Positions 1 through 64,000 of a stretch of 64,000 bases of DNA are shown piece after piece. The notes beneath the pieces were generated by a model. That model was not told the DNA's origin and searched no databases. It saw only the letters and a list, made by a program, of their open reading frames with translations. Every line of letters starts with the position of its first letter. Within the stretch, counting starts at the first letter, position 1. The stretch comes from an uncultured Alphaproteobacteria bacterium (lineage in GTDB: Bacteria > Pseudomonadota > Alphaproteobacteria > HIMB59 > GCA-002718135), in assembly GCA_902628835.1 (NCBI GenBank), contig CACOPD010000002.1, positions 142,218 to 206,217 of the forward strand, read 5' to 3'. Position numbers and translations under genes: made by a program.

Positions 1-1
1 A

Positions 2-310
2 TTTATGAAAGAAGAAACATTTGGTCCAACCGTTGGTATAATGAAAGTTAAAAATGAAGAAGAAGCTATTAATTTAATGAATGATAGTGCTTATGGATTA
101 ACTGCAAGTATTTGGACTTCTGATAAAGAATTCGCACAAAGTATGGGGTCTAAAATAGAGACAGGTACTTTTTTTATGAATAGATGCGATTATCTCGATC
201 CGGGTCTTGCCTGGACAGGAGTAAAAGATACGGGAATTGGCGTTACTCTTTCAGTTTTAGGTTTCGATCATCTTACTCGAGCAAAAAGTTACCACATAAG
301 GACAGTGTAA
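2..310 (+). CDS. Aldehyde dehydrogenase, C-terminal part (cut by window edge)
   Basis: The reading frame is open at the left edge, so only the last ~102 codons are present. EETFGP near the start is the conserved ALDH motif that follows the catalytic domain, and AYGLTASIWT matches the usual segment after it. The catalytic Cys and the NAD site lie outside the window. The ending LAWTGVKDTGIG followed by a TRAKSYH-like tail resembles ALDHs that are paired with iron alcohol dehydrogenases. Its TAA overlaps the next ATG by one base (TAATG), so the two are probably translationally coupled. An NAD-dependent aldehyde-to-acid role is family knowledge; the substrate is unknown. Confidence 0.9.
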   Translation, partial: FMKEETFGPTVGIMKVKNEEEAINLMNDSAYGLTASIWTSDKEFAQSMGSKIETGTFFMNRCDYLDPGLAWTGVKDTGIGVTLSVLGFDHLTRAKSYHIRTV

Positions 311-1464
311 TGGAAATACAAAATATAAATTGGAATTATCCAACAACTATGTGGTTTGGCTTATATAGAATAAAAGATATTCAAAAAGCATGTGATAACT
401 TAAATATTAAAAATCCTTTGATAGTTACTGATCCAGGTATTCTACAAACTGATATTATAGAAAAAATTAATTATTCACTCAATAAAAAACCAAATATATT
501 TAGCGAAGTAAAATCAAATCCAACTGGTCAAAACGTAGAAGAGGGAGTTAAACAATTTAACCAAAATAATCATGACGGAGTAATAGCTGTTGGAGGTGGT
601 TCTGGTATGGACACAGGTAAAGGTATTGCATTTATGTCTAAACAAAAGAGACCTTTATGGGATTTTGAAGATATTGGTGATTGGTGGACAAGAGCAAATA
701 GTGATGCAATATTTCCTATAATTGCTGTTCCAACAACTGCAGGTACAGGATCAGAGACTGGAAGAGCTTCAGTTTTCACTAATGAATTAACAGAAGAAAA
801 AAAAATAATATTTCATCCTAAAATGCTTCCTTCTGTAGTGATACTTGATCCTGATTTAACAATACCATTACCCCCATCATTAACAGCATTCACTGGTATG
901 GATGCATTAGCACACTGTCTTGAAGCTTATTCATCTGATATTTTTCATCCACTATCTCAAGGAATTGCTTTAGAGGGAATGAAAATAATTAAAGATAACT
1001 TAGTTGAAGTTTATAAGGATGGTAAGAATATAAAAGCTAGGGCAAATATGCTAGCAACCTCATCTATGGGTTCAATAGCATTCCAAAAAGGTTTAGGAGC
1101 AATACATTCATTGAGTCATCCCATTGGTGCAATTTATAACACACATCATGGTTTAACGAACGCAGTATTCATGCCCTATGTTCTTCTTAGAAATAAAAAA
1201 GTAATTGAAAATAAAATAACTGATCTTTCAAGGTATTTAAATTTGTCAAATCCATCATTTAACTCTTTTTTAGATTGGATACTAGATCTAAGAAAATTAT
1301 TATCTATTCCACATACTTTAAAAGAATTAATAGATGACAATTCTAATTTTGAAAAAATGAGTGTTATGGCATTAAATGACCCCTCTACTAGCTCAAATCC
1401 AATTAAATTAAATGAAGATGATTTTTTAAAACTTTATCAGGATTCATTTGAGGGCAAACTGTAA
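310..1464 (+). CDS. Iron-containing alcohol dehydrogenase
   Basis: 384 aa, group III Fe-ADH family. The nucleotide-binding motif GGGSGMDTGK lies near residue 95 and PTTAGTGSE near 141. Probable metal ligands are the Asp/His of GMDALAHCLEAY near 196-207 and the His residues of HSLSHPIGA (~266-270) and THHGLTNA (~279). I chose ATG 310 because it overlaps the ALDH stop as TAATG and places the protein at family length; the frame stays open upstream to 184 but only by running through ALDH coding sequence. Together with the ALDH it could carry an alcohol to an acid. The substrate cannot be read from sequence. Confidence 0.9.
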   Translation: MEIQNINWNYPTTMWFGLYRIKDIQKACDNLNIKNPLIVTDPGILQTDIIEKINYSLNKKPNIFSEVKSNPTGQNVEEGVKQFNQNNHDGVIAVGGGSGMDTGKGIAFMSKQKRPLWDFEDIGDWWTRANSDAIFPIIAVPTTAGTGSETGRASVFTNELTEEKKIIFHPKMLPSVVILDPDLTIPLPPSLTAFTGMDALAHCLEAYSSDIFHPLSQGIALEGMKIIKDNLVEVYKDGKNIKARANMLATSSMGSIAFQKGLGAIHSLSHPIGAIYNTHHGLTNAVFMPYVLLRNKKVIENKITDLSRYLNLSNPSFNSFLDWILDLRKLLSIPHTLKELIDDNSNFEKMSVMALNDPSTSSNPIKLNEDDFLKLYQDSFEGKL

Positions 1465-1471
1465 AATCTAA

Positions 1472-2518
1472 ATGATTAATAAAAGGAAAATTGGTAAAAC
1501 TGATATTGAAGTATCTGAGCTTGGTTTTGGATGTGCGCCTCTAGGTGGTTGGCCAGTAGCCGTAAGTGATCAAGATGCTTATCTTTCTCTAAAAACTGCG
1601 TGGAGTAAAGGAATAAGATATTTTGATACGGCACCACTTTATGGATCTGGAATGTCTGAAAAAAGATTGGGTAATTTTTTACAAAAACAACGAAGAGAAG
1701 ATTTTGTTATTTCAACAAAAGTAGGAAGGCTTATTGTTGATACTAAAAAATCTAAAGCAGCAGAAAAATTTATTGGCTCTCCAAAAGATAAAGATTCAGA
1801 GTTTAATTTTACATATGATGGAGCTATGCAATCTTTTGAGGATAGTCTATCAAGAATAGGTCTGGATAAAATTGATATTCTTTACCTTCATGATCCTGAT
1901 AATCATCCGGATCACTTTGAAGAAGCAAAAAAAGGAGCTTTAAAAGCTTTGGTTAAACTAAGAGACGAGGGTGTTGTGAAAGCTATTGGTTGTGGAATGA
2001 ATCAAAATGAAATGCTTATTGAATTTGCTAAGGAGGGATGTTTTGATGTTTTTTTACTAGCTGGAAGATATACCTTGATTGATCAAACTAGCTTAGATCA
2101 ACTAATACCAATATGTGAGAAAAATAAAATTTCTTTAGTATTAGGAGGTGTATTTAATAGTGGCATTCTAATAGATCCTAGCCCAAATACATATTTTGAT
2201 TATTCTAAATTGGATAAAGACTGGGCAAAAAATGTTAGTGAGAGTTTAGTGAGAATACCTAGATCACATGAGTCAGCAAATTATTGGTTAGACAAAGCAT
2301 ACAATCTTAAGAATGCATGTGATAAATTTAATATTTCTTTAAAACACGCAGCAATACAATTTCCGTATAGCAATGAAATAGTTTCATCCTGTCTTCTTGG
2401 AATGACATCTAAGGGCCATGTAGAAGAAAATTTTAACTTATATGATAATAAAATAAAAAAAGAATTTTGGAACTATCTTAAAGAAAATGCATTGGTTAAT
2501 TCCAAATTTCCAATTTAA
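1472..2518 (+). CDS. Aldo/keto reductase, aldose 1-dehydrogenase-like
   Basis: 348 aa AKR TIM barrel. It opens with KIGKTDIEVSELGFGCAPLGG; the catalytic Asp and Tyr sit in YFDTAPLYGSG near residues 50-60, the Lys in STKVGR near 84, and a His in LYLHDPD near 143. The LHDPD motif and the length resemble D-threo-aldose 1-dehydrogenase / L-fucose dehydrogenase and pyridoxal dehydrogenase relatives. Such enzymes oxidise a free aldose at C1 to a lactone. It starts 7 bp after the Fe-ADH and converges with the sugar-acid dehydratase gene, which suits an aldose-to-aldonate-to-ketodeoxyacid route. Family is clear; the sugar is inferred only loosely. Confidence 0.85.
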   Translation: MINKRKIGKTDIEVSELGFGCAPLGGWPVAVSDQDAYLSLKTAWSKGIRYFDTAPLYGSGMSEKRLGNFLQKQRREDFVISTKVGRLIVDTKKSKAAEKFIGSPKDKDSEFNFTYDGAMQSFEDSLSRIGLDKIDILYLHDPDNHPDHFEEAKKGALKALVKLRDEGVVKAIGCGMNQNEMLIEFAKEGCFDVFLLAGRYTLIDQTSLDQLIPICEKNKISLVLGGVFNSGILIDPSPNTYFDYSKLDKDWAKNVSESLVRIPRSHESANYWLDKAYNLKNACDKFNISLKHAAIQFPYSNEIVSSCLLGMTSKGHVEENFNLYDNKIKKEFWNYLKENALVNSKFPI

Positions 2519-2523
2519 ACAAA

Positions 2524-4035
2524 TTACATTGTTGGATCTATAATCCAAGGGTTAAACTCATCATCTCCATAATCATTTATTTCACTTTTTGATTTTTCAC
2601 CTGATGCCACAGATATAATTTTATTAAATATTTCATTTCCTACCTCTTCGAGTGTTTTTTCATTGTCCATTATGGCTCCTGCATTAATATCCATGTCTTC
2701 TTCAAGTTTATTAAACATATTTGTATTTGTAGCAATTTTAATACTAGGAGTAGGTTTGAAACCAAAACATGAACCTCTACCAGTAGTAAAACAAATAATA
2801 TTTGCACCAGAAGCAACTTGACCTGTAACGGAAACAGGATCATATCCTGGCCCATTCATAAAATTAAATCCTTTTATTTTTAATCTTTCAGCATAATCTA
2901 ATACATCTACCATATTTCTAGTCCCACTTTTTGAAATACCACCAAGTGATTTTTCTAGAATTGTAGTAAGACCACCTTTTTTATTTCCTGGCGAAGGATT
3001 ATTATCCATGGAACTACCATTTTTGTGAAGATGTTCCTTCCACCAATCAATTTGATTTTCTATTTTTTCAATATTTTTTCTATTAATTGATCTTTCAAAC
3101 AATAAGTGTTCTGCACCATAAATTTCTGTAGTTTCTGATAAAATCGAAGAACCTCCATGATCGACAAGCATATCTGATGCAAAACCTAGAGCTGGATTAG
3201 CAGTTACGCCTGAATATGAATCAGATCCGCCACATTGTAAGGCTACTGTTAATTCAGAGATTGGAATATTTGTTCGTTGAATTTTATTAATACTTTCTAA
3301 TTGATTAATAATTTTATTACTTACTTTTTTAACAATTTCTTTTGTTCCACCTTCATCTTGAATATTTAAATACTCAACACTTCTACTAGCTTGATCCTTA
3401 TTATAAAGAGAAATTTGTGCACATTCACAACCTAAACCAATTACATAGACTTTTGCAAAATTTGGATGAACCTTAAAACCCTCTATTGTTCTATTAAATA
3501 TACTCATTCCATAACTAGTGTTATTCATACCACAACCTGAGGAATGTTTTAAACTTACTGCTCCATCTATATTTTGAAAATTAGTTTTTCTTAATTCATT
3601 GTTTACCTTATCAGCTATTTTTTTTACGACTGTAGCTGAGCAATTTACTGTACTAATTAATCCAATATAATTTCTTGTTCCAGCAGATCCATTATTTCTT
3701 TTATAGCCTTTAAAAAATATATTCTTTTTTTTATTTATAAAATTTTCTTTTAAAAAATTATTATTATAATCTCTTTTAAACTCAGAAAATGACAAGTTAT
3801 GAGAATGAACATGTTCACCTGCATCTATATCGACTAATGCTACACCAATTTTCTGACCATATCGTAAAATAAATTCACCTGTTTTAATTTTTAATAATGA
3901 TATTTTATGCCCATAAGGAATATCAGTTTTTGTTTTTATTCCAATATTTAACTGAACATTTTTAGGAATACTCATTGGCGCGATTCCAATATTATCTTTT
4001 TCATTTAATTTGATTATGTTAAACATAGTCTTCAT
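2524..4035 (-). CDS. Altronate dehydratase-family (UxaA/GarD) sugar-acid dehydratase
   Basis: 503 aa from the chosen ATG. An N-terminal SAF domain (~1-95) is followed by the UxaA catalytic region. Visible signatures are GSAGTRNYIGLISTVNCSA, KHSSGCGM, LQCGGSDSYSGVTANPALG and FTTGRGSCFGF. Family members dehydrate hexonates such as D-altronate or galactarate, usually with Fe(II) or Fe-S involvement. The frame extends to 4083, but a start there would overlap the divergent dehydrogenase gene and add an unrelated N-terminus; MKTMFNIIKL at 4035 (or ATG 4026) fits the family better. The neighbouring aldose dehydrogenases could supply its aldonate. Exact substrate unknown. Confidence 0.85.
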   Translation of the reverse strand: MKTMFNIIKLNEKDNIGIAPMSIPKNVQLNIGIKTKTDIPYGHKISLLKIKTGEFILRYGQKIGVALVDIDAGEHVHSHNLSFSEFKRDYNNNFLKENFINKKKNIFFKGYKRNNGSAGTRNYIGLISTVNCSATVVKKIADKVNNELRKTNFQNIDGAVSLKHSSGCGMNNTSYGMSIFNRTIEGFKVHPNFAKVYVIGLGCECAQISLYNKDQASRSVEYLNIQDEGGTKEIVKKVSNKIINQLESINKIQRTNIPISELTVALQCGGSDSYSGVTANPALGFASDMLVDHGGSSILSETTEIYGAEHLLFERSINRKNIEKIENQIDWWKEHLHKNGSSMDNNPSPGNKKGGLTTILEKSLGGISKSGTRNMVDVLDYAERLKIKGFNFMNGPGYDPVSVTGQVASGANIICFTTGRGSCFGFKPTPSIKIATNTNMFNKLEEDMDINAGAIMDNEKTLEEVGNEIFNKIISVASGEKSKSEINDYGDDEFNPWIIDPTM

Positions 4036-4055
4036 AAATATATACCATAAATAAC

Positions 4056-4826
4056 ATGAATGAAATCGCAACTTATCCATCACTAAAAGATAGAGTAGTT
4101 CTTATTACAGGGGGTGCCTCAGGAATTGGGGAAAGTATCGTCGAACAATTTGTTTCTCAAAAATCAAAAGTTGCATTTTTAGATATAAATGATGAACTAG
4201 GTAATGAGTTATCAAGAAAAATCAAAAACAAATATGATGTTGATAGTTTATTTGTAAAATGTGATTTAAAAAATATAGAAGAACTTAAAATTTCATTAGA
4301 AAAAGTAAAAAAAGAAATTGGTCCAATTTCAATTCTAGTAAATAATGCAGCAAATGATGAGAGACACGATTTAGATAGTGTCACTCCTGAATATTGGGAT
4401 GATAGAATGAATATTAATTTAAGACATTATTTTTTTGCAACACAAGCTGTCTATAAAGACATGAAAGATTTAGGCAAAGGTTCTGTTGTAAACATAGGAA
4501 GTTTTTCATGGATGATTTCTCAAGGCGGTATGCCTGGATATACTACTGCAAAATCTGCTATTATGGGTTTAACAAGAACTTTAGCGAGAGATTTAGGTAT
4601 CTATAATATCAGAGTAAATTGTATTGTCCCTGGTTGGATCATTACGGATAGGCAAAAAAAATTATGGCTTACTCCAGAAATTAAAAAAACTCAACTTGAG
4701 AGACAATGTATTAAGAGAATGCTAATGCCTGAAGATATATCAAAGCCAGTTTTGTTTTTTGCATCTGATCAAAGCTCTGGTTGTACTGCTCAAAACTATG
4801 TAATTGATGGCGGCATAGTTAATTAA
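4056..4826 (+). CDS. SDR sugar dehydrogenase, Caulobacter XylB-like
   Basis: 256 aa classical short-chain dehydrogenase. It shows TGGASGIG near residue 18, NNAAND near 92, an active-site Ser in NIGSFSW near 148 and the YxxxK motif (GYTTAKSA) near 163. From memory the whole protein resembles Caulobacter crescentus XylB (NAD-dependent D-xylose 1-dehydrogenase): shared features include YPSLK at the N-terminus, NDxRH after NNA, DxxxNINLRH, and a PGW...TxRQ...LTPE stretch. I infer aldose C1 oxidation to an aldonolactone. It diverges from the dehydratase gene by 20 bp and overlaps the next gene by one base. Confidence 0.88.
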   Translation: MNEIATYPSLKDRVVLITGGASGIGESIVEQFVSQKSKVAFLDINDELGNELSRKIKNKYDVDSLFVKCDLKNIEELKISLEKVKKEIGPISILVNNAANDERHDLDSVTPEYWDDRMNINLRHYFFATQAVYKDMKDLGKGSVVNIGSFSWMISQGGMPGYTTAKSAIMGLTRTLARDLGIYNIRVNCIVPGWIITDRQKKLWLTPEIKKTQLERQCIKRMLMPEDISKPVLFFASDQSSGCTAQNYVIDGGIVN

Positions 4827-6013
4827 TGAAAACAAAACCCAAAATCGCTTTTGGTAGATTAGACTTACTTAGAAATGATACTTTAAATAATAAAAGTAAA
4901 ATTAGAATTGGTTTCATCGGTGGTGGCCCTAATTCTTTTATTGGATATACACACAGATTAGCAGCCAGGTTTGATAATAAATTTGAATTTGTTGCTGGGA
5001 TATTTTCAAAAGACAAAAAAAAATCTAAATCGTTTGGTTCGTCACTAGGATTATCTGATGATCGTTGTTATACCGATTATAAGTCTATGGCATTAGTTGA
5101 GTCAAAAAGAGATGAAGGTATTCAAGCTCTTGGAATTATGACTCCATCAGGTGATCATTATAAAATAGCAAAAGCATTTATTGAAAAAGGTATACATATT
5201 ATTTGTGACAAGCCTTTAACCGCTACAGTTGAGGATGCTATTAAATTAAAAAAAATCATTTTAAAAAACAAAATTGTATTTGCATTAACACATAACTATT
5301 CTAGTTACCCAATGCTAAGAGAAGCAAAAAATCTAATATCAAAAAATAAATTAGGAAAAATTAATTTGATTAATGTTGAATATCCCCAAGGCTACACAGT
5401 AGGCGTAAAAAAGAAAGATGAAAAAGCAACATTAAAATGGAGGTTAAATAAAAAACAATCAGGACCTTCAATGATATTATCTGAAATTGGAACCCATGCT
5501 TTTCATTTGTTAAGATATGTAACGGGATTAGAGGTAAATGAAATATCTGCAGAAGTAAACTCATTATCATCTGAAATTTCAGTTGATGATAATGCATTCG
5601 TTTTGTTAAGAATGCGCAATAAAGCGAGGGGGATAATTTGGGTATCATCCGCTGCAACTGGTGGAGAAAATGGTTTAAAAATTAGAGTTTATGGATCAAA
5701 AGGTTCAGTAGAGTGGTTACAGGATGATCCAAATAACCTTAAGTTTACCCAACTAGATAAACCAATGAAAGTTATTACAAGAGCCAGTAAACTTGTATCT
5801 AATTTTTCACTTTCAAGTTCAAGAATAGCTGCTGGTCATCCGGAAGGATTTTTTGAAGCCTTTGCAAATATTTATTCAGAATTTGCTGATCAGATTCATA
5901 ATAAAAATAAAAAATATTCATTTCCAACAATTGATGACGGTGTAGCCGGTGTTAAATTTATTTATGCAGCAAAAAAATCTTCTAATTTAAATTCAAAGTG
6001 GGTAAAAATCTAA
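4826..6013 (+). CDS. Gfo/Idh/MocA oxidoreductase
   Basis: 395 aa. A Rossmann motif (IGFIGGGPNSF, ~residue 30) follows a ~28-residue N-terminal extension, and CDKPLT (~130) replaces the common EKP motif. ILSEIGTHAFHLLRYVTG (~215) carries the probable catalytic His. Family enzymes use NAD(P) to oxidise or reduce sugar hydroxyls, often at C3 or C1. ATG 4826 overlaps the upstream stop (TAATG), and the next Gfo/Idh gene starts 1 bp after this stop, so the three genes look like one operon. The substrate is not identifiable. Confidence 0.85.
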   Translation: MKTKPKIAFGRLDLLRNDTLNNKSKIRIGFIGGGPNSFIGYTHRLAARFDNKFEFVAGIFSKDKKKSKSFGSSLGLSDDRCYTDYKSMALVESKRDEGIQALGIMTPSGDHYKIAKAFIEKGIHIICDKPLTATVEDAIKLKKIILKNKIVFALTHNYSSYPMLREAKNLISKNKLGKINLINVEYPQGYTVGVKKKDEKATLKWRLNKKQSGPSMILSEIGTHAFHLLRYVTGLEVNEISAEVNSLSSEISVDDNAFVLLRMRNKARGIIWVSSAATGGENGLKIRVYGSKGSVEWLQDDPNNLKFTQLDKPMKVITRASKLVSNFSLSSSRIAAGHPEGFFEAFANIYSEFADQIHNKNKKYSFPTIDDGVAGVKFIYAAKKSSNLNSKWVKI

Positions 6014-6014
6014 A

Positions 6015-7016
6015 ATGATTAATTTTGCCTTATTGGGTACAGGAAGAATTGGGAAATTACATGCATCAATCATAAATGCTCATCCAGAAGCAAGCCTTAA
6101 ATATGTTTATGATATTGATACAAGTTCTTCCAAAAAAATTGCAAATAAATATAGTTGTGAAGTTGCAAAGACTGCAAAGGAAGCAATTTCTTCAGATCAA
6201 ATTAATGCTATTTTAATTGCATCTGCTACCCCAACTCACACAGATTATATTGCTATAGGAGCAGAATACAAAAAAGCAATATTATGTGAAAAGCCAATTG
6301 ATTTAGATATAAATAAAGTAAATAAATGTTGGCAAAAAATTAAAAAATATAAACCAACCATTCAAATTGGTTTTAATCGAAGATTTGATCCTAATCATAA
6401 TAAAGTTCAAAGTGAGGTTCTATCAGGAAAGATTGGAAAAATTGAAATGATTGTAATCACAAGTAGAGATCCTTCTCCACCGGGCATTGAATATTTAAAA
6501 CAATCGGGGGGAATTTTTAGAGATTGTTCAATTCATGATTTTGATTTAGCACGATTTATACTTAATAATGATCCAATTGTAGAAGTTTTTGCACAAGGTT
6601 CTGTAAATGTCTCAAAAGATTTTAAGGTTACAAATGATTATGATACAACTATGTGTTTTATGAAATCTAAAAAAGGAGTTTTAGTTCATATAAATAATTC
6701 AAGAAGAGCTGTATATGGTTATGATCAAAGACTAGAAGTATTTGGAAGTAATGGTATGTTAATTTCTGATAATGTTCCTAATAATGATATAAATTACTAT
6801 AATCAAAATTTATCATTTGCAAAAAAACCTATTAAAAATTTTTTTATAGAAAGATACAAAGATGCTTATCAAATACAATTAGATCAATTTATTAAATCAA
6901 TAAGAAATAAAAAAAATACATTAGTCACTTTTGAGGATGGAAAGGATGCTTTAATTCTTGCTAATTCAGCTACTAAATCAGTAAAATCAAATAAAGTTGT
7001 AAAACCAAAATTTTAG
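6015..7016 (+). CDS. Inositol 2-dehydrogenase-like (IolG family) oxidoreductase
   Basis: 333 aa Gfo/Idh/MocA protein. It has LLGTGRIGKLHA at residues 6-17, CEKPID near 90, GFNRRFDP near 120 and SRDPSPPGIEYLKQSGGIFRDCSIHDFDLAR near 150-180 in outline. The last block, with Asp and His two helical turns apart, is characteristic of IolG myo-inositol 2-dehydrogenases. Known members oxidise myo- or scyllo-inositol to a ketoinositol, and some accept glucose or galactose derivatives. No other iol gene (iolB, C, D or E) is visible here, so inositol as substrate is uncertain. Confidence 0.85.
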   Translation: MINFALLGTGRIGKLHASIINAHPEASLKYVYDIDTSSSKKIANKYSCEVAKTAKEAISSDQINAILIASATPTHTDYIAIGAEYKKAILCEKPIDLDINKVNKCWQKIKKYKPTIQIGFNRRFDPNHNKVQSEVLSGKIGKIEMIVITSRDPSPPGIEYLKQSGGIFRDCSIHDFDLARFILNNDPIVEVFAQGSVNVSKDFKVTNDYDTTMCFMKSKKGVLVHINNSRRAVYGYDQRLEVFGSNGMLISDNVPNNDINYYNQNLSFAKKPIKNFFIERYKDAYQIQLDQFIKSIRNKKNTLVTFEDGKDALILANSATKSVKSNKVVKPKF

Positions 7017-7031
7017 TTATAGATAAATTTT

Positions 7032-7862
7032 ATGAATGAACAATTTAAAGATAAGGTCATTATAGTTACAGGAAGTACACAGGGTAGTGGTGCTGAAACA
7101 GCAAGATTACTAGCTAGTAGAGGCGCTAAAGCAATTACAATTTGTGGTAGACAAGAAAATAAAGGTCTTGAAGTTAAAAATCAGATTGAAAAATTAGGTA
7201 CTGAGTGTTTGTATATAAAATCAGACCTTAAAAATGTTGATGATTGCAAAAAAATTGTTTCGGAAACTGATAAAAAATATGGAACGATAAATTCTTTAAT
7301 TAATGTTGCCGGATATACAGAAAGAGGAACAATTCTAAGTGCTACTCTAGAAAATTATGAAAATAATTATAATATTAATACCCGTGCACCTTTTATATTA
7401 ATGCAAGAGACAATTAAAATAATGATTAGAGACAAGAACAAAGGAACAATTGCAAATGTATTATCTATGGCAATGTATAGTGGTATGCCATTTATTGTTG
7501 CTTATAGTGGGTCAAAAGCTGCATTAGCTACAATGACAAAAAATATTGCAAATTCTGTTTCCAGCTATCAAATAAGAGTAAATGCCTTAAATATCGGATG
7601 GACAGATACTCCTGCTGAACATGATATACAGACAAGAGTTCACAAAAAAAACCCTAATTGGTTGAAAGATGAAGAAAAAAAAGTTCCTTTTAATAGATTG
7701 ATTAAACCTATTGATGTAGCAAAAGGATTAGCATTTATGTGCTCAGAAGAATCTGGATTAATGACAGGCAGTGTAATTGATTTTGATCAAACAGTCCATG
7801 GTTGGCATTCTTATTCTGCATATGAAACTAGAGTTTTGGACGATTCTCTATTAGGAGAATAA
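7032..7862 (+). CDS. SDR family oxidoreductase
   Basis: 276 aa short-chain dehydrogenase. The cofactor motif reads TGSTQGSG (residues 13-20), with Ser where GIG is usual. LINVAGY stands in place of NNAG near 95, the catalytic Ser is in VLSMAMYSG (~145) and YSGSKAA gives the Tyr and Lys (~158-162). A long C-terminal tail with VHGWHSYSAYETR is unusual and may form a substrate lid or dimer contact. It follows the IolG-like gene by 15 bp and is probably the last gene of that operon. Likely an NAD-dependent sugar or polyol dehydrogenase; substrate unknown. Confidence 0.85.
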   Translation: MNEQFKDKVIIVTGSTQGSGAETARLLASRGAKAITICGRQENKGLEVKNQIEKLGTECLYIKSDLKNVDDCKKIVSETDKKYGTINSLINVAGYTERGTILSATLENYENNYNINTRAPFILMQETIKIMIRDKNKGTIANVLSMAMYSGMPFIVAYSGSKAALATMTKNIANSVSSYQIRVNALNIGWTDTPAEHDIQTRVHKKNPNWLKDEEKKVPFNRLIKPIDVAKGLAFMCSEESGLMTGSVIDFDQTVHGWHSYSAYETRVLDDSLLGE

Positions 7863-7948
7863 TTAATCATTTATTTCTCAACCATTTTTTAATTCCTAAC
7901 TATATTTTGTAATTTACACAAATTTAAATATTAATTAATAAACTAAAT

Positions 7949-9025
7949 ATGGGAAAAAAAATAATTTCTATTAATGAAGGAAAATTATCAGAATTTAAAC
8001 TTCATAGTATTTGGCTTCGTGAAAGATTAAATGGGAGTGAATTTGTAGATCAAAATAATCTACAACGTTTATACGAACCAAGCCTCTTAGATGATAATCT
8101 TTTTATAAATACTCATAGTGTTAATGAAAATATATTAAATGTTGAATTTAGTGATGGAGCAAAAGGATCTTTTAATATCGATGATCTTTATAATGAAATC
8201 AAGAATGTTGATGTCATACCTGAAAAAAAAATATGGAATGTTAGTGAACAAAATTTAGAAATTTTTGATAATAATAAAATCTTTGAGAATGAAAAGGAAC
8301 TTATTAAAATGCTTAAAGTATTTTATCAATATGGTTATGTAATAATCGAAAATACAAAAGCAGAAGAAAATGAAGTTATAAATTTTGCTGAAAAATTAGG
8401 CCCAGTCCGAGCAACAAATTTTGGAAAATTATTTAACGTTGTCTCAAAGCCAAATCCAAATGATCTTGCTTATACTGCATTAGAGTTAACATCACATTCA
8501 GATAACCCATATAGAAAGCCTGTTCCTGGAATTCAATTACTTCATTGCATTGCTAATGAATCTTCAGGAGGTGATTCAAGTTTAGTTGATGGTTTTAGTA
8601 TTGCAAATTTTTTAAAACACAACCAACCAGAATTTTATGAAGTATTAACTAAAACTAATGTTACTTTTAAATTTACAGATATTGATACTATTTTAGTTGA
8701 TGAAGCAAAATTAATTGAACTTGATCATAATAATAACTTTAGACAAATACGATTTAGTGGAAGACTTGATTATGTTCCATTATTAGATGAAAATAATCTT
8801 GATCTTTTTTATAAGGCTAGAAAATATATGTTCAATCTTTGTAATTCTGATGATTTCAAAATTAAATTTAGATTATCTAAAGGAATGATTGCAATGTTTG
8901 ATAACTTGAGATTATTACATGGAAGAACTAAATTTGATCCAAATACTGGTTTTAGACATCTACAAGGATGTTATATTGACCATGATGTAACTGAAGGTAA
9001 GCTTAGAAGATTATTAAAACCCTAA
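7949..9025 (+). CDS. Gamma-butyrobetaine hydroxylase-like Fe(II)/2-oxoglutarate dioxygenase
   Basis: 358 aa. The N-terminal ~85 residues (HSIWLRERL, then EFSDGAKGSF) match the small zinc-binding domain of gamma-butyrobetaine dioxygenases. The TauD-like catalytic domain follows: HSDNPYR supplies His-x-Asp near 184, and LLHGRTKFD supplies the distal His near 330 and the 2-oxoglutarate Arg. Family members hydroxylate gamma-butyrobetaine to L-carnitine, or act on related trimethylammonium compounds. It begins after an 86-bp gap from the sugar cluster and its last 4 bases overlap the convergent galK. Its link to the sugar genes is unclear. Confidence 0.82.
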   Translation: MGKKIISINEGKLSEFKLHSIWLRERLNGSEFVDQNNLQRLYEPSLLDDNLFINTHSVNENILNVEFSDGAKGSFNIDDLYNEIKNVDVIPEKKIWNVSEQNLEIFDNNKIFENEKELIKMLKVFYQYGYVIIENTKAEENEVINFAEKLGPVRATNFGKLFNVVSKPNPNDLAYTALELTSHSDNPYRKPVPGIQLLHCIANESSGGDSSLVDGFSIANFLKHNQPEFYEVLTKTNVTFKFTDIDTILVDEAKLIELDHNNNFRQIRFSGRLDYVPLLDENNLDLFYKARKYMFNLCNSDDFKIKFRLSKGMIAMFDNLRLLHGRTKFDPNTGFRHLQGCYIDHDVTEGKLRRLLKP

Positions 9026-10089
9026 TTGACTTCGAAGATCTTTTCAGCAGAATAAAAATTTAATATTTTACTATACCAATTACTAAAATTATTTCTTTCA
9101 ATTAATGAAACTGTAAAACCACCAAATCCTCCACCAGTTAATCTAGCGCCTAAAGCGCCACATTCAACAGATCTTTGAATAATTAAATCAACATCTAAAG
9201 TAGATGCTTCAAAATCTTTAGAATATGATTCGTGACTTTCATTCATTAATTTTCCAAACTCCTGAATATCATTTTCTATTAAATTTTTTTTCGCATTAAT
9301 CACTCTGTCATTTTCAAAAACTACATGCTTTGCTCTTTTTGCAATAGTATTGTTGTCAAATTTTTCTGTTTGAAAATTTTCTTTTTTAACTCCACCTAAA
9401 TATTCTACACCAAGATTTTTTTCAGCCTCTTGGAGTTCAGCAAATCTTTCATTATAAGAGCTATCTCTTAAATTTCTTTGTACTTCAGAGTCAATCAAAC
9501 AAAATTTCCAATTTTCTGGAAAATTAATAAGTTCGTATTCTAAATTTTTACAATTCATAAAAAATGCTTTGCCATGAATACCAATAGAAGAAACCATTTG
9601 ATCCATTATTCCACCAGAAACACCTATGTAATTAAATTCTACTTTCTTTGCTAATTTTGCAATTTCTGGATCTTTTATCTTTGTTTCAAAAAAAGTATTA
9701 AGTGCTTTTAGTGTAGCAACACACAATGCTGAAGATGATGAAATACCTCTTTCTAAAGGTATATCAGATGAAATAAAAATGTTTAAAAAACTAGATGAAA
9801 TCTTATTTTCATCAAAAAAAATATGCAAACAACCTTTTATATAATCAACCCACTCATTGTTGGTTGATTTTTTGAAATCATTGAATGTTTTTTTTTCTTT
9901 AAAATGTTGAGAATAAACTGTGAATTTATAAGAATTATTTTGAGATATCTCAATGGTATTTTTAAAAGACAAAAGCGTAGGCATGACATATCCACCAGTA
10001 TAATCGGTATGTTCACCAATTAAATTTACTCTTGCATTAGCACTTTCCTTTACTTCTGAGTCTATATTAAATATATCTTTAAAACTCAT
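9022..10089 (-). CDS. galK: Galactokinase
   Basis: 355 aa GHMP kinase. The galactokinase signature NARVNLIGEHTDYTGGY is at residues ~18-34, the ATP loop is ERGISSSSALC (~112-122), and the C-terminal GHMP motif is LTGGGFGGF (~318). It phosphorylates D-galactose at C1 in the Leloir pathway; some relatives (GALK2) prefer GalNAc, which is worth noting because hexosaminidase and nagA genes follow. No galT, galE or galM is visible here. Its start codon is only 13 bp from the divergent hexosaminidase start, and its 3' end overlaps the dioxygenase gene by 4 bp. Confidence 0.92.
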   Translation of the reverse strand: MSFKDIFNIDSEVKESANARVNLIGEHTDYTGGYVMPTLLSFKNTIEISQNNSYKFTVYSQHFKEKKTFNDFKKSTNNEWVDYIKGCLHIFFDENKISSSFLNIFISSDIPLERGISSSSALCVATLKALNTFFETKIKDPEIAKLAKKVEFNYIGVSGGIMDQMVSSIGIHGKAFFMNCKNLEYELINFPENWKFCLIDSEVQRNLRDSSYNERFAELQEAEKNLGVEYLGGVKKENFQTEKFDNNTIAKRAKHVVFENDRVINAKKNLIENDIQEFGKLMNESHESYSKDFEASTLDVDLIIQRSVECGALGARLTGGGFGGFTVSLIERNNFSNWYSKILNFYSAEKIFEVN

Positions 10090-10102
10090 ATAATTACTAG
10101 TT

Positions 10103-11965
10103 ATGATTCATCAAATTAATATATCTTTTACAAATGAAAATAAATTAAAAATTATTCTTGATGATAAATTAGTGGATTCAAATTTGAAATTGTGTTTCTC
10201 ATTAGTTTATTCAATAAAATCTATATCAGGAGCTGAAATAACTAAGCAAATTGGACGTTATTACGAGTTAACTATAGAAAAAAATACAATCTTATTAGAT
10301 TTACAAATTCCTAGAATTGGTAACTTTAACCTTTCCTCTGGTCCAGAAGGTATTTTCATTATTGATAAATTAAACAATAGTAAATTAAATATAAATGTTT
10401 CAGATTTGATATTTGAAAGACCAATAAAAAAGAAAACTTATGAAGATTTAAAAACAAAAAATTTTATACCAATTATTCCTGAGCCAGATAAAATTCAATT
10501 ACAAAATGAATTTATAAAAATTGAAAATAAAATATTTAAGCTCAATGAAGAAAATGAAATAATTTCTAATTTGCAAAATATTATTTCAAAATTGGATATT
10601 AAATTTACTTCTGAAAAAGGATTTCCAATTTTATTTAAAAAAAATGATCAGTTATTAAACGATCAATATTTTATTCAGATAACAAAAAATAATATTGAGA
10701 TTAAATATAATAATTATGGTGGAAAGCTTTATGGTCTTATATCTTTAGTTCATTTAATTGATTTTTATCAAACAAAACTTCCAATTTGCACAATACACGA
10801 TAATCCAAAATATCAATGGAGAGGAATGCATCTTGATTGTGCAAGACAATTCTACACAATCGATGAAATCAAACGTCTATTTGATTACATGGTATTATTT
10901 AAGCTTAATAGATTTCACTGGCATTTAACAGACAACGAAGCTTGGAGAATTGAAATTAAAAAATATCCAGATCTAGCATTAAATGGAGGATACAGAGGAT
11001 ATAATTTTAAAATACCACCATTGTATGGAAGTGGTTATGATAAATATGGCGGTTATTATTCACAGGAAGATATCAAAGATTTAGTTATATATGCACAAAA
11101 ATTAAATATTGAGATTATGCCTGAAATTGATTTACCAGCACATTCTTGGGCATTACTAGAAATTATGCCAGAGCTTAGAGAACAGTCTTCAAATATAGTT
11201 AGTGAAGATGTTGGTTCGTATAAGAATAATACAATAAATCCTTCCTTAGAAAAAACTGTAACTTTTTTAAAAGATATGTTGAATGAAGTAAGTGCTATTT
11301 TCTCATATGATATAATTCATGTTGGTGTTGATGAAAGACCAAGTAATGCGTGGGAAGGCTCTCGAGCAATCATCGAGTTTATGAAAAAAAATAATATTAA
11401 ATCACAAGAAGAATATCAAGATTATTATATGAATTTTTTAATAGATTTTCTAAAATCAAAAAATAAAAGAACAGCTGCATGGAATGAGGCGGCAGTGTCA
11501 CCTCATATTGATCATGACGTAGGTGGAAGTGCTGGAAAAATTGATAAATCATGTTTAATCTTTTCATGGGAGCATTCAGATGTTGCAAAAGAAACTACAA
11601 ATAAGGGATTTGAAACAATACTTTGTCCTGGTCAAAAAACATATTTTGATATGGCTTATAATAATTCAACTGAAGAAAGAGGTATTTGTTGGGCTGCAAC
11701 TATTGAAGTAAAAGATATTTATGAATGGGATCCAATAAAAGATATAAATAAATCAGAATTGATAAAAGGGTTACAAGGTCAACTGTGGTCAGAGACAATT
11801 ACTGATAAAAATTTTTTTGATCAAATGATTAATCCAAGACTAGCAACTTTATCAGAAATTGCATGGAAAGGAAAAATTTCAAGAAAATGGATAGAATTTC
11901 GTTCAGCACTTCTAAATTCCATGAATTTTTTAAAAAAATTAGGCTGGCGATATCACAATTTTTAA
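10103..11965 (+). CDS. Beta-N-acetylhexosaminidase, GH20
   Basis: 620 aa. An N-terminal beta-rich region and a GH20b-like domain (~120-230) precede the GH20 barrel. The barrel starts at WRGMHLDCARQFY (~242) and continues through FHWHLTDNEAWR (~270) and MPEIDLPAHSW (~340). The catalytic Asp-Glu pair is in HVGVDERP (~412), where the usual form is HxGGDE, and WSE near the end is also conserved. No signal peptide is visible, so it should act in the cytoplasm on imported GlcNAc or GalNAc oligosaccharides. It heads a 10.1-22.7 kb gene run that includes an importer, nagA and a SIS deaminase. Confidence 0.9.
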   Translation: MIHQINISFTNENKLKIILDDKLVDSNLKLCFSLVYSIKSISGAEITKQIGRYYELTIEKNTILLDLQIPRIGNFNLSSGPEGIFIIDKLNNSKLNINVSDLIFERPIKKKTYEDLKTKNFIPIIPEPDKIQLQNEFIKIENKIFKLNEENEIISNLQNIISKLDIKFTSEKGFPILFKKNDQLLNDQYFIQITKNNIEIKYNNYGGKLYGLISLVHLIDFYQTKLPICTIHDNPKYQWRGMHLDCARQFYTIDEIKRLFDYMVLFKLNRFHWHLTDNEAWRIEIKKYPDLALNGGYRGYNFKIPPLYGSGYDKYGGYYSQEDIKDLVIYAQKLNIEIMPEIDLPAHSWALLEIMPELREQSSNIVSEDVGSYKNNTINPSLEKTVTFLKDMLNEVSAIFSYDIIHVGVDERPSNAWEGSRAIIEFMKKNNIKSQEEYQDYYMNFLIDFLKSKNKRTAAWNEAAVSPHIDHDVGGSAGKIDKSCLIFSWEHSDVAKETTNKGFETILCPGQKTYFDMAYNNSTEERGICWAATIEVKDIYEWDPIKDINKSELIKGLQGQLWSETITDKNFFDQMINPRLATLSEIAWKGKISRKWIEFRSALLNSMNFLKKLGWRYHNF

Positions 11966-11983
11966 TGTTAAAGTAAAATAAAT

Positions 11984-13129
11984 ATGAAAATAGGTGCAGT
12001 AGGTTTTGGGAGTAGAACAGCGGGTGTTTATAATGAATTTTCAAAAGTTAATCCAAATTTTGAAATGGTTGCTTACGTAGATCCTCAGCCAATAGGTAAA
12101 GATTTTGCTGAGAAAAATAATTTTTTTCCAAATAAATCGTATTCAAGTTTAAACGAAATGTTGGAGCGAGAGAAACTAGATATGTTAATGATTGGGTCTC
12201 CTAATCATCTACATTTAGATCATATTAAGCTTGGATTAAAAGCTGGATTACAAATTTTTGCCGAAAAGCCAATAGTAATAAATGAGCAAGAAACTTTTGA
12301 GTTAGCAAAATTAATAAAAGAATATGGCAAAGAAAGAATTATAGTTGGCTTAGTTCTAAGATATTCTCAGCAAGCAAGATCTGTAAGGAAATTATTAGAT
12401 CAAAATGCTATTGGAAATATAATATCGATTGAAGCTTCAGAACATATTGTACCCTCGCACGGTGCTTTTTTTATGAGAAATTGGAGAAGAAAACAAAAAT
12501 ATTCAGGAGGCTTTATGCTGGAAAAATGTTGCCATGATATTGACTTCTATTCAATGATCACGAAGAGTAGACCTATTAAAGTAGCTAGTTTTGGTTCAAG
12601 AAGATCTTTTATACCAGATAATCTTCCAGAGGGTTCTCATGAACAATATACAAAAGACAGACTGAAAGGTTGGGAGTCAAAATCAAATGTTTTTGATAGT
12701 GATGCTGATATCGTTGATCATCAAGTAGCAATAATAGAATATGCAAATAAAGCAGTACTATCTTTTCACACAAATATGAAAGTTCCAGACGAATTTAGAA
12801 GATTTGCAGTCATAGGATCTGCAGGAATGATTGAGGGAGATTTTGTTAAAGGATTTATGAAAGCGCATGATGAAAATAATAATGTACTTATTGATGAAGA
12901 TTATGGAGCGGCTTTTGGAAAAGAAATTAAAGGTCATTATGGCGCAGATAGCATGATGGCTCAAGACATTAACAATTATTTATTAAAAAATAATAAAGAA
13001 TTACCAGTTGGCGTAATAGAGTGTATGGAGGCAGGAATTGTTGCTATGAAAATTGACGAAGCTAGAAATACTGGTAAAGTAATTGACTTAACAAGCACTT
13101 GGGATAAATTCGACTTTCTATTAAATTAA
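11984..13129 (+). CDS. Gfo/Idh/MocA oxidoreductase in the amino-sugar cluster
   Basis: 381 aa. The Rossmann motif is GAVGFGSRTAGVY (residues 4-16) and the EKP motif is FAEKPIV (~95). GGFMLEKCCHDIDFY (~170-184) holds the probable catalytic Lys and His. It lies 18 bp after the hexosaminidase and 5 bp before the first permease gene, so it is presumably made with the importer. An enzyme of this class could oxidise or epimerise an imported glycoside, for example at C3, before or instead of hydrolysis. Which amino sugar it uses is unknown. Confidence 0.85.
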   Translation: MKIGAVGFGSRTAGVYNEFSKVNPNFEMVAYVDPQPIGKDFAEKNNFFPNKSYSSLNEMLEREKLDMLMIGSPNHLHLDHIKLGLKAGLQIFAEKPIVINEQETFELAKLIKEYGKERIIVGLVLRYSQQARSVRKLLDQNAIGNIISIEASEHIVPSHGAFFMRNWRRKQKYSGGFMLEKCCHDIDFYSMITKSRPIKVASFGSRRSFIPDNLPEGSHEQYTKDRLKGWESKSNVFDSDADIVDHQVAIIEYANKAVLSFHTNMKVPDEFRRFAVIGSAGMIEGDFVKGFMKAHDENNNVLIDEDYGAAFGKEIKGHYGADSMMAQDINNYLLKNNKELPVGVIECMEAGIVAMKIDEARNTGKVIDLTSTWDKFDFLLN

Positions 13130-13134
13130 TAATC

Positions 13135-14034
13135 ATGAATCAAAAATTAAAATCATATACTGCACAAACATATATAGCATATGCATTAATTGCACCTGCC
13201 GCTCTTTATATAATTCTTATTGTTGCTTGGCCATTATTAGAAACAATTAGATTATCTTTTACAAATTCTAGCTTAGCAGGAGAAGATTATGTTGGTTTAG
13301 AAAATTATCAAAAAATGTTTTCTAGTAAAAAATTTAATGGAATAGTGACTAGAACATTTGTTTGGATGTTTTTTTCAGTCTCTTTAAAACTTATTATTGG
13401 TTTAATTGGAGCTGTTTTACTTAATGCTAATTTAAAAGGGAGATCAATTTTCAGGGTACTTGTAATGCCTCCATGGGTAGTTCCAATTGCAATTGGTATG
13501 CTTGGCTGGTTATGGTTATATAACGGGTATTTTGGAATTATCGCAGGTGTAGGTATGCGAACTGGTATTTTGGATGGGCCTTTTGGATTTCTTGCATACA
13601 AACAAAGTGCTTTTATTTCCACTATTATAGCAGATGTATGGGTTGGAACACCAATGGTAACCGTATTCTTTCTAGCTGCAATGCAGGGTGTGCCAAGAGA
13701 TTTATATGAAGCTGCTTATTGTGATGGCGCTTCAAGATGGGATAGATTTTTTAAAATTACATTACCTCAAATCACGCCTGTAATTATTACAATGTCATTG
13801 TTATCTGCTATTTGGACATTCAACTCATTTGAAATAATTTGGATATTGACAGAAGGTGGGCCAAGAGGTTCTACAACTACATTAATTATTGATACCTATA
13901 AACAAGCATTAGGAAATTATAAATTTGGAAGAGGGGCTGCAAGAGCCGTAGTTGTAATGATTTTATTAATGTTATTTGCAGGTTTTTATCTGGCTTTACT
14001 TGCAAGAATTAATAAGAAAATTTCTCATGAATAA
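13135..14034 (+). CDS. ABC sugar permease, MalF/UgpA type
   Basis: 299 aa with about six membrane helices, starting with TYIAYALIAPAALYIILIV. The cytoplasmic EAA loop is EAAYCDGASRWDRFFKITLP (~residues 195-214). This is the first inner-membrane subunit of a CUT1-class carbohydrate importer whose other parts are the two permeases and the binding protein that follow. Its last 8 bases overlap the next permease start. Given hexosaminidase, NagA and SIS genes on both sides, the likely cargo is GlcNAc, GalNAc or their disaccharides. Confidence 0.92.
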   Translation: MNQKLKSYTAQTYIAYALIAPAALYIILIVAWPLLETIRLSFTNSSLAGEDYVGLENYQKMFSSKKFNGIVTRTFVWMFFSVSLKLIIGLIGAVLLNANLKGRSIFRVLVMPPWVVPIAIGMLGWLWLYNGYFGIIAGVGMRTGILDGPFGFLAYKQSAFISTIIADVWVGTPMVTVFFLAAMQGVPRDLYEAAYCDGASRWDRFFKITLPQITPVIITMSLLSAIWTFNSFEIIWILTEGGPRGSTTTLIIDTYKQALGNYKFGRGAARAVVVMILLMLFAGFYLALLARINKKISHE

Positions 14035-14866
14035 ATATAATCCTTTAGAAAAAATATTGATCTATTTTGGCATATTTGTCTTCATGACTTTTATCCTTTT
14101 GCCTTTTGTCGAAATGTTTTATGCATCGCTTCGACCTTTAGATCATTTATTTCGTTCACCATACCAATTTTATTCAGATGATTTATCTTTTTGGGCTTAT
14201 CAAGAAATGTGGAATACTGTTCCAATGCTTGGAAGATATATCTTTAATAGTTTTTTTCTGGCTTCTTGTGTTGCAATACTAACTCTTATCTTTGTTATTC
14301 CTGCAGCTTACGCATACGCACGTTTTAAATTTCCAGCTAAGAATACGAGCTTATACTTACTCCTTGCAATTAATATGTTTTCTGGTGCAGTAATTTTAAT
14401 ACCACTATACAAACTCTTAAGGACTTTAGGTTTATTAAATAGTTACCAATCTATGATTATTCCAGGAGTGGCTTTTCTAATTCCAACATCAATATGGTTG
14501 CTTAAGTCTTACTTTGAAAAAATACCAATAGACTTAGAGGAGGCAGCTTTCGTTGACGGGGCATCAAGAGTACAAATACTCAGACACATAATAGCACCTC
14601 TTAGTACACCTGGATTAGTTGTAGTTGGTATTTATGCATTCATAGGTGCATATGCTCAACAATTCTTATTTGCGATAACCTTTAATCAGAAGAAAGAATA
14701 CATGCCAATTCCAACAGGGTTATATGAATTTATAGGATATCAAAGTGTTAAATGGAATGAAATGATGGCAGCTGCCTTAGTAGGAATGTTACCTGTTTTA
14801 TTATTATTTATATTTTTACAAAAGTATATTGTAGAGGGGCTTACTGCGGGTGCGGTAAAAAACTAA
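14027..14866 (+). CDS. ABC sugar permease, MalG type, copy 1
   Basis: 279 aa, six predicted membrane helices. The EAA loop is EEAAFVDGASRVQILRHIIAP (~residues 175-195). I chose ATG 14027 (MNKYNPLEK) because copy 2 begins at the aligned position with MDKYN; the frame also stays open upstream inside the previous gene. It overlaps that gene by 8 bp. It is about 87% identical to the next gene by hand count and has the same length, so it is one half of a recent tandem duplication. Confidence 0.92.
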   Translation: MNKYNPLEKILIYFGIFVFMTFILLPFVEMFYASLRPLDHLFRSPYQFYSDDLSFWAYQEMWNTVPMLGRYIFNSFFLASCVAILTLIFVIPAAYAYARFKFPAKNTSLYLLLAINMFSGAVILIPLYKLLRTLGLLNSYQSMIIPGVAFLIPTSIWLLKSYFEKIPIDLEEAAFVDGASRVQILRHIIAPLSTPGLVVVGIYAFIGAYAQQFLFAITFNQKKEYMPIPTGLYEFIGYQSVKWNEMMAAALVGMLPVLLLFIFLQKYIVEGLTAGAVKN

Positions 14867-14867
14867 A

Positions 14868-15707
14868 TTGGATAAATATAATATATACGAAAAGATATTA
14901 TTATATTTAGGAATAATAGTCTTTATGATTTTTATTCTTTTACCTTTTGTCGAAATGTTTTATGCATCGCTTCGACCTTTAGATCATTTATTTAGATCTC
15001 CTTATCAATTTTATTCAGATGATTTATCTTTTTGGGCTTATCGAGAAATGTGGAATACTGTACCAATGCTTCCACGATATATTTTTAATAGTTTTTTTCT
15101 TGCCTCAGTTACTTCTATTATTACTTTGCTTTTTGTAATTCCCGCAGCTTACTCTTATGCACGTTTTAAATTTCCTTTTAAAAATTCTTCACTCTATATT
15201 TTATTAGCAATTAATATGTTTTCAGGCGCAGTCTTATTAATTCCTCTTTATAAAGTATTAAGAACATTTGGTTTGCTAAATACATATCAAGCTATGATAG
15301 TTCCCGGTGTGGCTTTTTTAATACCAACTGCAATTTGGTTGCTTAAGTCTTACTTTGAAAAAATACCAATAGATTTGGAGGAAGCAGCTTTTGTTGACGG
15401 GGCATCAAGAGTACAAATACTCAGACACATAATCGCACCACTTAGTACACCTGGTCTGGTAGTTGTTGGGATATATGCTTTTATAGGATCTTATGCTCAA
15501 CAATTCTTATTTGCGATAACCTTTAATCAGAAGAAAGAATATATGCCTATTCCTTCGGGACTCTACGAATTTATTGGTTATACAACAGTCAAATGGAATG
15601 AAATGATGGCAGCTTCTCTTGTAGGAATAGCACCTGTTTTAATTATTTTTCTTTTTCTGCAGAAATATATTGTTGCTGGATTGACTTCTGGAGCGGTAAA
15701 AAACTAG
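14868..15707 (+). CDS. ABC sugar permease, MalG type, copy 2 (TTG start)
   Basis: 279 aa, aligned without gaps to copy 1. Differences cluster in the membrane helices (for example FLASVTSIITLLF against FLASCVAILTLIF), while the EAA loop and the QQFLFAITFNQKKEYMP stretch are identical. TTG 14868 is the only start that gives the same N-terminus as copy 1, and it lies 1 bp after the copy-1 stop. The importer might assemble with either copy, which could widen substrate range, or copy 2 may be redundant. The nucleotide patches of near-identity suggest gene conversion. Confidence 0.9.
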   Translation: MDKYNIYEKILLYLGIIVFMIFILLPFVEMFYASLRPLDHLFRSPYQFYSDDLSFWAYREMWNTVPMLPRYIFNSFFLASVTSIITLLFVIPAAYSYARFKFPFKNSSLYILLAINMFSGAVLLIPLYKVLRTFGLLNTYQAMIVPGVAFLIPTAIWLLKSYFEKIPIDLEEAAFVDGASRVQILRHIIAPLSTPGLVVVGIYAFIGSYAQQFLFAITFNQKKEYMPIPSGLYEFIGYTTVKWNEMMAASLVGIAPVLIIFLFLQKYIVAGLTSGAVKN

Positions 15708-15762
15708 AGAAATACTTAAAATCTAACTTGCTTCATAGAGCCAGTTAATGTTATCCCTTTTC

Positions 15763-15780
15763 TATAATTTAAATGGAGGA
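15763..15780 (+). promoter_or_regulatory. Possible -10 element and strong ribosome binding site before binding-protein gene
   Basis: A perfect TATAAT lies at 15763-15768, and GGAGGA at 15775-15780 ends 3 bases before ATG 15784. No convincing -35 is seen 16-18 bp upstream of the TATAAT, and transcription from it would give a very short leader. The ribosome site is well supported and decides the start; the promoter is tentative. It would let the binding protein be transcribed apart from the permeases. Confidence 0.4.
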
Positions 15781-15783
15781 AAT

Positions 15784-16995
15784 ATGAATTTCAAAAAACT
15801 ATCTTCATTTCTTACAATTGCTATACTTTCACTAGTTGGTTTTAAAGCTTATGCTGCTGACGTTCACGGTGTATTCTGTGGTGGTGAACTTCGACCTAAT
15901 TATGTTGAAATAGCTGATAAGTACATGGAAGACAATCCTGGAGTAAACGTAACTCTTGAGGCTGTTCCTTGGGGAACATGTCAGGACAAAGTAATTAATC
16001 TTGCTATAGCAGGTGATCCTGTTGCATTTTCATATGTTGGATCAAGAACTCTAAAAGGTCTTGCAGAAAACGGACATATTTTAGAAACAAATATTCCTGC
16101 TTCACAAAAAGCAATGTACCAACCAGGTATCTTAAATACAGTTACGCACATGGGCAAAACTTGGGGTTTCCCTCATGCATTTTCAACAAAAGCACTCTTT
16201 ATGAATTGTGGTCTTTTAGAAAAAGCAGGTGTTGCATGTGAAGGCCCTCAAACTTGGGATGAATTATATTCAATGGCTGAAGCTGTTACAAAAAATGTTG
16301 ACGGCGCATCAGGAATTGGACTAGCAGGTAAAGATTTTGATAATACTATGCACCAATTCTTAAATTACCTATACAGTAATGGAGGACAAGTTATTGATCC
16401 AATGACAAACGAAATAACTTTGAATTCATCTAATACTGTTGAAACATTAGAATTTTATGGAAAATTAGCAAATGTTTCTCAGGAAGGTCCTTTAGCTTGG
16501 GAGAGATCTCAGTTAACAGAACTATTTAATGATGAAAAAATTGCTATGTATATTAATGGACCTTGGGGTAGAGGTCAGCATAAGGAAGGTCTAGATGTTA
16601 AAACAGTTAGAATTCCTGCTGGACCACAAGGAAATCAAGGTACTCTTTTAATCACTGATAGTGTTGCAGTTTTCTCAAACACAGGTGTTGAAAAAGAAGC
16701 AATGGAATTAGCTAGTATAATCACATCAGGTGACTCTCAATACAGTCTTGATACTGATTGGGGCCTAACACCAATTATGCAATATCCTCAAATTGGAAAT
16801 GAAGCTCCATATAATGAAGATTATTGGATGATGTTTATTGATGCGATTGGCGATGGTGGACCAGAGCCACTATTTGTAGACTACAAAGCTTTTCAAACTG
16901 TTATGAACTCTATGATCCAAGGTGCAATTCTTGGTGAAGGAGATGCTGCGGATTTAGTAGCTGAAGCAGCTGAAGAGTTAGAAGAATACAAATAA
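15784..16995 (+). CDS. ABC sugar-binding protein, family 1
   Basis: 403 aa. The signal peptide is MNFKKLSSFLTIAILSLVGF plus KAYA, with likely cleavage at AYA|AD near residue 24. The mature part is a type-1 extracellular solute-binding protein (ATWDELYSMAEA-like hinge region, W-rich pocket with GPWGRGQHK). It captures sugar in the periplasm for the three permeases upstream. ATG 15784 follows GGAGGA; an in-frame ATG at 15748 would put 12 residues before the signal peptide and lacks a ribosome site. The acidic C-terminus (EAAEELEEYK) is typical. Context suggests an amino-sugar ligand. Confidence 0.92.
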   Translation: MNFKKLSSFLTIAILSLVGFKAYAADVHGVFCGGELRPNYVEIADKYMEDNPGVNVTLEAVPWGTCQDKVINLAIAGDPVAFSYVGSRTLKGLAENGHILETNIPASQKAMYQPGILNTVTHMGKTWGFPHAFSTKALFMNCGLLEKAGVACEGPQTWDELYSMAEAVTKNVDGASGIGLAGKDFDNTMHQFLNYLYSNGGQVIDPMTNEITLNSSNTVETLEFYGKLANVSQEGPLAWERSQLTELFNDEKIAMYINGPWGRGQHKEGLDVKTVRIPAGPQGNQGTLLITDSVAVFSNTGVEKEAMELASIITSGDSQYSLDTDWGLTPIMQYPQIGNEAPYNEDYWMMFIDAIGDGGPEPLFVDYKAFQTVMNSMIQGAILGEGDAADLVAEAAEELEEYK

Positions 16996-17008
16996 TCATA
17001 TTATTATT

Positions 17009-17031
17009 GCTAGGGCAATATTTGCCCTAGC
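17009..17031 (+). other. Perfect hairpin after binding-protein gene
   Basis: GCTAGGGCAA and TTGCCCTAGC form a 10-bp perfect stem with loop TAT, 13 bases after the stop codon. No T-run follows, so it is more likely an RNA 3'-end stabiliser or processing barrier than an intrinsic terminator. Equivalent hairpins follow the other two binding-protein genes in the window. Confidence 0.7.
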
Positions 17032-17049
17032 ATCTAGTATAAAATTCAA

Positions 17050-17778
17050 ATGAGTAAATTAACAAGATCTTATTCATCAAAAATTAATTCAATTTTAAAG
17101 AAGATATTAAAAGAAGAAGAAAAAAAATTCTTAAAGTGTGCTAAATTAATTAGTAAATCATATAAAAAGGGCGGGCAGTTATATATTTTTGGAACTGGAC
17201 ACTCTAGATTACTTGGAGAAGAGTCATTTCACAGAGCAGGAGGGTTCGCTGCCGCTTGTCCAATAAGAGATGATGATCTCAGTTTTAAAAAAGGAGCAAG
17301 AAAAGCGACTGCTTTAGAAAGAACTCCAAATATTGCAAAAAAAGCTCTAGCAAAATATAAAATTACTAGCAAAGATATTTTGATGATTGTATCTAATTCG
17401 GGCGTCAATCACGCACCAGTTGAAGCAGCTTTGATTGCTAAGAAAAAGAAAATAAAAACTATTTCACTAACATCTGTGAAATACTCAAAACAAGCTCCTC
17501 TATCTAAATTGAATAAAAGATTATTTGAAATAACGGATATATTCATTGATAATAAAATACCACCTGGTGATGCAATTATAAGTATTAAAGATAATATGGT
17601 TGGACCAGCTTCAACAATTACAGGATCTTTTATTTTAAATTCAATTTTAATTGAAGTTGCAAATATCTTAAAAAATGAAAAATTGTTTCCATTCTACATA
17701 AGTGTAAATATGCCAAATGCTAAAAAAAATAATGATAAATTAGAGAAAAAATTTAGTAAGATTAATCCTCATTTATAA
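17050..17778 (+). CDS. SIS-domain phosphosugar-binding protein, UPF0309-like
   Basis: 242 aa. The N-terminal helices are followed by a SIS fold: IFGTGHSRLLGEESFHRAGG (~residues 47-66) is the UPF0309-type motif, MIVSNSGVNHAPVEAA (~115) is the phosphate-binding Ser loop, and TSVKYSKQAP follows. SIS domains bind or isomerise phosphosugars. Standing between the sugar-binding protein and nagA, it probably handles an amino-sugar phosphate, but UPF0309 proteins have no assigned reaction that I know of. It starts 54 bp after the binding protein, past a hairpin. Confidence 0.82.
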   Translation: MSKLTRSYSSKINSILKKILKEEEKKFLKCAKLISKSYKKGGQLYIFGTGHSRLLGEESFHRAGGFAAACPIRDDDLSFKKGARKATALERTPNIAKKALAKYKITSKDILMIVSNSGVNHAPVEAALIAKKKKIKTISLTSVKYSKQAPLSKLNKRLFEITDIFIDNKIPPGDAIISIKDNMVGPASTITGSFILNSILIEVANILKNEKLFPFYISVNMPNAKKNNDKLEKKFSKINPHL

Positions 17779-17832
17779 GTTTTTTAATTTTTTTAAAAAT
17801 CAAGAAATTACTATATAAGATATTAAATTTAG

Positions 17833-18924
17833 ATGACTGATCAAAATAAAGTTAGTGGAAAAATTATAAATTATAATTCTTCCTATATTGGTGATATATA
17901 TTTCAGTGAAAAAATTAATGAGTTAAAAATAAAGAACTCTGATGATTATAACAATATTATAATTCCTGGTTTTATTGATCTCCATTGTCATGGTGGTAAT
18001 GGATATGATGTAATGGAGGGATCGAAATCAATTGTTGAAATGTCAAAATATCATCTGATGCATGGGACAACTTCAATTATGCCAACTACTTGGACTAATA
18101 CCCTAAAAAATACTATTTCAGCATTAAAAGGATTTAATGAAATAAAGAATGATAATCAAAATATTCTTGGTATCCATTTAGAGGGGCCTTTTATTAATCC
18201 TAATAAACTTGGTGCTCAGCCAAATTTAACAGAGAAGCCATCTTTAAATTTTATAAAAAAAATTCTTGAAATCTCAGATGTAAAAATCATTACTTTAGCT
18301 CCGGAAATTGATGGGATGCAAGAATTTATAAATAACTTAGTGGATCTAAATATTAAGGTTCAATTTGGTCATTCTTTAGCAGATTTTTCTTGCTGTGAGA
18401 AAATTATGAAAGATCATGAAGTTGGTTTTACACATTTGTATAATGCTATGTCTGGTAATGATCATAGATCCCCAGGAGTTTTATCAGCGGCTCTTTCAAA
18501 AGGAAAATATGCTGAAATAATCTGTGACAATATACATGTTAGTAAAGAAGCAATCAAAATTGCAAAAAAATGTATTCCTGGGCTGTATGCAATAACAGAT
18601 TCTATTAACGCTAGTGGATTGAATGATGGAGAATATATTTTTGCAAAAAATAATATAAAAAAAGAAAATAATTCAGTAAAAATTAAGTCTGATAGTACTT
18701 TAGCAGGTAGTATTGTTACTATGGATCAAACTTTTAAAAATTTAATATCAATGGATTTTTCATTAGAAGAAGCCGTTGCTTTAACTAGTTATAATGCTTC
18801 TAAATATTTGAATCTAGGTAATATCGGTATAATTCAAAAAAATTTTTTAAGTAATTTTCTTATTTTAGATAAAGAATTTAATCTTAAAGAAGTTTATTTA
18901 AGAGGAAAAAAAATTAATGTCTAG
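17833..18924 (+). CDS. nagA: N-acetylglucosamine-6-phosphate deacetylase
   Basis: 363 aa amidohydrolase. Visible motifs are PGFIDLHCHGGNG (~residues 47-59, metal His pair), GIHLEGPFINP (~113-123, with the metal-ligand Glu), QFGHSLAD (~175, His), FTHLYNAMSG (~197, His) and ITDSINASG (~255, catalytic Asp). It converts GlcNAc-6-phosphate to glucosamine-6-phosphate plus acetate in the cytoplasm. Its last 8 bases overlap the SIS deaminase gene, the natural next step. This is the strongest evidence for amino-sugar catabolism in the cluster; GalNAc-6-phosphate (AgaA) is an alternative substrate. Confidence 0.93.
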   Translation: MTDQNKVSGKIINYNSSYIGDIYFSEKINELKIKNSDDYNNIIIPGFIDLHCHGGNGYDVMEGSKSIVEMSKYHLMHGTTSIMPTTWTNTLKNTISALKGFNEIKNDNQNILGIHLEGPFINPNKLGAQPNLTEKPSLNFIKKILEISDVKIITLAPEIDGMQEFINNLVDLNIKVQFGHSLADFSCCEKIMKDHEVGFTHLYNAMSGNDHRSPGVLSAALSKGKYAEIICDNIHVSKEAIKIAKKCIPGLYAITDSINASGLNDGEYIFAKNNIKKENNSVKIKSDSTLAGSIVTMDQTFKNLISMDFSLEEAVALTSYNASKYLNLGNIGIIQKNFLSNFLILDKEFNLKEVYLRGKKINV

Positions 18925-19939
18925 TTCCCAAGTTTTATCGGAAGCACTTTCAATTCCAAATAAAATTAATTATTTTAGCTTGAATGATAAAAATAATTAT
19001 CAGGAAATATCAAATTTAATATCAGAAAAAAAGATTGATTATGTTGTTACTGTGGCAAGAGGTACTTCAGATTGTGCTGCTCTTTATTTGTCTTATATGT
19101 TTGCGAAATATCTTGGTTTACCAACATACAGCCTACCTCCATCTATAATAACTTTAGAAAAATCAAAATTTGATTTTTCAAGAGCATTAATTTTTATTAT
19201 TTCTCAATCTGGAAAAAGTGAAGATTTAGTTGAATGTCATAAAATGGTACAAAAAATGGGAGCAAAAACTATATTAATAAGTAATAACTTAAATAGCCCC
19301 ATAGTAAAAACATCCAATTATTTTTTTGATATTAATGCTGGAGAAGAAAAAAGTGTTGCAGCAACAAAAACTTTTGTTTTGTCTTTATTGATAATTTTAA
19401 AACTTGTTTTTAATACTCTTAATAAAAAAGATATTAATAAACATATTGAAAAGCTAAGTGATCATTTAATTTTAGATAATCAAAATCAATGGAATCCAAG
19501 TATATTAGATAAAACCATAAGTAATGGATATATAATTAGTAGAGGTGTTGGATACGCAATTTCTAATGAAATATCTCTAAAGTTTAAAGAGTTATGTCAA
19601 GAAATGATAGAACCTTTCAGTAGCGCTGAAGTAATGCATGGACCAAAAAGCTTGATAGAAAACTCTTTCAAGTTATTTACTATATCGCTTAGAGATAAAA
19701 GTGGTATAATAGTAGCAAAAGATTCTAGTCAAATTATTTCACTAACTAATCTTCACTATGAAATTACCTATGATGAAAACTCAAATACAAAATTAAGATA
19801 TAATACTATTGAAATGATAGAGTTAGATCCAATTATAGTACTATCAAAATTTTATCCATGGATAGTTAATTATTCTTTTGAAAAGGGATTAGATCCAGAT
19901 AATCCTAGATATTTAACTAAAGTAACACAAACATTTTAA
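18917..19939 (+). CDS. SIS-family glucosamine-6-phosphate deaminase (NagB-II/AgaS type)
   Basis: 340 aa with two SIS domains, related to the isomerase half of GlmS. The first carries VTVARGTSDCAALY (~residues 45-58) and FIISQSGKSEDLVE (~95-108). The hinge GEEKSVAATKTFVLSL (~140-155) is typical of this group, and YIISRGVGYAISNEISLKFKEL opens the second. PFSSAEVMHGPKSL (~230) matches the GlmS-type substrate loop. It should turn glucosamine- or galactosamine-6-phosphate into a ketose phosphate plus ammonia. Its start overlaps nagA by 8 bp, implying coupled translation. Confidence 0.88.
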   Translation: MSSSQVLSEALSIPNKINYFSLNDKNNYQEISNLISEKKIDYVVTVARGTSDCAALYLSYMFAKYLGLPTYSLPPSIITLEKSKFDFSRALIFIISQSGKSEDLVECHKMVQKMGAKTILISNNLNSPIVKTSNYFFDINAGEEKSVAATKTFVLSLLIILKLVFNTLNKKDINKHIEKLSDHLILDNQNQWNPSILDKTISNGYIISRGVGYAISNEISLKFKELCQEMIEPFSSAEVMHGPKSLIENSFKLFTISLRDKSGIIVAKDSSQIISLTNLHYEITYDENSNTKLRYNTIEMIELDPIIVLSKFYPWIVNYSFEKGLDPDNPRYLTKVTQTF

Positions 19940-19940
19940 T

Positions 19941-21554
19941 TTGAATAATATTGATATAGCAATTATTGGCGCAGGTTCTGCAGGAAGTATAATAGCAAAT
20001 AAACTTCTGACTAAAACTAATTTTAATATAGCCCTTATTGAGGCTGGGCCTAAAGATAGCAATCCTATTATTGACGTTCCTCTTGGTTATGGAATGACAT
20101 TTTATAATAAAAAAATTAATTGGAACTTCTACTCAGAAAAACAAGATAATTTATTCAATAGGCAAATATATTATCCGAGAGGTAAAGTTTTAGGTGGCTC
20201 TGGTTCAATAAATGCAATGGTCTATGCAAGAGGATTAGAAACAGATTATGAAAATTGGGGTAGCAATAAGGAATGGAGTTTTGAAAATATAAAAAAAGTA
20301 TACAGTTCTATGGAGCAACAAATAAATCATGATAAAGAATTTCTTACAAAAGAAAAGATTCCAGTAAATAATGTAAGTAAGCATCATCATCCAATTTTGG
20401 AATATTTTTTTAATGCTAGTAATGAAATTGGTATTAAAAAAAATACAAATTTAACTACATCAATCGAAAATCAAGTAGGTCATTATAATATTAATACTTA
20501 CAACGGTACTAGACATTCGTCATCAAAAGTATTTTTAAAGCCTGTATTAAAAAACCCTAGATTAATTTTACTAGACAATACTCAAGTTAAAAATTTAATA
20601 ATTAAAGATAAAAAAATTACTGGTATTAAAATTAAAAATAAATCAACAGAACAAATAATACACTTATCTCATGGAGCAATTTTATGTTCTGGCTCTATAA
20701 TGACGCCTTATTTGTTAATGCATTCTGGTATTGGCGATAAAGAGCATTTAAAACAATTTGATAAAGAAATAATAATTGATAATTCTAATATTGGAAGAAA
20801 TCTTCAGGATCATCTTGGTTTAGATTATTTATTTAAAACTCATCATCATTCACTAAATAAATCGTTAGGAACTTGGTCAGGCAGAATTACTTCTGTATTA
20901 AAATATATTTATAATAGGAAAGGACCATTATCACTAAGTATTAATCAGTCTGGGGGATATGTAAATTGGAATTCAAAACATCATTATCCCAACTTACAGA
21001 TATATTTTAATCCGTTGACTTATTCTATCACTCATAAAAATAAAAGACCTCTTCTAAAAACTGACAAATTTAATGGTTTTATTATTGGATATAATTCTTG
21101 TAGACCAAAAAGTTTGGGCAGAGTTGCATTGAACTCTCCTAATTTTGATGATGCCCCATTGATTGATCCAAATTTTCTTTCACATGAAGAAGATATATAT
21201 GATGTTAAATGCGCAATCAATTTTTCTCAAGTTTTGGCGAATTCAAATAGTATAAAAAAAATAAGAAATGAAAGTGTTACGCATGATCTTTTAAATGCTA
21301 CTGAAGAAGAGATGATTGATCACTTTAAATCTAATGCAGTTTCTATATATCACCCTTGTGGTACTTGTAAAATGGATGAAGATCCCAAAAAGGGAGTTGT
21401 TTCTGAAAGATTAAAAGTTCATGGAATGGAGAATCTTTGGATTGCTGATGCATCTGTTTTTCCAAATATTACTTCTGGCAATATAAATGCCCCTGTAATG
21501 ATGCTTGCTAATCTTGGAAGTAAATTTATTATTGAAGATCTAAAAAAGATTTAA
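19941..21554 (+). CDS. GMC-family FAD oxidoreductase (TTG start)
   Basis: 537 aa. The FAD motif is IAIIGAGSAGS (~residues 5-15), GMC signature 1 is YYPRGKVLGGSGSINAMVYARG (in two parts, ~77-98) and signature 2 is GAILCSGSIMTPYLLMHSGIG (~245). The C-terminal catalytic His-Asn pair lies in YHPCGTCKM (~473) and NITSGNINAP (~512). Relatives oxidise choline, sugar or polyol alcohol groups. TTG 19941 starts 1 bp after the deaminase stop and begins right before the FAD motif. Being tied to the nag genes, a sugar alcohol or aldose substrate is more plausible than choline, but this is inference. Confidence 0.88.
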   Translation: MNNIDIAIIGAGSAGSIIANKLLTKTNFNIALIEAGPKDSNPIIDVPLGYGMTFYNKKINWNFYSEKQDNLFNRQIYYPRGKVLGGSGSINAMVYARGLETDYENWGSNKEWSFENIKKVYSSMEQQINHDKEFLTKEKIPVNNVSKHHHPILEYFFNASNEIGIKKNTNLTTSIENQVGHYNINTYNGTRHSSSKVFLKPVLKNPRLILLDNTQVKNLIIKDKKITGIKIKNKSTEQIIHLSHGAILCSGSIMTPYLLMHSGIGDKEHLKQFDKEIIIDNSNIGRNLQDHLGLDYLFKTHHHSLNKSLGTWSGRITSVLKYIYNRKGPLSLSINQSGGYVNWNSKHHYPNLQIYFNPLTYSITHKNKRPLLKTDKFNGFIIGYNSCRPKSLGRVALNSPNFDDAPLIDPNFLSHEEDIYDVKCAINFSQVLANSNSIKKIRNESVTHDLLNATEEEMIDHFKSNAVSIYHPCGTCKMDEDPKKGVVSERLKVHGMENLWIADASVFPNITSGNINAPVMMLANLGSKFIIEDLKKI

Positions 21555-21557
21555 TTT

Positions 21558-22664
21558 ATGAAAATAGTAAAACTTGAAACATTTACAAAACCATATGTAA
21601 GCTTTGTTAAAATTACAGTTGAAGATGGCTCAGTTGGTTTTGGTCAAATGTCAACTTATCATGCAGATATTACAGCTCAAATTTTTCATAAACAAGTAGC
21701 GCGTTGGGTCTTAGGAAAAGAATATTTTGATTTTGATGATTTAGAAGATTTTATCTTTGAAAGAGAACATAAATTTCCAGGATCATATCTTTTACGTGCA
21801 ATTGCTGGTTTAGATACAGCATTATGGGATTTGAAAGGGAAAATCGAAAATAAACCTGTAGTTTCATTGATAGGAGGATCTCCAGGAAATTTAAGAATTT
21901 ATGGTTCATCAATGAAAAGAGATATTACTCCAGAAGATGAAGCTGAAAGATTTAATAAACTCTATAATGAAAAGGGAGTCAATGCATTCAAATTTAGAGT
22001 TGGTTCTGAATGTGGAAGAGGGGTTGATGAATGGAAAGGAAGAACGCCTAGTATAGTAAAAACAATAAATTCGAGTTTAGATAAAAGTGTAATTAAAATG
22101 GTAGACGCAAACAGTTGTTATAGCTCTATTCAAGCAATAGAAATTGGAAAACTTTTAGAAGACAATAATATTACACATTTTGAAGAACCCTGTCCTTATT
22201 GGAAACCAGAAGAGACTAAAAAAGTGACAGATAGTTTAAAAATTGATGTAACTGGTGGAGAACAAGATTGTGATTTAAGAATTTGGAGGGATATGGTTAA
22301 AAGAAGAATTGTAAATATTTTCCAACCTGATGTTATGTATATGGGCGGTCTGACAAAAGCATTAAAGGCTGCTAAAATAATTGAAGATGGTGGTTTCTTT
22401 TGTACTCCACACACAGCCAATCTTTCTTTAGTGACAATATGTACGATGCATTTTTTAAAAGCAATTAACAATGCTGGTCCATATCTTGAATTTTCTATTG
22501 AAGGTGCCGATTATTATCCTTGGCAACAAAATTTATTTTTAGGTGATCCATTTAAAATATCAAATGGAAAGGTAGAAATTGATGATACACCAGGTTGGGG
22601 TGTAGATATTAATCCCGAATGGTTAAGTAAATCTGAATATAAAAAGTCAGAATTTGAAATATAA
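21558..22664 (+). CDS. Enolase-superfamily sugar-acid dehydratase (MR/MLE family)
   Basis: 368 aa. An N-terminal capping domain (~1-115) is followed by the barrel with LDTALWDLKGK. Metal ligands are Asp in VDANSCY (~185), Glu in FEEPCP (~212) and Glu in GGEQDCD (~238). FKFRVG (~152) holds the second-strand base in the K-x-R form, and TPHTANLS (~288) holds the C-terminal His. Such enzymes dehydrate aldonates to 2-keto-3-deoxy acids, or racemise acids. It follows the GMC gene by 3 bp, so an oxidise-then-dehydrate pair is likely. No aldolase or KDG kinase lies next to it. Confidence 0.87.
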   Translation: MKIVKLETFTKPYVSFVKITVEDGSVGFGQMSTYHADITAQIFHKQVARWVLGKEYFDFDDLEDFIFEREHKFPGSYLLRAIAGLDTALWDLKGKIENKPVVSLIGGSPGNLRIYGSSMKRDITPEDEAERFNKLYNEKGVNAFKFRVGSECGRGVDEWKGRTPSIVKTINSSLDKSVIKMVDANSCYSSIQAIEIGKLLEDNNITHFEEPCPYWKPEETKKVTDSLKIDVTGGEQDCDLRIWRDMVKRRIVNIFQPDVMYMGGLTKALKAAKIIEDGGFFCTPHTANLSLVTICTMHFLKAINNAGPYLEFSIEGADYYPWQQNLFLGDPFKISNGKVEIDDTPGWGVDINPEWLSKSEYKKSEFEI

Positions 22665-22690
22665 TACTTTCAAATTTTCAAAACTAGAAC

Positions 22691-22708
22691 TATAATATTC
22701 TTTAGGAG
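22691..22708 (+). promoter_or_regulatory. Putative -10 box and ribosome binding site of the zinc-ribbon gene
   Basis: TATAAT occurs at 22691-22696 and AGGAGA at 22703-22708, seven bases before ATG 22715. A -35 match is weak (TTTCAA at 22668-22673, 17 bp upstream). The good -10 and ribosome site suggest the small gene has its own promoter; only the ribosome site is firm. Confidence 0.4.
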
Positions 22709-22714
22709 ATTATA

Positions 22715-22906
22715 ATGGCGACATATGAATGTAAAAGTTGTGGGATGTCAGTTAACGCAACATGTGCAAAATGTAATGCACCTTTAGTGAATGATACTTT
22801 AAATAAAGATGACGGAAGTGTAGTACAAATTTCAAGGTGTCCAAATGATCATGGCAAAATAAAATCTCCTTTGTGCTGCGGCGAAGACATGGTTTGTTCT
22901 ACTTAA
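22715..22906 (+). CDS. Small Cys-rich zinc-ribbon-like protein
   Basis: 63 aa with eight Cys. CKSCG (residues 6-10) and CAKC (17-20) form one probable metal site; C42, the C54-C55 pair and C61 with nearby His and Asp form a second possible one. No other domain is present. A strong ribosome site (AGGAGA) is unusual in this window and suggests high expression. Zinc or iron binding is inferred from spacing; the cellular role is unknown. It could be a metal-storage or RNA-binding ribbon. It stands alone between the sugar cluster and a HAD phosphatase. Confidence 0.8.
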   Translation: MATYECKSCGMSVNATCAKCNAPLVNDTLNKDDGSVVQISRCPNDHGKIKSPLCCGEDMVCST

Positions 22907-22948
22907 GAATAAATATAATACTCAAATAATTAAAACAAAAATACTCTG

Positions 22949-23608
22949 ATGATTAATAACATAATTTTTGATTTTGATGGTGTTATTGTTGATAGTGAAG
23001 TTTTGGCTTCAAAAGCATTTGTAAAATATTTTAACAATTTAGGATATTCTTTAAAAGAAGATCAGTTTTATAATTATGCTGGAAATAAAACTGTTGAAGT
23101 AATAAATTTATTATCTGAAAAATATAAAATTGAAAATAAAGAAAAATTTGCAGAAGAAATATTCTCTATTGTTGCTGAAATATATTCTCAGGATTTAAAG
23201 CTTGTTGAAGGTGCTCAAGAATATATCAGTAATTCTAAAAGAAGACACTTCATTGGATCAAATAGTAACAAAGATAGAATTTTAGATGGATTAAGATTTG
23301 TTGGTTTAGATAAATTATTTTTAAAGGATCAAGTATATTCATTTGATATGGTTGAAAAACCTAAACCTCATCCAGATATTTATTTAAAAGTTTTAAATGA
23401 TAACTCACTAAATATTGAGGAAACTATTATTATAGAGGATAGTGGAGTAGGGGTTAAAGCAGCCTTTTCTGCTGGGGTAAAGGTTTTTGGGATTACGGCT
23501 GGAAAACATTGGCATTCAAATAGAGATAAAAATGAATTATTTGACAACGGTGCTTTGAATGTATTTAGTGATTATGGAAGTCTAGGTAGGGCAATAGAGG
23601 AGCTTTAA
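22949..23608 (+). CDS. HAD-IA family phosphatase
   Basis: 219 aa. Motif I is FDFDGVIVDSE (residues 7-17, nucleophile Asp and general acid Asp), motif II Ser is in FIGSNSNKD (~105), motif III Lys in KPKPHPDIY (~130) and motif IV is IEDSGVGVKAA (~158). The helical cap lies at ~20-85. This is the beta-phosphoglucomutase/phosphoglycolate phosphatase-like group, acting on small sugar phosphates. It touches the next gene without a gap. The substrate is not determinable. Confidence 0.85.
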   Translation: MINNIIFDFDGVIVDSEVLASKAFVKYFNNLGYSLKEDQFYNYAGNKTVEVINLLSEKYKIENKEKFAEEIFSIVAEIYSQDLKLVEGAQEYISNSKRRHFIGSNSNKDRILDGLRFVGLDKLFLKDQVYSFDMVEKPKPHPDIYLKVLNDNSLNIEETIIIEDSGVGVKAAFSAGVKVFGITAGKHWHSNRDKNELFDNGALNVFSDYGSLGRAIEEL

Positions 23609-24067
23609 ATGGGGCCAGATGTAAAAGGAAATCCACTGTATATTTCAGTTTATCTTTTGATAGTTTCCTACATTTTAGGTGAATTTATTTTTCCTAAATA
23701 TCCACTTCTATATATTTTTAATCTTTTTGGATTATTAATTATTATTTTAATGCCAATTGTTTTTTTTTCCTCAAGAAACGCATTTAATGCACATGAAGAA
23801 AAATTACTTCCTAAAACTGAAACAAATAAAATTATAAAAACTGGAATTTATGCTTATTCTAGAAATCCTATTTATCTATGTTTTGTTTTATTTCATTTCG
23901 GTATGTTTCTTACTTTCGAAAACATTATGTATTTTCTTTGTTCTATAGGATTATTTTTTTGGTTAAATAATTTTGTTATATATGAAGAGGAAAAATACTT
24001 ACAAGATAAATTTGGGGATGAGTTTGAAAGATATTGTAATTCGGTTAAAAGATGGATTTTTTTTTAG
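23609..24067 (+). CDS. Isoprenylcysteine carboxyl methyltransferase-like membrane protein
   Basis: 152 aa with about four membrane helices. IIKTGIYAYSRNPIYL (~residues 72-87) and the end region EEEKYLQDKFGDEFERYCNSVKRW (in parts, ~124-148) match the ICMT/PEMT-type small membrane methyltransferase family, whose SAM site includes RNPxY and EExxL...G..Y. Targets in bacteria are mostly unknown (lipid or small molecule). Its ATG immediately follows the HAD stop, and its 3' end overlaps the convergent kinase gene by 4 bp. Confidence 0.8.
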   Translation: MGPDVKGNPLYISVYLLIVSYILGEFIFPKYPLLYIFNLFGLLIIILMPIVFFSSRNAFNAHEEKLLPKTETNKIIKTGIYAYSRNPIYLCFVLFHFGMFLTFENIMYFLCSIGLFFWLNNFVIYEEEKYLQDKFGDEFERYCNSVKRWIFF

Positions 24068-24924
24068 TTAAAATTTATTGAAGAAATTTTATGATTTTTT
24101 TCAAATTTAATAACAATCTGGGCTTTTTTATTTAGATCCTTCATCATCCATTTTGATATCTTTTCATAATGTTGAATAAATACTTTAATTTCATTTGGAG
24201 TCATTCTTTTTAATTTTTTATTTTTTGATTGATTAGTTTTTTCCTGCTTTAACCGCCATTTAAAAACATTATCAAAAGAGGATGTTTTCAAAAAAATAAG
24301 TTCATCAAATAATTTAAATAATTTTTTATATTCAAATTTTAATTTATTATTATAGAAATTTCTCCATTGATATTTTGTATCTCTAATTTTTTCTAGATCA
24401 TTTATATTTTTATGAAGAATTTCTTTTGGTATTCCTGAACTTCCACAACACCAACCTTCTAAAAAAAGAATATCACATTTTGTTTTAGTTATTTTTGTTG
24501 ATTTAGATGTGTCATCAATCAATTTGTCAAATATGGGGGTTGTGATGGGGTATTTACCTTTACTGAATTGATTTATATTTTTAACCAATTTTTCAATATT
24601 ATGTGTTCCTGGAACACCTCTAGTTATTAACAATTTATGTATTTTTTTTGATAATATTAATCGTTGTTTTTTTGATAAATAATAATTATCTAAACTAAGC
24701 AACAGTATTTTCTTGTTATAAAATTTTTCAATAGCTTTAGAGATAATATTAATAAAAGATGATTTTCCAATACCTTGCGAGCCTCCAAATAAGAATTTTT
24801 TTGATTTACTAGAACAAATATATTTTATTATTGGAACTAATTTATCTTCTATGTATTTTTTGGAATATTTTTTTTTATATGTATTGTGTATTTCTATTTG
24901 AATATAGTCTATTAATGAACTCAT
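24064..24924 (-). CDS. D-glycerate 3-kinase-like P-loop kinase
   Basis: 286 aa. The Walker A motif is FGGSQGIGKSSF (~residues 46-57). SLDNYYLSKKQR (~77), LITRGVPGTHN (~98), PIFDKLIDD (~130) and FLEGWCCGS (~152) follow the plant GLYK / bacterial glycerate kinase pattern of the PRK superfamily. The expected reaction is D-glycerate plus ATP to 3-phosphoglycerate. It sits between two HAD phosphatases on the opposite strand, which would fit glycolate/glycerate salvage. The kinase family is clear, the substrate moderately so. Confidence 0.8.
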   Translation of the reverse strand: MSSLIDYIQIEIHNTYKKKYSKKYIEDKLVPIIKYICSSKSKKFLFGGSQGIGKSSFINIISKAIEKFYNKKILLLSLDNYYLSKKQRLILSKKIHKLLITRGVPGTHNIEKLVKNINQFSKGKYPITTPIFDKLIDDTSKSTKITKTKCDILFLEGWCCGSSGIPKEILHKNINDLEKIRDTKYQWRNFYNNKLKFEYKKLFKLFDELIFLKTSSFDNVFKWRLKQEKTNQSKNKKLKRMTPNEIKVFIQHYEKISKWMMKDLNKKAQIVIKFEKNHKISSINFN

Positions 24925-24956
24925 TTAAAATTTATTTATAAACAAAATACTTATAC

Positions 24957-25547
24957 ATGAAATTTCTTTTTGATTTAGGCGGCGTTTTTTTTGATTGGGA
25001 TCCTCATTATTTTTATAAAGACGTATTTAAAGACAAAAAAGAAAGAGATTATTTCCTTAATTATATATGCAATGATAACTGGAATATCCAACAAGATGCT
25101 GGAAGACTCATAAAAGACGCAGAAACTGATCTAATAAAGAATTATCCTAATTACGAAGATAAAATAAAATTATATTATAAAAATCATCATAGGATGTTCA
25201 GGAAAATCTTTCAGCATTCGGTTAATGTTTTAGATGATTTGATAAGTAAAAAATATGAATGTTATGTTTTATCAAATTGGTCCTGGGAAACATTTCAAGG
25301 TATGGATAAAAAATATCCATTCTTAAATAAATTTGATGGTTTGATAATTTCTGGAAAAGAAAAATTAATCAAACCTGATGCTGAAATATATAAATTAGCA
25401 ATAAATCGTTTTAATCTAACTCCAGAAGAAACTGTATTTATAGATGATAAAAAAGAGAATATTGAGGCTGCAAAAAAACTTGGTCTTTTAACTATACATT
25501 TAACAGACCCTAAAATAATAACCAAAGAAATTAATAGGTTTATTTAA
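24957..25547 (+). CDS. HAD-IA hydrolase, YihX/haloacid dehalogenase-like
   Basis: 196 aa. Motif I reads FDLGGVFFDWD (residues 4-14), motif II Ser is in VLSNWSWE (~102), motif III Lys in KLIKPDAEIY (~139) and motif IV is VFIDDKKENIEAA (~160). The G-V-F-F-D-W start is typical of YihX-like phosphatases that remove phosphate from sugar-1-phosphates. It stands 32 bp from the divergent kinase start and 7 bp before the GlpD-like gene. Confidence 0.83.
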   Translation: MKFLFDLGGVFFDWDPHYFYKDVFKDKKERDYFLNYICNDNWNIQQDAGRLIKDAETDLIKNYPNYEDKIKLYYKNHHRMFRKIFQHSVNVLDDLISKKYECYVLSNWSWETFQGMDKKYPFLNKFDGLIISGKEKLIKPDAEIYKLAINRFNLTPEETVFIDDKKENIEAAKKLGLLTIHLTDPKIITKEINRFI

Positions 25548-25554
25548 TTTAAGA

Positions 25555-26706
25555 ATGAATGAAACTTTTGATATTTTAGTTATTGGCGGTGGCATTAATG
25601 GTGCTGGAATTGTTAGAGATGCATCGGGAAGAAATTTAAAAGTCTGTTTGGTTGAAAAGAATAGAGTTGGCTCTGCAACTTCTTCTTGGTCTACAAAGTT
25701 AATACATGGAGGATTAAGGTACCTTGAAAATTATGAATTTCGCCTTGTACGTGAATCTTTAAAGGAAAGAGAAGTAATTAAAACAATTGCTAGTAACATC
25801 ACAACTCCATTACCTTTTATTATACCTTATCAAAAATCTTTAAGACCCAAATGGTTAATTAAATTTGGATTGTTTTTATATGATAATATTGGTGGCAAAA
25901 TGACTATACCAAAATCTTCAACTATAAATATAAAAGAAGAAATTCCTAATATTTTAAAAGATCAATTTAAAATTGGTTTTCAATATTATGATTTACAGGT
26001 TGATGATAAAAAACTTGTTGAGTTAAACGTGGAAGATGCAAAGAATAGAGGTGCTACAATTATTGAAAATAGAAAAGTTGTTAACGCAAAACGAAATAAA
26101 AATATTTGGGATGTAATTCTTGATGACGATACTATACTTAAATCTAAAATTCTTATAAATGCTGCTGGACCTTGGATAAATGATGTTTTAAGTAATGTAA
26201 TTAAATTAAATACAAAAAAATCAATTCGACTAGTAAAAGGTAGTCATATAATTACTAAAAGACTTTACAATCAGAAAAAAGCTTTCACTTTACAAAATAA
26301 AGATAACAGAATAATTTTTGTAATACCATATAAAGATGAATATTCACTTATTGGCACTACTGAAACAGAAGTTTTTTCACCAGAAAATCCTAAAATTGAT
26401 GAAAGTGAAATTGATTATTTACTAAATTCAGTAAATAAATATTTTGTTAAACAAATATCAAGAGATGATGTGGTAAGTTCTTATTCTGGAATTAGACCAC
26501 TTATTGAAGATTTCAAAGAAGCTTCAAAAGTTACAAGAGACTATATATTTGATTTAAATGAAGATGGTTCACAAGCACCTTTACTAAGCATTTATGGGGG
26601 GAAATTAACGACATACAGGAAATTAGCTGAAAATGTTCTTTTAACTCTAAATAATCATATTCCTATAAAAAAGAAAAATTCTTGGACCGCTGAACAAAAA
26701 CTATAA
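25555..26706 (+). CDS. glpD: FAD-dependent glycerol-3-phosphate dehydrogenase homologue lacking the C-terminal domain
   Basis: 383 aa. The FAD motif ILVIGGGINGAGIVRDASGR is at residues 6-25, STKLIHGGLRYLENYEF (~50-66) is a GlpD hallmark, and IYGGKLTTYRKLAEN is near 360. GlpD oxidises glycerol-3-phosphate to dihydroxyacetone phosphate at the membrane, feeding quinone. Here the protein stops at SWTAEQKL, just where other GlpD proteins continue (usually LPGG) into a ~110-residue C-terminal domain. No frame downstream carries that domain, so it is not a simple frameshift. It may be a natural short form or a deleted one still folding its FAD core. Confidence 0.82.
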   Translation: MNETFDILVIGGGINGAGIVRDASGRNLKVCLVEKNRVGSATSSWSTKLIHGGLRYLENYEFRLVRESLKEREVIKTIASNITTPLPFIIPYQKSLRPKWLIKFGLFLYDNIGGKMTIPKSSTINIKEEIPNILKDQFKIGFQYYDLQVDDKKLVELNVEDAKNRGATIIENRKVVNAKRNKNIWDVILDDDTILKSKILINAAGPWINDVLSNVIKLNTKKSIRLVKGSHIITKRLYNQKKAFTLQNKDNRIIFVIPYKDEYSLIGTTETEVFSPENPKIDESEIDYLLNSVNKYFVKQISRDDVVSSYSGIRPLIEDFKEASKVTRDYIFDLNEDGSQAPLLSIYGGKLTTYRKLAENVLLTLNNHIPIKKKNSWTAEQKL

Positions 26707-26708
26707 TT

Positions 26709-26822
26709 GGTATCCCTCTTAAATAACTTTTCAAATTTTGTGGGCAGAAAAGTTTTATAAGAGGAATACTTCTTATAGGAGGAAATAATATGAACCCTCT
26801 GCCCATCCTTATAATAGTTTAA
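26709..26822 (+). ncRNA. Candidate structured RNA / leader with alternative helices
   Basis: Several helices can be drawn by eye. P1 pairs 26710-26721 with 26758-26769 (12 positions, one mismatch). P2 pairs AACTTTTC (26725-26732) with GAAAAGTT (26747-26754). The P2 loop TGGGCA (26741-26746) is complementary to TGCCCA (26800-26805), a possible pseudoknot. A competing helix pairs TATAAGA (26756-26762) with TCTTATA (26771-26777) and would break P1. AGGAGG (26777-26782) and ATG 26790 follow. The pairings hold on either strand; the ribosome site argues for plus. No known riboswitch family was recognised, so function is unknown. Confidence 0.4.
26790..26822 (+). CDS. Possible ten-residue leader peptide (MNPLPILIIV)
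   Basis: ATG 26790 lies 7 bases after AGGAGG, the strongest type of ribosome site in this window, and reads ten codons to TAA. No gene follows on the plus strand before the convergent ABC operon, so it does not obviously control a downstream gene. It could be a leader peptide, an sRNA-encoded peptide, or a remnant start of a lost gene; binding-protein genes here have very similar GGAGGA-type sites. Confidence 0.25.
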   Translation: MNPLPILIIV

Positions 26823-26845
26823 AATTATGATATTTATTGAAAATT

Positions 26846-26886
26846 TTTAAAAAAGGAATGTATTGCCCCTAATATAAGGGGCAATA
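26846..26886 (-). terminator. Terminator of the alpha-glucoside ABC operon
   Basis: TATTGCCCCT (26861-26870) pairs perfectly with AGGGGCAATA (26877-26886), a 10-bp stem with a 6-base loop. Read on the minus strand the stem is followed within six bases by six T residues, so it fits intrinsic termination after the ATPase gene whose stop is 16 bp upstream. Confidence 0.65.
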
Positions 26887-26901
26887 ATCAATACGATTCT
26901 A

Positions 26902-27981
26902 TTATTTAAATGCTTGTTCTGAACTATCAAATAATTGACATCTACTGGCAGGGAAACCAACTTTTATAGTATCACCAACTTTTATTTCTGAATGTCCTTC
27001 AGTTTCAGCAACTAACGGTTCTCCATCTTTTTCTAGGTATAGATAAGTAACGTCACCAAGTTTTTCGACAACAAACACTTTACTTTCCCAAGATCCGTCT
27101 GAATCACCATTTACCACTAAGTGTTCAGGTCTAATACCTAAAGTTACTGCATCGCCTTCAGAAGATGACGCTGACATTTTAGGGATTGATATTTTTGACA
27201 TTCCCATAATATCAACTTCAGTAGCATCAGAACTTTTACTTAATATCTTACTTGAAATAAAGTTCATTTTAGGTGATCCAATAAATCCACCTACAAACAT
27301 ATTATTTGGTTTATCATAAAGTTCTAAAGGGGATCCTTTTTGTGAAACGATACCTGTATCAAGAACAACAATATCATCAGCTAGAGTCATTGCTTCTGTT
27401 TGATCATGTGTAACGTAGATCATTGTTGCTTCTAATTCATTATGTAGTTTTGCTAATTCAACTCTCATTTGAACTCTTAATGCAGCATCAAGGTTTGAAA
27501 GTGGTTCATCAAATAAGAAAACCTTTGGCTTTCTTGTAATTGCTCTTCCAATAGCAACACGTTGTCTTTGACCACCTGAAAGTTGTTTAGGTTTTCTATG
27601 AAGATAATCTTCTATTTGAAGAATTCTTGCAGCTTCATTAACTCTTTCATTAATTTCATCTTTTGATCTTTTTTCTAATTTCAGACCAAAAGCCATATTA
27701 TCAAACACAGTCATATGAGGGTACAATGCGTAAGATTGAAACACCATTGCAATATTTCTTTGCTTTGGTGGTAAATCATTAACTACTTGACCATCAATTG
27801 AGATTGTACCTGAGTTTATGTCTTCCAGTCCTGCTATCATTCTTAACATAGTTGATTTACCACAACCACTTGGTCCAACTAGAACTGTGAATGATTGACT
27901 TTTTATATCGAGAGAAACATCCTTGATTACATGAACGTCTCCAAAATATTTATTAACTGTATTTATATTTATATCTGCCAC
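26902..27981 (-). CDS. aglK: ABC transporter ATPase, MalK/UgpC/AglK type
   Basis: 359 aa. Walker A is VGPSGCGKST (~residues 36-45), signature LSGGQRQRVAIGRA (~133), Walker B VFLFDEPLSNLDA (~153) and switch His in YVTHDQTEAM (~190). The C-terminal ~130 residues form the TOBE/regulatory domain with GIRPEHL. GTG 27981 is preceded by GGAGG at 27987-27991; the frame extends 17 codons further up but without a ribosome site. It is last in the aglEFGK order. This is the only MalK-type ATPase in the window, so it may also drive the amino-sugar importer. Confidence 0.9.
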   Translation of the reverse strand: MADININTVNKYFGDVHVIKDVSLDIKSQSFTVLVGPSGCGKSTMLRMIAGLEDINSGTISIDGQVVNDLPPKQRNIAMVFQSYALYPHMTVFDNMAFGLKLEKRSKDEINERVNEAARILQIEDYLHRKPKQLSGGQRQRVAIGRAITRKPKVFLFDEPLSNLDAALRVQMRVELAKLHNELEATMIYVTHDQTEAMTLADDIVVLDTGIVSQKGSPLELYDKPNNMFVGGFIGSPKMNFISSKILSKSSDATEVDIMGMSKISIPKMSASSSEGDAVTLGIRPEHLVVNGDSDGSWESKVFVVEKLGDVTYLYLEKDGEPLVAETEGHSEIKVGDTIKVGFPASRCQLFDSSEQAFK

Positions 27982-28085
27982 TTCATCCTCCTTTGAGCGA
28001 TCTTTCAAGTGTATGAATACATCATCATACAAATATAATTTTTATTTAATGGTATATTTATTGAAAAATCAATACTTTTTAGTAT

Positions 28086-29225
28086 TTACCCTTTAACTGA
28101 TCCAGCTACCAAACCTCGTATAAAATATCTCTGTAAGGCAAAAAAGATAAACAAAGGTACGGTCATTGATACAAAAGCACCAGTAGTTAAAATTTCCCAA
28201 TTTTCCCCCCGAGATCCCAGTAATTCTTTTAATTTTGCTGTTAATATTATTTCACTCGGAACCTGATCTAAAAATACTAATCCCACCAAGAGATCATTCC
28301 AACACCATAAAAATTGTAAAATAAATATTGAAGCAAAAGCTGGAATAGAAAGAGGAATTATTATGCGTAAAAAAATATCATAATGAGAAGCACCATCAAC
28401 TTTAGCAGCTTCCATCATTTCATTAGGTAAGCTTTTTAAAAAATTTCTTAATAGAAAAGTAGTTGAAGCTAATCCAAAACCAGTATGTGCCATCCAAACA
28501 CCGGGATAGGATTTTGCCGCTACTCCAAATAATGCTCCAAAATCATTATAGATTGTTAGTATTGGTATTAGAGACATTTGAAGAGGAACGACAAGTGACG
28601 CAATTATAATTGCTAATAAAGTATCTCTTCCATAAAACTTCATCCAAGTTAAAGAATATGCAAAGAAAGAGCATATTATTAATGGAATTAATGTTGAAGG
28701 TAATGCTACTGCCAATGTATTAATAAAAGCTCTCCCAATTCCCTCTTTGAATAAAACTTCTCTATAATTTTCAAAAGTAAATGCTGGAGGGCTTAATGAT
28801 GTAGTAAATAATCTTTTACCTTTTTTCTTTTTAAATTCTGTTTTTGATCTCCATTCATAATTTCCATTTTCATCAAGAAGCACTTCGCTTTCATCTTTAA
28901 AAACTGCGACATCGCCAATATTAAATTCATTGATTTTTTTTGAAGTAATTCCAAAACTCTCAATTTTTTTTCCTGAATTTTCTTCAAATAACTTTCCTTT
29001 AATTTTGAAATAACCATCTTCTTCAATTTGGTTTTCCATTCCTGACATTCTATAAATTTCATTTACTTCTGTTGTAGTTAAAGAAGTCCACCAACCACTA
29101 ATAGCTAATAAATCTTTGTCTCTTAACGAACTAATAAAAAGACCAAATGTAGGAATGATCCATATAATAACAAAGAACAGCAGTAATAATTGAGATAATA
29201 TCGATGATATTGAAAATTTCTTCAT
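28086..29225 (-). CDS. aglG: ABC permease, AglG-like with large periplasmic insertion
   Basis: 379 aa. The first membrane helix (~15-35) is followed by an insertion of about 110 residues (~40-150) rich in Lys, Glu and Gly before the remaining five helices. The EAA loop is MEAAKVDGASHYDIFLRIIIP (~280). AglG permeases of rhizobia have the same extra region and length, while ordinary MalG proteins are ~280 aa. It transports alpha-glucosides such as sucrose, trehalose or maltose with the AglF-like partner. Its start shares a base with the stop of that gene. Substrate is inferred from homology. Confidence 0.88.
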   Translation of the reverse strand: MKKFSISSILSQLLLLFFVIIWIIPTFGLFISSLRDKDLLAISGWWTSLTTTEVNEIYRMSGMENQIEEDGYFKIKGKLFEENSGKKIESFGITSKKINEFNIGDVAVFKDESEVLLDENGNYEWRSKTEFKKKKGKRLFTTSLSPPAFTFENYREVLFKEGIGRAFINTLAVALPSTLIPLIICSFFAYSLTWMKFYGRDTLLAIIIASLVVPLQMSLIPILTIYNDFGALFGVAAKSYPGVWMAHTGFGLASTTFLLRNFLKSLPNEMMEAAKVDGASHYDIFLRIIIPLSIPAFASIFILQFLWCWNDLLVGLVFLDQVPSEIILTAKLKELLGSRGENWEILTTGAFVSMTVPLFIFFALQRYFIRGLVAGSVKG

Positions 29226-30208
29226 TAAATTTTTTGCTCCTGCCTATGTTTGTATAAATTCCATGCTAAGATTGGTATGACGCCAATCATAATAACAATT
29301 GCTAAAACACTTCCTCTTCCCGAGTCACCACCACCTCTAAACATCCAATCATACATTAAGTTAGCTAAGACTCCAGTTTGCCATTCCCCATTAGTCATGG
29401 CAAAAATAATATCAAATATTCTTAAAACAATTATTGTAATCAAGGTCCAAATAACAAGTATCGTTTGCTCTAAATAAGGAATTATAATTGAAAAAAATAT
29501 TTTTAACTCACTAGCTCCGTCAATTCTTGCTGCTTCAAGCATTTCCTTAGGTATACTTCTTAATGCAGCACTAAAAATAACCAGAGCTAGTCCAGTTTGT
29601 ATCCAAATCATAATAGCCATCAAAAAGAAATTGTTCCACATAGGTATTGTTAACCATGCTTGTGGCTCATAACCAAGTGAAACAATTATTGCATTAAGTA
29701 GTCCGATTTGTGTATTCTCAGGTCCTCTATATTCATAAATAAATTTCCAAATTACACCTGCTCCTACAAATGATATTGCCATAGGCATAAATATTATAGA
29801 TTTTGCAATTGAACCCCACCAAATTCTATCAGCTAAGTTAGCAATTACTAATCCAAAAAAAGTACTTAATGTTGGTACAACAAGTAACCATACTAAATTA
29901 TTTAATATACTTCTTCTAAATTCAGGATCATTAATTGCCCATTTGTAATTATATAGTCCGACAAATTCTCTTCCAAATTTATCATAAAAGCTAAGCCTGA
30001 TAGTTTCAAATACTGGATATAAAATAAAAATAAATAAAACAATAAATGCAGGTGTTATAAAAACTATGACTCTTATAGAATTTTCAAAATTATACCTTTT
30101 CAGCGTTTTATTGCCATAAATATCCAAAATATAATTTGAAATATGAAAGTACGCTATAAAAAATAATATTCCTAAAAAAACAATAAATATTAAATTCAGG
30201 ATGGTCAT
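29225..30208 (-). CDS. aglF: ABC permease, AglF-like
   Basis: 327 aa with about seven to eight membrane helices, including an extra N-terminal one before the MalF-type core. The EAA loop is LEAARIDGASELKIFFSIIIP (~residues 225-245). It pairs with the AglG-like subunit. The gene begins 15 bp beyond a strong intrinsic terminator that separates it from the binding-protein gene, so it depends on read-through. A MalF-type subunit of another CUT1 importer is the alternative naming. Confidence 0.88.
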   Translation of the reverse strand: MTILNLIFIVFLGILFFIAYFHISNYILDIYGNKTLKRYNFENSIRVIVFITPAFIVLFIFILYPVFETIRLSFYDKFGREFVGLYNYKWAINDPEFRRSILNNLVWLLVVPTLSTFFGLVIANLADRIWWGSIAKSIIFMPMAISFVGAGVIWKFIYEYRGPENTQIGLLNAIIVSLGYEPQAWLTIPMWNNFFLMAIMIWIQTGLALVIFSAALRSIPKEMLEAARIDGASELKIFFSIIIPYLEQTILVIWTLITIIVLRIFDIIFAMTNGEWQTGVLANLMYDWMFRGGGDSGRGSVLAIVIMIGVIPILAWNLYKHRQEQKI

Positions 30209-30223
30209 TTATGATTAAATATA

Positions 30224-30261
30224 TAAAAAAAACAGGCGAACAAGTTAATTGTTCGCCTGTT
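30224..30261 (-). terminator. Intrinsic terminator between binding protein and permeases
   Basis: AACAGGCGAACAA (30231-30243) and TTGTTCGCCTGTT (30249-30261) form a 13-bp perfect stem with a 5-base loop. On the minus strand it is followed directly by a run of seven or more T. It lies after the binding-protein stop and just before the AglF-like start, so most transcripts should end here and leave excess binding-protein mRNA. Confidence 0.85.
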
Positions 30262-30273
30262 TAGAGAGGAATA

Positions 30274-31578
30274 TTATTTAATTGCGTCCCAACTATCTTG
30301 GATCGCATCAGCTACATCTTGAGCAGATTTTCCGTTAGTATAATCAACCATACCTGTCCAGAAAGTTCCAGCACCAATAGCACCTGGCATTAAGTCTGAC
30401 GCATCAAATCTAAAAGTTGTTGCGCCCGTTAAAATTTCACCTAGTTTTCTAAAAGTATCACTAGCATATTTACTTCCATCAACGCCTTTGTGAGGTGTTA
30501 GGAAACCACCTTTAGCCATCCAATATTCATGAGCTTCAGGATGCATTAAAAATTTAATGAACTCTATTGTTGCTTGGTTATCATTAGTAGCAGCTACTAA
30601 TGTACCAGCTCCAAGTACAGGAGTTCCTAAATCTTTAGTTGCATATGCAGGGAAATAAAAGAAATCATAATCTACACCAGCTTCTACACCTTCAGGAAAG
30701 AATGCAGGTATAAAACTTGCTTGTCTGTGCATCATACATTCTGCCGGTGAAGTGAAAAGTCCATTTGGAGCATCTCTAAAATCAGTAGTTGCTACTGCCT
30801 TAGATCCACCATTAACAAACTTGTCATTCAGAGCAAAAGTTCCAAAGAAATTCATTGCTTCAATAACTCTTGGATCATTAAAAGGCATTTCATTGGATAC
30901 CCACATGTCGTAAACATCTGGCGTATGTGTTCTTAGCATAATATCTTCCATCCAGTCAGTTGCAGGCCAACCAGTTGCTGCACCTGAACCTAGACCAATA
31001 CACCATGGAGTATTTCCATCTGATGCCATTTGTCTTGTTAGTGCAATTAGTTCTTCCATAGTTCCTGGAACTTCATAACCATTATCTTCAAAGTTATCTG
31101 GTGAATACCAAACTAAACTTTTTACGTTTGTTCTGAAGAAAATTGCATTAAACTGATCATTACCGTTTTCATCTGCATAAGTCGAAAGATCAACCCATGA
31201 TTGACCAGCAGCATAGTTATCTAAGACCATTTGCTTGATATCATCACCAAGAGGAACCAATCCTCCCATAGCTGCAGCATTAGCAGCAAGACCTGGTTGT
31301 GGAAATACAACTAAATCAGCAGCACTTCCTGCTTTTAGATCGATCATAACTTGTTGTTCAAAACTATCTGAACCACCATATTCAAATGTAGCTCCTGTAG
31401 CTTTTTCAAATATAGCTCCTACTTCTCTCATCGTTTCTTGTTCTGGTGACAACCAAGGACCAAACATAACTACTTTTTGTCCAGTTAAATCTGGACCACT
31501 ATATTCGTGACCTCCAGCATAAGCTGAGAAACTTAGAAATAATGAAGAGAGTATAATAAATAAATTTTTTATTTTCAT
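30274..31578 (-). CDS. aglE: Alpha-glucoside ABC binding protein, AglE-like
   Basis: 434 aa. Signal peptide residues 1-22 end in SAYA|GG. The mature protein is a family-1 solute-binding protein (MFGPWLSPEQETMREV near 38, DLVVFPQPG, W-rich middle part, MHPEAHEYWMAKGGFLTPHKG near 350). The same architecture occurs in AglE of Sinorhizobium. GGAGGA precedes the ATG. It is the first gene of the minus-strand operon, directly behind a LacI-controlled promoter. The ligand is probably an alpha-glucoside; no glucosidase gene lies in the operon to confirm this. Confidence 0.9.
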   Translation of the reverse strand: MKIKNLFIILSSLFLSFSAYAGGHEYSGPDLTGQKVVMFGPWLSPEQETMREVGAIFEKATGATFEYGGSDSFEQQVMIDLKAGSAADLVVFPQPGLAANAAAMGGLVPLGDDIKQMVLDNYAAGQSWVDLSTYADENGNDQFNAIFFRTNVKSLVWYSPDNFEDNGYEVPGTMEELIALTRQMASDGNTPWCIGLGSGAATGWPATDWMEDIMLRTHTPDVYDMWVSNEMPFNDPRVIEAMNFFGTFALNDKFVNGGSKAVATTDFRDAPNGLFTSPAECMMHRQASFIPAFFPEGVEAGVDYDFFYFPAYATKDLGTPVLGAGTLVAATNDNQATIEFIKFLMHPEAHEYWMAKGGFLTPHKGVDGSKYASDTFRKLGEILTGATTFRFDASDLMPGAIGAGTFWTGMVDYTNGKSAQDVADAIQDSWDAIK

Positions 31579-31604
31579 AATTCCTCCATAAATAATAATT
31601 TATA

Positions 31605-31630
31605 ATTATCCAAAACGTTTTGGTTGTCAA
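31605..31630 (-). promoter_or_regulatory. Promoter of the aglE operon
   Basis: Read on the minus strand, a consensus -35 TTGACA (31630-31625) is followed after 17 bases by AATTAT (31607-31602), a 4-of-6 match to the -10; a TATAAA lies slightly further on. The spacer is filled by the palindromic operator. Spacing and the consensus -35 support this as the operon promoter, with the exact -10 uncertain. Confidence 0.6.
31610..31623. promoter_or_regulatory. LacI-family operator, perfect 14-bp palindrome
   Basis: CCAAAACGTTTTGG is its own reverse complement and has the central CG expected for LacI/GalR-family operators. It lies between the -35 and -10 of the aglE promoter and 36 bp before the start of the divergent lacI-type gene. 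Repressor bound here would block RNA polymerase and may also control its own gene. Confidence 0.8.
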
Positions 31631-31659
31631 TTTATATTATCTGGTTTAAGGAAAAAATC

Positions 31660-32673
31660 ATGAATATTAAAGAATTGGCAAAAAAGCTGAATTTATCAAT
31701 AACTACAGTTTCTAGAGGTTTAGCTGACTACTCAGATGTCAGTGAAAAAACAAAGAAAAGAATTAAGAAATTTGCTGAAAAGTATAACTATAATCCTAAT
31801 CCTTATGCTGCAAATTTAGCTTCACGTACCTCCAAGAACCTTGGCTTCATTCTGCCATTATATGGTTTAAATTCTTCTCCTCTAAATCAAATTTCATTTA
31901 TTCAATTTTTATCAGGAATGTATTCTAATCTTTCAAAAAATAATATTCAGTTGTCAATGCTAATGGCAAGAAGTGAAAATGAAGAAAAATCTTTGTATGA
32001 AAAACTTATTGTTGAACAAAAGGTAAGGAATATCATCATAAATAATTTAAGAGTTAATGATAGTAGAATTCCTCTTTTAAAAAAAAATAAAGTTAATTTT
32101 GTAGCTTGGGGTAGAACACAAAATTTAAAAAATTATTCATGGGTAGATTTAGATAATCATAAAAGTATGCAAATTATTTTTGATCACTTAATAAAAAATA
32201 ATCATAAAAAAATTGCATTCATAAATATTAATAAAAAATTTAATTTTGCTTATCAAAGAATGAAAACTTATTTTAGTGAAATTAAAAACTATAAAATTAA
32301 TCTAGATAAAAATTTATACATTGAAATACCAAAGAATGATTCATCGTTAAGTGAAGCAGTTACAAAAAAATTATTAAAAAATAAAAAAATTACTGCTATT
32401 ATATGTTGTACTGAGTATATTGCAGCAGGTGCAATTCGTGCGTGTAACGAGAAAAAAATTAAAATTGGCCAAGATATTTCACTTATTACTTATGACAGTT
32501 TAATTGTTAGTAATCTAATTACACCAAAAATAACTTCAATTTCTCATCCAACTGAGGATTTAGGTTATAACGCTGTTAAATTGTTAATGAGTAAGAATAA
32601 TAATATTTCAAATAGTAACTTCTATATGGCTAAACCTACTATTATTGACAGAGGTTCAGTAAAAAAATTATAA
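31660..32673 (+). CDS. LacI-family transcriptional regulator (AglR-like)
   Basis: 337 aa. The N-terminal helix-turn-helix is NIKELAKKLNLSITTVSRGL (residues 2-21), followed by the hinge helix region NPNPYAANLASRTS (~46-59), then a periplasmic-binding-protein-like sensor domain. ATG 31660 places the HTH at the very N-terminus; the frame remains open 12 codons upstream. Divergent from the alpha-glucoside importer with one palindrome between them, it most likely represses that operon until an inducing sugar binds. Confidence 0.9.
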   Translation: MNIKELAKKLNLSITTVSRGLADYSDVSEKTKKRIKKFAEKYNYNPNPYAANLASRTSKNLGFILPLYGLNSSPLNQISFIQFLSGMYSNLSKNNIQLSMLMARSENEEKSLYEKLIVEQKVRNIIINNLRVNDSRIPLLKKNKVNFVAWGRTQNLKNYSWVDLDNHKSMQIIFDHLIKNNHKKIAFININKKFNFAYQRMKTYFSEIKNYKINLDKNLYIEIPKNDSSLSEAVTKKLLKNKKITAIICCTEYIAAGAIRACNEKKIKIGQDISLITYDSLIVSNLITPKITSISHPTEDLGYNAVKLLMSKNNNISNSNFYMAKPTIIDRGSVKKL

Positions 32674-32679
32674 CTCTTT

Positions 32680-33675
32680 TTAATAAGCAATTTCTTTTTG
32701 TATAAAATAACTATTATCTTGATGTTGCTTAATTATTGCTGGGATTATTTCTTTGTAAGCGTCATATAAACTAGAATTTGCTTTTGGTAATTGATCTTTA
32801 ATTAAATTATTTAATTTGGGTAAATTGTATGATGGAACGGAAGGAAACATGTGATGCTCTACATGGTATTCCATATGCCAATATAAAAAACTAAATACAG
32901 GATTGAAACGAACAGATCTTGTAGTAAACCGGTGATCTTTTATATTCTCTGGCAATCCGATATGTTGTGTCATATTAAATATAAGCACAATATTGCCCCA
33001 GTACCTAGGAAAGAATATTAATAATGCTGGAAGAGGATTTATTAAATAAAAAGATAAAGCAAACGACGCAATCCACAAACAAACATGAATTCTTGAAATA
33101 AGGCGACATTTCCAAATTTCACTCTCTGGAATACATTCCTTCATTACAGGTGTTGTAAAACCAAGCGCATGCTTAATAGTTTCAAACTTAAAGGAGTCTT
33201 TGAAATGAATAAGTTCATGAAATGGAGCAAAACTAAATAGGAAATTTTTCAAACTAGGATACTGATGAAATAAGGCTGCTTCAAAATCGTGAGGGTCTAT
33301 AACGGATGACGTATTACTGTGATGTCTAAAGTGACTCCATGTCCATCTAGTCGGTTCAAAATCAGTCATGAAGGAACCAACTTGATAAAAAAATTCATTT
33401 AAAAATTTTGATTTAAATGCTGTGCCATGTCCACATTCATGCCAAATTGGGTTACTTGAATAAAAAAGTACACCATAAAGCCATAACCATAAAATCGTCC
33501 ACCATGAACCCCATGTTACAACAGACATATATCCAAAAATGAAAAGCAAAATAAAATATATAGTTACATGCTGAAATCCTTTAAGATCACTTTTTTTTGA
33601 TAATTCTTTAAGATCTTTTTTACTTATTTTGGCCCTAAACCATTTTTCATCAACGTTGTCCATTTTTTCAGACAT
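32680..33675 (-). CDS. Membrane di-iron fatty-acid desaturase-family enzyme
   Basis: 331 aa, several membrane helices. The three histidine boxes are HECGHG (~residues 79-84), HFRHHS (~115-120) and EYHVEHH (~268-274), with a further TQHIG near 238. Together they bind a di-iron centre as in acyl desaturases, alkane hydroxylases and related oxygenases. A close paralogue lies at 39894-40907. It follows the ThuB-like gene by 59 bp on the same strand. True fatty-acid desaturation is only one possibility; hydroxylation of a small imported molecule is another. Confidence 0.87.
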   Translation of the reverse strand: MSEKMDNVDEKWFRAKISKKDLKELSKKSDLKGFQHVTIYFILLFIFGYMSVVTWGSWWTILWLWLYGVLFYSSNPIWHECGHGTAFKSKFLNEFFYQVGSFMTDFEPTRWTWSHFRHHSNTSSVIDPHDFEAALFHQYPSLKNFLFSFAPFHELIHFKDSFKFETIKHALGFTTPVMKECIPESEIWKCRLISRIHVCLWIASFALSFYLINPLPALLIFFPRYWGNIVLIFNMTQHIGLPENIKDHRFTTRSVRFNPVFSFLYWHMEYHVEHHMFPSVPSYNLPKLNNLIKDQLPKANSSLYDAYKEIIPAIIKQHQDNSYFIQKEIAY

Positions 33676-33734
33676 ATTTTAACTTACAAAACTATCATAA
33701 GAATTAAAAGATAAATATTAACTATTTTGTTCCA

Positions 33735-34790
33735 CTAAACGTCAACCCATCTCCCAATTTCATTACTTTCTATACATTTATCGATAATATTTTGAATTTT
33801 TGCACCTTGATAAAAATCTGGCTGCATATTCAAATTTGTTTTGATTGATTCTATAAAATTTTGAAAATTACTTGGAGTTTTTGGACATTCAATTGTATCC
33901 CAAGACATTTTATTGATATTTTCATCAATACAAATATGCAATGTGGACCACTTAGTCCTTTCCTCATCTAGCTCAACTTTTACAGCACCTTTAGTACAAA
34001 AAACTTCTAGAATTAACGAGTTTGCATGTCCAGTTGCATATCTTGTATTAGTTATTGTTCCGATAGCTCCATTATCAAATCTGACTAAAGAATTGAAACC
34101 ATCATTTGCATCTAAAGTATATTCTTTTATTCTATTTCCTTTGTCGAAGTATGTTTTTAAATCAGTACATATCTCTTTAATGTCACCTACTGCATTAACA
34201 GCAAAATCAAAAATATGAACACCTGTATCTCCTAACGCACCATTACTTCCATGTTTGGTTGAAAGTCTCCACAACCATTTGTCTTCTTCTCTCCAATCAC
34301 CCCATTTGTTACTTGTAAGCCAAGACTGATAATAACAAGCGCTAACATGTCTAGGACTTCCTATTTCTCTAGATTTTAATATTTCAACTAATTTTTGATA
34401 TGCACTTGATTCTCTATAAGTGAAATTAACCATATTAATTTTTTTAGATTTAATTGCAGCATTAACCATATCTTTTGCATCACTATAATTTTCAGCAAGT
34501 GGTTTTTCACAAAAAATATTATAACCACTTTTCAAAATTTGTAGTGAAGTTTCTTTATGGAACTTATCAGGTGTTGTATTACTAATACCGTCGAAAGTTT
34601 TTTCCTTTTCTAGCATTTCTTCTAAACTTAAATATCCTCTAATATTTGCAACTTTGTTATTTGATAAAAATATTTCTAAATTTTTTGGATTTGTGTCGCA
34701 GACAGCTTCAACATTTACATTTGACATGTTGTTAAATTCATTAAGATGCCTTGAAGAAATATTTCCTGTCCCAACAATACCAATTTTCAT
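33735..34790 (-). CDS. thuB: Gfo/Idh/MocA oxidoreductase, ThuB-like
   Basis: 351 aa. The Rossmann motif is IGIVGTGNISSRHL (residues 3-16), EKP is FCEKPLAE (~97) and the catalytic region is ALGDTGVHIFDFAVNAVG (~188-205). ThuB-type enzymes form 3-keto derivatives of trehalose or other glycosides together with ThuA. The gene starts 1 bp after the ThuA-like stop, which strengthens that assignment. The actual glycoside here is unknown. Confidence 0.82.
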   Translation of the reverse strand: MKIGIVGTGNISSRHLNEFNNMSNVNVEAVCDTNPKNLEIFLSNNKVANIRGYLSLEEMLEKEKTFDGISNTTPDKFHKETSLQILKSGYNIFCEKPLAENYSDAKDMVNAAIKSKKINMVNFTYRESSAYQKLVEILKSREIGSPRHVSACYYQSWLTSNKWGDWREEDKWLWRLSTKHGSNGALGDTGVHIFDFAVNAVGDIKEICTDLKTYFDKGNRIKEYTLDANDGFNSLVRFDNGAIGTITNTRYATGHANSLILEVFCTKGAVKVELDEERTKWSTLHICIDENINKMSWDTIECPKTPSNFQNFIESIKTNLNMQPDFYQGAKIQNIIDKCIESNEIGRWVDV

Positions 34791-34791
34791 T

Positions 34792-35574
34792 TTATTTCTG
34801 TTCTGTTGGATGTCCTACACTAAGACCTTTCTTACTAATATTTTCAATAGGTTTTGGTCTATTACTTTTGGGAGTAGGAGAGTGTATGTCTTCCCACAAA
34901 ACTTTGCTTTTCTGTTTTACAAAATGAATTGCATTTTTTATTACTTTTTGCACATTAACATTATGATAAGTCGGATAAGCTTCGTGACCTGGTCGAAAAT
35001 AAAATATTTGCCCATTTCCTCTTGTGTACAATAATCCAGATCTAAACGTTTCTCCTCCTTCAAACCAACTAGTAAAAAGGGTTTCATCTGGAGAAGGAAC
35101 CTGAAAAGGCTCTCCATACATTTCTTCCATTTCGAGTTCAAAATAAGGATCTAAACCCTCACAGATAGGATGGCCAGGATTACATATCCATAATCTTTCT
35201 TTTTCACCATACTCCCTCCAGGTTAAATTACAATTAGTACCCATTAATCTTTTAAATATTTTAGAATGGTGTCCAGAATGTAATACAATCAAACCCATTC
35301 CTTCAAGTACTCGTCGTTGAACTAAATCAACTGTCTTATCTAAAACCTCTCCATGTGCTTTATGCCCCCACCAAATAACAACATCACAATTTTTTAATAG
35401 TTCCTCACTTAATCCATTTTGATCATTTCTAAGTGTAGCAGTTTTAATATTTAAACTATTATCGCTAGATAAAAAATCTTTTATACAGTTATGTATACCT
35501 TTGGGATAAATTTTTTGAACTTCATCATTTTCAATTTCATGAATATTTTCATTCCATATTATAACATTAGTCAT
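34792..35574 (-). CDS. thuA: ThuA-like trehalose-utilisation protein
   Basis: 260 aa with the class-I glutamine-amidotransferase-like ThuA fold: IWWGHKAHGEV (~residues 66-76), LIVLHSGHHSKIFKRLMG (~95-112), and a C-terminal RGNGQIFYFRPGHEAYPTYHN. ThuA homologues work with ThuB in keto-trehalose metabolism in rhizobia, and related proteins occur in many glycoside clusters. It follows the permease gene by 6 bp and precedes the ThuB-like gene by 1 bp, making a five-gene operon with the importer. Confidence 0.87.
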   Translation of the reverse strand: MTNVIIWNENIHEIENDEVQKIYPKGIHNCIKDFLSSDNSLNIKTATLRNDQNGLSEELLKNCDVVIWWGHKAHGEVLDKTVDLVQRRVLEGMGLIVLHSGHHSKIFKRLMGTNCNLTWREYGEKERLWICNPGHPICEGLDPYFELEMEEMYGEPFQVPSPDETLFTSWFEGGETFRSGLLYTRGNGQIFYFRPGHEAYPTYHNVNVQKVIKNAIHFVKQKSKVLWEDIHSPTPKSNRPKPIENISKKGLSVGHPTEQK

Positions 35575-35580
35575 CTGGAA

Positions 35581-36555
35581 CTATCTAACTCTTTCTCCAT
35601 GTAGCCGATGTCCTAATAATGCTAGTAATATAATTAATCCATTAAAGAATTGCCTCCACTCACCACTCCAACCAATAGCAATAATTCCTATTTCCATATA
35701 GGCAATTATACCAACGCCAAATACTGCTCCAATAATAGTTCCTAACCCTCCCCAATAAGGAGTTCCCCCAACAAAAACTGCAGCAAGAGCAAGCAATAAA
35801 TAACCAAATCCTTGAGTAGGAAAAAATGTATAAGTAATCATAGTAGTAAAAATTCCACCAATTGCAGAGCCAATACCTACAAACATGAAAGCTTTAATTT
35901 TCACAGAATTTACATTAATACCCATCTGTTCTGCACTTACAGAATTATCTCCAACATGCTGAATATGAATACCAAAAACATGTTTGTTAAAAAAATAATA
36001 ACAAAAAATTATAAAGATTGCTGCCCAAAAAATTTGCATTGGAAAACCATAAAAATTTCCAACTAGAAGTGGGTAGATCCAATGATTTTCCACTTCCATA
36101 ATCGTAATGGATCTGCTGTTTGTTAATAAGAGTATTACACCTCTCAGCAAAAATAACACTCCAAGAGAGGCAACAAGAGAAGAAAGTCGAAATACAACGA
36201 TTAATGTCCCAACTAGTGCACCAATAGCAGCTCCAGTAAAAACACCTAAAACAAAACAAATTGCTGGATCGACACCATTCTTAACAAGTAATGCAAAAAC
36301 GTAAGCTGCTACTGCATAAGTTGACGCAAAAGAAAGATCAATTTCTCCTGATGCAACTAAAAAAACTAATGGAATAGTTAAGAAAATTAAAGTTGGCATC
36401 ATTACAAATACAGATTGATGAAGATTAGGTCTAATCCAAGCCTCAGGCGCACCAATAAAAAAAATTACCATTAACAAAACAAAGTATCCAATACTACCTA
36501 ATGCTCTTCCATTTCTGTGAAAGTAGTTACTTAAATATGAATTATTATTACTCAT
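35581..36555 (-). CDS. ABC permease, RbsC/FrcC class
   Basis: 324 aa, about 8-10 membrane helices. The RbsC family (BPD_transp_2) pattern is visible as SGEIDLSFASTYAVAAYVFA (~residues 70-89), GAAIGALVGTLIVVFRLSSLVASLG (~112-136, in two parts) and VFVGGTPYWGGLGTIIGAVFG near 262. It forms the membrane channel for the CUT2-class importer with the adjacent ATPase and binding protein. Its ATG overlaps the ATPase stop by one base. Confidence 0.92.
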   Translation of the reverse strand: MSNNNSYLSNYFHRNGRALGSIGYFVLLMVIFFIGAPEAWIRPNLHQSVFVMMPTLIFLTIPLVFLVASGEIDLSFASTYAVAAYVFALLVKNGVDPAICFVLGVFTGAAIGALVGTLIVVFRLSSLVASLGVLFLLRGVILLLTNSRSITIMEVENHWIYPLLVGNFYGFPMQIFWAAIFIIFCYYFFNKHVFGIHIQHVGDNSVSAEQMGINVNSVKIKAFMFVGIGSAIGGIFTTMITYTFFPTQGFGYLLLALAAVFVGGTPYWGGLGTIIGAVFGVGIIAYMEIGIIAIGWSGEWRQFFNGLIILLALLGHRLHGERVR

Positions 36556-37301
36556 TAGTGTGTCCTTATTGTTTCTCTCATTATTTTCATAAGTTCTTCT
36601 GGAGTAGAAATATCATTCTTATTTAGTTGATGAACAACTTCTCCTCTATCCAAAATTACAAATCTATCCGATATATCATAAACATGGTAAATGTTGTGTC
36701 CTATAAATAGAACTGATCTATTTGATTTTTTTACATTTAAAACAAAATCAAAAACTTTCTGTGTTTCGTTTAGAGATAAATTATTAGTTGGTTCATCAAG
36801 TACAATTAATTCTGCATTATTATAAATAGCTCTTGCTATAGCTACTCCTTGTCTTTCACCTCCAGATAAATTTCCTACAGGCGATTCAGCATTAATTAAT
36901 TTTGAGGTAAAGCCTATTTCTCTTATTAACCTATTTGCTTCAAAAATTTGTTCTTTTTCTTTTATAAAACCAAATGGATATCTAAGTTCTTTGCCCATAA
37001 ATATGTTTTTAACTATTGATTGTTGTGGAGTTAAAGCTCTATCTTGAAAAACTGTTTCAATACCAGACTCTCTAGCTTTAAGAGCATTCCAAGCATTCAC
37101 TTTTTCTCCTCTTATAAGAATGTCACCTTCATCAGGACTATATACACCTACTAGTGTTTTAATTAATGTTGATTTACCAGCACCGTTATCGCCGATTAAA
37201 CCAACAACTTCCCCTTTAGTTACTTTTATTGAAGCTTTGTTTAGAGCTGTAATACCTCCAAATCTTTTAGTGACTTCATTTAATTCTATAATATTTTCCA
37301 T
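36555..37301 (-). CDS. ABC ATPase, single-domain sugar type (FrcA-like)
   Basis: 248 aa with one ABC domain rather than the two of RbsA. Walker A is GDNGAGKST (~residues 37-45), the Q-loop is FQDRALTP, the signature is NLSGGERQGVAIARA (~139) and Walker B is LIVLDEPTNNLS (~160), with switch His in FIGHNIYHV. ATG 37301 (MENIIEL) is chosen because an upstream in-frame start at 37337 would lie in the intergenic hairpin. Single-domain CUT2 ATPases of the FrcA type act as homodimers. Confidence 0.9.
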   Translation of the reverse strand: MENIIELNEVTKRFGGITALNKASIKVTKGEVVGLIGDNGAGKSTLIKTLVGVYSPDEGDILIRGEKVNAWNALKARESGIETVFQDRALTPQQSIVKNIFMGKELRYPFGFIKEKEQIFEANRLIREIGFTSKLINAESPVGNLSGGERQGVAIARAIYNNAELIVLDEPTNNLSLNETQKVFDFVLNVKKSNRSVLFIGHNIYHVYDISDRFVILDRGEVVHQLNKNDISTPEELMKIMRETIRTH

Positions 37302-37310
37302 AAATTTTAA

Positions 37311-37336
37311 TGCTAACCCATTAAAATGGGTTAGCA
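37311..37336 (-). other. Perfect hairpin between binding-protein and ATPase genes
   Basis: TGCTAACCCATT and AATGGGTTAGCA are exact reverse complements (practical stem 10-11 bp, short A/T loop). It starts 11 bases after the binding-protein stop on the minus strand and ends 9 bases before the ATPase ATG. No T-run follows, so RNA stabilisation of the binding-protein message is more likely than termination. Confidence 0.7.
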
Positions 37337-37347
37337 ATATAAATTTT

Positions 37348-38343
37348 TTATCTTAGACCTGCATCAGCAAGAGCTTTAACAGCTTGATAATTATTTGTAT
37401 CAACAAATCCTGCACCAGTATCTTGATTTATAGCACCAGTACCAAGCACAGCTGTTTGACAAAGTGATAAAACTGGAAGATACCCTTGGAGGAAAGGTTG
37501 TTGATCTGATGTCAGATGAACATAACCCTTCTCAAATGCTGACATAATTTGTGGACTTGTATCAAATCCAATTTGAAGTATCTCATTTGGTCCATAACCA
37601 GCAGCTTTTGCAATACCTTCAGCAACATTCATGATGTCACTTCCAGAGTGAACAATAACTTTTGTTTCAGGATTAGCATTAAGTGCTGCTGAAAAAATTG
37701 GAATTGTCATGTTAGGGTCTGAAGCATATTTTGGATCACCATCAAGAACAGTTACAGTCATACCATGTTCTTCAAAAATGATTCTTGCACCGTCTTCTCT
37801 TTGAGCCCTAGCATAATCTCCTAGAGGAACCATAACAATTGCATGATCTCCAGCTTTAAATCCAAATTGTCTAATAGCTTCTCTAGCGAGAGCTTTTCCT
37901 TGAGTTGCCAAATTTGCACCAACATATCCACCACCGTAAGTTGCTCTTACTTCAGATGGGTCAACGTTTTGATAGGTCATTAGGATACCTTTTTCAGCTG
38001 CTTGTTTTGCTAAAGGCATTAAAGCCTCATTACCTGGATGACCCATCATTGCGATAGCGTCCACACCAAGCCCAACTGATTCTCTAAGTTGACGAACCAT
38101 TTTTTCAAAATCCCATTCAGAATATAAAATTTCAGCATCTGCACCAGTGTCTCTGATAGCATTCATAGCTCCTGCTGCAACTATTCCAGCAAAACCACCT
38201 GCCTCAGGACCACCCGCATAGAAATGCATCTTTACATCTGAGCACCACTTATCACCAAGATCTTGTCCAGTCGGAGCAGCGTATGCGTGCATAGAAACTG
38301 GAAGAAGAAATACGGTAATAAGAAATAATTTTATAATTTTCAT
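37348..38343 (-). CDS. ABC sugar-binding protein, ribose/rhamnose (type I) class
   Basis: 331 aa. The signal peptide spans residues 1-22 with cleavage after HAYA. The mature part is a periplasmic-binding-protein type I fold: KMHFYAGGPEAGGFAGIV near 38, VDAIAMMGHPGNEALMPLA near 95, and QIGFDTSPQIMSAFEKG near 265. This class delivers pentoses, rhamnose, fructose or similar monosaccharides. GGAGGA sits before the ATG. It is the first gene of the importer-ThuA-ThuB operon. The ligand could equally be a trehalose-like or polyol compound given the neighbours. Confidence 0.9.
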   Translation of the reverse strand: MKIIKLFLITVFLLPVSMHAYAAPTGQDLGDKWCSDVKMHFYAGGPEAGGFAGIVAAGAMNAIRDTGADAEILYSEWDFEKMVRQLRESVGLGVDAIAMMGHPGNEALMPLAKQAAEKGILMTYQNVDPSEVRATYGGGYVGANLATQGKALAREAIRQFGFKAGDHAIVMVPLGDYARAQREDGARIIFEEHGMTVTVLDGDPKYASDPNMTIPIFSAALNANPETKVIVHSGSDIMNVAEGIAKAAGYGPNEILQIGFDTSPQIMSAFEKGYVHLTSDQQPFLQGYLPVLSLCQTAVLGTGAINQDTGAGFVDTNNYQAVKALADAGLR

Positions 38344-38382
38344 AATTCCTCCTACTGAATTAATTAAAAGTATTATTAAGAT

Positions 38383-38411
38383 ATTGTTAAGATAATATTT
38401 ACGAATGTCAA
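38383..38411 (-). promoter_or_regulatory. Putative promoter of the binding-protein/ThuAB operon
   Basis: On the minus strand a consensus -35 TTGACA (38411-38406) is followed after 17 bases by AACAAT (38388-38383), a 4-of-6 -10. It starts right after the ALDH stop codon and gives a ~35-base leader before the GGAGGA-led ATG. The consensus -35 matches the one found before aglE, but no LacI-type palindrome is seen here. Confidence 0.5.
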
Positions 38412-39848
38412 CTAGTAGAGTCTTTTGCTAATACGCTTTGTTTGTCCATGGCTATAAACCCCATCAACACCACCATCTCTTCCATAACCTGATCTTTTGT
38501 ATCCACCACCTGGAAGATTATTGCCATCAACAAACCAATCATTTTGCCATATTATTCCAGCTTGAATTCTATCAGCAGTCCATTTAGCCTTTTGATCATC
38601 TGCAGTAAATACACCAGAAGCTAGACCGTATTTAGTTGAATTTGCGATACTTATTGCTTCTTCTTCATCTTCGAAATCAAATATTGATGTTACTGGACCA
38701 AATATTTCTTCTTGTGCAATTGTTGCATCTACTTTTACATTATCAAAAATAGTTGGTTGGTAAAAATTCCCATCATCCCTTTCAGCTTTATCTCCACCTA
38801 TAGTTAAAGTTGCGCCTGATTGTACTCCAGATTTTACATAGTTTGAAACTCTTTGCATTTGGTCAGTTGATATTAAGGGTGTAACTTCAGCCCCTTCTTC
38901 ATCGCCTGCACCAATTTTTAATTTTTGTGTTTTTGCTACAAGTTTAGTCATATACTCATCTTTTACTTTTGGATGAACTATAACTCTGGACATTGCAACA
39001 CATATCTGTCCTGCATTAGGTTTAAAAATACCTTTAACAGTACTATCAACAGCTTTATCAATATCAGCATCCGGGTAAATAATGGCAGCAGATTTTCCAC
39101 CTAATTCAAAATGTGTAGGAATAATTCTATCAGCAGTCTCTTTTAAAATTTCTGATGCAACCTCTGGAGATCCTGTAAATACAATATAATCACTTCCTGG
39201 ATGTTGAATTAATTTTCTACCAGTAGTTTCGCCATAACCATGTACAATATTAATTATACCTTTAGGTACTCCAACATCTTCAAATATTTGACCATAAAAA
39301 TTAGAGGATATAGGGCAAAGCTCAGGAGGCTTAATTACAATTGTATTTCCTACAATCCAATTTTGAGCAACCATTCCAGAAAAAATAGAAACAGGATAAT
39401 TCCAAGGAACAATTTGTAATGATACTCCAAATGGCTCTAATACAACATAATTAAAAGTGTCATGACCTGATGGTATTAATTTATTTTCAATTTTATCAGT
39501 TAATCCGGCATAAAAATCAAAAGTATCTGCTGCACCTTTAAATTCATCTATACATTGTTTGATAGTTTTACCATTTTCTTGACTTAAAAGTTTACCACCT
39601 TCTTCTTTTCTTTCCCTTAATTTTTGAGCAATTGTTCTCATCATTTTCGATTTATCTTTTGCATCCATATCTAATAATATTCTTTTATCGAATGCTCTTT
39701 TGGCTGCTTTAAAAGCTAAATCTATTTCTTCATCTAGGGCTTCATCAATATTACCTACAATTTTTTGGTTTGCAGGATTTAAAACAACAATATTTTTCTT
39801 AGAGAGTGAATCAATGAATTTACCATCAATAAAATTTCTTAACTCCAT
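38412..39848 (-). CDS. Aldehyde dehydrogenase
   Basis: 478 aa, full-length ALDH. The motifs are VPWNYPVSIF (~residues 144-153), FTGSPEVAS (~220), the catalytic Glu in FELGGKSAA (~244-252), the catalytic Cys in NAGQICVAMS (~279-284) and EEIFGPVTSIF (~375). It oxidises an aldehyde to an acid with NAD(P). It lies between the paralogous desaturase-type gene (45 bp upstream) and the importer operon, so it may clear an aldehyde made by that pathway. Betaine-, succinate- or lactaldehyde-type substrates cannot be told apart from sequence alone. Confidence 0.9.
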   Translation of the reverse strand: MELRNFIDGKFIDSLSKKNIVVLNPANQKIVGNIDEALDEEIDLAFKAAKRAFDKRILLDMDAKDKSKMMRTIAQKLRERKEEGGKLLSQENGKTIKQCIDEFKGAADTFDFYAGLTDKIENKLIPSGHDTFNYVVLEPFGVSLQIVPWNYPVSIFSGMVAQNWIVGNTIVIKPPELCPISSNFYGQIFEDVGVPKGIINIVHGYGETTGRKLIQHPGSDYIVFTGSPEVASEILKETADRIIPTHFELGGKSAAIIYPDADIDKAVDSTVKGIFKPNAGQICVAMSRVIVHPKVKDEYMTKLVAKTQKLKIGAGDEEGAEVTPLISTDQMQRVSNYVKSGVQSGATLTIGGDKAERDDGNFYQPTIFDNVKVDATIAQEEIFGPVTSIFDFEDEEEAISIANSTKYGLASGVFTADDQKAKWTADRIQAGIIWQNDWFVDGNNLPGGGYKRSGYGRDGGVDGVYSHGQTKRISKRLY

Positions 39849-39893
39849 ATAGAGTTATAGATAAAACTAAAGGTAGAGATGGTCAAGTATAGT

Positions 39894-40907
39894 TTAATTA
39901 TTTGGGACTTGAACTGGAATAAAATATTCAGGATTTTTAGATTTCTTTATAACCGCTGGTATGATTTCTTTATAAGCCTGATATAAAGTTTGAGGTTCTG
40001 GCATTTGATCTTTTATAACTTCATATAATTTTGGAAGATTGTATGAAGGTATCATGGGAAACATATGATGTTCGATATGATATTCCATTTTCCAATAAAT
40101 AAAACTAAAGATAGGATTTAATCTAACAGACCTAGTAGATAGTCGGTGATCCTTTACATTTTCCTGAAGACCCATATGCTGAGTCATACCCCATATTCCA
40201 TTAAATGAAGCAAAGAATTTCGGGACTAAAAATAATAGGATTGGAAGTAATGATGTAAAGTAAATTGAAGAAGCAATTATTGAAATCCAAAGAAAAACAA
40301 AAAGTCTTGAGCTATAAATACAATCTTTAATTTTATCCTCTGGAATACAATCATTCATTACATCTGTTTTCATACCAATGGCATGTTTTATAATCTCAAC
40401 ATAAAGTGATTTATGTAAAGTTAAAAAGCTGATACCTGGAATAAAATTCAAAACAAAACTTAGAAATGTATGTTTTGCAAAAATACTTCCATCGACTTCA
40501 TAATCATGAGGATCAATTGAAGCTGTATAACTGTGGTGAAGTGAGTGACTCCATTTCCACCTAACAGGTTCGAAGTTGTTCATAAAACTAGCAATTTTAT
40601 AAAAAAAATTATTTAGTTTTCTTGTTTTAAATGCAGTCCCATGACCACATTCATGCCAAATAGCGTCTGCCCCTCCCCACATCATACAGTAAGCAAGATA
40701 AACCGGAAGAAACCAAATTGTTTGCCAGGAGTATAAGGACAATAAGCCTAAAGCAGTTAATGATAATGAAAAAATAATTATGTGTTTCCAACCCTCATAG
40801 TCAGATCTTTTAGATAGGTTTTTAAGTGTTTTTCTATCTATATTGGCTCTAAACCACTGATCTGAAATGTTATTAATTCCAGTTTGAATTTTTTCAGTTT
40901 TTGACAT
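39894..40907 (-). CDS. Membrane di-iron fatty-acid desaturase-family enzyme, second paralogue
   Basis: 337 aa. Histidine boxes are HECGHG (~residues 84-89), HSLHHS (~120-125) and EYHIEHH (~273-279), with TQHMG near 243. It aligns along its whole length with the protein at 32680-33675 (shared WFRA, FEPxRWxWSH, CIPE, LSTRSVR/TTRSVR and HMFPxxPSYNLPKL segments). It heads the minus-strand gene run that ends with that paralogue. A di-iron oxygenase is certain as a family; whether both have the same substrate is unknown. Confidence 0.87.
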   Translation of the reverse strand: MSKTEKIQTGINNISDQWFRANIDRKTLKNLSKRSDYEGWKHIIIFSLSLTALGLLSLYSWQTIWFLPVYLAYCMMWGGADAIWHECGHGTAFKTRKLNNFFYKIASFMNNFEPVRWKWSHSLHHSYTASIDPHDYEVDGSIFAKHTFLSFVLNFIPGISFLTLHKSLYVEIIKHAIGMKTDVMNDCIPEDKIKDCIYSSRLFVFLWISIIASSIYFTSLLPILLFLVPKFFASFNGIWGMTQHMGLQENVKDHRLSTRSVRLNPIFSFIYWKMEYHIEHHMFPMIPSYNLPKLYEVIKDQMPEPQTLYQAYKEIIPAVIKKSKNPEYFIPVQVPNN

Positions 40908-41027
40908 AATCTACATACAAATAATAAAAATTTGATATTTTTCCAGTATATATCTAATATTTATTTTATAACAAATGCTAAATATTTAGTTTATTGAGAC
41001 AATAGTTTTAATAAATTCTATAGAAAT

Positions 41028-42323
41028 ATGAATCTTACAATAGTAGGTACTGGATACGTAGGCCTGGTAACAGGAGTTTGCTTTGCCGAATTTGGATATT
41101 CTGTAACATGTATCGATAAAGATACGAAGCGTCTTGAAAATCTCAAATCAGGTAAGTGTCCCTTTTACGAACCTGGAATGGATGAGCTTTTAGATAAGCA
41201 CATTAAAAAAACAAAATTATTATCTTTTGCTTCAAGCATAAAAAATAATTCAGAAAATACAGATATTTTTTTTATAACTGTTGGAACTCCTGCAAGAAGG
41301 TTGGAAGATGAAGCTGATTTAAGTTTTGTATGGCAAGTTGCAGATGAAATTTCAGAGAGCATAAAAAAATATTGTTTAGTTGTAACTAAATCCACCGTAC
41401 CAGTTGGAACGACAAGTGAAGTAAAAAAAATTATATCAAAAAAAATTGATCAAAAATTTTTTGATGTAGTTTCTAATCCAGAATTTTTGCGAGAGGGATC
41501 TGCTATTGATGATTTTATTAGACCAGATAGAATTGTAATAGGAACAGATAATAAAAAATCTGAAAATATAATGAGAGAACTTTATAGACCTCTATTTCTT
41601 AAAGAAACTCCAATTGTGGCTACATCTATAGAAACCTCAGAAATAATTAAATATGCATCCAATAGTTTTCTAGCAACTAAAATTGCATTTATTAATGAGG
41701 TTGCTGACTTATGTGAAGTAGTAGGAGGCGATGTTCAGCAAGTAGCACATGCAATGGGCATAGATAAACGTATTGGTTCTAAGTTTTTAAATGCGGGACC
41801 TGGATTTGGAGGTTCATGTTTTCCAAAAGATGTAAAAGCATTTGCTTCTACAGCTAAAAATAAAAATATCGATTTATCTATAATTAATGCAGTGAACAAA
41901 TCTAATCAAGATCGTATAATTAAAATTTCTTATAAAATTAGTTCAAAAATAAAAAATAATTCTATAATCACTTTTCTAGGATTAAGTTTTAAGCCTAATA
42001 CAGATGATGTAAGAGATTCTACATCGATGAAAATTGTATCATCACTTTTAGAACAAGGATTTAAAATACAATGTTATGATCCTGAGGCAATGGGTAATGC
42101 TAAAAAAGAAAATACTAATCTTGTTTTATTTAATTCTGCATACGAAGCTTGTGAGGGATCGTCTGCAATCATTATTGGAACAGAGTGGAACGAATTCAGA
42201 GCATTAAATTTTAAGAAAATATCTAAATTATTAAAAGACAAAATAATTTTTGATTTAAGAAACATTTATATTCCAAAAGATTTAAGAGAAATGGGCTATG
42301 AATACTATGGAACAGGTAAATGA
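41028..42323 (+). CDS. ugd: UDP-glucose 6-dehydrogenase
   Basis: 431 aa. The NAD motif is LTIVGTGYVGLVTG (residues 3-16), STVPVGTT is near 125, SNPEFLREGSAIDDF is near 150, and the catalytic Cys lies in GPGFGGSCFPKD (~257-268). It makes UDP-glucuronate for surface polysaccharide. The 120-bp gap upstream separates it from the minus-strand module and should contain its promoter, though no clear -35/-10 pair was found. Its 3' end overlaps the phosphomannomutase gene. Confidence 0.93.
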   Translation: MNLTIVGTGYVGLVTGVCFAEFGYSVTCIDKDTKRLENLKSGKCPFYEPGMDELLDKHIKKTKLLSFASSIKNNSENTDIFFITVGTPARRLEDEADLSFVWQVADEISESIKKYCLVVTKSTVPVGTTSEVKKIISKKIDQKFFDVVSNPEFLREGSAIDDFIRPDRIVIGTDNKKSENIMRELYRPLFLKETPIVATSIETSEIIKYASNSFLATKIAFINEVADLCEVVGGDVQQVAHAMGIDKRIGSKFLNAGPGFGGSCFPKDVKAFASTAKNKNIDLSIINAVNKSNQDRIIKISYKISSKIKNNSIITFLGLSFKPNTDDVRDSTSMKIVSSLLEQGFKIQCYDPEAMGNAKKENTNLVLFNSAYEACEGSSAIIIGTEWNEFRALNFKKISKLLKDKIIFDLRNIYIPKDLREMGYEYYGTGK

Positions 42324-43713
42324 ATTGAAAATTGAAAATTTTGATAAAGAGGTTTTAAGAGAATATGATATCCGAGGTGTGGTTGGTAATAATATTAATC
42401 AAAACACCGCTTATACAATTGGAAGAACATTTGCCTATACGGTAATTAATCGATTAAAATCTAACATAATTGCTACAGGTTACGATGGAAGATTAACATC
42501 GCCAGATTTACATAAAGCATTATGTGAAGGTTTAAAAGATTCAGGTGCTAAAGTAATTAATATTGGTATGGGGCCTACACCTATGACTTATTTTGCTCAT
42601 TACCATCTTAATGCAGATGCAGCTATTATGGTGACAGGCTCTCATAATCCTTCAGAATATAATGGCTTTAAAATGGTTTTAAATAAGCATTCTTTTTATG
42701 CAGAAGATATTCAAAGCCTTCAAAAATTAATTGATCAAAATGATTTAAAATTAAAAGATGGTGAGATCATTAATCAAGATATTAAAAAAGATTATACTGA
42801 AAGATTATTACAAAATATTAATCTCGATAAAAAAATAAAAGTTGCTTGGGATATTGGTAATGGTGCAATGGGAGCTGTCATTAAGGAAGTTACAAATAAT
42901 TTAAATAATTCTGAAAATATATTAATTAATGAACAAGTTGATGGAAATTTCCCTAATCATCATCCAGATCCAACTGTTCCAAAAAATATGGAACAATTAA
43001 TAAAGTCAGTCAAAGATAGCAGTTGTGACATAGGTCTAGCTTTTGATGGAGATGGAGATCGTTTGGGTGTTGTAGACAACTTAGGAAATTTAGTGTGGGC
43101 AGATCAGTACATGTTATTGCTATGCACAGAAATTGCTAACTTATACGACAACCCAAAAATAATTATGGATGTTAAATGTAGTAAAGTTTTTTTTGATGAA
43201 GCAAAAAAACTTAATTGCAATCCTATTATGTCTAAAACTGGTCACTCTCCAATAAAAGAAAAAATGAAAGAATTAAAATCACCTTTATCAGGAGAAATGA
43301 GCGGCCATGTATGTTATGCAGATGATTTTTATGGTTACGATGATGCAATGTATGTTGCGTTACGCTTATTGCGAATATTATGTAATCAAGAAAAATCCTT
43401 GAATGAATTAATTAATATATATCCAAAAACTTATTCAACTCCTGAAACAAGGTTTGATGTAGATGAAACAAAAAAATTTTTAATTATTAAAGAAATAAAA
43501 GAAAGAATAAAAAATACAGAAGGTAAAATAATAGATATTGATGGTATAAGAGTTGAAAATGATGATGGATGGTTTCTAATGAGAGCTAGTAATACCCAAA
43601 ACCAACTAACTTGTAGAGCAGAGTCTACTTCTCAAGAAGGTCTTAAGTCTTTGATAGCAATTATCGAAAATCAGTTATCTCTAAGCGGTGTAAATTATAA
43701 GTTTACAATCTAA
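42298..43713 (+). CDS. Phosphomannomutase/phosphoglucomutase
   Basis: 471 aa, alpha-D-phosphohexomutase. The N-terminal signature is LREYDIRG (~residues 19-26), the phosphoserine loop is TGSHNPSEYNGFK (~112-124), the metal loop is FDGDGDRLG (~250), GEMSGH (~338) contacts sugar, and RASNTQNQL (~430) binds phosphate. It interconverts hexose 1- and 6-phosphates for nucleotide-sugar supply. The ATG at 42298 overlaps ugd by 26 bp; ATG 42307 is an equally possible start. Paired with ugd, it probably serves polysaccharide synthesis. It converges with the carboxypeptidase gene with an 11-bp overlap. Confidence 0.9.
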   Translation: MNTMEQVNELKIENFDKEVLREYDIRGVVGNNINQNTAYTIGRTFAYTVINRLKSNIIATGYDGRLTSPDLHKALCEGLKDSGAKVINIGMGPTPMTYFAHYHLNADAAIMVTGSHNPSEYNGFKMVLNKHSFYAEDIQSLQKLIDQNDLKLKDGEIINQDIKKDYTERLLQNINLDKKIKVAWDIGNGAMGAVIKEVTNNLNNSENILINEQVDGNFPNHHPDPTVPKNMEQLIKSVKDSSCDIGLAFDGDGDRLGVVDNLGNLVWADQYMLLLCTEIANLYDNPKIIMDVKCSKVFFDEAKKLNCNPIMSKTGHSPIKEKMKELKSPLSGEMSGHVCYADDFYGYDDAMYVALRLLRILCNQEKSLNELINIYPKTYSTPETRFDVDETKKFLIIKEIKERIKNTEGKIIDIDGIRVENDDGWFLMRASNTQNQLTCRAESTSQEGLKSLIAIIENQLSLSGVNYKFTI

Positions 43714-44815
43714 CAAAACAATCACGATTATACTTTTTTAGTCTTTTACAGGCTGTATACGCTTCTTTTTTAGAAAAATTTTCAAATCTAGATTCATAAA
43801 GTTGTTTACCGCTAACTTTTATCAGCACAACATTTGAAATTTTATTTTTAGTAGAAACTGGATATTTACTTTTAATTAATTTGATTTGTTTTTCTGCATT
43901 ATTTCTATACTTAAATGTTCCAACAACAATGGAATAAGCATTTTTTTTCTTTTCAATTTTTTGCTTTGGTGTCTCATTTTTTTTAACTATTTTTTTATTA
44001 CTACTTTTTGTCTTAATATTTAATTCAGCAAATTCCTTATCCATTATTATTTTTAAAGATTTGTTTCGTTGACTTCCTGTATCACCTCCAAAAATAATTC
44101 CTATTAATCTCTTATCATCTCTAACAGCTGAAAAAGCTAACTGAAAACCAGATGCTTTTATATATCCAGTTTTAATTCCATCAGCACCATCGTAGCTTAA
44201 CATTAATTTATTATGCGTTTTGTAAGTCTTACCCTTATAAGTAAATTTTGTTTTACTAAACAATTTATACTCTTCTGGAAAATTTGAAATTAGTGCATGT
44301 GAAAGTTTTGCTATATCTCTTGCAGTTGTTAATTGCGCTCTATTGGGCAGACCTGAAGCATTTTTAAATGTTGTATTATTCATGCCTAAATTTTTTGCAT
44401 AGCTTGTCATAAGTTTGGCAAATTCTTTTTCACTACCCGATATATTTTCAGAAACTACAGTTGCCACATCATTTGCTGATTTAATTATGAGAGCATTAAT
44501 AGCATCTCTAACTTTTATACTTGATCCTGCTTCTAAATAAAGTTTGCTTGGTGATCTTGAAGCGGCAATATTTGATACACTTAATTGACTATCATAAGTA
44601 AGCTTTCCTTTATTAATATAATCAAATACTATGTAGAGAGTCATTATTTTTGTTAAGGATGCTGGATAATTTCTTGTATCGGCGTTAACTTCGAATAGTA
44701 CTTCTTCTGTGTCAAAATCAATAACAATTGCTGCTTTTTTAGCAAAAAGATTTGATGAAAAACCTAATATTAAAAAGCTATTTAAAATTATGAGTAATAA
44801 TAAATTTTTTTTCAT
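43703..44815 (-). CDS. D-alanyl-D-alanine carboxypeptidase with SPOR domain
   Basis: 370 aa. A signal peptide (residues 1-25, ending LFA|KK) precedes a PBP5-like S11 peptidase domain with SLTK (SxxK, ~53), SAN (~113) and KTG (~216). A Lys-rich linker (~270-290) leads to a C-terminal SPOR domain (YSIVVGTFKYRNNAEKQI, ~296), which binds denuded glycan strands. It trims peptidoglycan stem peptides in the periplasm, probably near division sites. DacF-like proteins with SPOR occur beside clp genes in other alphaproteobacteria. It diverges from clpS with an 83-bp gap. Confidence 0.92.
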   Translation of the reverse strand: MKKNLLLLIILNSFLILGFSSNLFAKKAAIVIDFDTEEVLFEVNADTRNYPASLTKIMTLYIVFDYINKGKLTYDSQLSVSNIAASRSPSKLYLEAGSSIKVRDAINALIIKSANDVATVVSENISGSEKEFAKLMTSYAKNLGMNNTTFKNASGLPNRAQLTTARDIAKLSHALISNFPEEYKLFSKTKFTYKGKTYKTHNKLMLSYDGADGIKTGYIKASGFQLAFSAVRDDKRLIGIIFGGDTGSQRNKSLKIIMDKEFAELNIKTKSSNKKIVKKNETPKQKIEKKKNAYSIVVGTFKYRNNAEKQIKLIKSKYPVSTKNKISNVVLIKVSGKQLYESRFENFSKKEAYTACKRLKKYNRDCFVRL

Positions 44816-44898
44816 TTTTTCTTGATTAACATAAGATTTTCGATGCTTTCAAACAGAAAAATACTTTAAAATATTCTAAAACATATTATTTATGAAAT

Positions 44899-45234
44899 AT
44901 GGCAAATGAAGATCAAAATAATAACAATAATAAGGACGATTTTCAAAGAGGCCTTTTATTAGATACAAAGCCTAAGACAAAAAAACCATCTATGTATAAT
45001 GTTCTGCTTCTAAATGATGACTATACCCCTATGGAGTTTGTTGTTATGGTATTAGAAAAAATATTTAATAAAAAACAGGAGGAGGCTACACAAATCATGC
45101 TTCATGTTCACAAAAATGGTATTGGTGTTTGTGGAACATTTACTTATGAAGTGGCTGAGTCTAAATGTAAATCAGTAATGGATATGGCAAAAAAAAATGA
45201 ACATCCTTTACAATGCACAATGGAAAAAAGTTAA
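44899..45234 (+). CDS. clpS: ATP-dependent Clp protease adaptor ClpS
   Basis: 111 aa. After a disordered Asn/Asp-rich N-terminus, the ClpS core shows [17 protein letters not shown] (~residues 34-50), a [15 protein letters not shown] stretch (~74-88) and the usual end AEsK...HPLQCTMEK. ClpS delivers N-degron substrates (Leu, Phe, Tyr or Trp at the N-terminus) to ClpA. The stop codon overlaps the clpA ATG as TAATG, so the adaptor and unfoldase are translationally coupled. Confidence 0.95.
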
Positions 45235-47507
45235 TGCTGTCACAAAATTTAGAAAAAACATTAAGAGAAGCATATCAACTAGCGACTACTTATAAGCATG
45301 AGTATGTAACTCTAGAGCATTTATTATTTTCTCTTTTGGAAGACCAAGATGCAATTAGTGTTCTTAAGGCGTGCGCAGTAGATATTTCAAATTTAAAAGA
45401 AAGTGTTGAGAAATTTATTATTAATGATTTAGAAAATCTTAAAGAGAACTTTACTGGAGAGCCAAAATTAACAAATGGTTTTCAAAGAGTTTTACAAAGA
45501 GCTGCTATTCACGTGCAATCGAGTGGGAGAGAGAGTGTTACAGGAGCTAACATGATTGTAGCTTTATTTTCTGAGAAAGAAAGCCATGCAGTATATTTTC
45601 TTCATCAACAAAATATGAGCAGATTAGATGCTGTGCAATATATTTCACATGGTATTTCTAAAAGTAATGAAAGTTTTGAAAATGAAGAATTTGTAGACAG
45701 TCAAACAAATGACAATAATGAACAACAAAAACCTAAAAGTGCTTTAGGTCAGTTTTGTATTAACTTAAATGAAAAATCAAAAGATGGTAAAATTGACAAG
45801 CTAATCGGAAGAAGCAAAGAACTAGATAGAACAATTCAAATTTTATGCAGAAGACAAAAAAATAATCCTTTATTTGTTGGAGACCCTGGTGTTGGGAAAA
45901 CAGCAATTGCTGAAGGATTGGCAAAAAGAATTACAGAAAAAAAAGTACCTAAAATTATGGAGGATGCAATTATATATTCACTGGATATGGGCGCTCTACT
46001 TGCAGGTACAAGATACAGAGGTGATTTTGAAGAGAGATTGAAAGCAGTTCTTAAAGAGTTACAAAAAAAAGACAAAGCTGTTTTATTTATAGATGAAATC
46101 CATACCGTTATTGGTGCAGGAGCAACCAGTGGAGGATCAATGGATGCCAGTAACTTATTAAAACCTTCTCTAGGCAATGGCACTCTTAAATGCATTGGGT
46201 CAACTACCTATAAGGAGTTTAAAAACTATTTTGAAAAAGATAGAGCTTTGGTTAGAAGGTTCCAAAAAATTGACGTTAAAGAACCATCAAAAGATGAGAC
46301 AATCAAAATTCTTGAAGGTTTAAAAACTTACTATGAAGAACATCATAATATTAAATATTCACCTGAAGCAATTATTAGCGCTGTTGAATTATCAAATAAA
46401 TATATAGGTGACAGGAAGCTTCCTGATAAAGCTATTGATGTCATTGACGAAGCAGGTGCATCACAATATTTATTGCCCGAAGAGAAAAGAAAGAAAATTA
46501 TTCTATCAAAAGACATAGAAGCAGTTGTTGCCTTAATGGCAAGAATTCCAACAAAATCTGTTAATCAAAGTGATAAGAATAGTCTAAAAAATCTAGAAAG
46601 AGATTTGAAAAATTTCGTATTTGGTCAAGACAAAGCTATAGAAGAGCTTTCATCTTCCATAAAGTTAGCAAGAGCAGGGCTTAGAGAAGATGGTAAACCA
46701 ATAGGCTCTTATTTGTTTTCCGGACCTACTGGAGTTGGAAAGACTGAGGTAGCTAAACAATTAAGTAATACACTTGGTATTAAACTTCTTAGATTTGATA
46801 TGTCAGAATATATGGAGCGTCATACTGTGAGCAGATTGATTGGAGCTCCTCCAGGCTATGTTGGTTTTGATCAAGGGGGATTATTAACAGATGGTGTAGA
46901 TCAAAATCCTCATTGTGTACTTCTTTTAGATGAAATTGAAAAAGCTCACTTTGATTTATTCAATATACTTCTTCAAGTAATGGATTATGGAAAATTGACT
47001 GATCACAATGGCAAGACTATAGATTTTAGAAATGTTATATTAATCATGACAACTAATGCTGGTGCAATTGATGTATCTAAAAACAAAATAGGATTTAATG
47101 CAAAAAGATCTAATGATGATAGTAGTGATGCAATTAATAGAATCTTTTCACCCGAATTTAGAAATCGAATTGATTCAATAATTCATTTTAATCATTTATC
47201 TAAAAATATAGTACTTTCTATCGTAGATAAGTTCATAATAGAAATTGAGGCTCAACTTGAAGACAAAGGTGTTTCATTATCAATTAATAAGGAAGCAAAA
47301 GAATTATTAGCTGAAGAAGGTTATGATGAGGTTTATGGTGCAAGAGAATTGGGAAGAGTAATACAAGAAAAAGTTAAAAAACCTATGGCTGAAGAACTAA
47401 TTTTTGGAAAATTATCTAAGGGTGGTCACGTAGAAATAACATGCAAGGATAAAAAAATTAGTTTTGAATTTTCAAATAAGCAAGAAGTTAAAAAAGAACT
47501 TGCTTAA
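45234..47507 (+). CDS. clpA: ATP-dependent Clp protease unfoldase ClpA
   Basis: 757 aa AAA+ unfoldase. The N-domain (~1-150) binds ClpS. D1 has Walker A GDPGVGKTAIA (~220) and Walker B VLFIDEIHT (~285); D2 has GPTGVGKTEVA (~502) and LLLDEIEKAHFD (~570). It unfolds substrates for ClpP. ATG 45234 is chosen because of the TAATG junction with clpS; an in-frame ATG at 45213 lies inside clpS. Convergent with the DUF482 gene with a 4-bp overlap. Confidence 0.95.
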   Translation: MLSQNLEKTLREAYQLATTYKHEYVTLEHLLFSLLEDQDAISVLKACAVDISNLKESVEKFIINDLENLKENFTGEPKLTNGFQRVLQRAAIHVQSSGRESVTGANMIVALFSEKESHAVYFLHQQNMSRLDAVQYISHGISKSNESFENEEFVDSQTNDNNEQQKPKSALGQFCINLNEKSKDGKIDKLIGRSKELDRTIQILCRRQKNNPLFVGDPGVGKTAIAEGLAKRITEKKVPKIMEDAIIYSLDMGALLAGTRYRGDFEERLKAVLKELQKKDKAVLFIDEIHTVIGAGATSGGSMDASNLLKPSLGNGTLKCIGSTTYKEFKNYFEKDRALVRRFQKIDVKEPSKDETIKILEGLKTYYEEHHNIKYSPEAIISAVELSNKYIGDRKLPDKAIDVIDEAGASQYLLPEEKRKKIILSKDIEAVVALMARIPTKSVNQSDKNSLKNLERDLKNFVFGQDKAIEELSSSIKLARAGLREDGKPIGSYLFSGPTGVGKTEVAKQLSNTLGIKLLRFDMSEYMERHTVSRLIGAPPGYVGFDQGGLLTDGVDQNPHCVLLLDEIEKAHFDLFNILLQVMDYGKLTDHNGKTIDFRNVILIMTTNAGAIDVSKNKIGFNAKRSNDDSSDAINRIFSPEFRNRIDSIIHFNHLSKNIVLSIVDKFIIEIEAQLEDKGVSLSINKEAKELLAEEGYDEVYGARELGRVIQEKVKKPMAEELIFGKLSKGGHVEITCKDKKISFEFSNKQEVKKELA

Positions 47508-48637
47508 TTTTTAAAAGGGAGAAAATCATCTAATCTTTCTTTCTGACTATCAATTAACTGACTTTCATTATCAAGAAAATTTTGAATTGCCTTGCTGAAT
47601 TCTTGATCTTTAATCCAATGCGCACTCCATGTTTTAGTAGGAACATATCCTCTCTGTAACTTATGTTCGCCTTGAGCACCAGCCTCAACTATTTTAATGT
47701 TATTTCTAATGGCATATTCTATTGCTTGATAGTAACAGAGCTCAAAATGTAAAAAGGGAACTTCGTATTTTGACCCCCATAAACGACCATATAAATGAGT
47801 TTTACTTATAAAATTAATTGCAGAAGCAACCATTTTCTCTTCTTGGAAAGCCATTATAAGCAAAATGTTATTTTTGAAATTATCTAATATTTCAAAGAAA
47901 AATTCTTTAGTTAAATACGTAGATCCCCATTTTCTTCCAGTAGTATCTAAGTAACAATCGTAAAAAAATTTTATATGCTCTTCTTTAATATCATCTCCAT
48001 TAAGTAATTTTACTTGTAAATTATTTTTTTCAATACATTGTCTTTCTCGTCTAATTATTTTTCTTTTTCTAGAAGATAAGTCATTTAAAAAATCATCAAA
48101 TTTTTTATATTCATTATTTTTCCAATGAAACTGTATCCCTGATCTAATCATAATATTCTCAACATCATTCCAATTAGAAGCATCATTAACAAAATTAAAA
48201 TGCAGGGAAGAAACATTTATTTTTTTAGCTTCTTCTATAATATTCTTAATTACTTGAACTTGTTTTTTCTTTTTATCTTTAACTGACTTATTTAAAACAA
48301 TTCTATCACCAGTAACGGGTGTAAACGGAACTGCAGATTGAAGTTTTGGATAATAATTTATTCCATATCGATGATAAGCATCAGCCCAAGAATGATCAAA
48401 GATATATTCTCCAAACGAATGGTTCTTTATGTAAAGAGGACATAATGAAATAATTTTATCATTTTCTTTTTCTATGTAATGATATGGTTGCCAACCTGTT
48501 TTGGTATTTGCACTTTTACTTTCTTCTAATGCGTGAAGAAATTCATATTGCAAGAATGGATGATCATTTCCAACACATTCGTTCCAATCTGATTTTTTAA
48601 TATCATTAAGCGAAGAGCAAAAAAAATATTTACTCAT
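47504..48637 (-). CDS. DUF482 / GNAT-type acyltransferase (FemAB-like)
   Basis: 377 aa. HPFLQYEFLHALEES (~residues 26-40), the YIFDHSWADAYHRYG stretch (~78-92), PFTPVTGDR (~103) and the C-terminal EAGAQGEHKLQRGYVP (~320) are landmarks of DUF482 proteins, which adopt a tandem GNAT (FemAB-like) fold and are annotated as N-acetyltransferases or peptidoglycan-related. The reaction is unknown. In several alphaproteobacteria this gene neighbours clpA, clpS, a RidA gene and a carboxypeptidase, as seen here. Confidence 0.85.
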   Translation of the reverse strand: MSKYFFCSSLNDIKKSDWNECVGNDHPFLQYEFLHALEESKSANTKTGWQPYHYIEKENDKIISLCPLYIKNHSFGEYIFDHSWADAYHRYGINYYPKLQSAVPFTPVTGDRIVLNKSVKDKKKKQVQVIKNIIEEAKKINVSSLHFNFVNDASNWNDVENIMIRSGIQFHWKNNEYKKFDDFLNDLSSRKRKIIRRERQCIEKNNLQVKLLNGDDIKEEHIKFFYDCYLDTTGRKWGSTYLTKEFFFEILDNFKNNILLIMAFQEEKMVASAINFISKTHLYGRLWGSKYEVPFLHFELCYYQAIEYAIRNNIKIVEAGAQGEHKLQRGYVPTKTWSAHWIKDQEFSKAIQNFLDNESQLIDSQKERLDDFLPFKN

Positions 48638-48647
48638 ATTAAGTTTA

Positions 48648-49112
48648 TTATTTTATTTTAATGATGGCGTCTATTTCAACAGAAATATTTAGAGGAAGTG
48701 CGTTTGAACCAACTGCAAATCTTGAGTGTCTCCCTTTGTCACCAAAAATATTGACTAATAAATCTGATGCTCCATTTATGATCTTTGGCTGATTGGTAAA
48801 GTTATCATTACAATTTACAAAACCTCCAAGTTTTAAAAAAGTATCTAGTCTATCCCAATCACCATCTATTGATGTTTTAAGAGCTGCAATAATATTAATG
48901 CAACAAGTTTCAGCAGCTTTTATTCCTTCTTCTTCAGTAATATCTACACCAACTTTACCACTATAAAGAATTTTACCATCAATTACGGGTCCTTGACCAG
49001 ATACATAAACAGTATTATCTGCAACCTTAAAGGGTACGTAATTTGCAAGTGGAGTTGGCATATCTGGAATTTTTAGATCTAATTTCTTGATATTTTCTTC
49101 AAAGATGTGCAT
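48648..49112 (-). CDS. RidA/YjgF-family enamine deaminase
   Basis: 154 aa. The long RidA variant: MPTPLANYVPFKVADNTVY (~residues 17-35), YVSGQGPV (~35-42), GKVGVDITEEEG, and a Cys-containing helix AAETCCINIIAAL, ending HSRFAVGSNALPLNISVEI with the Arg expected to bind carboxylate. RidA proteins hydrolyse reactive 2-aminoacrylate-type imines. ATG 49112 is preferred over an in-frame ATG at 49154 because it starts at the family N-terminus and keeps clear of the divergent cyclophilin gene. Confidence 0.87.
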   Translation of the reverse strand: MHIFEENIKKLDLKIPDMPTPLANYVPFKVADNTVYVSGQGPVIDGKILYSGKVGVDITEEEGIKAAETCCINIIAALKTSIDGDWDRLDTFLKLGGFVNCNDNFTNQPKIINGASDLLVNIFGDKGRHSRFAVGSNALPLNISVEIDAIIKIK

Positions 49113-49156
49113 TACATATATATAAAACAATTTGAGTGAAGGTAAAGAAAACAAAT

Positions 49157-49723
49157 ATGAATAAACATAAAAAACTATTTATTTTCATTTTCATATTCTC
49201 AATATTCTTAAAAGGGGGGATTTCAATGGCTGATGAAAAGAAAGATACTATTCATATGACACTTAAGGATGGTGTAGTTGTAATAGAGACAAAACCAAAC
49301 GTAGCACCAAAACATGTAAAACAAATCAAACAACTTATTGAAGAAGGACAATATAATGGAGTTGTTTTTCATAGAGTTATAGATGGCTTTATGGCTCAAA
49401 CCGGTGATGTAGAATTTGGAAATTCAAGTAATGATAATTTCAACTTATCAAGAGCAGGCACAGGTGGATCAAAACTTCCAGATATTGAAGCAGAATTTTC
49501 TTCCGAGAATCATGGAAGAGGAGCAGTATCAATGGCAAGAGCTCAAAATCCAAATAGCGCCAATAGTCAATTTTTCATTTGTTTTAATGATTGCTCTTTT
49601 TTAGATGGTCAATATACAGTTTGGGCTCAAGTTACTGAAGGTATGGAATATGTTGATAATATCACAAGAGGTGAGCCACCTGCTGATCCAGATAAAATAA
49701 TTAAAATGGAGATTGTAAAATAA
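49157..49723 (+). CDS. Peptidyl-prolyl cis-trans isomerase, cyclophilin type, exported
   Basis: 188 aa. A signal peptide (MNKHKKLFIFIFIFSIFLKG, cleavage near ISMA|DE) is followed by a bacterial cyclophilin: VVFHRVIDGFMAQTGD (~residues 66-81) with the catalytic Arg and Gln, and NSANSQFFICFNDCSFLDG (~133-151). It accelerates proline isomerisation of periplasmic proteins. ATG 49157 starts the signal peptide exactly; the frame extends seven codons upstream. A 4-bp gap separates it from the dipeptidase. Confidence 0.92.
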   Translation: MNKHKKLFIFIFIFSIFLKGGISMADEKKDTIHMTLKDGVVVIETKPNVAPKHVKQIKQLIEEGQYNGVVFHRVIDGFMAQTGDVEFGNSSNDNFNLSRAGTGGSKLPDIEAEFSSENHGRGAVSMARAQNPNSANSQFFICFNDCSFLDGQYTVWAQVTEGMEYVDNITRGEPPADPDKIIKMEIVK

Positions 49724-49727
49724 TTAA

Positions 49728-50810
49728 ATGTTTGTAGCTGACTTGCATAATGATCTTGTGCAAAGAGTTATTGAAGGTGAAGATGTTACAAAGCTTACGT
49801 CGCATGGGCATACGGACATACCAAGGTTACTAAAATCTGAAATTGATTTAGAGATTTTAATTATTTGGGTCTCTAGCAATGCTAAAGAACCAAATTTTTT
49901 TAAGAGAGCTGATAAAATGTATGATGAGATTGAAAGAATTTCATTACATGAAGAAATTATCATTCCCAAAAAGTTCTCAGATATTAATGAAGCAATAGAT
50001 AAAAATAAGACAATGCTTCCAATTTCAATGGAAGGTGGAGAAGGCTTAGAAAATGATATCAATAATTTATATCATTTTATTGAAAGAGGGCTTTTCTATT
50101 TTGGCCCAACCTGGAATCATTCTTTGGATTGGGTTTCATCAAATTATGATGAGAAATACAATTTGTCTAAACTTAAAAGCCATGGCTTAAATGAATTTGG
50201 GAAAGAGGTTATTTACATTTGCCAAGATAATAATGTGTTAGTCGATGTTTCTCACATTGGAGAAAAAAGTTTTTGGGACATTGCATCAATAAGTACCAAA
50301 CCTTTTATTGCCTCACATTCTAGCGTGTATAATTTGTGCCCACATTTTCGTAATTTAAAAGATGATCAAATTGAAGCTATCAAAAAATCAAAAGGATTAA
50401 TTGGTTTAAATCCATATCCTTTTTTTATTGATAAATCTTTTAAAGAAAGAGAATCAAAAGAAAGGAATAAATATCTTGATGAATTAAATTCTATTGAAAG
50501 AAAATATTCTAATAAAACTTCTCAATGGATAGCAAAACAACATTTTCTTCAAAAAAAATTAGCAGAAATATGCCCAAGTATAGAAGTATTTGTTGATCAT
50601 ATTGAATATGTAATTAATCAAATAGGAATTGATTATGTAGGTATAGGCAGTGACTACGATGGACTTGATTGTTTGCCCTATTCATGGAATGATTGTTTAG
50701 ATCATATGATAATTCAAGAGTCTTTAGAAAAAAGAGGTTATAAATATTTAGAAATTGAAAAAATTATGGGAAAAAATATTTTAAGAGTTTTAGAAGAAAT
50801 CTACAATTAA
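49728..50810 (+). CDS. Membrane dipeptidase (renal dipeptidase family, M19)
   Basis: 360 aa. Zinc ligands can be seen in ADLHNDLV (His-x-Asp, residues 4-11), MEGGEG (Glu, ~103), VSHIGEKSFWD (His, ~182) and ASHSSVYNLCPH (His, ~204), and GIGSDYDGL (~304) carries the last conserved Asp. It cleaves dipeptides, often with D-residues. No signal peptide is present, so despite the family name it should be cytoplasmic. Its last 21 bases overlap the convergent LysE-type gene. Confidence 0.88.
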   Translation: MFVADLHNDLVQRVIEGEDVTKLTSHGHTDIPRLLKSEIDLEILIIWVSSNAKEPNFFKRADKMYDEIERISLHEEIIIPKKFSDINEAIDKNKTMLPISMEGGEGLENDINNLYHFIERGLFYFGPTWNHSLDWVSSNYDEKYNLSKLKSHGLNEFGKEVIYICQDNNVLVDVSHIGEKSFWDIASISTKPFIASHSSVYNLCPHFRNLKDDQIEAIKKSKGLIGLNPYPFFIDKSFKERESKERNKYLDELNSIERKYSNKTSQWIAKQHFLQKKLAEICPSIEVFVDHIEYVINQIGIDYVGIGSDYDGLDCLPYSWNDCLDHMIIQESLEKRGYKYLEIEKIMGKNILRVLEEIYN

Positions 50811-51398
50811 CAAAATACCAATTAAAACTAAAATAAATCCTGATATTGTTTGTATTATACCCTGCCTTTTTTGGAAAAAATCATTCATTCCATAACTTGT
50901 CACAACAAGGGAAACAATAATGTACCAAATACCATCAATAACGGAAGCAGTTACAACAAGAATTGAATGAGAATAAAAGGAGGCATCAATTTTTACAAAT
51001 TGAGAAAAGACAGCTGAAAACCATATAAGAATTTTGGGATTAAAAATTGCTATCAAAAATCCTTGTAGGAAAGAATTAATACTTTTTTGTTCCTTAATTT
51101 TATCTATTTCCTCATTTTTTTTTAATATAAATTGAAAACCTAAATATAATAAAAAAAGAATTCCAATTATTTGAATTAATTGAAATAATAATTCGTTTGC
51201 TGTTAAAATTATTGATAATCCAGTAACTGCAAATACAGCATAAACACCCATTCCTAATCCATGACCAACAGCAGTCATAAAGCCAGCAAATCGATTAATT
51301 GTAATACTATTTCTTATAATTAACGCTAAACTTGGACCTGGTGACATTGCTCCTGCAACACAGACAGTAGCAAACTGAAGCCAAAATATAAAAGTCAC
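50790..51398 (-). CDS. LysE/RhtB-family amino-acid exporter
   Basis: 202 aa with six predicted membrane helices. The family signature GAMSPGPSLALIIRNS lies at residues ~17-32, and FLIAIFNPKILIWFSAVF near 113-130. Members export amino acids or homoserine lactone-like metabolites. The stop-side overlaps the dipeptidase gene by 21 bp. The pairing of a peptidase and an amino-acid exporter in convergent order may be coincidental. Confidence 0.88.
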   Translation of the reverse strand: MTFIFWLQFATVCVAGAMSPGPSLALIIRNSITINRFAGFMTAVGHGLGMGVYAVFAVTGLSIILTANELLFQLIQIIGILFLLYLGFQFILKKNEEIDKIKEQKSINSFLQGFLIAIFNPKILIWFSAVFSQFVKIDASFYSHSILVVTASVIDGIWYIIVSLVVTSYGMNDFFQKRQGIIQTISGFILVLIGILLIVDFF

Positions 51399-52133
51399 TT
51401 AATTATTTGTTAGGGTTAAATATTTTTTTATTGTTTCTTGTAAGCCAAATTCAAAAGTATCACAGATGAGAGCATGACCAATAGATACTTCTTTAACATT
51501 ATTTATTTTATCTAAAAAAAACTTTAAATTTTCTAAATTTAAATCATGACCAGCATTTAATTCAATTTTCGGAAACTCTTTTTTTAGATAGTTTGTTACA
51601 TCAATATAATCTTTAATTGCTTTTTCCTTATTTTCATTAAAGGTATGAGCATAATCAAAAGTATAAAGTTCTACTCTATCAGTTTGTATTATTTCTAAAT
51701 TTTCCAGTGCTTTTATAGATGGGTTAATAAATATTGAAACGCGAATATCATTTTTTTTAAATTCACTAACTATGTCCGTTAATAAATTTTTATTAGTTTC
51801 ACAGTCCCAACCAAAAGAAGAGGTTAATGCGCCAGGTGGATCTGGGACTAAAGTTACTTGATCTGGTTTAACTTCAATTACTTTTTTGACAAAAAAATCT
51901 GATGGATATCCCTCTATATTAAATTCCTTATTTTCAAAATTTGATAATAAATTTTTTAAGGGTTCAAGGTCAGAAAATTTTGCGTGTCTTTCATCCGGAC
52001 GCGGATGAACTGTAATTCCATCAGCACCATAGTTTAAACATTTATCACTAATATCAATTAAGTTTGGTAAATCAGCACCTCTAGCATTTCTTACTAAAGC
52101 AAATTTGTTAACATTTACACTTAGTGCAGTCAT
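51399..52133 (-). CDS. pdxJ: Pyridoxine 5'-phosphate synthase
   Basis: 244 aa. Motifs are LSVNVNKFALVRNARG (~residues 4-19), DGITVHPRPDERH (~44-56), NIEGYPSDFF (~76), VTLVPDPPG (~95) and ELNAGHDLNLENL (~190). PdxJ condenses 1-deoxyxylulose 5-phosphate with 3-amino-2-oxopropyl phosphate to make pyridoxine phosphate. ATG 52133 is chosen because the conserved N-terminus begins there; the longer frame to 52175 would overlap the GST gene. The neighbouring exporter starts directly after it. Confidence 0.92.
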   Translation of the reverse strand: MTALSVNVNKFALVRNARGADLPNLIDISDKCLNYGADGITVHPRPDERHAKFSDLEPLKNLLSNFENKEFNIEGYPSDFFVKKVIEVKPDQVTLVPDPPGALTSSFGWDCETNKNLLTDIVSEFKKNDIRVSIFINPSIKALENLEIIQTDRVELYTFDYAHTFNENKEKAIKDYIDVTNYLKKEFPKIELNAGHDLNLENLKFFLDKINNVKEVSIGHALICDTFEFGLQETIKKYLTLTNN

Positions 52134-52141
52134 TTTAATAT

Positions 52142-52798
52142 CTAAATAATTTTTCCATATGTTTTCATCATCCATTCATTGACCTTTGGATGATTGTAGA
52201 TTTCTTCCCTTAATTTTTTTAATCCTTCATAAGGCTCTAAAATATTCATTGGCACTCCATCTAAAAGGCCTGATGTTAGCCAACCTAGCAATCTCCAAAT
52301 TGCTAGATCAGCAATAGAAATGTTTTTTCCAACAAAAAAACTAGACCCCTCATTTTTTTCAAGCAAGTTTTCAAGAAATTCAAACCATTTGGGCAGGTGT
52401 TTTGTAGATAATATTTTTCTTGCTAATTCTAATCGATCCTTTTCTTTATCTCTGCCAGATAGAGTTACAAGATAGTTAATGTCTTGTGCTGCACCAATAA
52501 TTTGATCTATTTGAGCTGCTTCAAAATCATTATCTTTTGGATATAAACCTGATAATTTTCCACAATATCTTGCAATGGCACCTGTTTGAGCAATAATTTT
52601 ACCATCAACATCTAATATTGGTAATTGTTTAAAAGGAGCAATTTGCTTATTGGGCAATAACCCTGTTGCTTTTAAGTCATCAATTTCTTTTCCTTCTACA
52701 CGATAATCATTAAAAGGAATATCTCCTATAAATAAAGCCAGTCTTGTTACTTCTGCTCTCCAAAAAGGTATCTTAAAATAGTATAATGTTATTTCCAT
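52142..52798 (-). CDS. Glutathione S-transferase family protein
   Basis: 218 aa. The N-terminal thioredoxin-like domain reads LYYFKIPFWRAEVTRLAL (residues 5-22), with FKQLPILDVDGKIIAQTGAIARYCG (~57-80, in two parts) giving the cis-Pro and the glutathione-binding Gln-Thr. The alpha-helical C-terminal domain shows SIADLAIWRLLGW (~160). It resembles sigma/alpha-class GSTs. It may conjugate or reduce electrophiles; substrate unknown. It precedes pdxJ by 8 bp and is probably co-transcribed. Confidence 0.88.
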   Translation of the reverse strand: MEITLYYFKIPFWRAEVTRLALFIGDIPFNDYRVEGKEIDDLKATGLLPNKQIAPFKQLPILDVDGKIIAQTGAIARYCGKLSGLYPKDNDFEAAQIDQIIGAAQDINYLVTLSGRDKEKDRLELARKILSTKHLPKWFEFLENLLEKNEGSSFFVGKNISIADLAIWRLLGWLTSGLLDGVPMNILEPYEGLKKLREEIYNHPKVNEWMMKTYGKII

Positions 52799-52833
52799 AT
52801 TGATTATTTATTTTTTTTACATGATACACAGAT

Positions 52834-53235
52834 ATGTTCAAAAAAAATATAGATAATTTAATCATTATTATTAATATTATTTTCTTCTCCTACTATGCTA
52901 TTCAACTTTTAGTATTTACTGATGAATTTGCTTTGAACAACTTAGGTTTCTTTAATCATGCAGTCGCAGGATTATCGGAGATTATTGGTATAATTTTTTT
53001 ATCTTTCGCTTTATCTTTTATCACTATAATATTTCGAGGTCTAGAAAAACAATCCCCACTTATCTATTGTATTTTTATAATCCAATTTTTAGTATCAATT
53101 AATTTTTGGAGATATGTAATTACAAATAGTCAAGGAGAAACAAATTTGGATATTATTTCTATTAATGCTATCTTTTTTTCATTTGTTACATTTTTAAATT
53201 TACTATTAATAATCAAAAATTTTAAAAAGATTTAA
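52834..53235 (+). CDS. Hypothetical four-helix membrane protein
   Basis: 133 aa. Four hydrophobic segments are visible at about residues 9-29, 42-68, 76-95 and 110-130. The ends are Lys-rich (MFKKN, FKKI). I do not recognise a family. It starts 35 bp from the divergent GST gene and is followed by a serine hydrolase 44 bp later. Another four-helix protein of the same length lies at 54518-54919 but shares no obvious sequence with it. Confidence 0.7.
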   Translation: MFKKNIDNLIIIINIIFFSYYAIQLLVFTDEFALNNLGFFNHAVAGLSEIIGIIFLSFALSFITIIFRGLEKQSPLIYCIFIIQFLVSINFWRYVITNSQGETNLDIISINAIFFSFVTFLNLLLIIKNFKKI

Positions 53236-53279
53236 TATAATTTAATTTAAAAAAGAATATATGTTTGAATAATTTTTTT

Positions 53280-54443
53280 ATGAATACAGAAATACTTAGT
53301 AATAAAATTGAAAATATTTTTAATAAACACAAGATACCTTGTTTATCTGTAATAATCACAAATAAGAATAAAAATATTTTTGAGCAATATCATGGTTACA
53401 ATCATTTAGAAAAACAGATTCTTTTTACTGAAAATTCAATTGTAAGAATTGCATCTATGACCAAGCCAATTACATCGTTGTGTATTTTTCAATTAATTGA
53501 AAAAAACTTAATCAGTTTAGAAACTAATATAGAAGATATTGATAAACGTTTTTTAGATATAAAAATTGTTCAATTGATAGGCGATAAACCTCAGTATTCA
53601 AAAGCTAATACTAAAATTAAAATTAAACATTTATTAAATCATACTTCTGGATATGGGTATCAATTTCTAAATCCTGAAATTAAATTTCTAGTCGATCAAA
53701 AGATATTGCAAGACATACAAAATGATGGTGAAGATTTTCTAGATGCTCCTATTTTATTTGAACCTGGTACCAAATGGAATTATGGCATCAGTACGGATCT
53801 ACTTGGTTACATAATTGAAAAATTAACTAATAAAAAATTAGATGAGTACATGAAAGAAAATTTATTTGATAAACTTGGTATGAAAAATACTTCATTTAGC
53901 TTAGATGAAAATAAATTTAATAATTTAGCTTATATCTATGACTATATTGATAATAAGATCGTCATCAATAAAAGCATCGCTAAATATCAAGATGATAGAG
54001 TAGGAAGATCTTTTCATTCGGGTGGAGGAGGATTAACCTCAACTACACAAGATTATGCTAAATTTATGCGTTTATTTTTAAACAATGACGATAGTGTTTT
54101 ATCTGAAAACTCAAAAAATTTGATGAAAACCAATCAAATAGGTAAACTCAAAGTTGAAACTATCGCATCTGTTGATCAAGAATTGGCAACATCATTAGAT
54201 AATGATGATAGTATTGAAAAAAAATTTGGATATGGTTTTATGATCAATAATGATACTACTCTTGAAGGTAGACCAAAGGGAAGTATTTCATGGTCAGGTA
54301 TATTTAATAGTTTTTTTTGGATTGATTTTAAAAATCAAATTGGGTGTGCAATATTTATGCAAATGCTACCTTATATGAATACAGCATCTTTAAAAACATT
54401 TTCAGAAATAGAAACAAGTATCTACGAAACTATAAATAATTAG
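53280..54443 (+). CDS. Serine hydrolase, beta-lactamase class C / EstB family
   Basis: 387 aa. The nucleophile motif SMTK (SxxK) is near residue 60, the Tyr of the second motif is in KWNYGISTDLLGYIIE (~170), and HSGGGGLTSTTQDYAKF (~245) is the third. No signal peptide is visible. Relatives are esterases and D-aminopeptidases rather than true beta-lactamases. ATG 53280 is preferred over an in-frame TTG at 53265. Nothing nearby indicates the ester or peptide it cleaves. Confidence 0.87.
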   Translation: MNTEILSNKIENIFNKHKIPCLSVIITNKNKNIFEQYHGYNHLEKQILFTENSIVRIASMTKPITSLCIFQLIEKNLISLETNIEDIDKRFLDIKIVQLIGDKPQYSKANTKIKIKHLLNHTSGYGYQFLNPEIKFLVDQKILQDIQNDGEDFLDAPILFEPGTKWNYGISTDLLGYIIEKLTNKKLDEYMKENLFDKLGMKNTSFSLDENKFNNLAYIYDYIDNKIVINKSIAKYQDDRVGRSFHSGGGGLTSTTQDYAKFMRLFLNNDDSVLSENSKNLMKTNQIGKLKVETIASVDQELATSLDNDDSIEKKFGYGFMINNDTTLEGRPKGSISWSGIFNSFFWIDFKNQIGCAIFMQMLPYMNTASLKTFSEIETSIYETINN

Positions 54444-54517
54444 AATTCAATTTAGAAAATCTCAGAGAATCAAAAATTTATAGTTTATATTATTTTTAAA
54501 TAAATAAGGGAGATTTT

Positions 54518-54919
54518 ATGATTGAATCAGCTGGAGGCATGATACCTTTTATTTGTCATGTTTTTCTAATTTTATTTGGTGGTTTTTTTGGTTTAAGTTT
54601 TGCTTTTAACAAAAATTTTGTACAAAATAGTCTTGGTTTTACATCTAAGGATGCAATTTTTATGGGTCGACCTCTTGGATTTTTAATGATCGGTGTAGTT
54701 TTGATGTTAATTGCTACATTATTTCAAATTGGAAGTTTTACTTCACCAAATGAAGTTATAGGCATTATGTTTATTTTTACTATTTTTGCTTTTTGTTACA
54801 ATCTTGGAACTACATTAAAAATTTTTGAGAGTTTTGATGGTAATGATTGGCCAATAAAAAATGCTATAAGACCACTAATACCAATGGTTGTGATTTTAAT
54901 ACGTTACTTTACTCTATAA
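54518..54919 (+). CDS. Hypothetical four-helix membrane protein with good ribosome site
   Basis: 133 aa. Hydrophobic segments lie near residues 8-28, 45-68, 78-98 and 115-132. GGGAG-type ribosome site (AAGGGAG) stands 6 bases before the ATG, one of the few clear ones in the window. No family is recognised. It ends just upstream of the tRNA-Thr gene, which is on the other strand. Confidence 0.72.
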   Translation: MIESAGGMIPFICHVFLILFGGFFGLSFAFNKNFVQNSLGFTSKDAIFMGRPLGFLMIGVVLMLIATLFQIGSFTSPNEVIGIMFIFTIFAFCYNLGTTLKIFESFDGNDWPIKNAIRPLIPMVVILIRYFTL

Positions 54920-54920
54920 A

Positions 54921-54953
54921 AAACAAATTTAGCACTCTTTAGAGAGTGCTAAA
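54921..54953 (-). terminator. Terminator after tRNA-Thr
   Basis: TTTAGCACTCT (54928-54938) and AGAGTGCTAAA (54943-54953) form an 11-bp perfect stem with a 4-base loop. On the minus strand a T-rich tail (TTTGTTTTTT) follows. It lies 5 bp downstream of the tRNA 3' end, so it probably ends the tRNA (and MFS) transcript. The plus strand has no T-run after the stem. Confidence 0.7.
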
Positions 54954-54957
54954 GCAC

Positions 54958-55032
54958 TGGTGCTGATACCGAGAATCGAACTTGGGTCTGACCGTTACCA
55001 ACGGCCTGTAATAACCATTATACTATATCAGC
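54958..55032 (-). tRNA. tRNA-Thr (anticodon GGT)
   Basis: On the minus strand, acceptor GCTGATA pairs with TATCAGC, the anticodon stem is GGCCG/CGGTC with loop TTGGTAA, and the T arm has TTCGATT. The anticodon GGT lies at 54999-54997. CCA is encoded at 54960-54958 after discriminator A. The D stem has three pairs and the T stem one A-C mismatch, otherwise the cloverleaf is complete. Its first ten bases include the stop codon of the MFS gene upstream. Confidence 0.9.
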
Positions 55033-56177
55033 TTCTTATTATTTTTATTCATTAAGAATAATAATAATAGACCATTGATTGCCCATATTAAAGAAAGAAC
55101 ATACATATTAAATGTTAAGCCAAAATATTCTGCCATATACCCGACTATTACTGGTCCAAAAATAAAACCTGCAAATCCTAATGTTGCCAAATTTGATACA
55201 GTTAAATTGATTGGTTCATTAGAACTTTTGATTGCTTGTCTATAAACTACAGCAATAAAATTTGCTGTTCCAAAACCAAATAATATCATTCCGGGAATTA
55301 TAAAATTAAGATTCATAGTAACAATTGATAATCCTAATATTATGCAAGAAAATAAACTAAAGTAACCTCCAACTATCTCTTCACTTAAAAAATTAATTAA
55401 TTTACTTGCGAGTAATCTCGCAAATATTTCTCCCAGATTAAAAAATAAAATAATCATACCTCCTAAATATAATGGAGCTTCTAGATCCTTTGTGAGCCAA
55501 ACAGGAGACCAATCTATAATTATGCCTAAAGTTGCAAAATTCATCATTAATAAAAAACCATAAATAAAAACATTGCTAGAAGGCATTTTAAACTTTATAT
55601 TTTTTTGAATTGGTTCAATTTCTTTTTTCATTCCAAATAATAAAATGACTAAAATATAAATAAAGAAAACAGTACCAACTAAAATAAAAGTAATTCTTGG
55701 ATCTGAAATATATTGAATAAAAAATGCTGCGCATAAAGCTCCAAAAAGTGATCCTGCACTAAAACAAGCTTGAAATAAAGGCGTGACTATTTTTGATGTT
55801 TTTTCTTCAATAACAGAAATTTGTGTTTGCATTGTTGGGAATAAGAGACCTATAGAAATCCCAAAGGGAATCCACGAAATTAAAAAAGTATCATAATTAG
55901 GAACACTTACCAAAAGTAGAGGACAGAAAGAAAAAATAATAATGCCTAATATAATGGTTCTAGTTGTTCCAATTCTAGGAACTACAACCCTTCCCGACAT
56001 TTGATTAGAAAAGAAATTAAAAATTCCAAATATAAAAATACCAAAACCTAATTGAGATTCAGTAATGTTTAATCTTTCAATGTTCCAAGGAATATGAACA
56101 AAATATATTCCTATCATAAACATTAGCAAAAAAGCTACACCAAAACATGCATTTCGTTCTTTATTAAAACTATTCAT
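55023..56177 (-). CDS. MFS transporter, YbjJ-like
   Basis: 384 aa with about 12 membrane helices. The family marks are HIPWNIERLNITESQLG (~residues 28-44), FFSNQMSGRVVVPRIGT (~54-70) and IIDWSPVWLTKDL (~214-226). It probably moves a sugar or small metabolite. A related gene lies at the right edge of the window. Unusually, its stop codon TAG (55025-55023) lies inside the tRNA-Thr gene, at tRNA positions 8-10. Confidence 0.88.
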   Translation of the reverse strand: MNSFNKERNACFGVAFLLMFMIGIYFVHIPWNIERLNITESQLGFGIFIFGIFNFFSNQMSGRVVVPRIGTTRTIILGIIIFSFCPLLLVSVPNYDTFLISWIPFGISIGLLFPTMQTQISVIEEKTSKIVTPLFQACFSAGSLFGALCAAFFIQYISDPRITFILVGTVFFIYILVILLFGMKKEIEPIQKNIKFKMPSSNVFIYGFLLMMNFATLGIIIDWSPVWLTKDLEAPLYLGGMIILFFNLGEIFARLLASKLINFLSEEIVGGYFSLFSCIILGLSIVTMNLNFIIPGMILFGFGTANFIAVVYRQAIKSSNEPINLTVSNLATLGFAGFIFGPVIVGYMAEYFGLTFNMYVLSLIWAINGLLLLFLMNKNNKKLI

Positions 56178-56317
56178 TTAAAACTAAGATAATAAAACTT
56201 TTTAGATTTTATTTATAAAATTACTATGTTTATTTCAATCTTATTAAATTTTGATAGTTTAATAATTATTAATCAAAAAAACATTGAATAAATATAATTT
56301 TTTTATACACTAGTATA

Positions 56318-56920
56318 ATGCATCATGTTGATTTTTGGTTTTCTATTGGAAGTACATATACATATTTGACAGTTAATAGATTACAGGAATTAGCAATTAA
56401 AGAAAATTTAAAATTTAATTGGCACCCTTTTAGTGTAAGAAAAATAATGATGGATATGGATAACATTCCATTCACTCCACCAGCAAAAAAGATAAAATCA
56501 GATTATATGTGGAGAGATATTAAAAGAAGAGCAAAGTTTTATGGTTTTGAAGCAAAAGTTCCAGCTCCTTATCCATTGAAGGAGTTTGATTTAGCCAACC
56601 AAATTGCGGTCCTTGGAATGAAAGAAGGTTGGGGGGTTGATTATGTTTTTAAAACTTATCAGCGTTGGTTTCAACAAGGTAAAGAGCCTGCAACAGAACC
56701 TAATTTGACTGAAATCTTTCAAGAGCTTAATTTAGATCATGAAGAAACTTTAGAAAAAGCCAATCAACAAGAAATAAAAGATAAATACTTAAGTAATACA
56801 GAATATGCTTATAAAAATGGAGTTTTTGGAAGTCCATCATTTATATATGATAGTGAAGTATTTTGGGGAGATGATAGACTTGAAGATTGTATTAAATGGA
56901 TTAAGTTAGAAGGTAAGTAA
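56318..56920 (+). CDS. DsbA-family isomerase (2-hydroxychromene-2-carboxylate isomerase/GST-kappa like)
   Basis: 200 aa. VDFWFSIGSTYTYL (residues 4-17) replaces the DsbA CXXC with Ser, as in HCCA isomerases and kappa GSTs. FNWHPFSVRKI (~34), PYPLKEFDLANQIAVLGM (~88-105) and GVFGSPSFIYDSEVFWGDDRLE (~167-188, in parts) follow the family. These enzymes use glutathione to isomerise or reduce aromatic or other electrophilic compounds. No aromatic pathway is nearby. The 140-bp gap before it is very AT-rich, with TATAAT-like stretches but no clear promoter. Confidence 0.87.
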   Translation: MHHVDFWFSIGSTYTYLTVNRLQELAIKENLKFNWHPFSVRKIMMDMDNIPFTPPAKKIKSDYMWRDIKRRAKFYGFEAKVPAPYPLKEFDLANQIAVLGMKEGWGVDYVFKTYQRWFQQGKEPATEPNLTEIFQELNLDHEETLEKANQQEIKDKYLSNTEYAYKNGVFGSPSFIYDSEVFWGDDRLEDCIKWIKLEGK

Positions 56921-56926
56921 ATTAAT

Positions 56927-57043
56927 ATGAAGTTTCTAAATTTTATTTTTCCTAAAGGTCAATGGTCAATAACTAGAGTTGCAATACTATTTCTGATATT
57001 TATGATCCTTGATTTTATTGTTGTTTATTACAAAATTATATAA
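56927..57043 (+). CDS. Small single-helix membrane protein (38 aa)
   Basis: MKFLNFIFPKGQWSITRVAI begins a 38-residue frame with one hydrophobic helix (~18-35) ending YYKII. Positive residues lie before the helix, so the N-terminus should be cytoplasmic. It sits 6 bp after the isomerase stop and 11 bp before the Uup-like gene, in the same direction, which suggests a real operon member. No family is recognised; function unknown. Confidence 0.5.
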   Translation: MKFLNFIFPKGQWSITRVAILFLIFMILDFIVVYYKII

Positions 57044-57054
57044 TACTTAAATTA

Positions 57055-58869
57055 GTGGCTAGTGATTTATTATTTTCTCTAAGAGATGTAGAAATCAAAT
57101 TTGGCAAAAAAGTAATTTTCCATGATCTAAACTTAAATTTACACAAGGGCGATATGATTGCTCTTGTTGGCAAAAATGGTGTTGGTAAAACTACCTTGAT
57201 GAAGACTATTTATGGCGATCAAGATTTAGATGCAGGAGAATTATGGAATTACCCAAACCTTAAAGTTGGGTACTTCAATCAAAAATTTGAAAAATTAAAT
57301 AACAAAACCATTGAAGAGAATTTTTCAGACTTACTAAATGAACAAAATAAACATTTTGTTGATATATTTTGTAATAAACTTAATTTAGATAAACTAGCTA
57401 ATGTTGAAGATCTTTCAGGAGGTCAAAAAAGAAAAGTTTATTTAATTCGATCTTTGTTAAAAGACTCAGATGTTTTGTTGTTAGATGAGCCAACCAATCA
57501 TTTAGATTTACAATGTATTGAATGGCTAGAAAGTTATTTACGAAATTTAAATAAGACAATTATATGTGTTAGTCATGATAGAACTTTTCTCAGTAATTTT
57601 ACTAATAAAGTTTTTTGGATAGATAGAGGAAAATTACGAGTAAGCCCTAGAGGATTTAAAGATTTTGATAAATGGTCTGAGGAGTTACTCGATCAAGAAT
57701 ATAGAGAATTAAGAAATAGAAAACAATTTGTTAATATTGAACTAGAGTGGGCAAATAAAGGTGTTAAAGCTCGTGTAAAGAGGAATGAAAAAAGACTAAA
57801 GAGAGCAAAAGAGTTAAAATTGCAATTAGAAAAAGATGAAGCCTCTTATAGAAGTGCAATAAAATCTTTAAGGCCTCAAGTATCTAAAAAATCTACCGAT
57901 CAATCTAAATTTATTGCTGAGCTCCAAGAAGTATTTGTAAAATATCCTAATCAGAGTGAATTTGTTTTTAAAAACCTATCAATAAAAATTTCAAAAAATG
58001 ATCGCATAGGTCTGTTAGGGAATAATGGGAGTGGTAAATCAACTTTTCTTCGTACCATTCTTAATGAAATAAAAATTTCTAAAGGTAAAATAAAGCTCAA
58101 AAAAAATTTAGAATTTTCTTATTTTGATCAAATGCGTAATGATCTTAACGGCAGAAAATCTATAAAAGATATCTTAGTACCCTCTGGAGGAGATTATTTA
58201 AAAGTTCAAGGAAGAGATAGGCATGTTTGTAGTTATGTGAAAGATTTTCAGTTTGATCCTAAAAATGTCAATCATACGATACAAACATTATCAGGAGGAG
58301 AGCAAAATAGATTACTTTTAGCAAAAGTATTAGCTAATCCTAAGACTGGACTTATATTAGATGAGCCAACAAATGATCTAGATTTAGAAACACTAGATCT
58401 ATTAACTGAAATGTTATCAAATTATAATGGAACGTTATTAATAGTATCACATGATCGAGATTTTTTAGATCAAACTGTAAATAAAATTCTACATTTCAAA
58501 GAAGATGGAAATGTATCATTGTTTTTTGGAGGATATAGTGATTTTTTAAAATCTGAAAATCAACAAGTTATAAAAAATAAAGAAACAAAAAAATCACATT
58601 CAGAAAATAACAAAGCAAAAAATTCTAAACCTAAACTCTCATATAAGTTTCAATATGAATTAGAGCAATTGCCAAACCAAATAAAAAATATTCAACAAGA
58701 ATTAGAGGATATTAAAAATGAATTGAAGGATACAAACTTATATTTGGAAAATTATGAACGCTATCAAGAAATAACTTCTAAAATGGAAGTTCTTAATAGT
58801 GACCTCAATAAAAAAGAGAATAGATGGTATGAATTAATTAAAATGGAAGAGGATCTAGTTAGTAATTAA
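57055..58869 (+). CDS. uup: ABC-F family ATPase, Uup-like (GTG start)
   Basis: 604 aa with two ABC domains and no membrane part. Domain 1: VGKNGVGKTT (~residues 35-44), LSGGQKRKVY (~120), LLLDEPTNHLDL (~142). Domain 2: LGNNGSGKST (~320), LSGGEQNRLL (~415), LILDEPTNDLDL (~433). The C-terminal ~80 residues form a Lys/Glu-rich coiled coil, as in Uup. ABC-F proteins act on ribosomes; Uup also affects DNA-related processes in E. coli. GTG 57055 is the first start that fits the family N-terminus. Confidence 0.9.
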   Translation: MASDLLFSLRDVEIKFGKKVIFHDLNLNLHKGDMIALVGKNGVGKTTLMKTIYGDQDLDAGELWNYPNLKVGYFNQKFEKLNNKTIEENFSDLLNEQNKHFVDIFCNKLNLDKLANVEDLSGGQKRKVYLIRSLLKDSDVLLLDEPTNHLDLQCIEWLESYLRNLNKTIICVSHDRTFLSNFTNKVFWIDRGKLRVSPRGFKDFDKWSEELLDQEYRELRNRKQFVNIELEWANKGVKARVKRNEKRLKRAKELKLQLEKDEASYRSAIKSLRPQVSKKSTDQSKFIAELQEVFVKYPNQSEFVFKNLSIKISKNDRIGLLGNNGSGKSTFLRTILNEIKISKGKIKLKKNLEFSYFDQMRNDLNGRKSIKDILVPSGGDYLKVQGRDRHVCSYVKDFQFDPKNVNHTIQTLSGGEQNRLLLAKVLANPKTGLILDEPTNDLDLETLDLLTEMLSNYNGTLLIVSHDRDFLDQTVNKILHFKEDGNVSLFFGGYSDFLKSENQQVIKNKETKKSHSENNKAKNSKPKLSYKFQYELEQLPNQIKNIQQELEDIKNELKDTNLYLENYERYQEITSKMEVLNSDLNKKENRWYELIKMEEDLVSN

Positions 58870-58876
58870 GCTACTA

Positions 58877-59665
58877 TTAATAAGCACTAGTATTATCGGA
58901 TTTAGTATCTACATCTTTCAATTCTTTTAATAAACTTTCAGCATGTGATGTCATCATTCTAAAATCAGAAAGTAAGGTCGTAAATTGAAAACCGTATTCC
59001 ATCATTTCTTTCATATACTTAACTGATCCATTATGAATACCAGCAATCTTTCCTTTTTCTTTTGCTTTTTTTGCAATCATTTTAATGTTTGAAAAAACCG
59101 GATCTTCACGAACATCAAATTTAGGCGGTAAACCATAAGAGGAACTCATATCTGCGGGCCCAATATAAATACCTGTTAAGTTTGGAACTGAAAGAATGGC
59201 ATCTAAATTTTCGACTGCCTCTTTTGTTTCAACCATTGCTAAACTCACTATATTTTTGTTCGCATGCTGGTGATAATCTGAACCATACGCAACCTGAGCT
59301 CTCATTGGACCAAAACTTCTTTGACCTATAGGAGGGTAATAACAATATGAAACAAACTTTTCACAGTCCTCTTTTGTATTAATCATTGGTGCAATAATAC
59401 CCTGAACTCCAAGGTCTAACATCTTCATAATAATACCAGGCTCATTCCAAGGAACTCTTGTCATTGGCACAGTATCACTATTTGACAATCCTTGTACCAT
59501 AGCAATAGCAGTTGAATAGTCATTTTGACCATGTTGCATATCAATTGTAACAGAATCCCATCCCATTTTTCCAAATGCTTCTGCTGTAAAAGAATTAGGT
59601 ATAGACAACCAAGCATTTACTGAGGCTTCACCTTTCTTCCAGATATCAAACAACTTATTTTTCAT
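58877..59665 (-). CDS. HpcH/HpaI-family 2-keto-3-deoxy acid aldolase
   Basis: 262 aa. The catalytic His is in DMQHGQND (~residues 43-50), Arg in GQRSFGPMRA (~112), the metal Glu in MVETKEAVENLD (~148-159) and the metal Asp in IGPADMSSSYG (~168-178). Class II aldolases of this family split 2-keto-3-deoxy acids (e.g. KDR, HKHD) to pyruvate plus an aldehyde. It is divergent from the following sugar module with 78 bp between starts, which probably holds both promoters. It could complete an oxidative sugar pathway started by the enolase-type or UxaA-type dehydratases elsewhere. Confidence 0.9.
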   Translation of the reverse strand: MKNKLFDIWKKGEASVNAWLSIPNSFTAEAFGKMGWDSVTIDMQHGQNDYSTAIAMVQGLSNSDTVPMTRVPWNEPGIIMKMLDLGVQGIIAPMINTKEDCEKFVSYCYYPPIGQRSFGPMRAQVAYGSDYHQHANKNIVSLAMVETKEAVENLDAILSVPNLTGIYIGPADMSSSYGLPPKFDVREDPVFSNIKMIAKKAKEKGKIAGIHNGSVKYMKEMMEYGFQFTTLLSDFRMMTSHAESLLKELKDVDTKSDNTSAY

Positions 59666-59743
59666 TTTTTTATATTTATCTGTATTATTATATTTGTATA
59701 AAAATACTATTAAAATAAAATTAAATTACTTCTTAGTATAATA

Positions 59744-61906
59744 ATGACTTACGAATTAGATAAAAATTTTGAAGAAAAAGTCTACGCAGGTGTTTTAGGT
59801 AAAATAATAGGTGTTTTTCTTGGAAGGCCATTTGAAGGTTGGAATTATGATAGAATAATTAAAGAATTGGGTCCTATAAATTATTACGTAAATGATAAAT
59901 TAGACTGCCCATTACCTGTTTCAGATGATGACATTACTGGTACATTTACTTTTTTACGGGCATTTAGAGAATGTAACTATAATAAAAATATTACTGCTAA
60001 AGATATTGGTAAAACATGGTTAAATAATATTATTGAAGATAAGACTATACTGTGGTGGGGTGGAAAAGGGCATTCAACAGAGGATACTGCATTTCAAAAT
60101 CTAAAACAGGGAATAGAAGCGCCTGATAGTGGTTCTATAAAAACAAACGGAAAAGTAATAGCAGAACAAATTGGAGCGCAAATTTTTATTGATGGTTGGG
60201 CTATGGTAGCACCTGGAGATCCAGACAAAGCAACATATTATGCCAAACTTGCTGCAAGTGTTAGTCATGATGGTGAGGCAATTTACGGCGCACAAGTTAT
60301 AGCTGCTTTAGAGTCAATGGCTTTTGTAGAACATGATTTAACAAAGTTAGTTGATCAAGCAAAGAAATTCATCCCAAATAATTCAGTAATATACAAATTA
60401 ATTTCTGACATACAAGAATGGCGATCTGAAAATTTAGACTGGGAACAAGCAAGAGAAAAAATTGTTGAGAAATATGGATATGATAAATTTTTAGGTAACT
60501 GTCATATTGTGCCTAATCATGCATTAATAATTATGGCCTTATTATTTGGCGATGATGATTTTAAAAAAACAATGATGATTGTAAATACATCTGGCTGGGA
60601 TACAGATTGCAATTCAGGTAATGTAGGCTGTATTTTGGGAATAAAGAATGGGATTGAAGGACTCAAATCTGGTCCAGACTATCTATCACCTATAAACGAT
60701 ATTTTATATTGCCCCACAGCTTTAGGAGGAGAAACTCTTACTGATGCCTTAACTGAAGCCTATAAGATAATTAATACAACAAGAAAAATTAATGGTTTAA
60801 AAAAAAATTTACCTAAAAATGGTGCTAGATTTCATTTTAATATTAAAGAGTCAACACAAGGCTGGAAGGTTAGAAAAGGAAAAAATTATAGTAAAACAAA
60901 AATAAGTAATATCGAATATAAATCTTCACTAGGTGAAAGAGGTCTAAAAATTTCCTATTTTAATTCTTCAAAGGATTGTACTTCAGAGGTTTATGTAGAA
61001 ACTTTTTTTCCAGAAGTTATTTTAGATTTACAAGGAAAAAAGAGAGATGACTTTTTTAGTTATGATTATATTTCATGTCCTATTATTTTTCCCGGTCAGA
61101 GAGTAACATTAGAATCACAAAATATATCTTCACATGAGATTTCAATTTCATTTTTTTTAAAACACTGGGGTAAAGACGATAAACTAATTAAAATTTCTTC
61201 AAACTTTTTTAAGTTCAGAGGAAATGAAAAAAAACAAATATCATGGGATATTCCTGAAACCGGATCAAATCCTGTTGGTCAAATTGGTGTAAATATTACT
61301 TCAAATAAAAATAGAGAAGGTGAAGTAATTTTAAATTCTGTAAATTTCGAGGGAGAGCCAAAACAAATATTTAAAAGGCCAGATCATTTACAGAATTATA
61401 AAAAAGGTAAAAAAATAAAAGAGGGTTACTATGGTGAAATTTGGAGAAATGCCTGGGTTCAATATTTAGATAAATGGGAGAGGAGTGGTAAGAATTTTAG
61501 GATTTGCCATAATAATGGTAGAGGCATTCTATATACTGGAACAGATTTATGGAAAAATTATTCAATATCATCAAATATTATGTTGCAGTCTAGTAACTCA
61601 GGAGGATTAGTTTCAAGAGTACAGGGTGTAAAAAAATATTATATATATGAAATTTGTAAAGATAATAAATTGCGAATTGGTAAAATGAATAATGAATATA
61701 AAATTTTAAAAGAAATAGAATTTCAAGTAGAATTTTTCAAAGAATATAATTTAAAAATGATGCTAGTAAATAATAAAATTATTGGATACATAGATAATAA
61801 AGTTATTATAGATGTCGACGATTTTGAATTTCCTTTTACAAAAGGTGGCGCAGGCTTGGGAGTTAACAACGGCACTTTGGTAACAGAACAAATAATTTTA
61901 AATTAA
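59744..61906 (+). CDS. ADP-ribosylglycohydrolase-fold protein with C-terminal beta-sandwich domains
   Basis: 720 aa. Residues ~1-345 form a DraG/ARH-like domain: VLGKIIGVFLGRPFEG near 17, the metal motif SDDDITGTF near 63, SVSHDGEAIYGAQ near 178, and GWDTDCNSGNVGCILG near 285 (paired Asp ligands). Residues ~365-545 look like a beta-sandwich, and ~555-718 resemble a LamG/DUF1080-type lectin fold (GSGKNFR, NSGGLVSRV, GGAGLGVNNGT). No signal peptide. The classical reaction is ADP-ribose removal, but the carbohydrate-like domains and sugar-gene neighbours suggest hydrolysis of a glycoside or riboside. Function is inferred only. Confidence 0.8.
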   Translation: MTYELDKNFEEKVYAGVLGKIIGVFLGRPFEGWNYDRIIKELGPINYYVNDKLDCPLPVSDDDITGTFTFLRAFRECNYNKNITAKDIGKTWLNNIIEDKTILWWGGKGHSTEDTAFQNLKQGIEAPDSGSIKTNGKVIAEQIGAQIFIDGWAMVAPGDPDKATYYAKLAASVSHDGEAIYGAQVIAALESMAFVEHDLTKLVDQAKKFIPNNSVIYKLISDIQEWRSENLDWEQAREKIVEKYGYDKFLGNCHIVPNHALIIMALLFGDDDFKKTMMIVNTSGWDTDCNSGNVGCILGIKNGIEGLKSGPDYLSPINDILYCPTALGGETLTDALTEAYKIINTTRKINGLKKNLPKNGARFHFNIKESTQGWKVRKGKNYSKTKISNIEYKSSLGERGLKISYFNSSKDCTSEVYVETFFPEVILDLQGKKRDDFFSYDYISCPIIFPGQRVTLESQNISSHEISISFFLKHWGKDDKLIKISSNFFKFRGNEKKQISWDIPETGSNPVGQIGVNITSNKNREGEVILNSVNFEGEPKQIFKRPDHLQNYKKGKKIKEGYYGEIWRNAWVQYLDKWERSGKNFRICHNNGRGILYTGTDLWKNYSISSNIMLQSSNSGGLVSRVQGVKKYYIYEICKDNKLRIGKMNNEYKILKEIEFQVEFFKEYNLKMMLVNNKIIGYIDNKVIIDVDDFEFPFTKGGAGLGVNNGTLVTEQIILN

Positions 61907-61909
61907 ATT

Positions 61910-62893
61910 ATGAAGTATAGAAAATTTGGCTCTTTAGATTGGAATGTATCTGAAATAGGTTTAGGCTGTTGGCAGATTGGCGCTGATTGGGGTAATGTAA
62001 GCGAAGAGAAGGCAAATGAAGTATTACAATCATCATTTGAAAATGGAGTAAATTTTTTTGATACAGCTGATGTTTATGGCGATGGAAGAAGTGAAAAATT
62101 TGTTGGAAATTTTATAAATTCTATTTCTGAGAGAATTTATGTAGCAACTAAAGCTGGTAGACGTATTAATCCACACGTTGCAAATGGTTATTATGATAGA
62201 GATTTAATGGAGTCTTTTGTAGACCGATCATTATCAAATCTAAATATTGAAACTATCGATCTTTTACAAATGCATTGTCCGCCAACAGAGGTTTATTCAT
62301 CTGATCAGACATTCGAAATGTTAAATTATTTAGTAAGTAAAGGCAAAATACAAAATTATGGTTTTAGCGTTGAAACAGTTGATCAAGCTTTAGAATGCAT
62401 TAAAAACCCTAATACAAAATCAATTCAAGTTATCTTTAATATTTTTAGACAAAAACCTGCAGAAGAATTATTTAAAATAGCAAATGAAAAAAAAGTAGCA
62501 ATCATAGTTAGAGTCCCTCTTGCTAGCGGTTTGTTATCTGGAAAATTTGATAAAAATTCTTCCTTTGCCTCTGATGATCATCGAAATTATAATATTAACG
62601 GTGATGCATTTGATGTTGGTGAAACATTCTCCGGGGTCAATTATTCAAAAGCTCTGGAAGCAGTCGAAGAACTTAAAAATCTTATTCCAGATGAAGTAAC
62701 TCTTTCTCAATTATCTCTTAAATGGATTTTAATGCATGAAGCTGTAAGTGTTATAATTCCAGGTGCAAAAAATAAAGACCAGGTAAATCTAAATGTTGCT
62801 TCTAGTGAAGTTAATGAGATCTCCTCTTTAATGAATGAGATAAATCATATCTATACAAAATATTTCTATGATGATGTACATCATCGTTGGTAG
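61910..62893 (+). CDS. Aldo/keto reductase
   Basis: 327 aa TIM barrel. SEIGLGCWQIGADWG (~residues 15-29), the Asp/Tyr pair in FFDTADVYGDGRSE (~49-62), Lys in ATKAGRR (~80) and His in LLQMHCP (~117-123) are the AKR catalytic elements; VIIPGAKNKDQV (~280) is the NADP loop. It follows the glycohydrolase-fold gene by 3 bp, so it likely acts on the sugar released. The group resembles YajO/LolS-type reductases and sugar dehydrogenases. Confidence 0.88.
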   Translation: MKYRKFGSLDWNVSEIGLGCWQIGADWGNVSEEKANEVLQSSFENGVNFFDTADVYGDGRSEKFVGNFINSISERIYVATKAGRRINPHVANGYYDRDLMESFVDRSLSNLNIETIDLLQMHCPPTEVYSSDQTFEMLNYLVSKGKIQNYGFSVETVDQALECIKNPNTKSIQVIFNIFRQKPAEELFKIANEKKVAIIVRVPLASGLLSGKFDKNSSFASDDHRNYNINGDAFDVGETFSGVNYSKALEAVEELKNLIPDEVTLSQLSLKWILMHEAVSVIIPGAKNKDQVNLNVASSEVNEISSLMNEINHIYTKYFYDDVHHRW

Positions 62894-62901
62894 TAAATTT
62901 T

Positions 62902-64000
62902 GTGTTAGAAGAAACTAAGATATTTAGAAGAGCAACTCTTGCATCAATAATAACATCAACTTATCCTATGATTGTTGTTGGATGTTACTTTGGCATTACA
63001 CCATGGAATATGAAGAGGTTAACAATTGATGAAACTGATTTAAGTTTTTCAATATTAATTTTTGGAATTTTTTTTGTATTATCAAATCAAATAGCTGGAA
63101 GAATATTAGTCCCAAAATATGGAACAAGACTAGTAATGTCTTTGGCTTTTCCACTAATTACCTTTTCTTCATTGTTATCGATAATATCTTCATCATATTT
63201 ATATTTTTTATTAACTTTCATTCCAGCTGGGATCGGATGGGGCGCTTCTGGACCAATTGGAGGAATACATTCTCAACTAATTGAAAAACATTTTAAGAAA
63301 ATTATTACTCCTTACTACGCTATGGGTTTCAATATTGGCATTCTTGCTGGTGGAAGTTTAGCTGGTATAATTATGCGGTATAACTTTGAGCCTTATATTT
63401 TCTTTGTTGTTTTGTCTTTTTCTTCAATTTTAGTTGCATTATTAGTTCTTCATCTAGGATTACCTAGTAATTTAGATTTTAAAGGCAAAGGTGAAAAATT
63501 TAAAATTCCCGAGTCAAATGTTCTTGTATTTGGTTTTTTATTATTTTTTGTTTTTGGTTCTGGTGGTATAGTTATGGATTGGTCGACATTATGGCTATCA
63601 AAAGATTTAAACACCCCTCTTTATCTCGCAAGTATGGGATTAATATTTTTTAGTATTGGAGCTATTTTAGCTAATTTATTCTCTAACACTTTAATTAACT
63701 TATTTACTGAAAAAGTTGTAGGATGTCATTTTGTGATGATTGGAGCGTCAATAATGTTTTTGTCTTTATTAACAAACAATTTCTATATTATACTAGTAGT
63801 TTTATCTATTTATGGATTTGCTATAGCAAACTTAGTTCCCATAGTTATTCGACAAGCTGTTAAGCAATCCAACGAGAGTATTCCTATGACTGTAACAAAT
63901 CTTATAACTATTGGATTATCTTCTACAATGATTATGCCAGCAGCAGTTGGTTTTCTTGCGGAAACATTTTCACTTACTTTAAATATGTATTTACTATGTA
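62902..64000 (+). CDS. MFS transporter, YbjJ-like, cut by window edge (GTG start)
   Basis: A frame from GTG 62902 stays open to the window end (366 codons), so the last part is missing. It reads through ITPWNMKRLTIDETDLS (~residues 32-48), LSNQIAGRILVPKYGT (~59-74) and MDWSTLWLSKDLNTPLYL (~216-233). It matches the carrier at 55023-56177 along its whole length, with about 12 helices expected. It starts 8 bp after the aldo/keto reductase and probably imports the substrate of the module. Confidence 0.85.
   Translation, partial: MLEETKIFRRATLASIITSTYPMIVVGCYFGITPWNMKRLTIDETDLSFSILIFGIFFVLSNQIAGRILVPKYGTRLVMSLAFPLITFSSLLSIISSSYLYFLLTFIPAGIGWGASGPIGGIHSQLIEKHFKKIITPYYAMGFNIGILAGGSLAGIIMRYNFEPYIFFVVLSFSSILVALLVLHLGLPSNLDFKGKGEKFKIPESNVLVFGFLLFFVFGSGGIVMDWSTLWLSKDLNTPLYLASMGLIFFSIGAILANLFSNTLINLFTEKVVGCHFVMIGASIMFLSLLTNNFYIILVVLSIYGFAIANLVPIVIRQAVKQSNESIPMTVTNLITIGLSSTMIMPAAVGFLAETFSLTLNMYLLC

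What the first reader, a model, noticed from the sequence alone, without database searches (positions are those of the whole stretch)
59744..61906. ADP-ribosylglycohydrolase fold fused to carbohydrate-type beta domains
The first half has all Asp metal motifs of DraG/ARH enzymes, but the second half adds two beta-sandwich regions, the last resembling LamG/DUF1080 (3-keto-disaccharide hydrolase-type) folds. It is cytoplasmic, sits in a sugar module and has an AKR 3 bp downstream. A repurposed ARH core that cleaves glycosidic or N-ribosidic bonds of an imported compound would be a new carbohydrate-active arrangement.
Basis: partly seen in the sequence, partly recalled or inferred. Interest (0 to 1): 0.62.

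Follow-up and report, generated by a model that had tools for sequence, protein, structure and literature searches.

The report
Sugar-operon enzyme with ARH catalytic core
A marine bacterium carries an intracellular three-part enzyme whose catalytic core belongs to the family that normally removes ADP-ribose from proteins, but which is joined to two sugar-binding-type domains and, in its relatives, sits behind a sugar importer, so it is probably an uncharacterised kind of enzyme that cuts small imported glycosides.

Summary
The 720-aa protein is an intact ADP-ribosylglycohydrolase (PF03747, E 2.5e-50). A confident model (pLDDT 92, pTM 0.92) shows three domains: an ARH core (Z 32.6 to MJ1187), a CBM-type jelly roll (Z 17) and a CBM66-like lectin domain (Z 22). 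DUF1080 is only a weak match. The architecture recurs in Alphaproteobacteria, Chloroflexota, Deinococcus and Enterobacter; its core stays about 62% identical between phyla, with metal-motif residues invariant. It falls in a 'DTDCN' branch apart from the YegU-type branch.

Context points to glycoside catabolism. In 29 of 29 alphaproteobacterial loci of one search it directly follows an ABC sugar importer. Elsewhere it sits with LacI, PfkB or a YcjN-like binding protein. Some close relatives have four tandem copies. The window organism lacks the importer genes at this locus but keeps ARH-AKR-MFS.

Best explanation: a cytoplasmic, binuclear-metal, ARH-fold glycosidase for small imported glycosides; activity and substrate are untested. 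Caveats: in an even Chloroflexota sample importer linkage was only 6/20 against 2/20 for other ARHs, and residues matching ARH pyrophosphate contacts are kept, so a nucleotide-like substrate is not excluded. New variant of a known kind.

The parts
59744..61906 (+). ARH-CBM-CBM66-like protein, 720 aa plus stop
59744..60808 (+). residues 1-355, ADP-ribosylglycohydrolase (ARH) catalytic core
   Evidence: PF03747 E 2.5e-50; Z 32.6 to MJ1187, about 32 to ARH3
59834..59836 (+). E31, aligned with the conserved catalytic/metal-contacting Glu of ARHs
   Evidence: invariant in 53 homologues; aligned with YegU and other ARHs; role in ARH3 from PMC6309922
59924..59932 (+). D61-D62-D63, first metal motif
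   Evidence: invariant; aligned with TDDT/S of YegU-type ARHs
60266..60268 (+). H175, aligned with the conserved ARH His
   Evidence: invariant; alignment
60599..60613 (+). D286-T287-D288-C289-N290, second metal motif with Cys in place of Thr/Ser
   Evidence: invariant; alignment
60815..61363 (+). residues 358-540, CBM-type beta jelly roll
61364..61903 (+). residues 541-720, CBM66 / GH59-lectin-like domain
   Evidence: Z 22.1 to 4b1m; GH59_C profile in 25 of 53 homologues
61910..62893 (+). aldo-keto reductase, closest solved relative IolS
   Evidence: PF00248 E 1.3e-60
62887..64000 (+). MFS transporter, running off the window (386 aa in L121)
59723..59743 (.). approximate junction where relatives carry SBP and two permease genes that are missing here
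58877..59665 (-). HpcH/HpaI-type aldolase, divergent neighbour, conserved in place in same-genus relatives

Best explanation
It is a cytoplasmic, metal-dependent glycoside-cleaving enzyme. In relatives a CUT1-type ABC importer (binding protein, two permeases, in some a MalK-like ATPase gene) brings in a small glycoside. The ARH core would hold the glycone through two metal ions bound by the D61/D62/D63 and D286/D288 motifs and, with E31, hydrolyse the bond at the anomeric carbon, as ARH1 and ARH3 do with the distal ribose of ADP-ribose. The two beta domains would shape the substrate site or bind the rest of the glycoside. The freed sugar would then be phosphorylated (PfkB in some operons) or reduced (AKR in this genus). 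In the window organism the importer genes at this locus are missing, so uptake would depend on the MFS protein or another transporter. Shown: domains, fold, invariant residues, operon context in relatives, tandem copies, absence of the importer genes here. Inferred: hydrolytic activity, that the substrate is a glycoside, and the roles of the beta domains, AKR and MFS. The substrate is unknown.
For: Invariant metal-motif Asp residues and E31 in 53 homologues. ARH fold plus two carbohydrate-binding-type folds. SBP-permease-permease directly before the ARH in 29 of 29 alphaproteobacterial loci. LacI-SBP-perm-perm-ARH-MalK in Rhizobium jaguaris. LacI and PfkB in Chloroflexota operons. LacI-ARH-SBP in Enterobacter, the SBP 70% identical to YcjN, whose E. 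coli gene follows a glucosylglycerate phosphorylase gene. GH2 and a trehalase-type gene beside the Deinococcus copy. SBPs nearest to CUT1 sugar or oligosaccharide binders. Two to four tandem copies behind the importer in relatives. Core 62% identical between phyla while the beta domains vary.
Against: No activity data. In an even Chloroflexota sample, importer genes lie near only 6 of 20 members against 2 of 20 other PF03747 genes. The Gly and His that contact pyrophosphate in ARH1/ARH3 have aligned counterparts here, so a phosphorylated or nucleotide-like substrate is possible. Many of the 29 alphaproteobacterial loci come from one genus. The window genome itself lacks the importer at this locus.
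Confidence: 0.62

Rival explanations
1. It is a ribosidase or nucleosidase: the ARH core cleaves N- or O-ribosides (nucleosides, nicotinamide riboside and the like) and the ribose is salvaged by a PfkB ribokinase-like enzyme.
For: ARHs hold a ribose by its 2'' and 3'' hydroxyls on two Mg ions (PMC6309922). PfkB genes near some copies score best against ribokinase, below cut-off. LacI proteins score best against RbsR, below cut-off. E. coli yegTUV pairs a putative nucleoside-type transporter, an ARH and a sugar kinase.
Against: The importers are CUT1 type with binding proteins nearest to sugar or oligosaccharide binders, not nucleoside binders. This family lies in a different branch from YegU. 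PfkB is absent from the operon in the window's genus.
Confidence: 0.15
2. It is a genuine ADP-ribosyl hydrolase acting on ADP-ribosylated macromolecules or small ADP-ribosyl derivatives, with the beta domains used for binding the target.
For: ARH fold at Z 32, metal motifs, catalytic Glu, and aligned Gly and His of the pyrophosphate site are kept.
Against: No ADP-ribosyltransferase gene was seen among the neighbours scanned. The NG(A/S)xMR and DTDT/S signatures of the YegU-type branch are replaced. Operon with a sugar importer. A DraT search found nothing but its controls did not ring, so it does not count.
Confidence: 0.12
3. It is a non-catalytic or regulatory sugar sensor that kept the ARH fold.
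For: Two carbohydrate-binding-type domains.
Against: The core is the most conserved part, with 98 invariant positions including every metal-motif Asp and E31. Operons already hold LacI regulators.
Confidence: 0.05

Closest known systems
ARH/DraG family (PF03747: ARH1, ARH3, DraG, MJ1187)
   Same: Fold (Z about 28-33), metal motifs, catalytic Glu, conserved Gly and His by alignment
   Different: Two extra C-terminal carbohydrate-binding-type domains; DDD...DTDCN motifs instead of TDDT/S...DTDT/S; sugar-import operon context
E. coli YegU in yegTUV
   Same: ARH gene between a transporter gene and a sugar kinase gene, proposed link to sugar metabolism
   Different: Different branch of PF03747, no beta domains, MFS instead of ABC importer; function also unproven
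E. coli ycj cluster (YcjM glucosylglycerate phosphorylase, YcjN, YcjO, YcjP)
   Same: CUT1 importer next to a glycoside-cleaving enzyme gene; the Enterobacter ARH lies before a 70% YcjN-like SBP, in the place of ycjM
   Different: The cleaving enzyme is unrelated; no ARH in the E. coli cluster
CBM66 of Bacillus subtilis levanase and GH59 galactocerebrosidase lectin domain
   Same: Fold of residues 541-720 (Z 22.1 and 20.4)
   Different: About 18% identity or less; ligand binding untested; here inside a cytoplasmic enzyme
DUF1080 / 3-keto-disaccharide hydrolase (PF06439)
   Same: Weak profile hits in 4 of 53 homologues
   Different: No hit in the window protein; GH59_C and CBM66 match better

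Membership tests
PF03747 ADP-ribosylglycohydrolase superfamily | Profile match above the curated cut-off and ARH fold | tested here: met
   172 bits against cut-off 26.2; Z 32.6 to MJ1187
PF03747 ADP-ribosylglycohydrolase superfamily | Metal-binding Asp motifs and conserved Glu | tested here: met
   E31, D61-D63, D286, D288 invariant
Canonical ADP-ribosyl hydrolase branch (YegU-type signatures) | TDDT/S, NG(A/S)xMR and DTDT/S motifs; grouping with YegU in a tree | tested here: not met
   DDD, IGAQIF and DTDCN instead; separate at 100/100, with long-branch warnings
Canonical ADP-ribosyl hydrolase branch (YegU-type signatures) | Hydrolysis of ADP-ribosyl bonds | not testable with these tools
   needs enzyme assay
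CBM66 | CBM66 fold | tested here: met
   Z 22.1, rmsd 1.8 A over 151 residues
CBM66 | Carbohydrate binding and conserved ligand residues | not tested
   the paper describing the levanase module is not held
DUF1080 / 3-keto-disaccharide hydrolase (PF06439) | Profile match above cut-off | tested here: not met
   no match in the window protein at E up to 1; only 4 of 53 homologues, best E 0.0018
A glycoside hydrolase family in CAZy | A characterised member with glycosidase activity | not tested
   CAZy is not among the tools; paper searches showed no characterised member

The most novel reading that the evidence does not exclude
A new glycoside hydrolase family: binuclear-metal glycosidases built on the ARH fold, with their own carbohydrate-binding-type domains, working inside the cell on glycosides imported by dedicated ABC systems, and expanded into tandem arrays in some marine Alphaproteobacteria.
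Probability: 0.45. Interest if true: 0.75.

Novelty: new variant of a known kind. Interest (0 to 1): 0.52.

Why it matters
Public records annotate these proteins simply as 'ADP-ribosylglycohydrolase family protein', which suggests a role in ADP-ribose signalling. The context suggests a catabolic glycosidase instead. If confirmed, it would add metal-dependent glycoside cleavage on the ARH fold to carbohydrate metabolism, and it would help show which dissolved glycosides small-genome marine Alphaproteobacteria take up.

Tried and rejected
DUF1080 as the C-terminal fold: weaker than CBM66 and the GH59 lectin domain. Importer linkage as a general rule in Chloroflexota: 6/20 against 2/20 in an even sample, a small difference. 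'Pyrophosphate site lost' as an argument against ADP-ribose: dropped, because the aligned Gly and His are kept. DraT partner: nothing in the genome, but the control search rang nowhere, so no conclusion. Phage collection: no match. E. coli genomes: no near match to the Enterobacter LacI-ARH-SBP stretch. The levanase CBM66 paper (PMC3529030) is not held, so its ligand residues were not compared.

Full report
Observation. The ORF at 59744-61906 (+) encodes 720 aa. PF03747 covers residues 16-308 at E 2.5e-50, and it is the only PF03747 gene found in this assembly, which is about 84% complete. Beyond residue 355 no Pfam family passes its cut-off; the best weak hits are GH59_C (E 0.047) and the levanase CBM66 chains (E 0.014). 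The AKR gene begins after 3 bp and overlaps an MFS gene by 7 bp.

Structure. A model built on 53 homologues has mean pLDDT 92.4 and pTM 0.92. VIA-align matches residues 6-348 to MJ1187 at Z 32.6 (293 residues, 2.6 A) and ARH3 at about Z 32; residues 541-720 to the levanase CBM66 at Z 22.1 (151 residues, 1.8 A) and to galactocerebrosidase at Z 20.4; residues 358-537 to a CBM structure (2c26) at Z 17.1. The middle domain folded alone (pLDDT 90.7) gives the same top match at Z 17.0, followed by CBM22, CBM4, CBM27, CBM28 and CBM11 structures at about Z 13-15.5. So both beta regions have carbohydrate-binding-type folds; a shared fold does not prove binding. The C-terminal parts of the 53 homologues match GH59_C in 25 cases and DUF1080 in 4.

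Active site. E31, D61-D62-D63, H175, D286, T287, D288, C289 and N290 are invariant in the 53 homologues. Alignment with E. coli YegU and other PF03747 proteins shows two groups. One has TDDT/S, NG(A/S)xMR and DTDT/S signatures (YegU and most short Chloroflexota ARHs). The other has DDD, IGAQI and DTDC(N) signatures and includes this family and many 440-635-aa proteins. A tree of 38 rows separates the two at 100/100 and makes this family one clade at 100/100, with the warning that some branches are long and that the root is drawn at the midpoint. In ARH1 and ARH3 two Mg ions hold the distal ribose, mutation of a single Mg ligand abolishes activity, a conserved Glu takes part, and a conserved Gly and His contact the pyrophosphate (PMC6309922). 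By alignment the Glu, Gly and His all have counterparts here (E31, G144, H175), so the sequence does not exclude a phosphorylated or nucleotide-like substrate.

Distribution. Homologues were found in 35 of 101 genomes of near relatives, all in the window's genus, in other Alphaproteobacteria, Chloroflexota and a few other lineages, on plasmid records of Rhizobium, Agrobacterium, Deinococcus and Enterobacter, and, at full length, in about 20 of 301 evenly drawn Chloroflexota genomes. The core averages 62% identity between the window protein and homologues outside the Alphaproteobacteria; the two beta domains average 26% and 28%. No phage record matches.

Context. In same-genus relatives the order is ABC-F, aldolase (divergent), SBP, permease, permease, ARH, AKR, MFS, nitrilase-type hydrolase, methyltransferase. 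All 29 alphaproteobacterial loci (L032-L060) have a permease gene directly before the ARH, with the SBP and other permease before it, though many are from one genus. Rhizobium jaguaris has LacI-SBP-permeases-ARH-MalK. Chloroflexota include LacI-SBP-perm-perm-ARH, some with a second short ARH or a PfkB kinase. Enterobacter has LacI-ARH-SBP, the last two overlapping by 4 bp, the SBP 70% identical to YcjN; in E. coli, ycjN follows the glucosylglycerate phosphorylase gene ycjM. Deinococcus has GH2, SBP, permease, RICIN, ARH and a trehalase-type gene. SBPs from the window's genus, Rhizobium and Anaerolinea are nearest to CUT1 sugar-binding proteins, including oligosaccharide binders. In the even Chloroflexota sample, however, only 6 of 20 members had importer genes nearby against 2 of 20 other PF03747 genes, so the linkage is strong in Alphaproteobacteria and partial elsewhere.

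Tandem copies. Several same-genus genomes carry two to four copies in a row behind the importer. Within one array of four the cores are 62-80% identical and the metal motifs are kept. This fits diversification over a set of related substrates (inference).

The window organism. Here the SBP and both permease genes are missing between the aldolase and the ARH. The sequence up to about 59722 matches the region upstream of the SBP in L032, and the sequence from 59743 matches the ARH start. No orthologous SBP was found elsewhere in the incomplete genome; the best match is 25% identical. If the loss is real, ARH-AKR-MFS may now use the promoter region that preceded the importer (inference). An assembly or amplification artefact is not excluded.

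Interpretation. I favour a cytoplasmic ARH-fold glycosidase for small imported glycosides (0.62) over a riboside hydrolase (0.15), a true ADP-ribosyl hydrolase (0.12) and a non-enzymatic sensor (0.05). The activity, the substrate and the role of the beta domains are inferred. The papers I could search showed no characterised member, but CAZy itself and most subscription journals were not searchable.

Comparison. The protein belongs to the PF03747 superfamily by profile, fold and metal motifs, but lacks the signatures of the YegU-type branch. E. coli yegTUV is the nearest analogous gene arrangement. I rate it a new variant of a known kind.

Noticed in passing
L119:8356-17111 (G021) and L120:3041-11791 (G028): Four head-to-tail copies of the same 720-734-aa ARH gene between the sugar importer and the AKR gene; metal motifs kept in all copies.
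   Followed up: partly
window 59723-59743: Apparent loss of about 3 kb (SBP and two permease genes) relative to same-genus relatives; could be real or an assembly or amplification artefact.
   Followed up: partly
L139:7963-12422: Enterobacter hormaechei plasmid record with LacI-ARH-SBP, the SBP 70% identical to E. coli YcjN, lying between chiP and glnS.
   Followed up: partly
L088:4777-5925, also L069, L084, L091, L105: A short ARH (about 380 aa, different PF03747 branch) next to the long ARH or its importer genes in Chloroflexota.
   Followed up: partly
L148, L151 and L147-L164: A second large 'DTDCN' group of 440-635-aa PF03747 proteins in Chloroflexota, two of them near importer genes; function unknown.
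   Followed up: no
window 55023-56177 and 62887-64000: Two MFS transporter genes about 7 kb apart, related to each other at roughly 40% identity through the L056 homologue.
   Followed up: no
window 54961-55032 (-): tRNA gene, the only Rfam match in the window at the gathering threshold.
   Followed up: no
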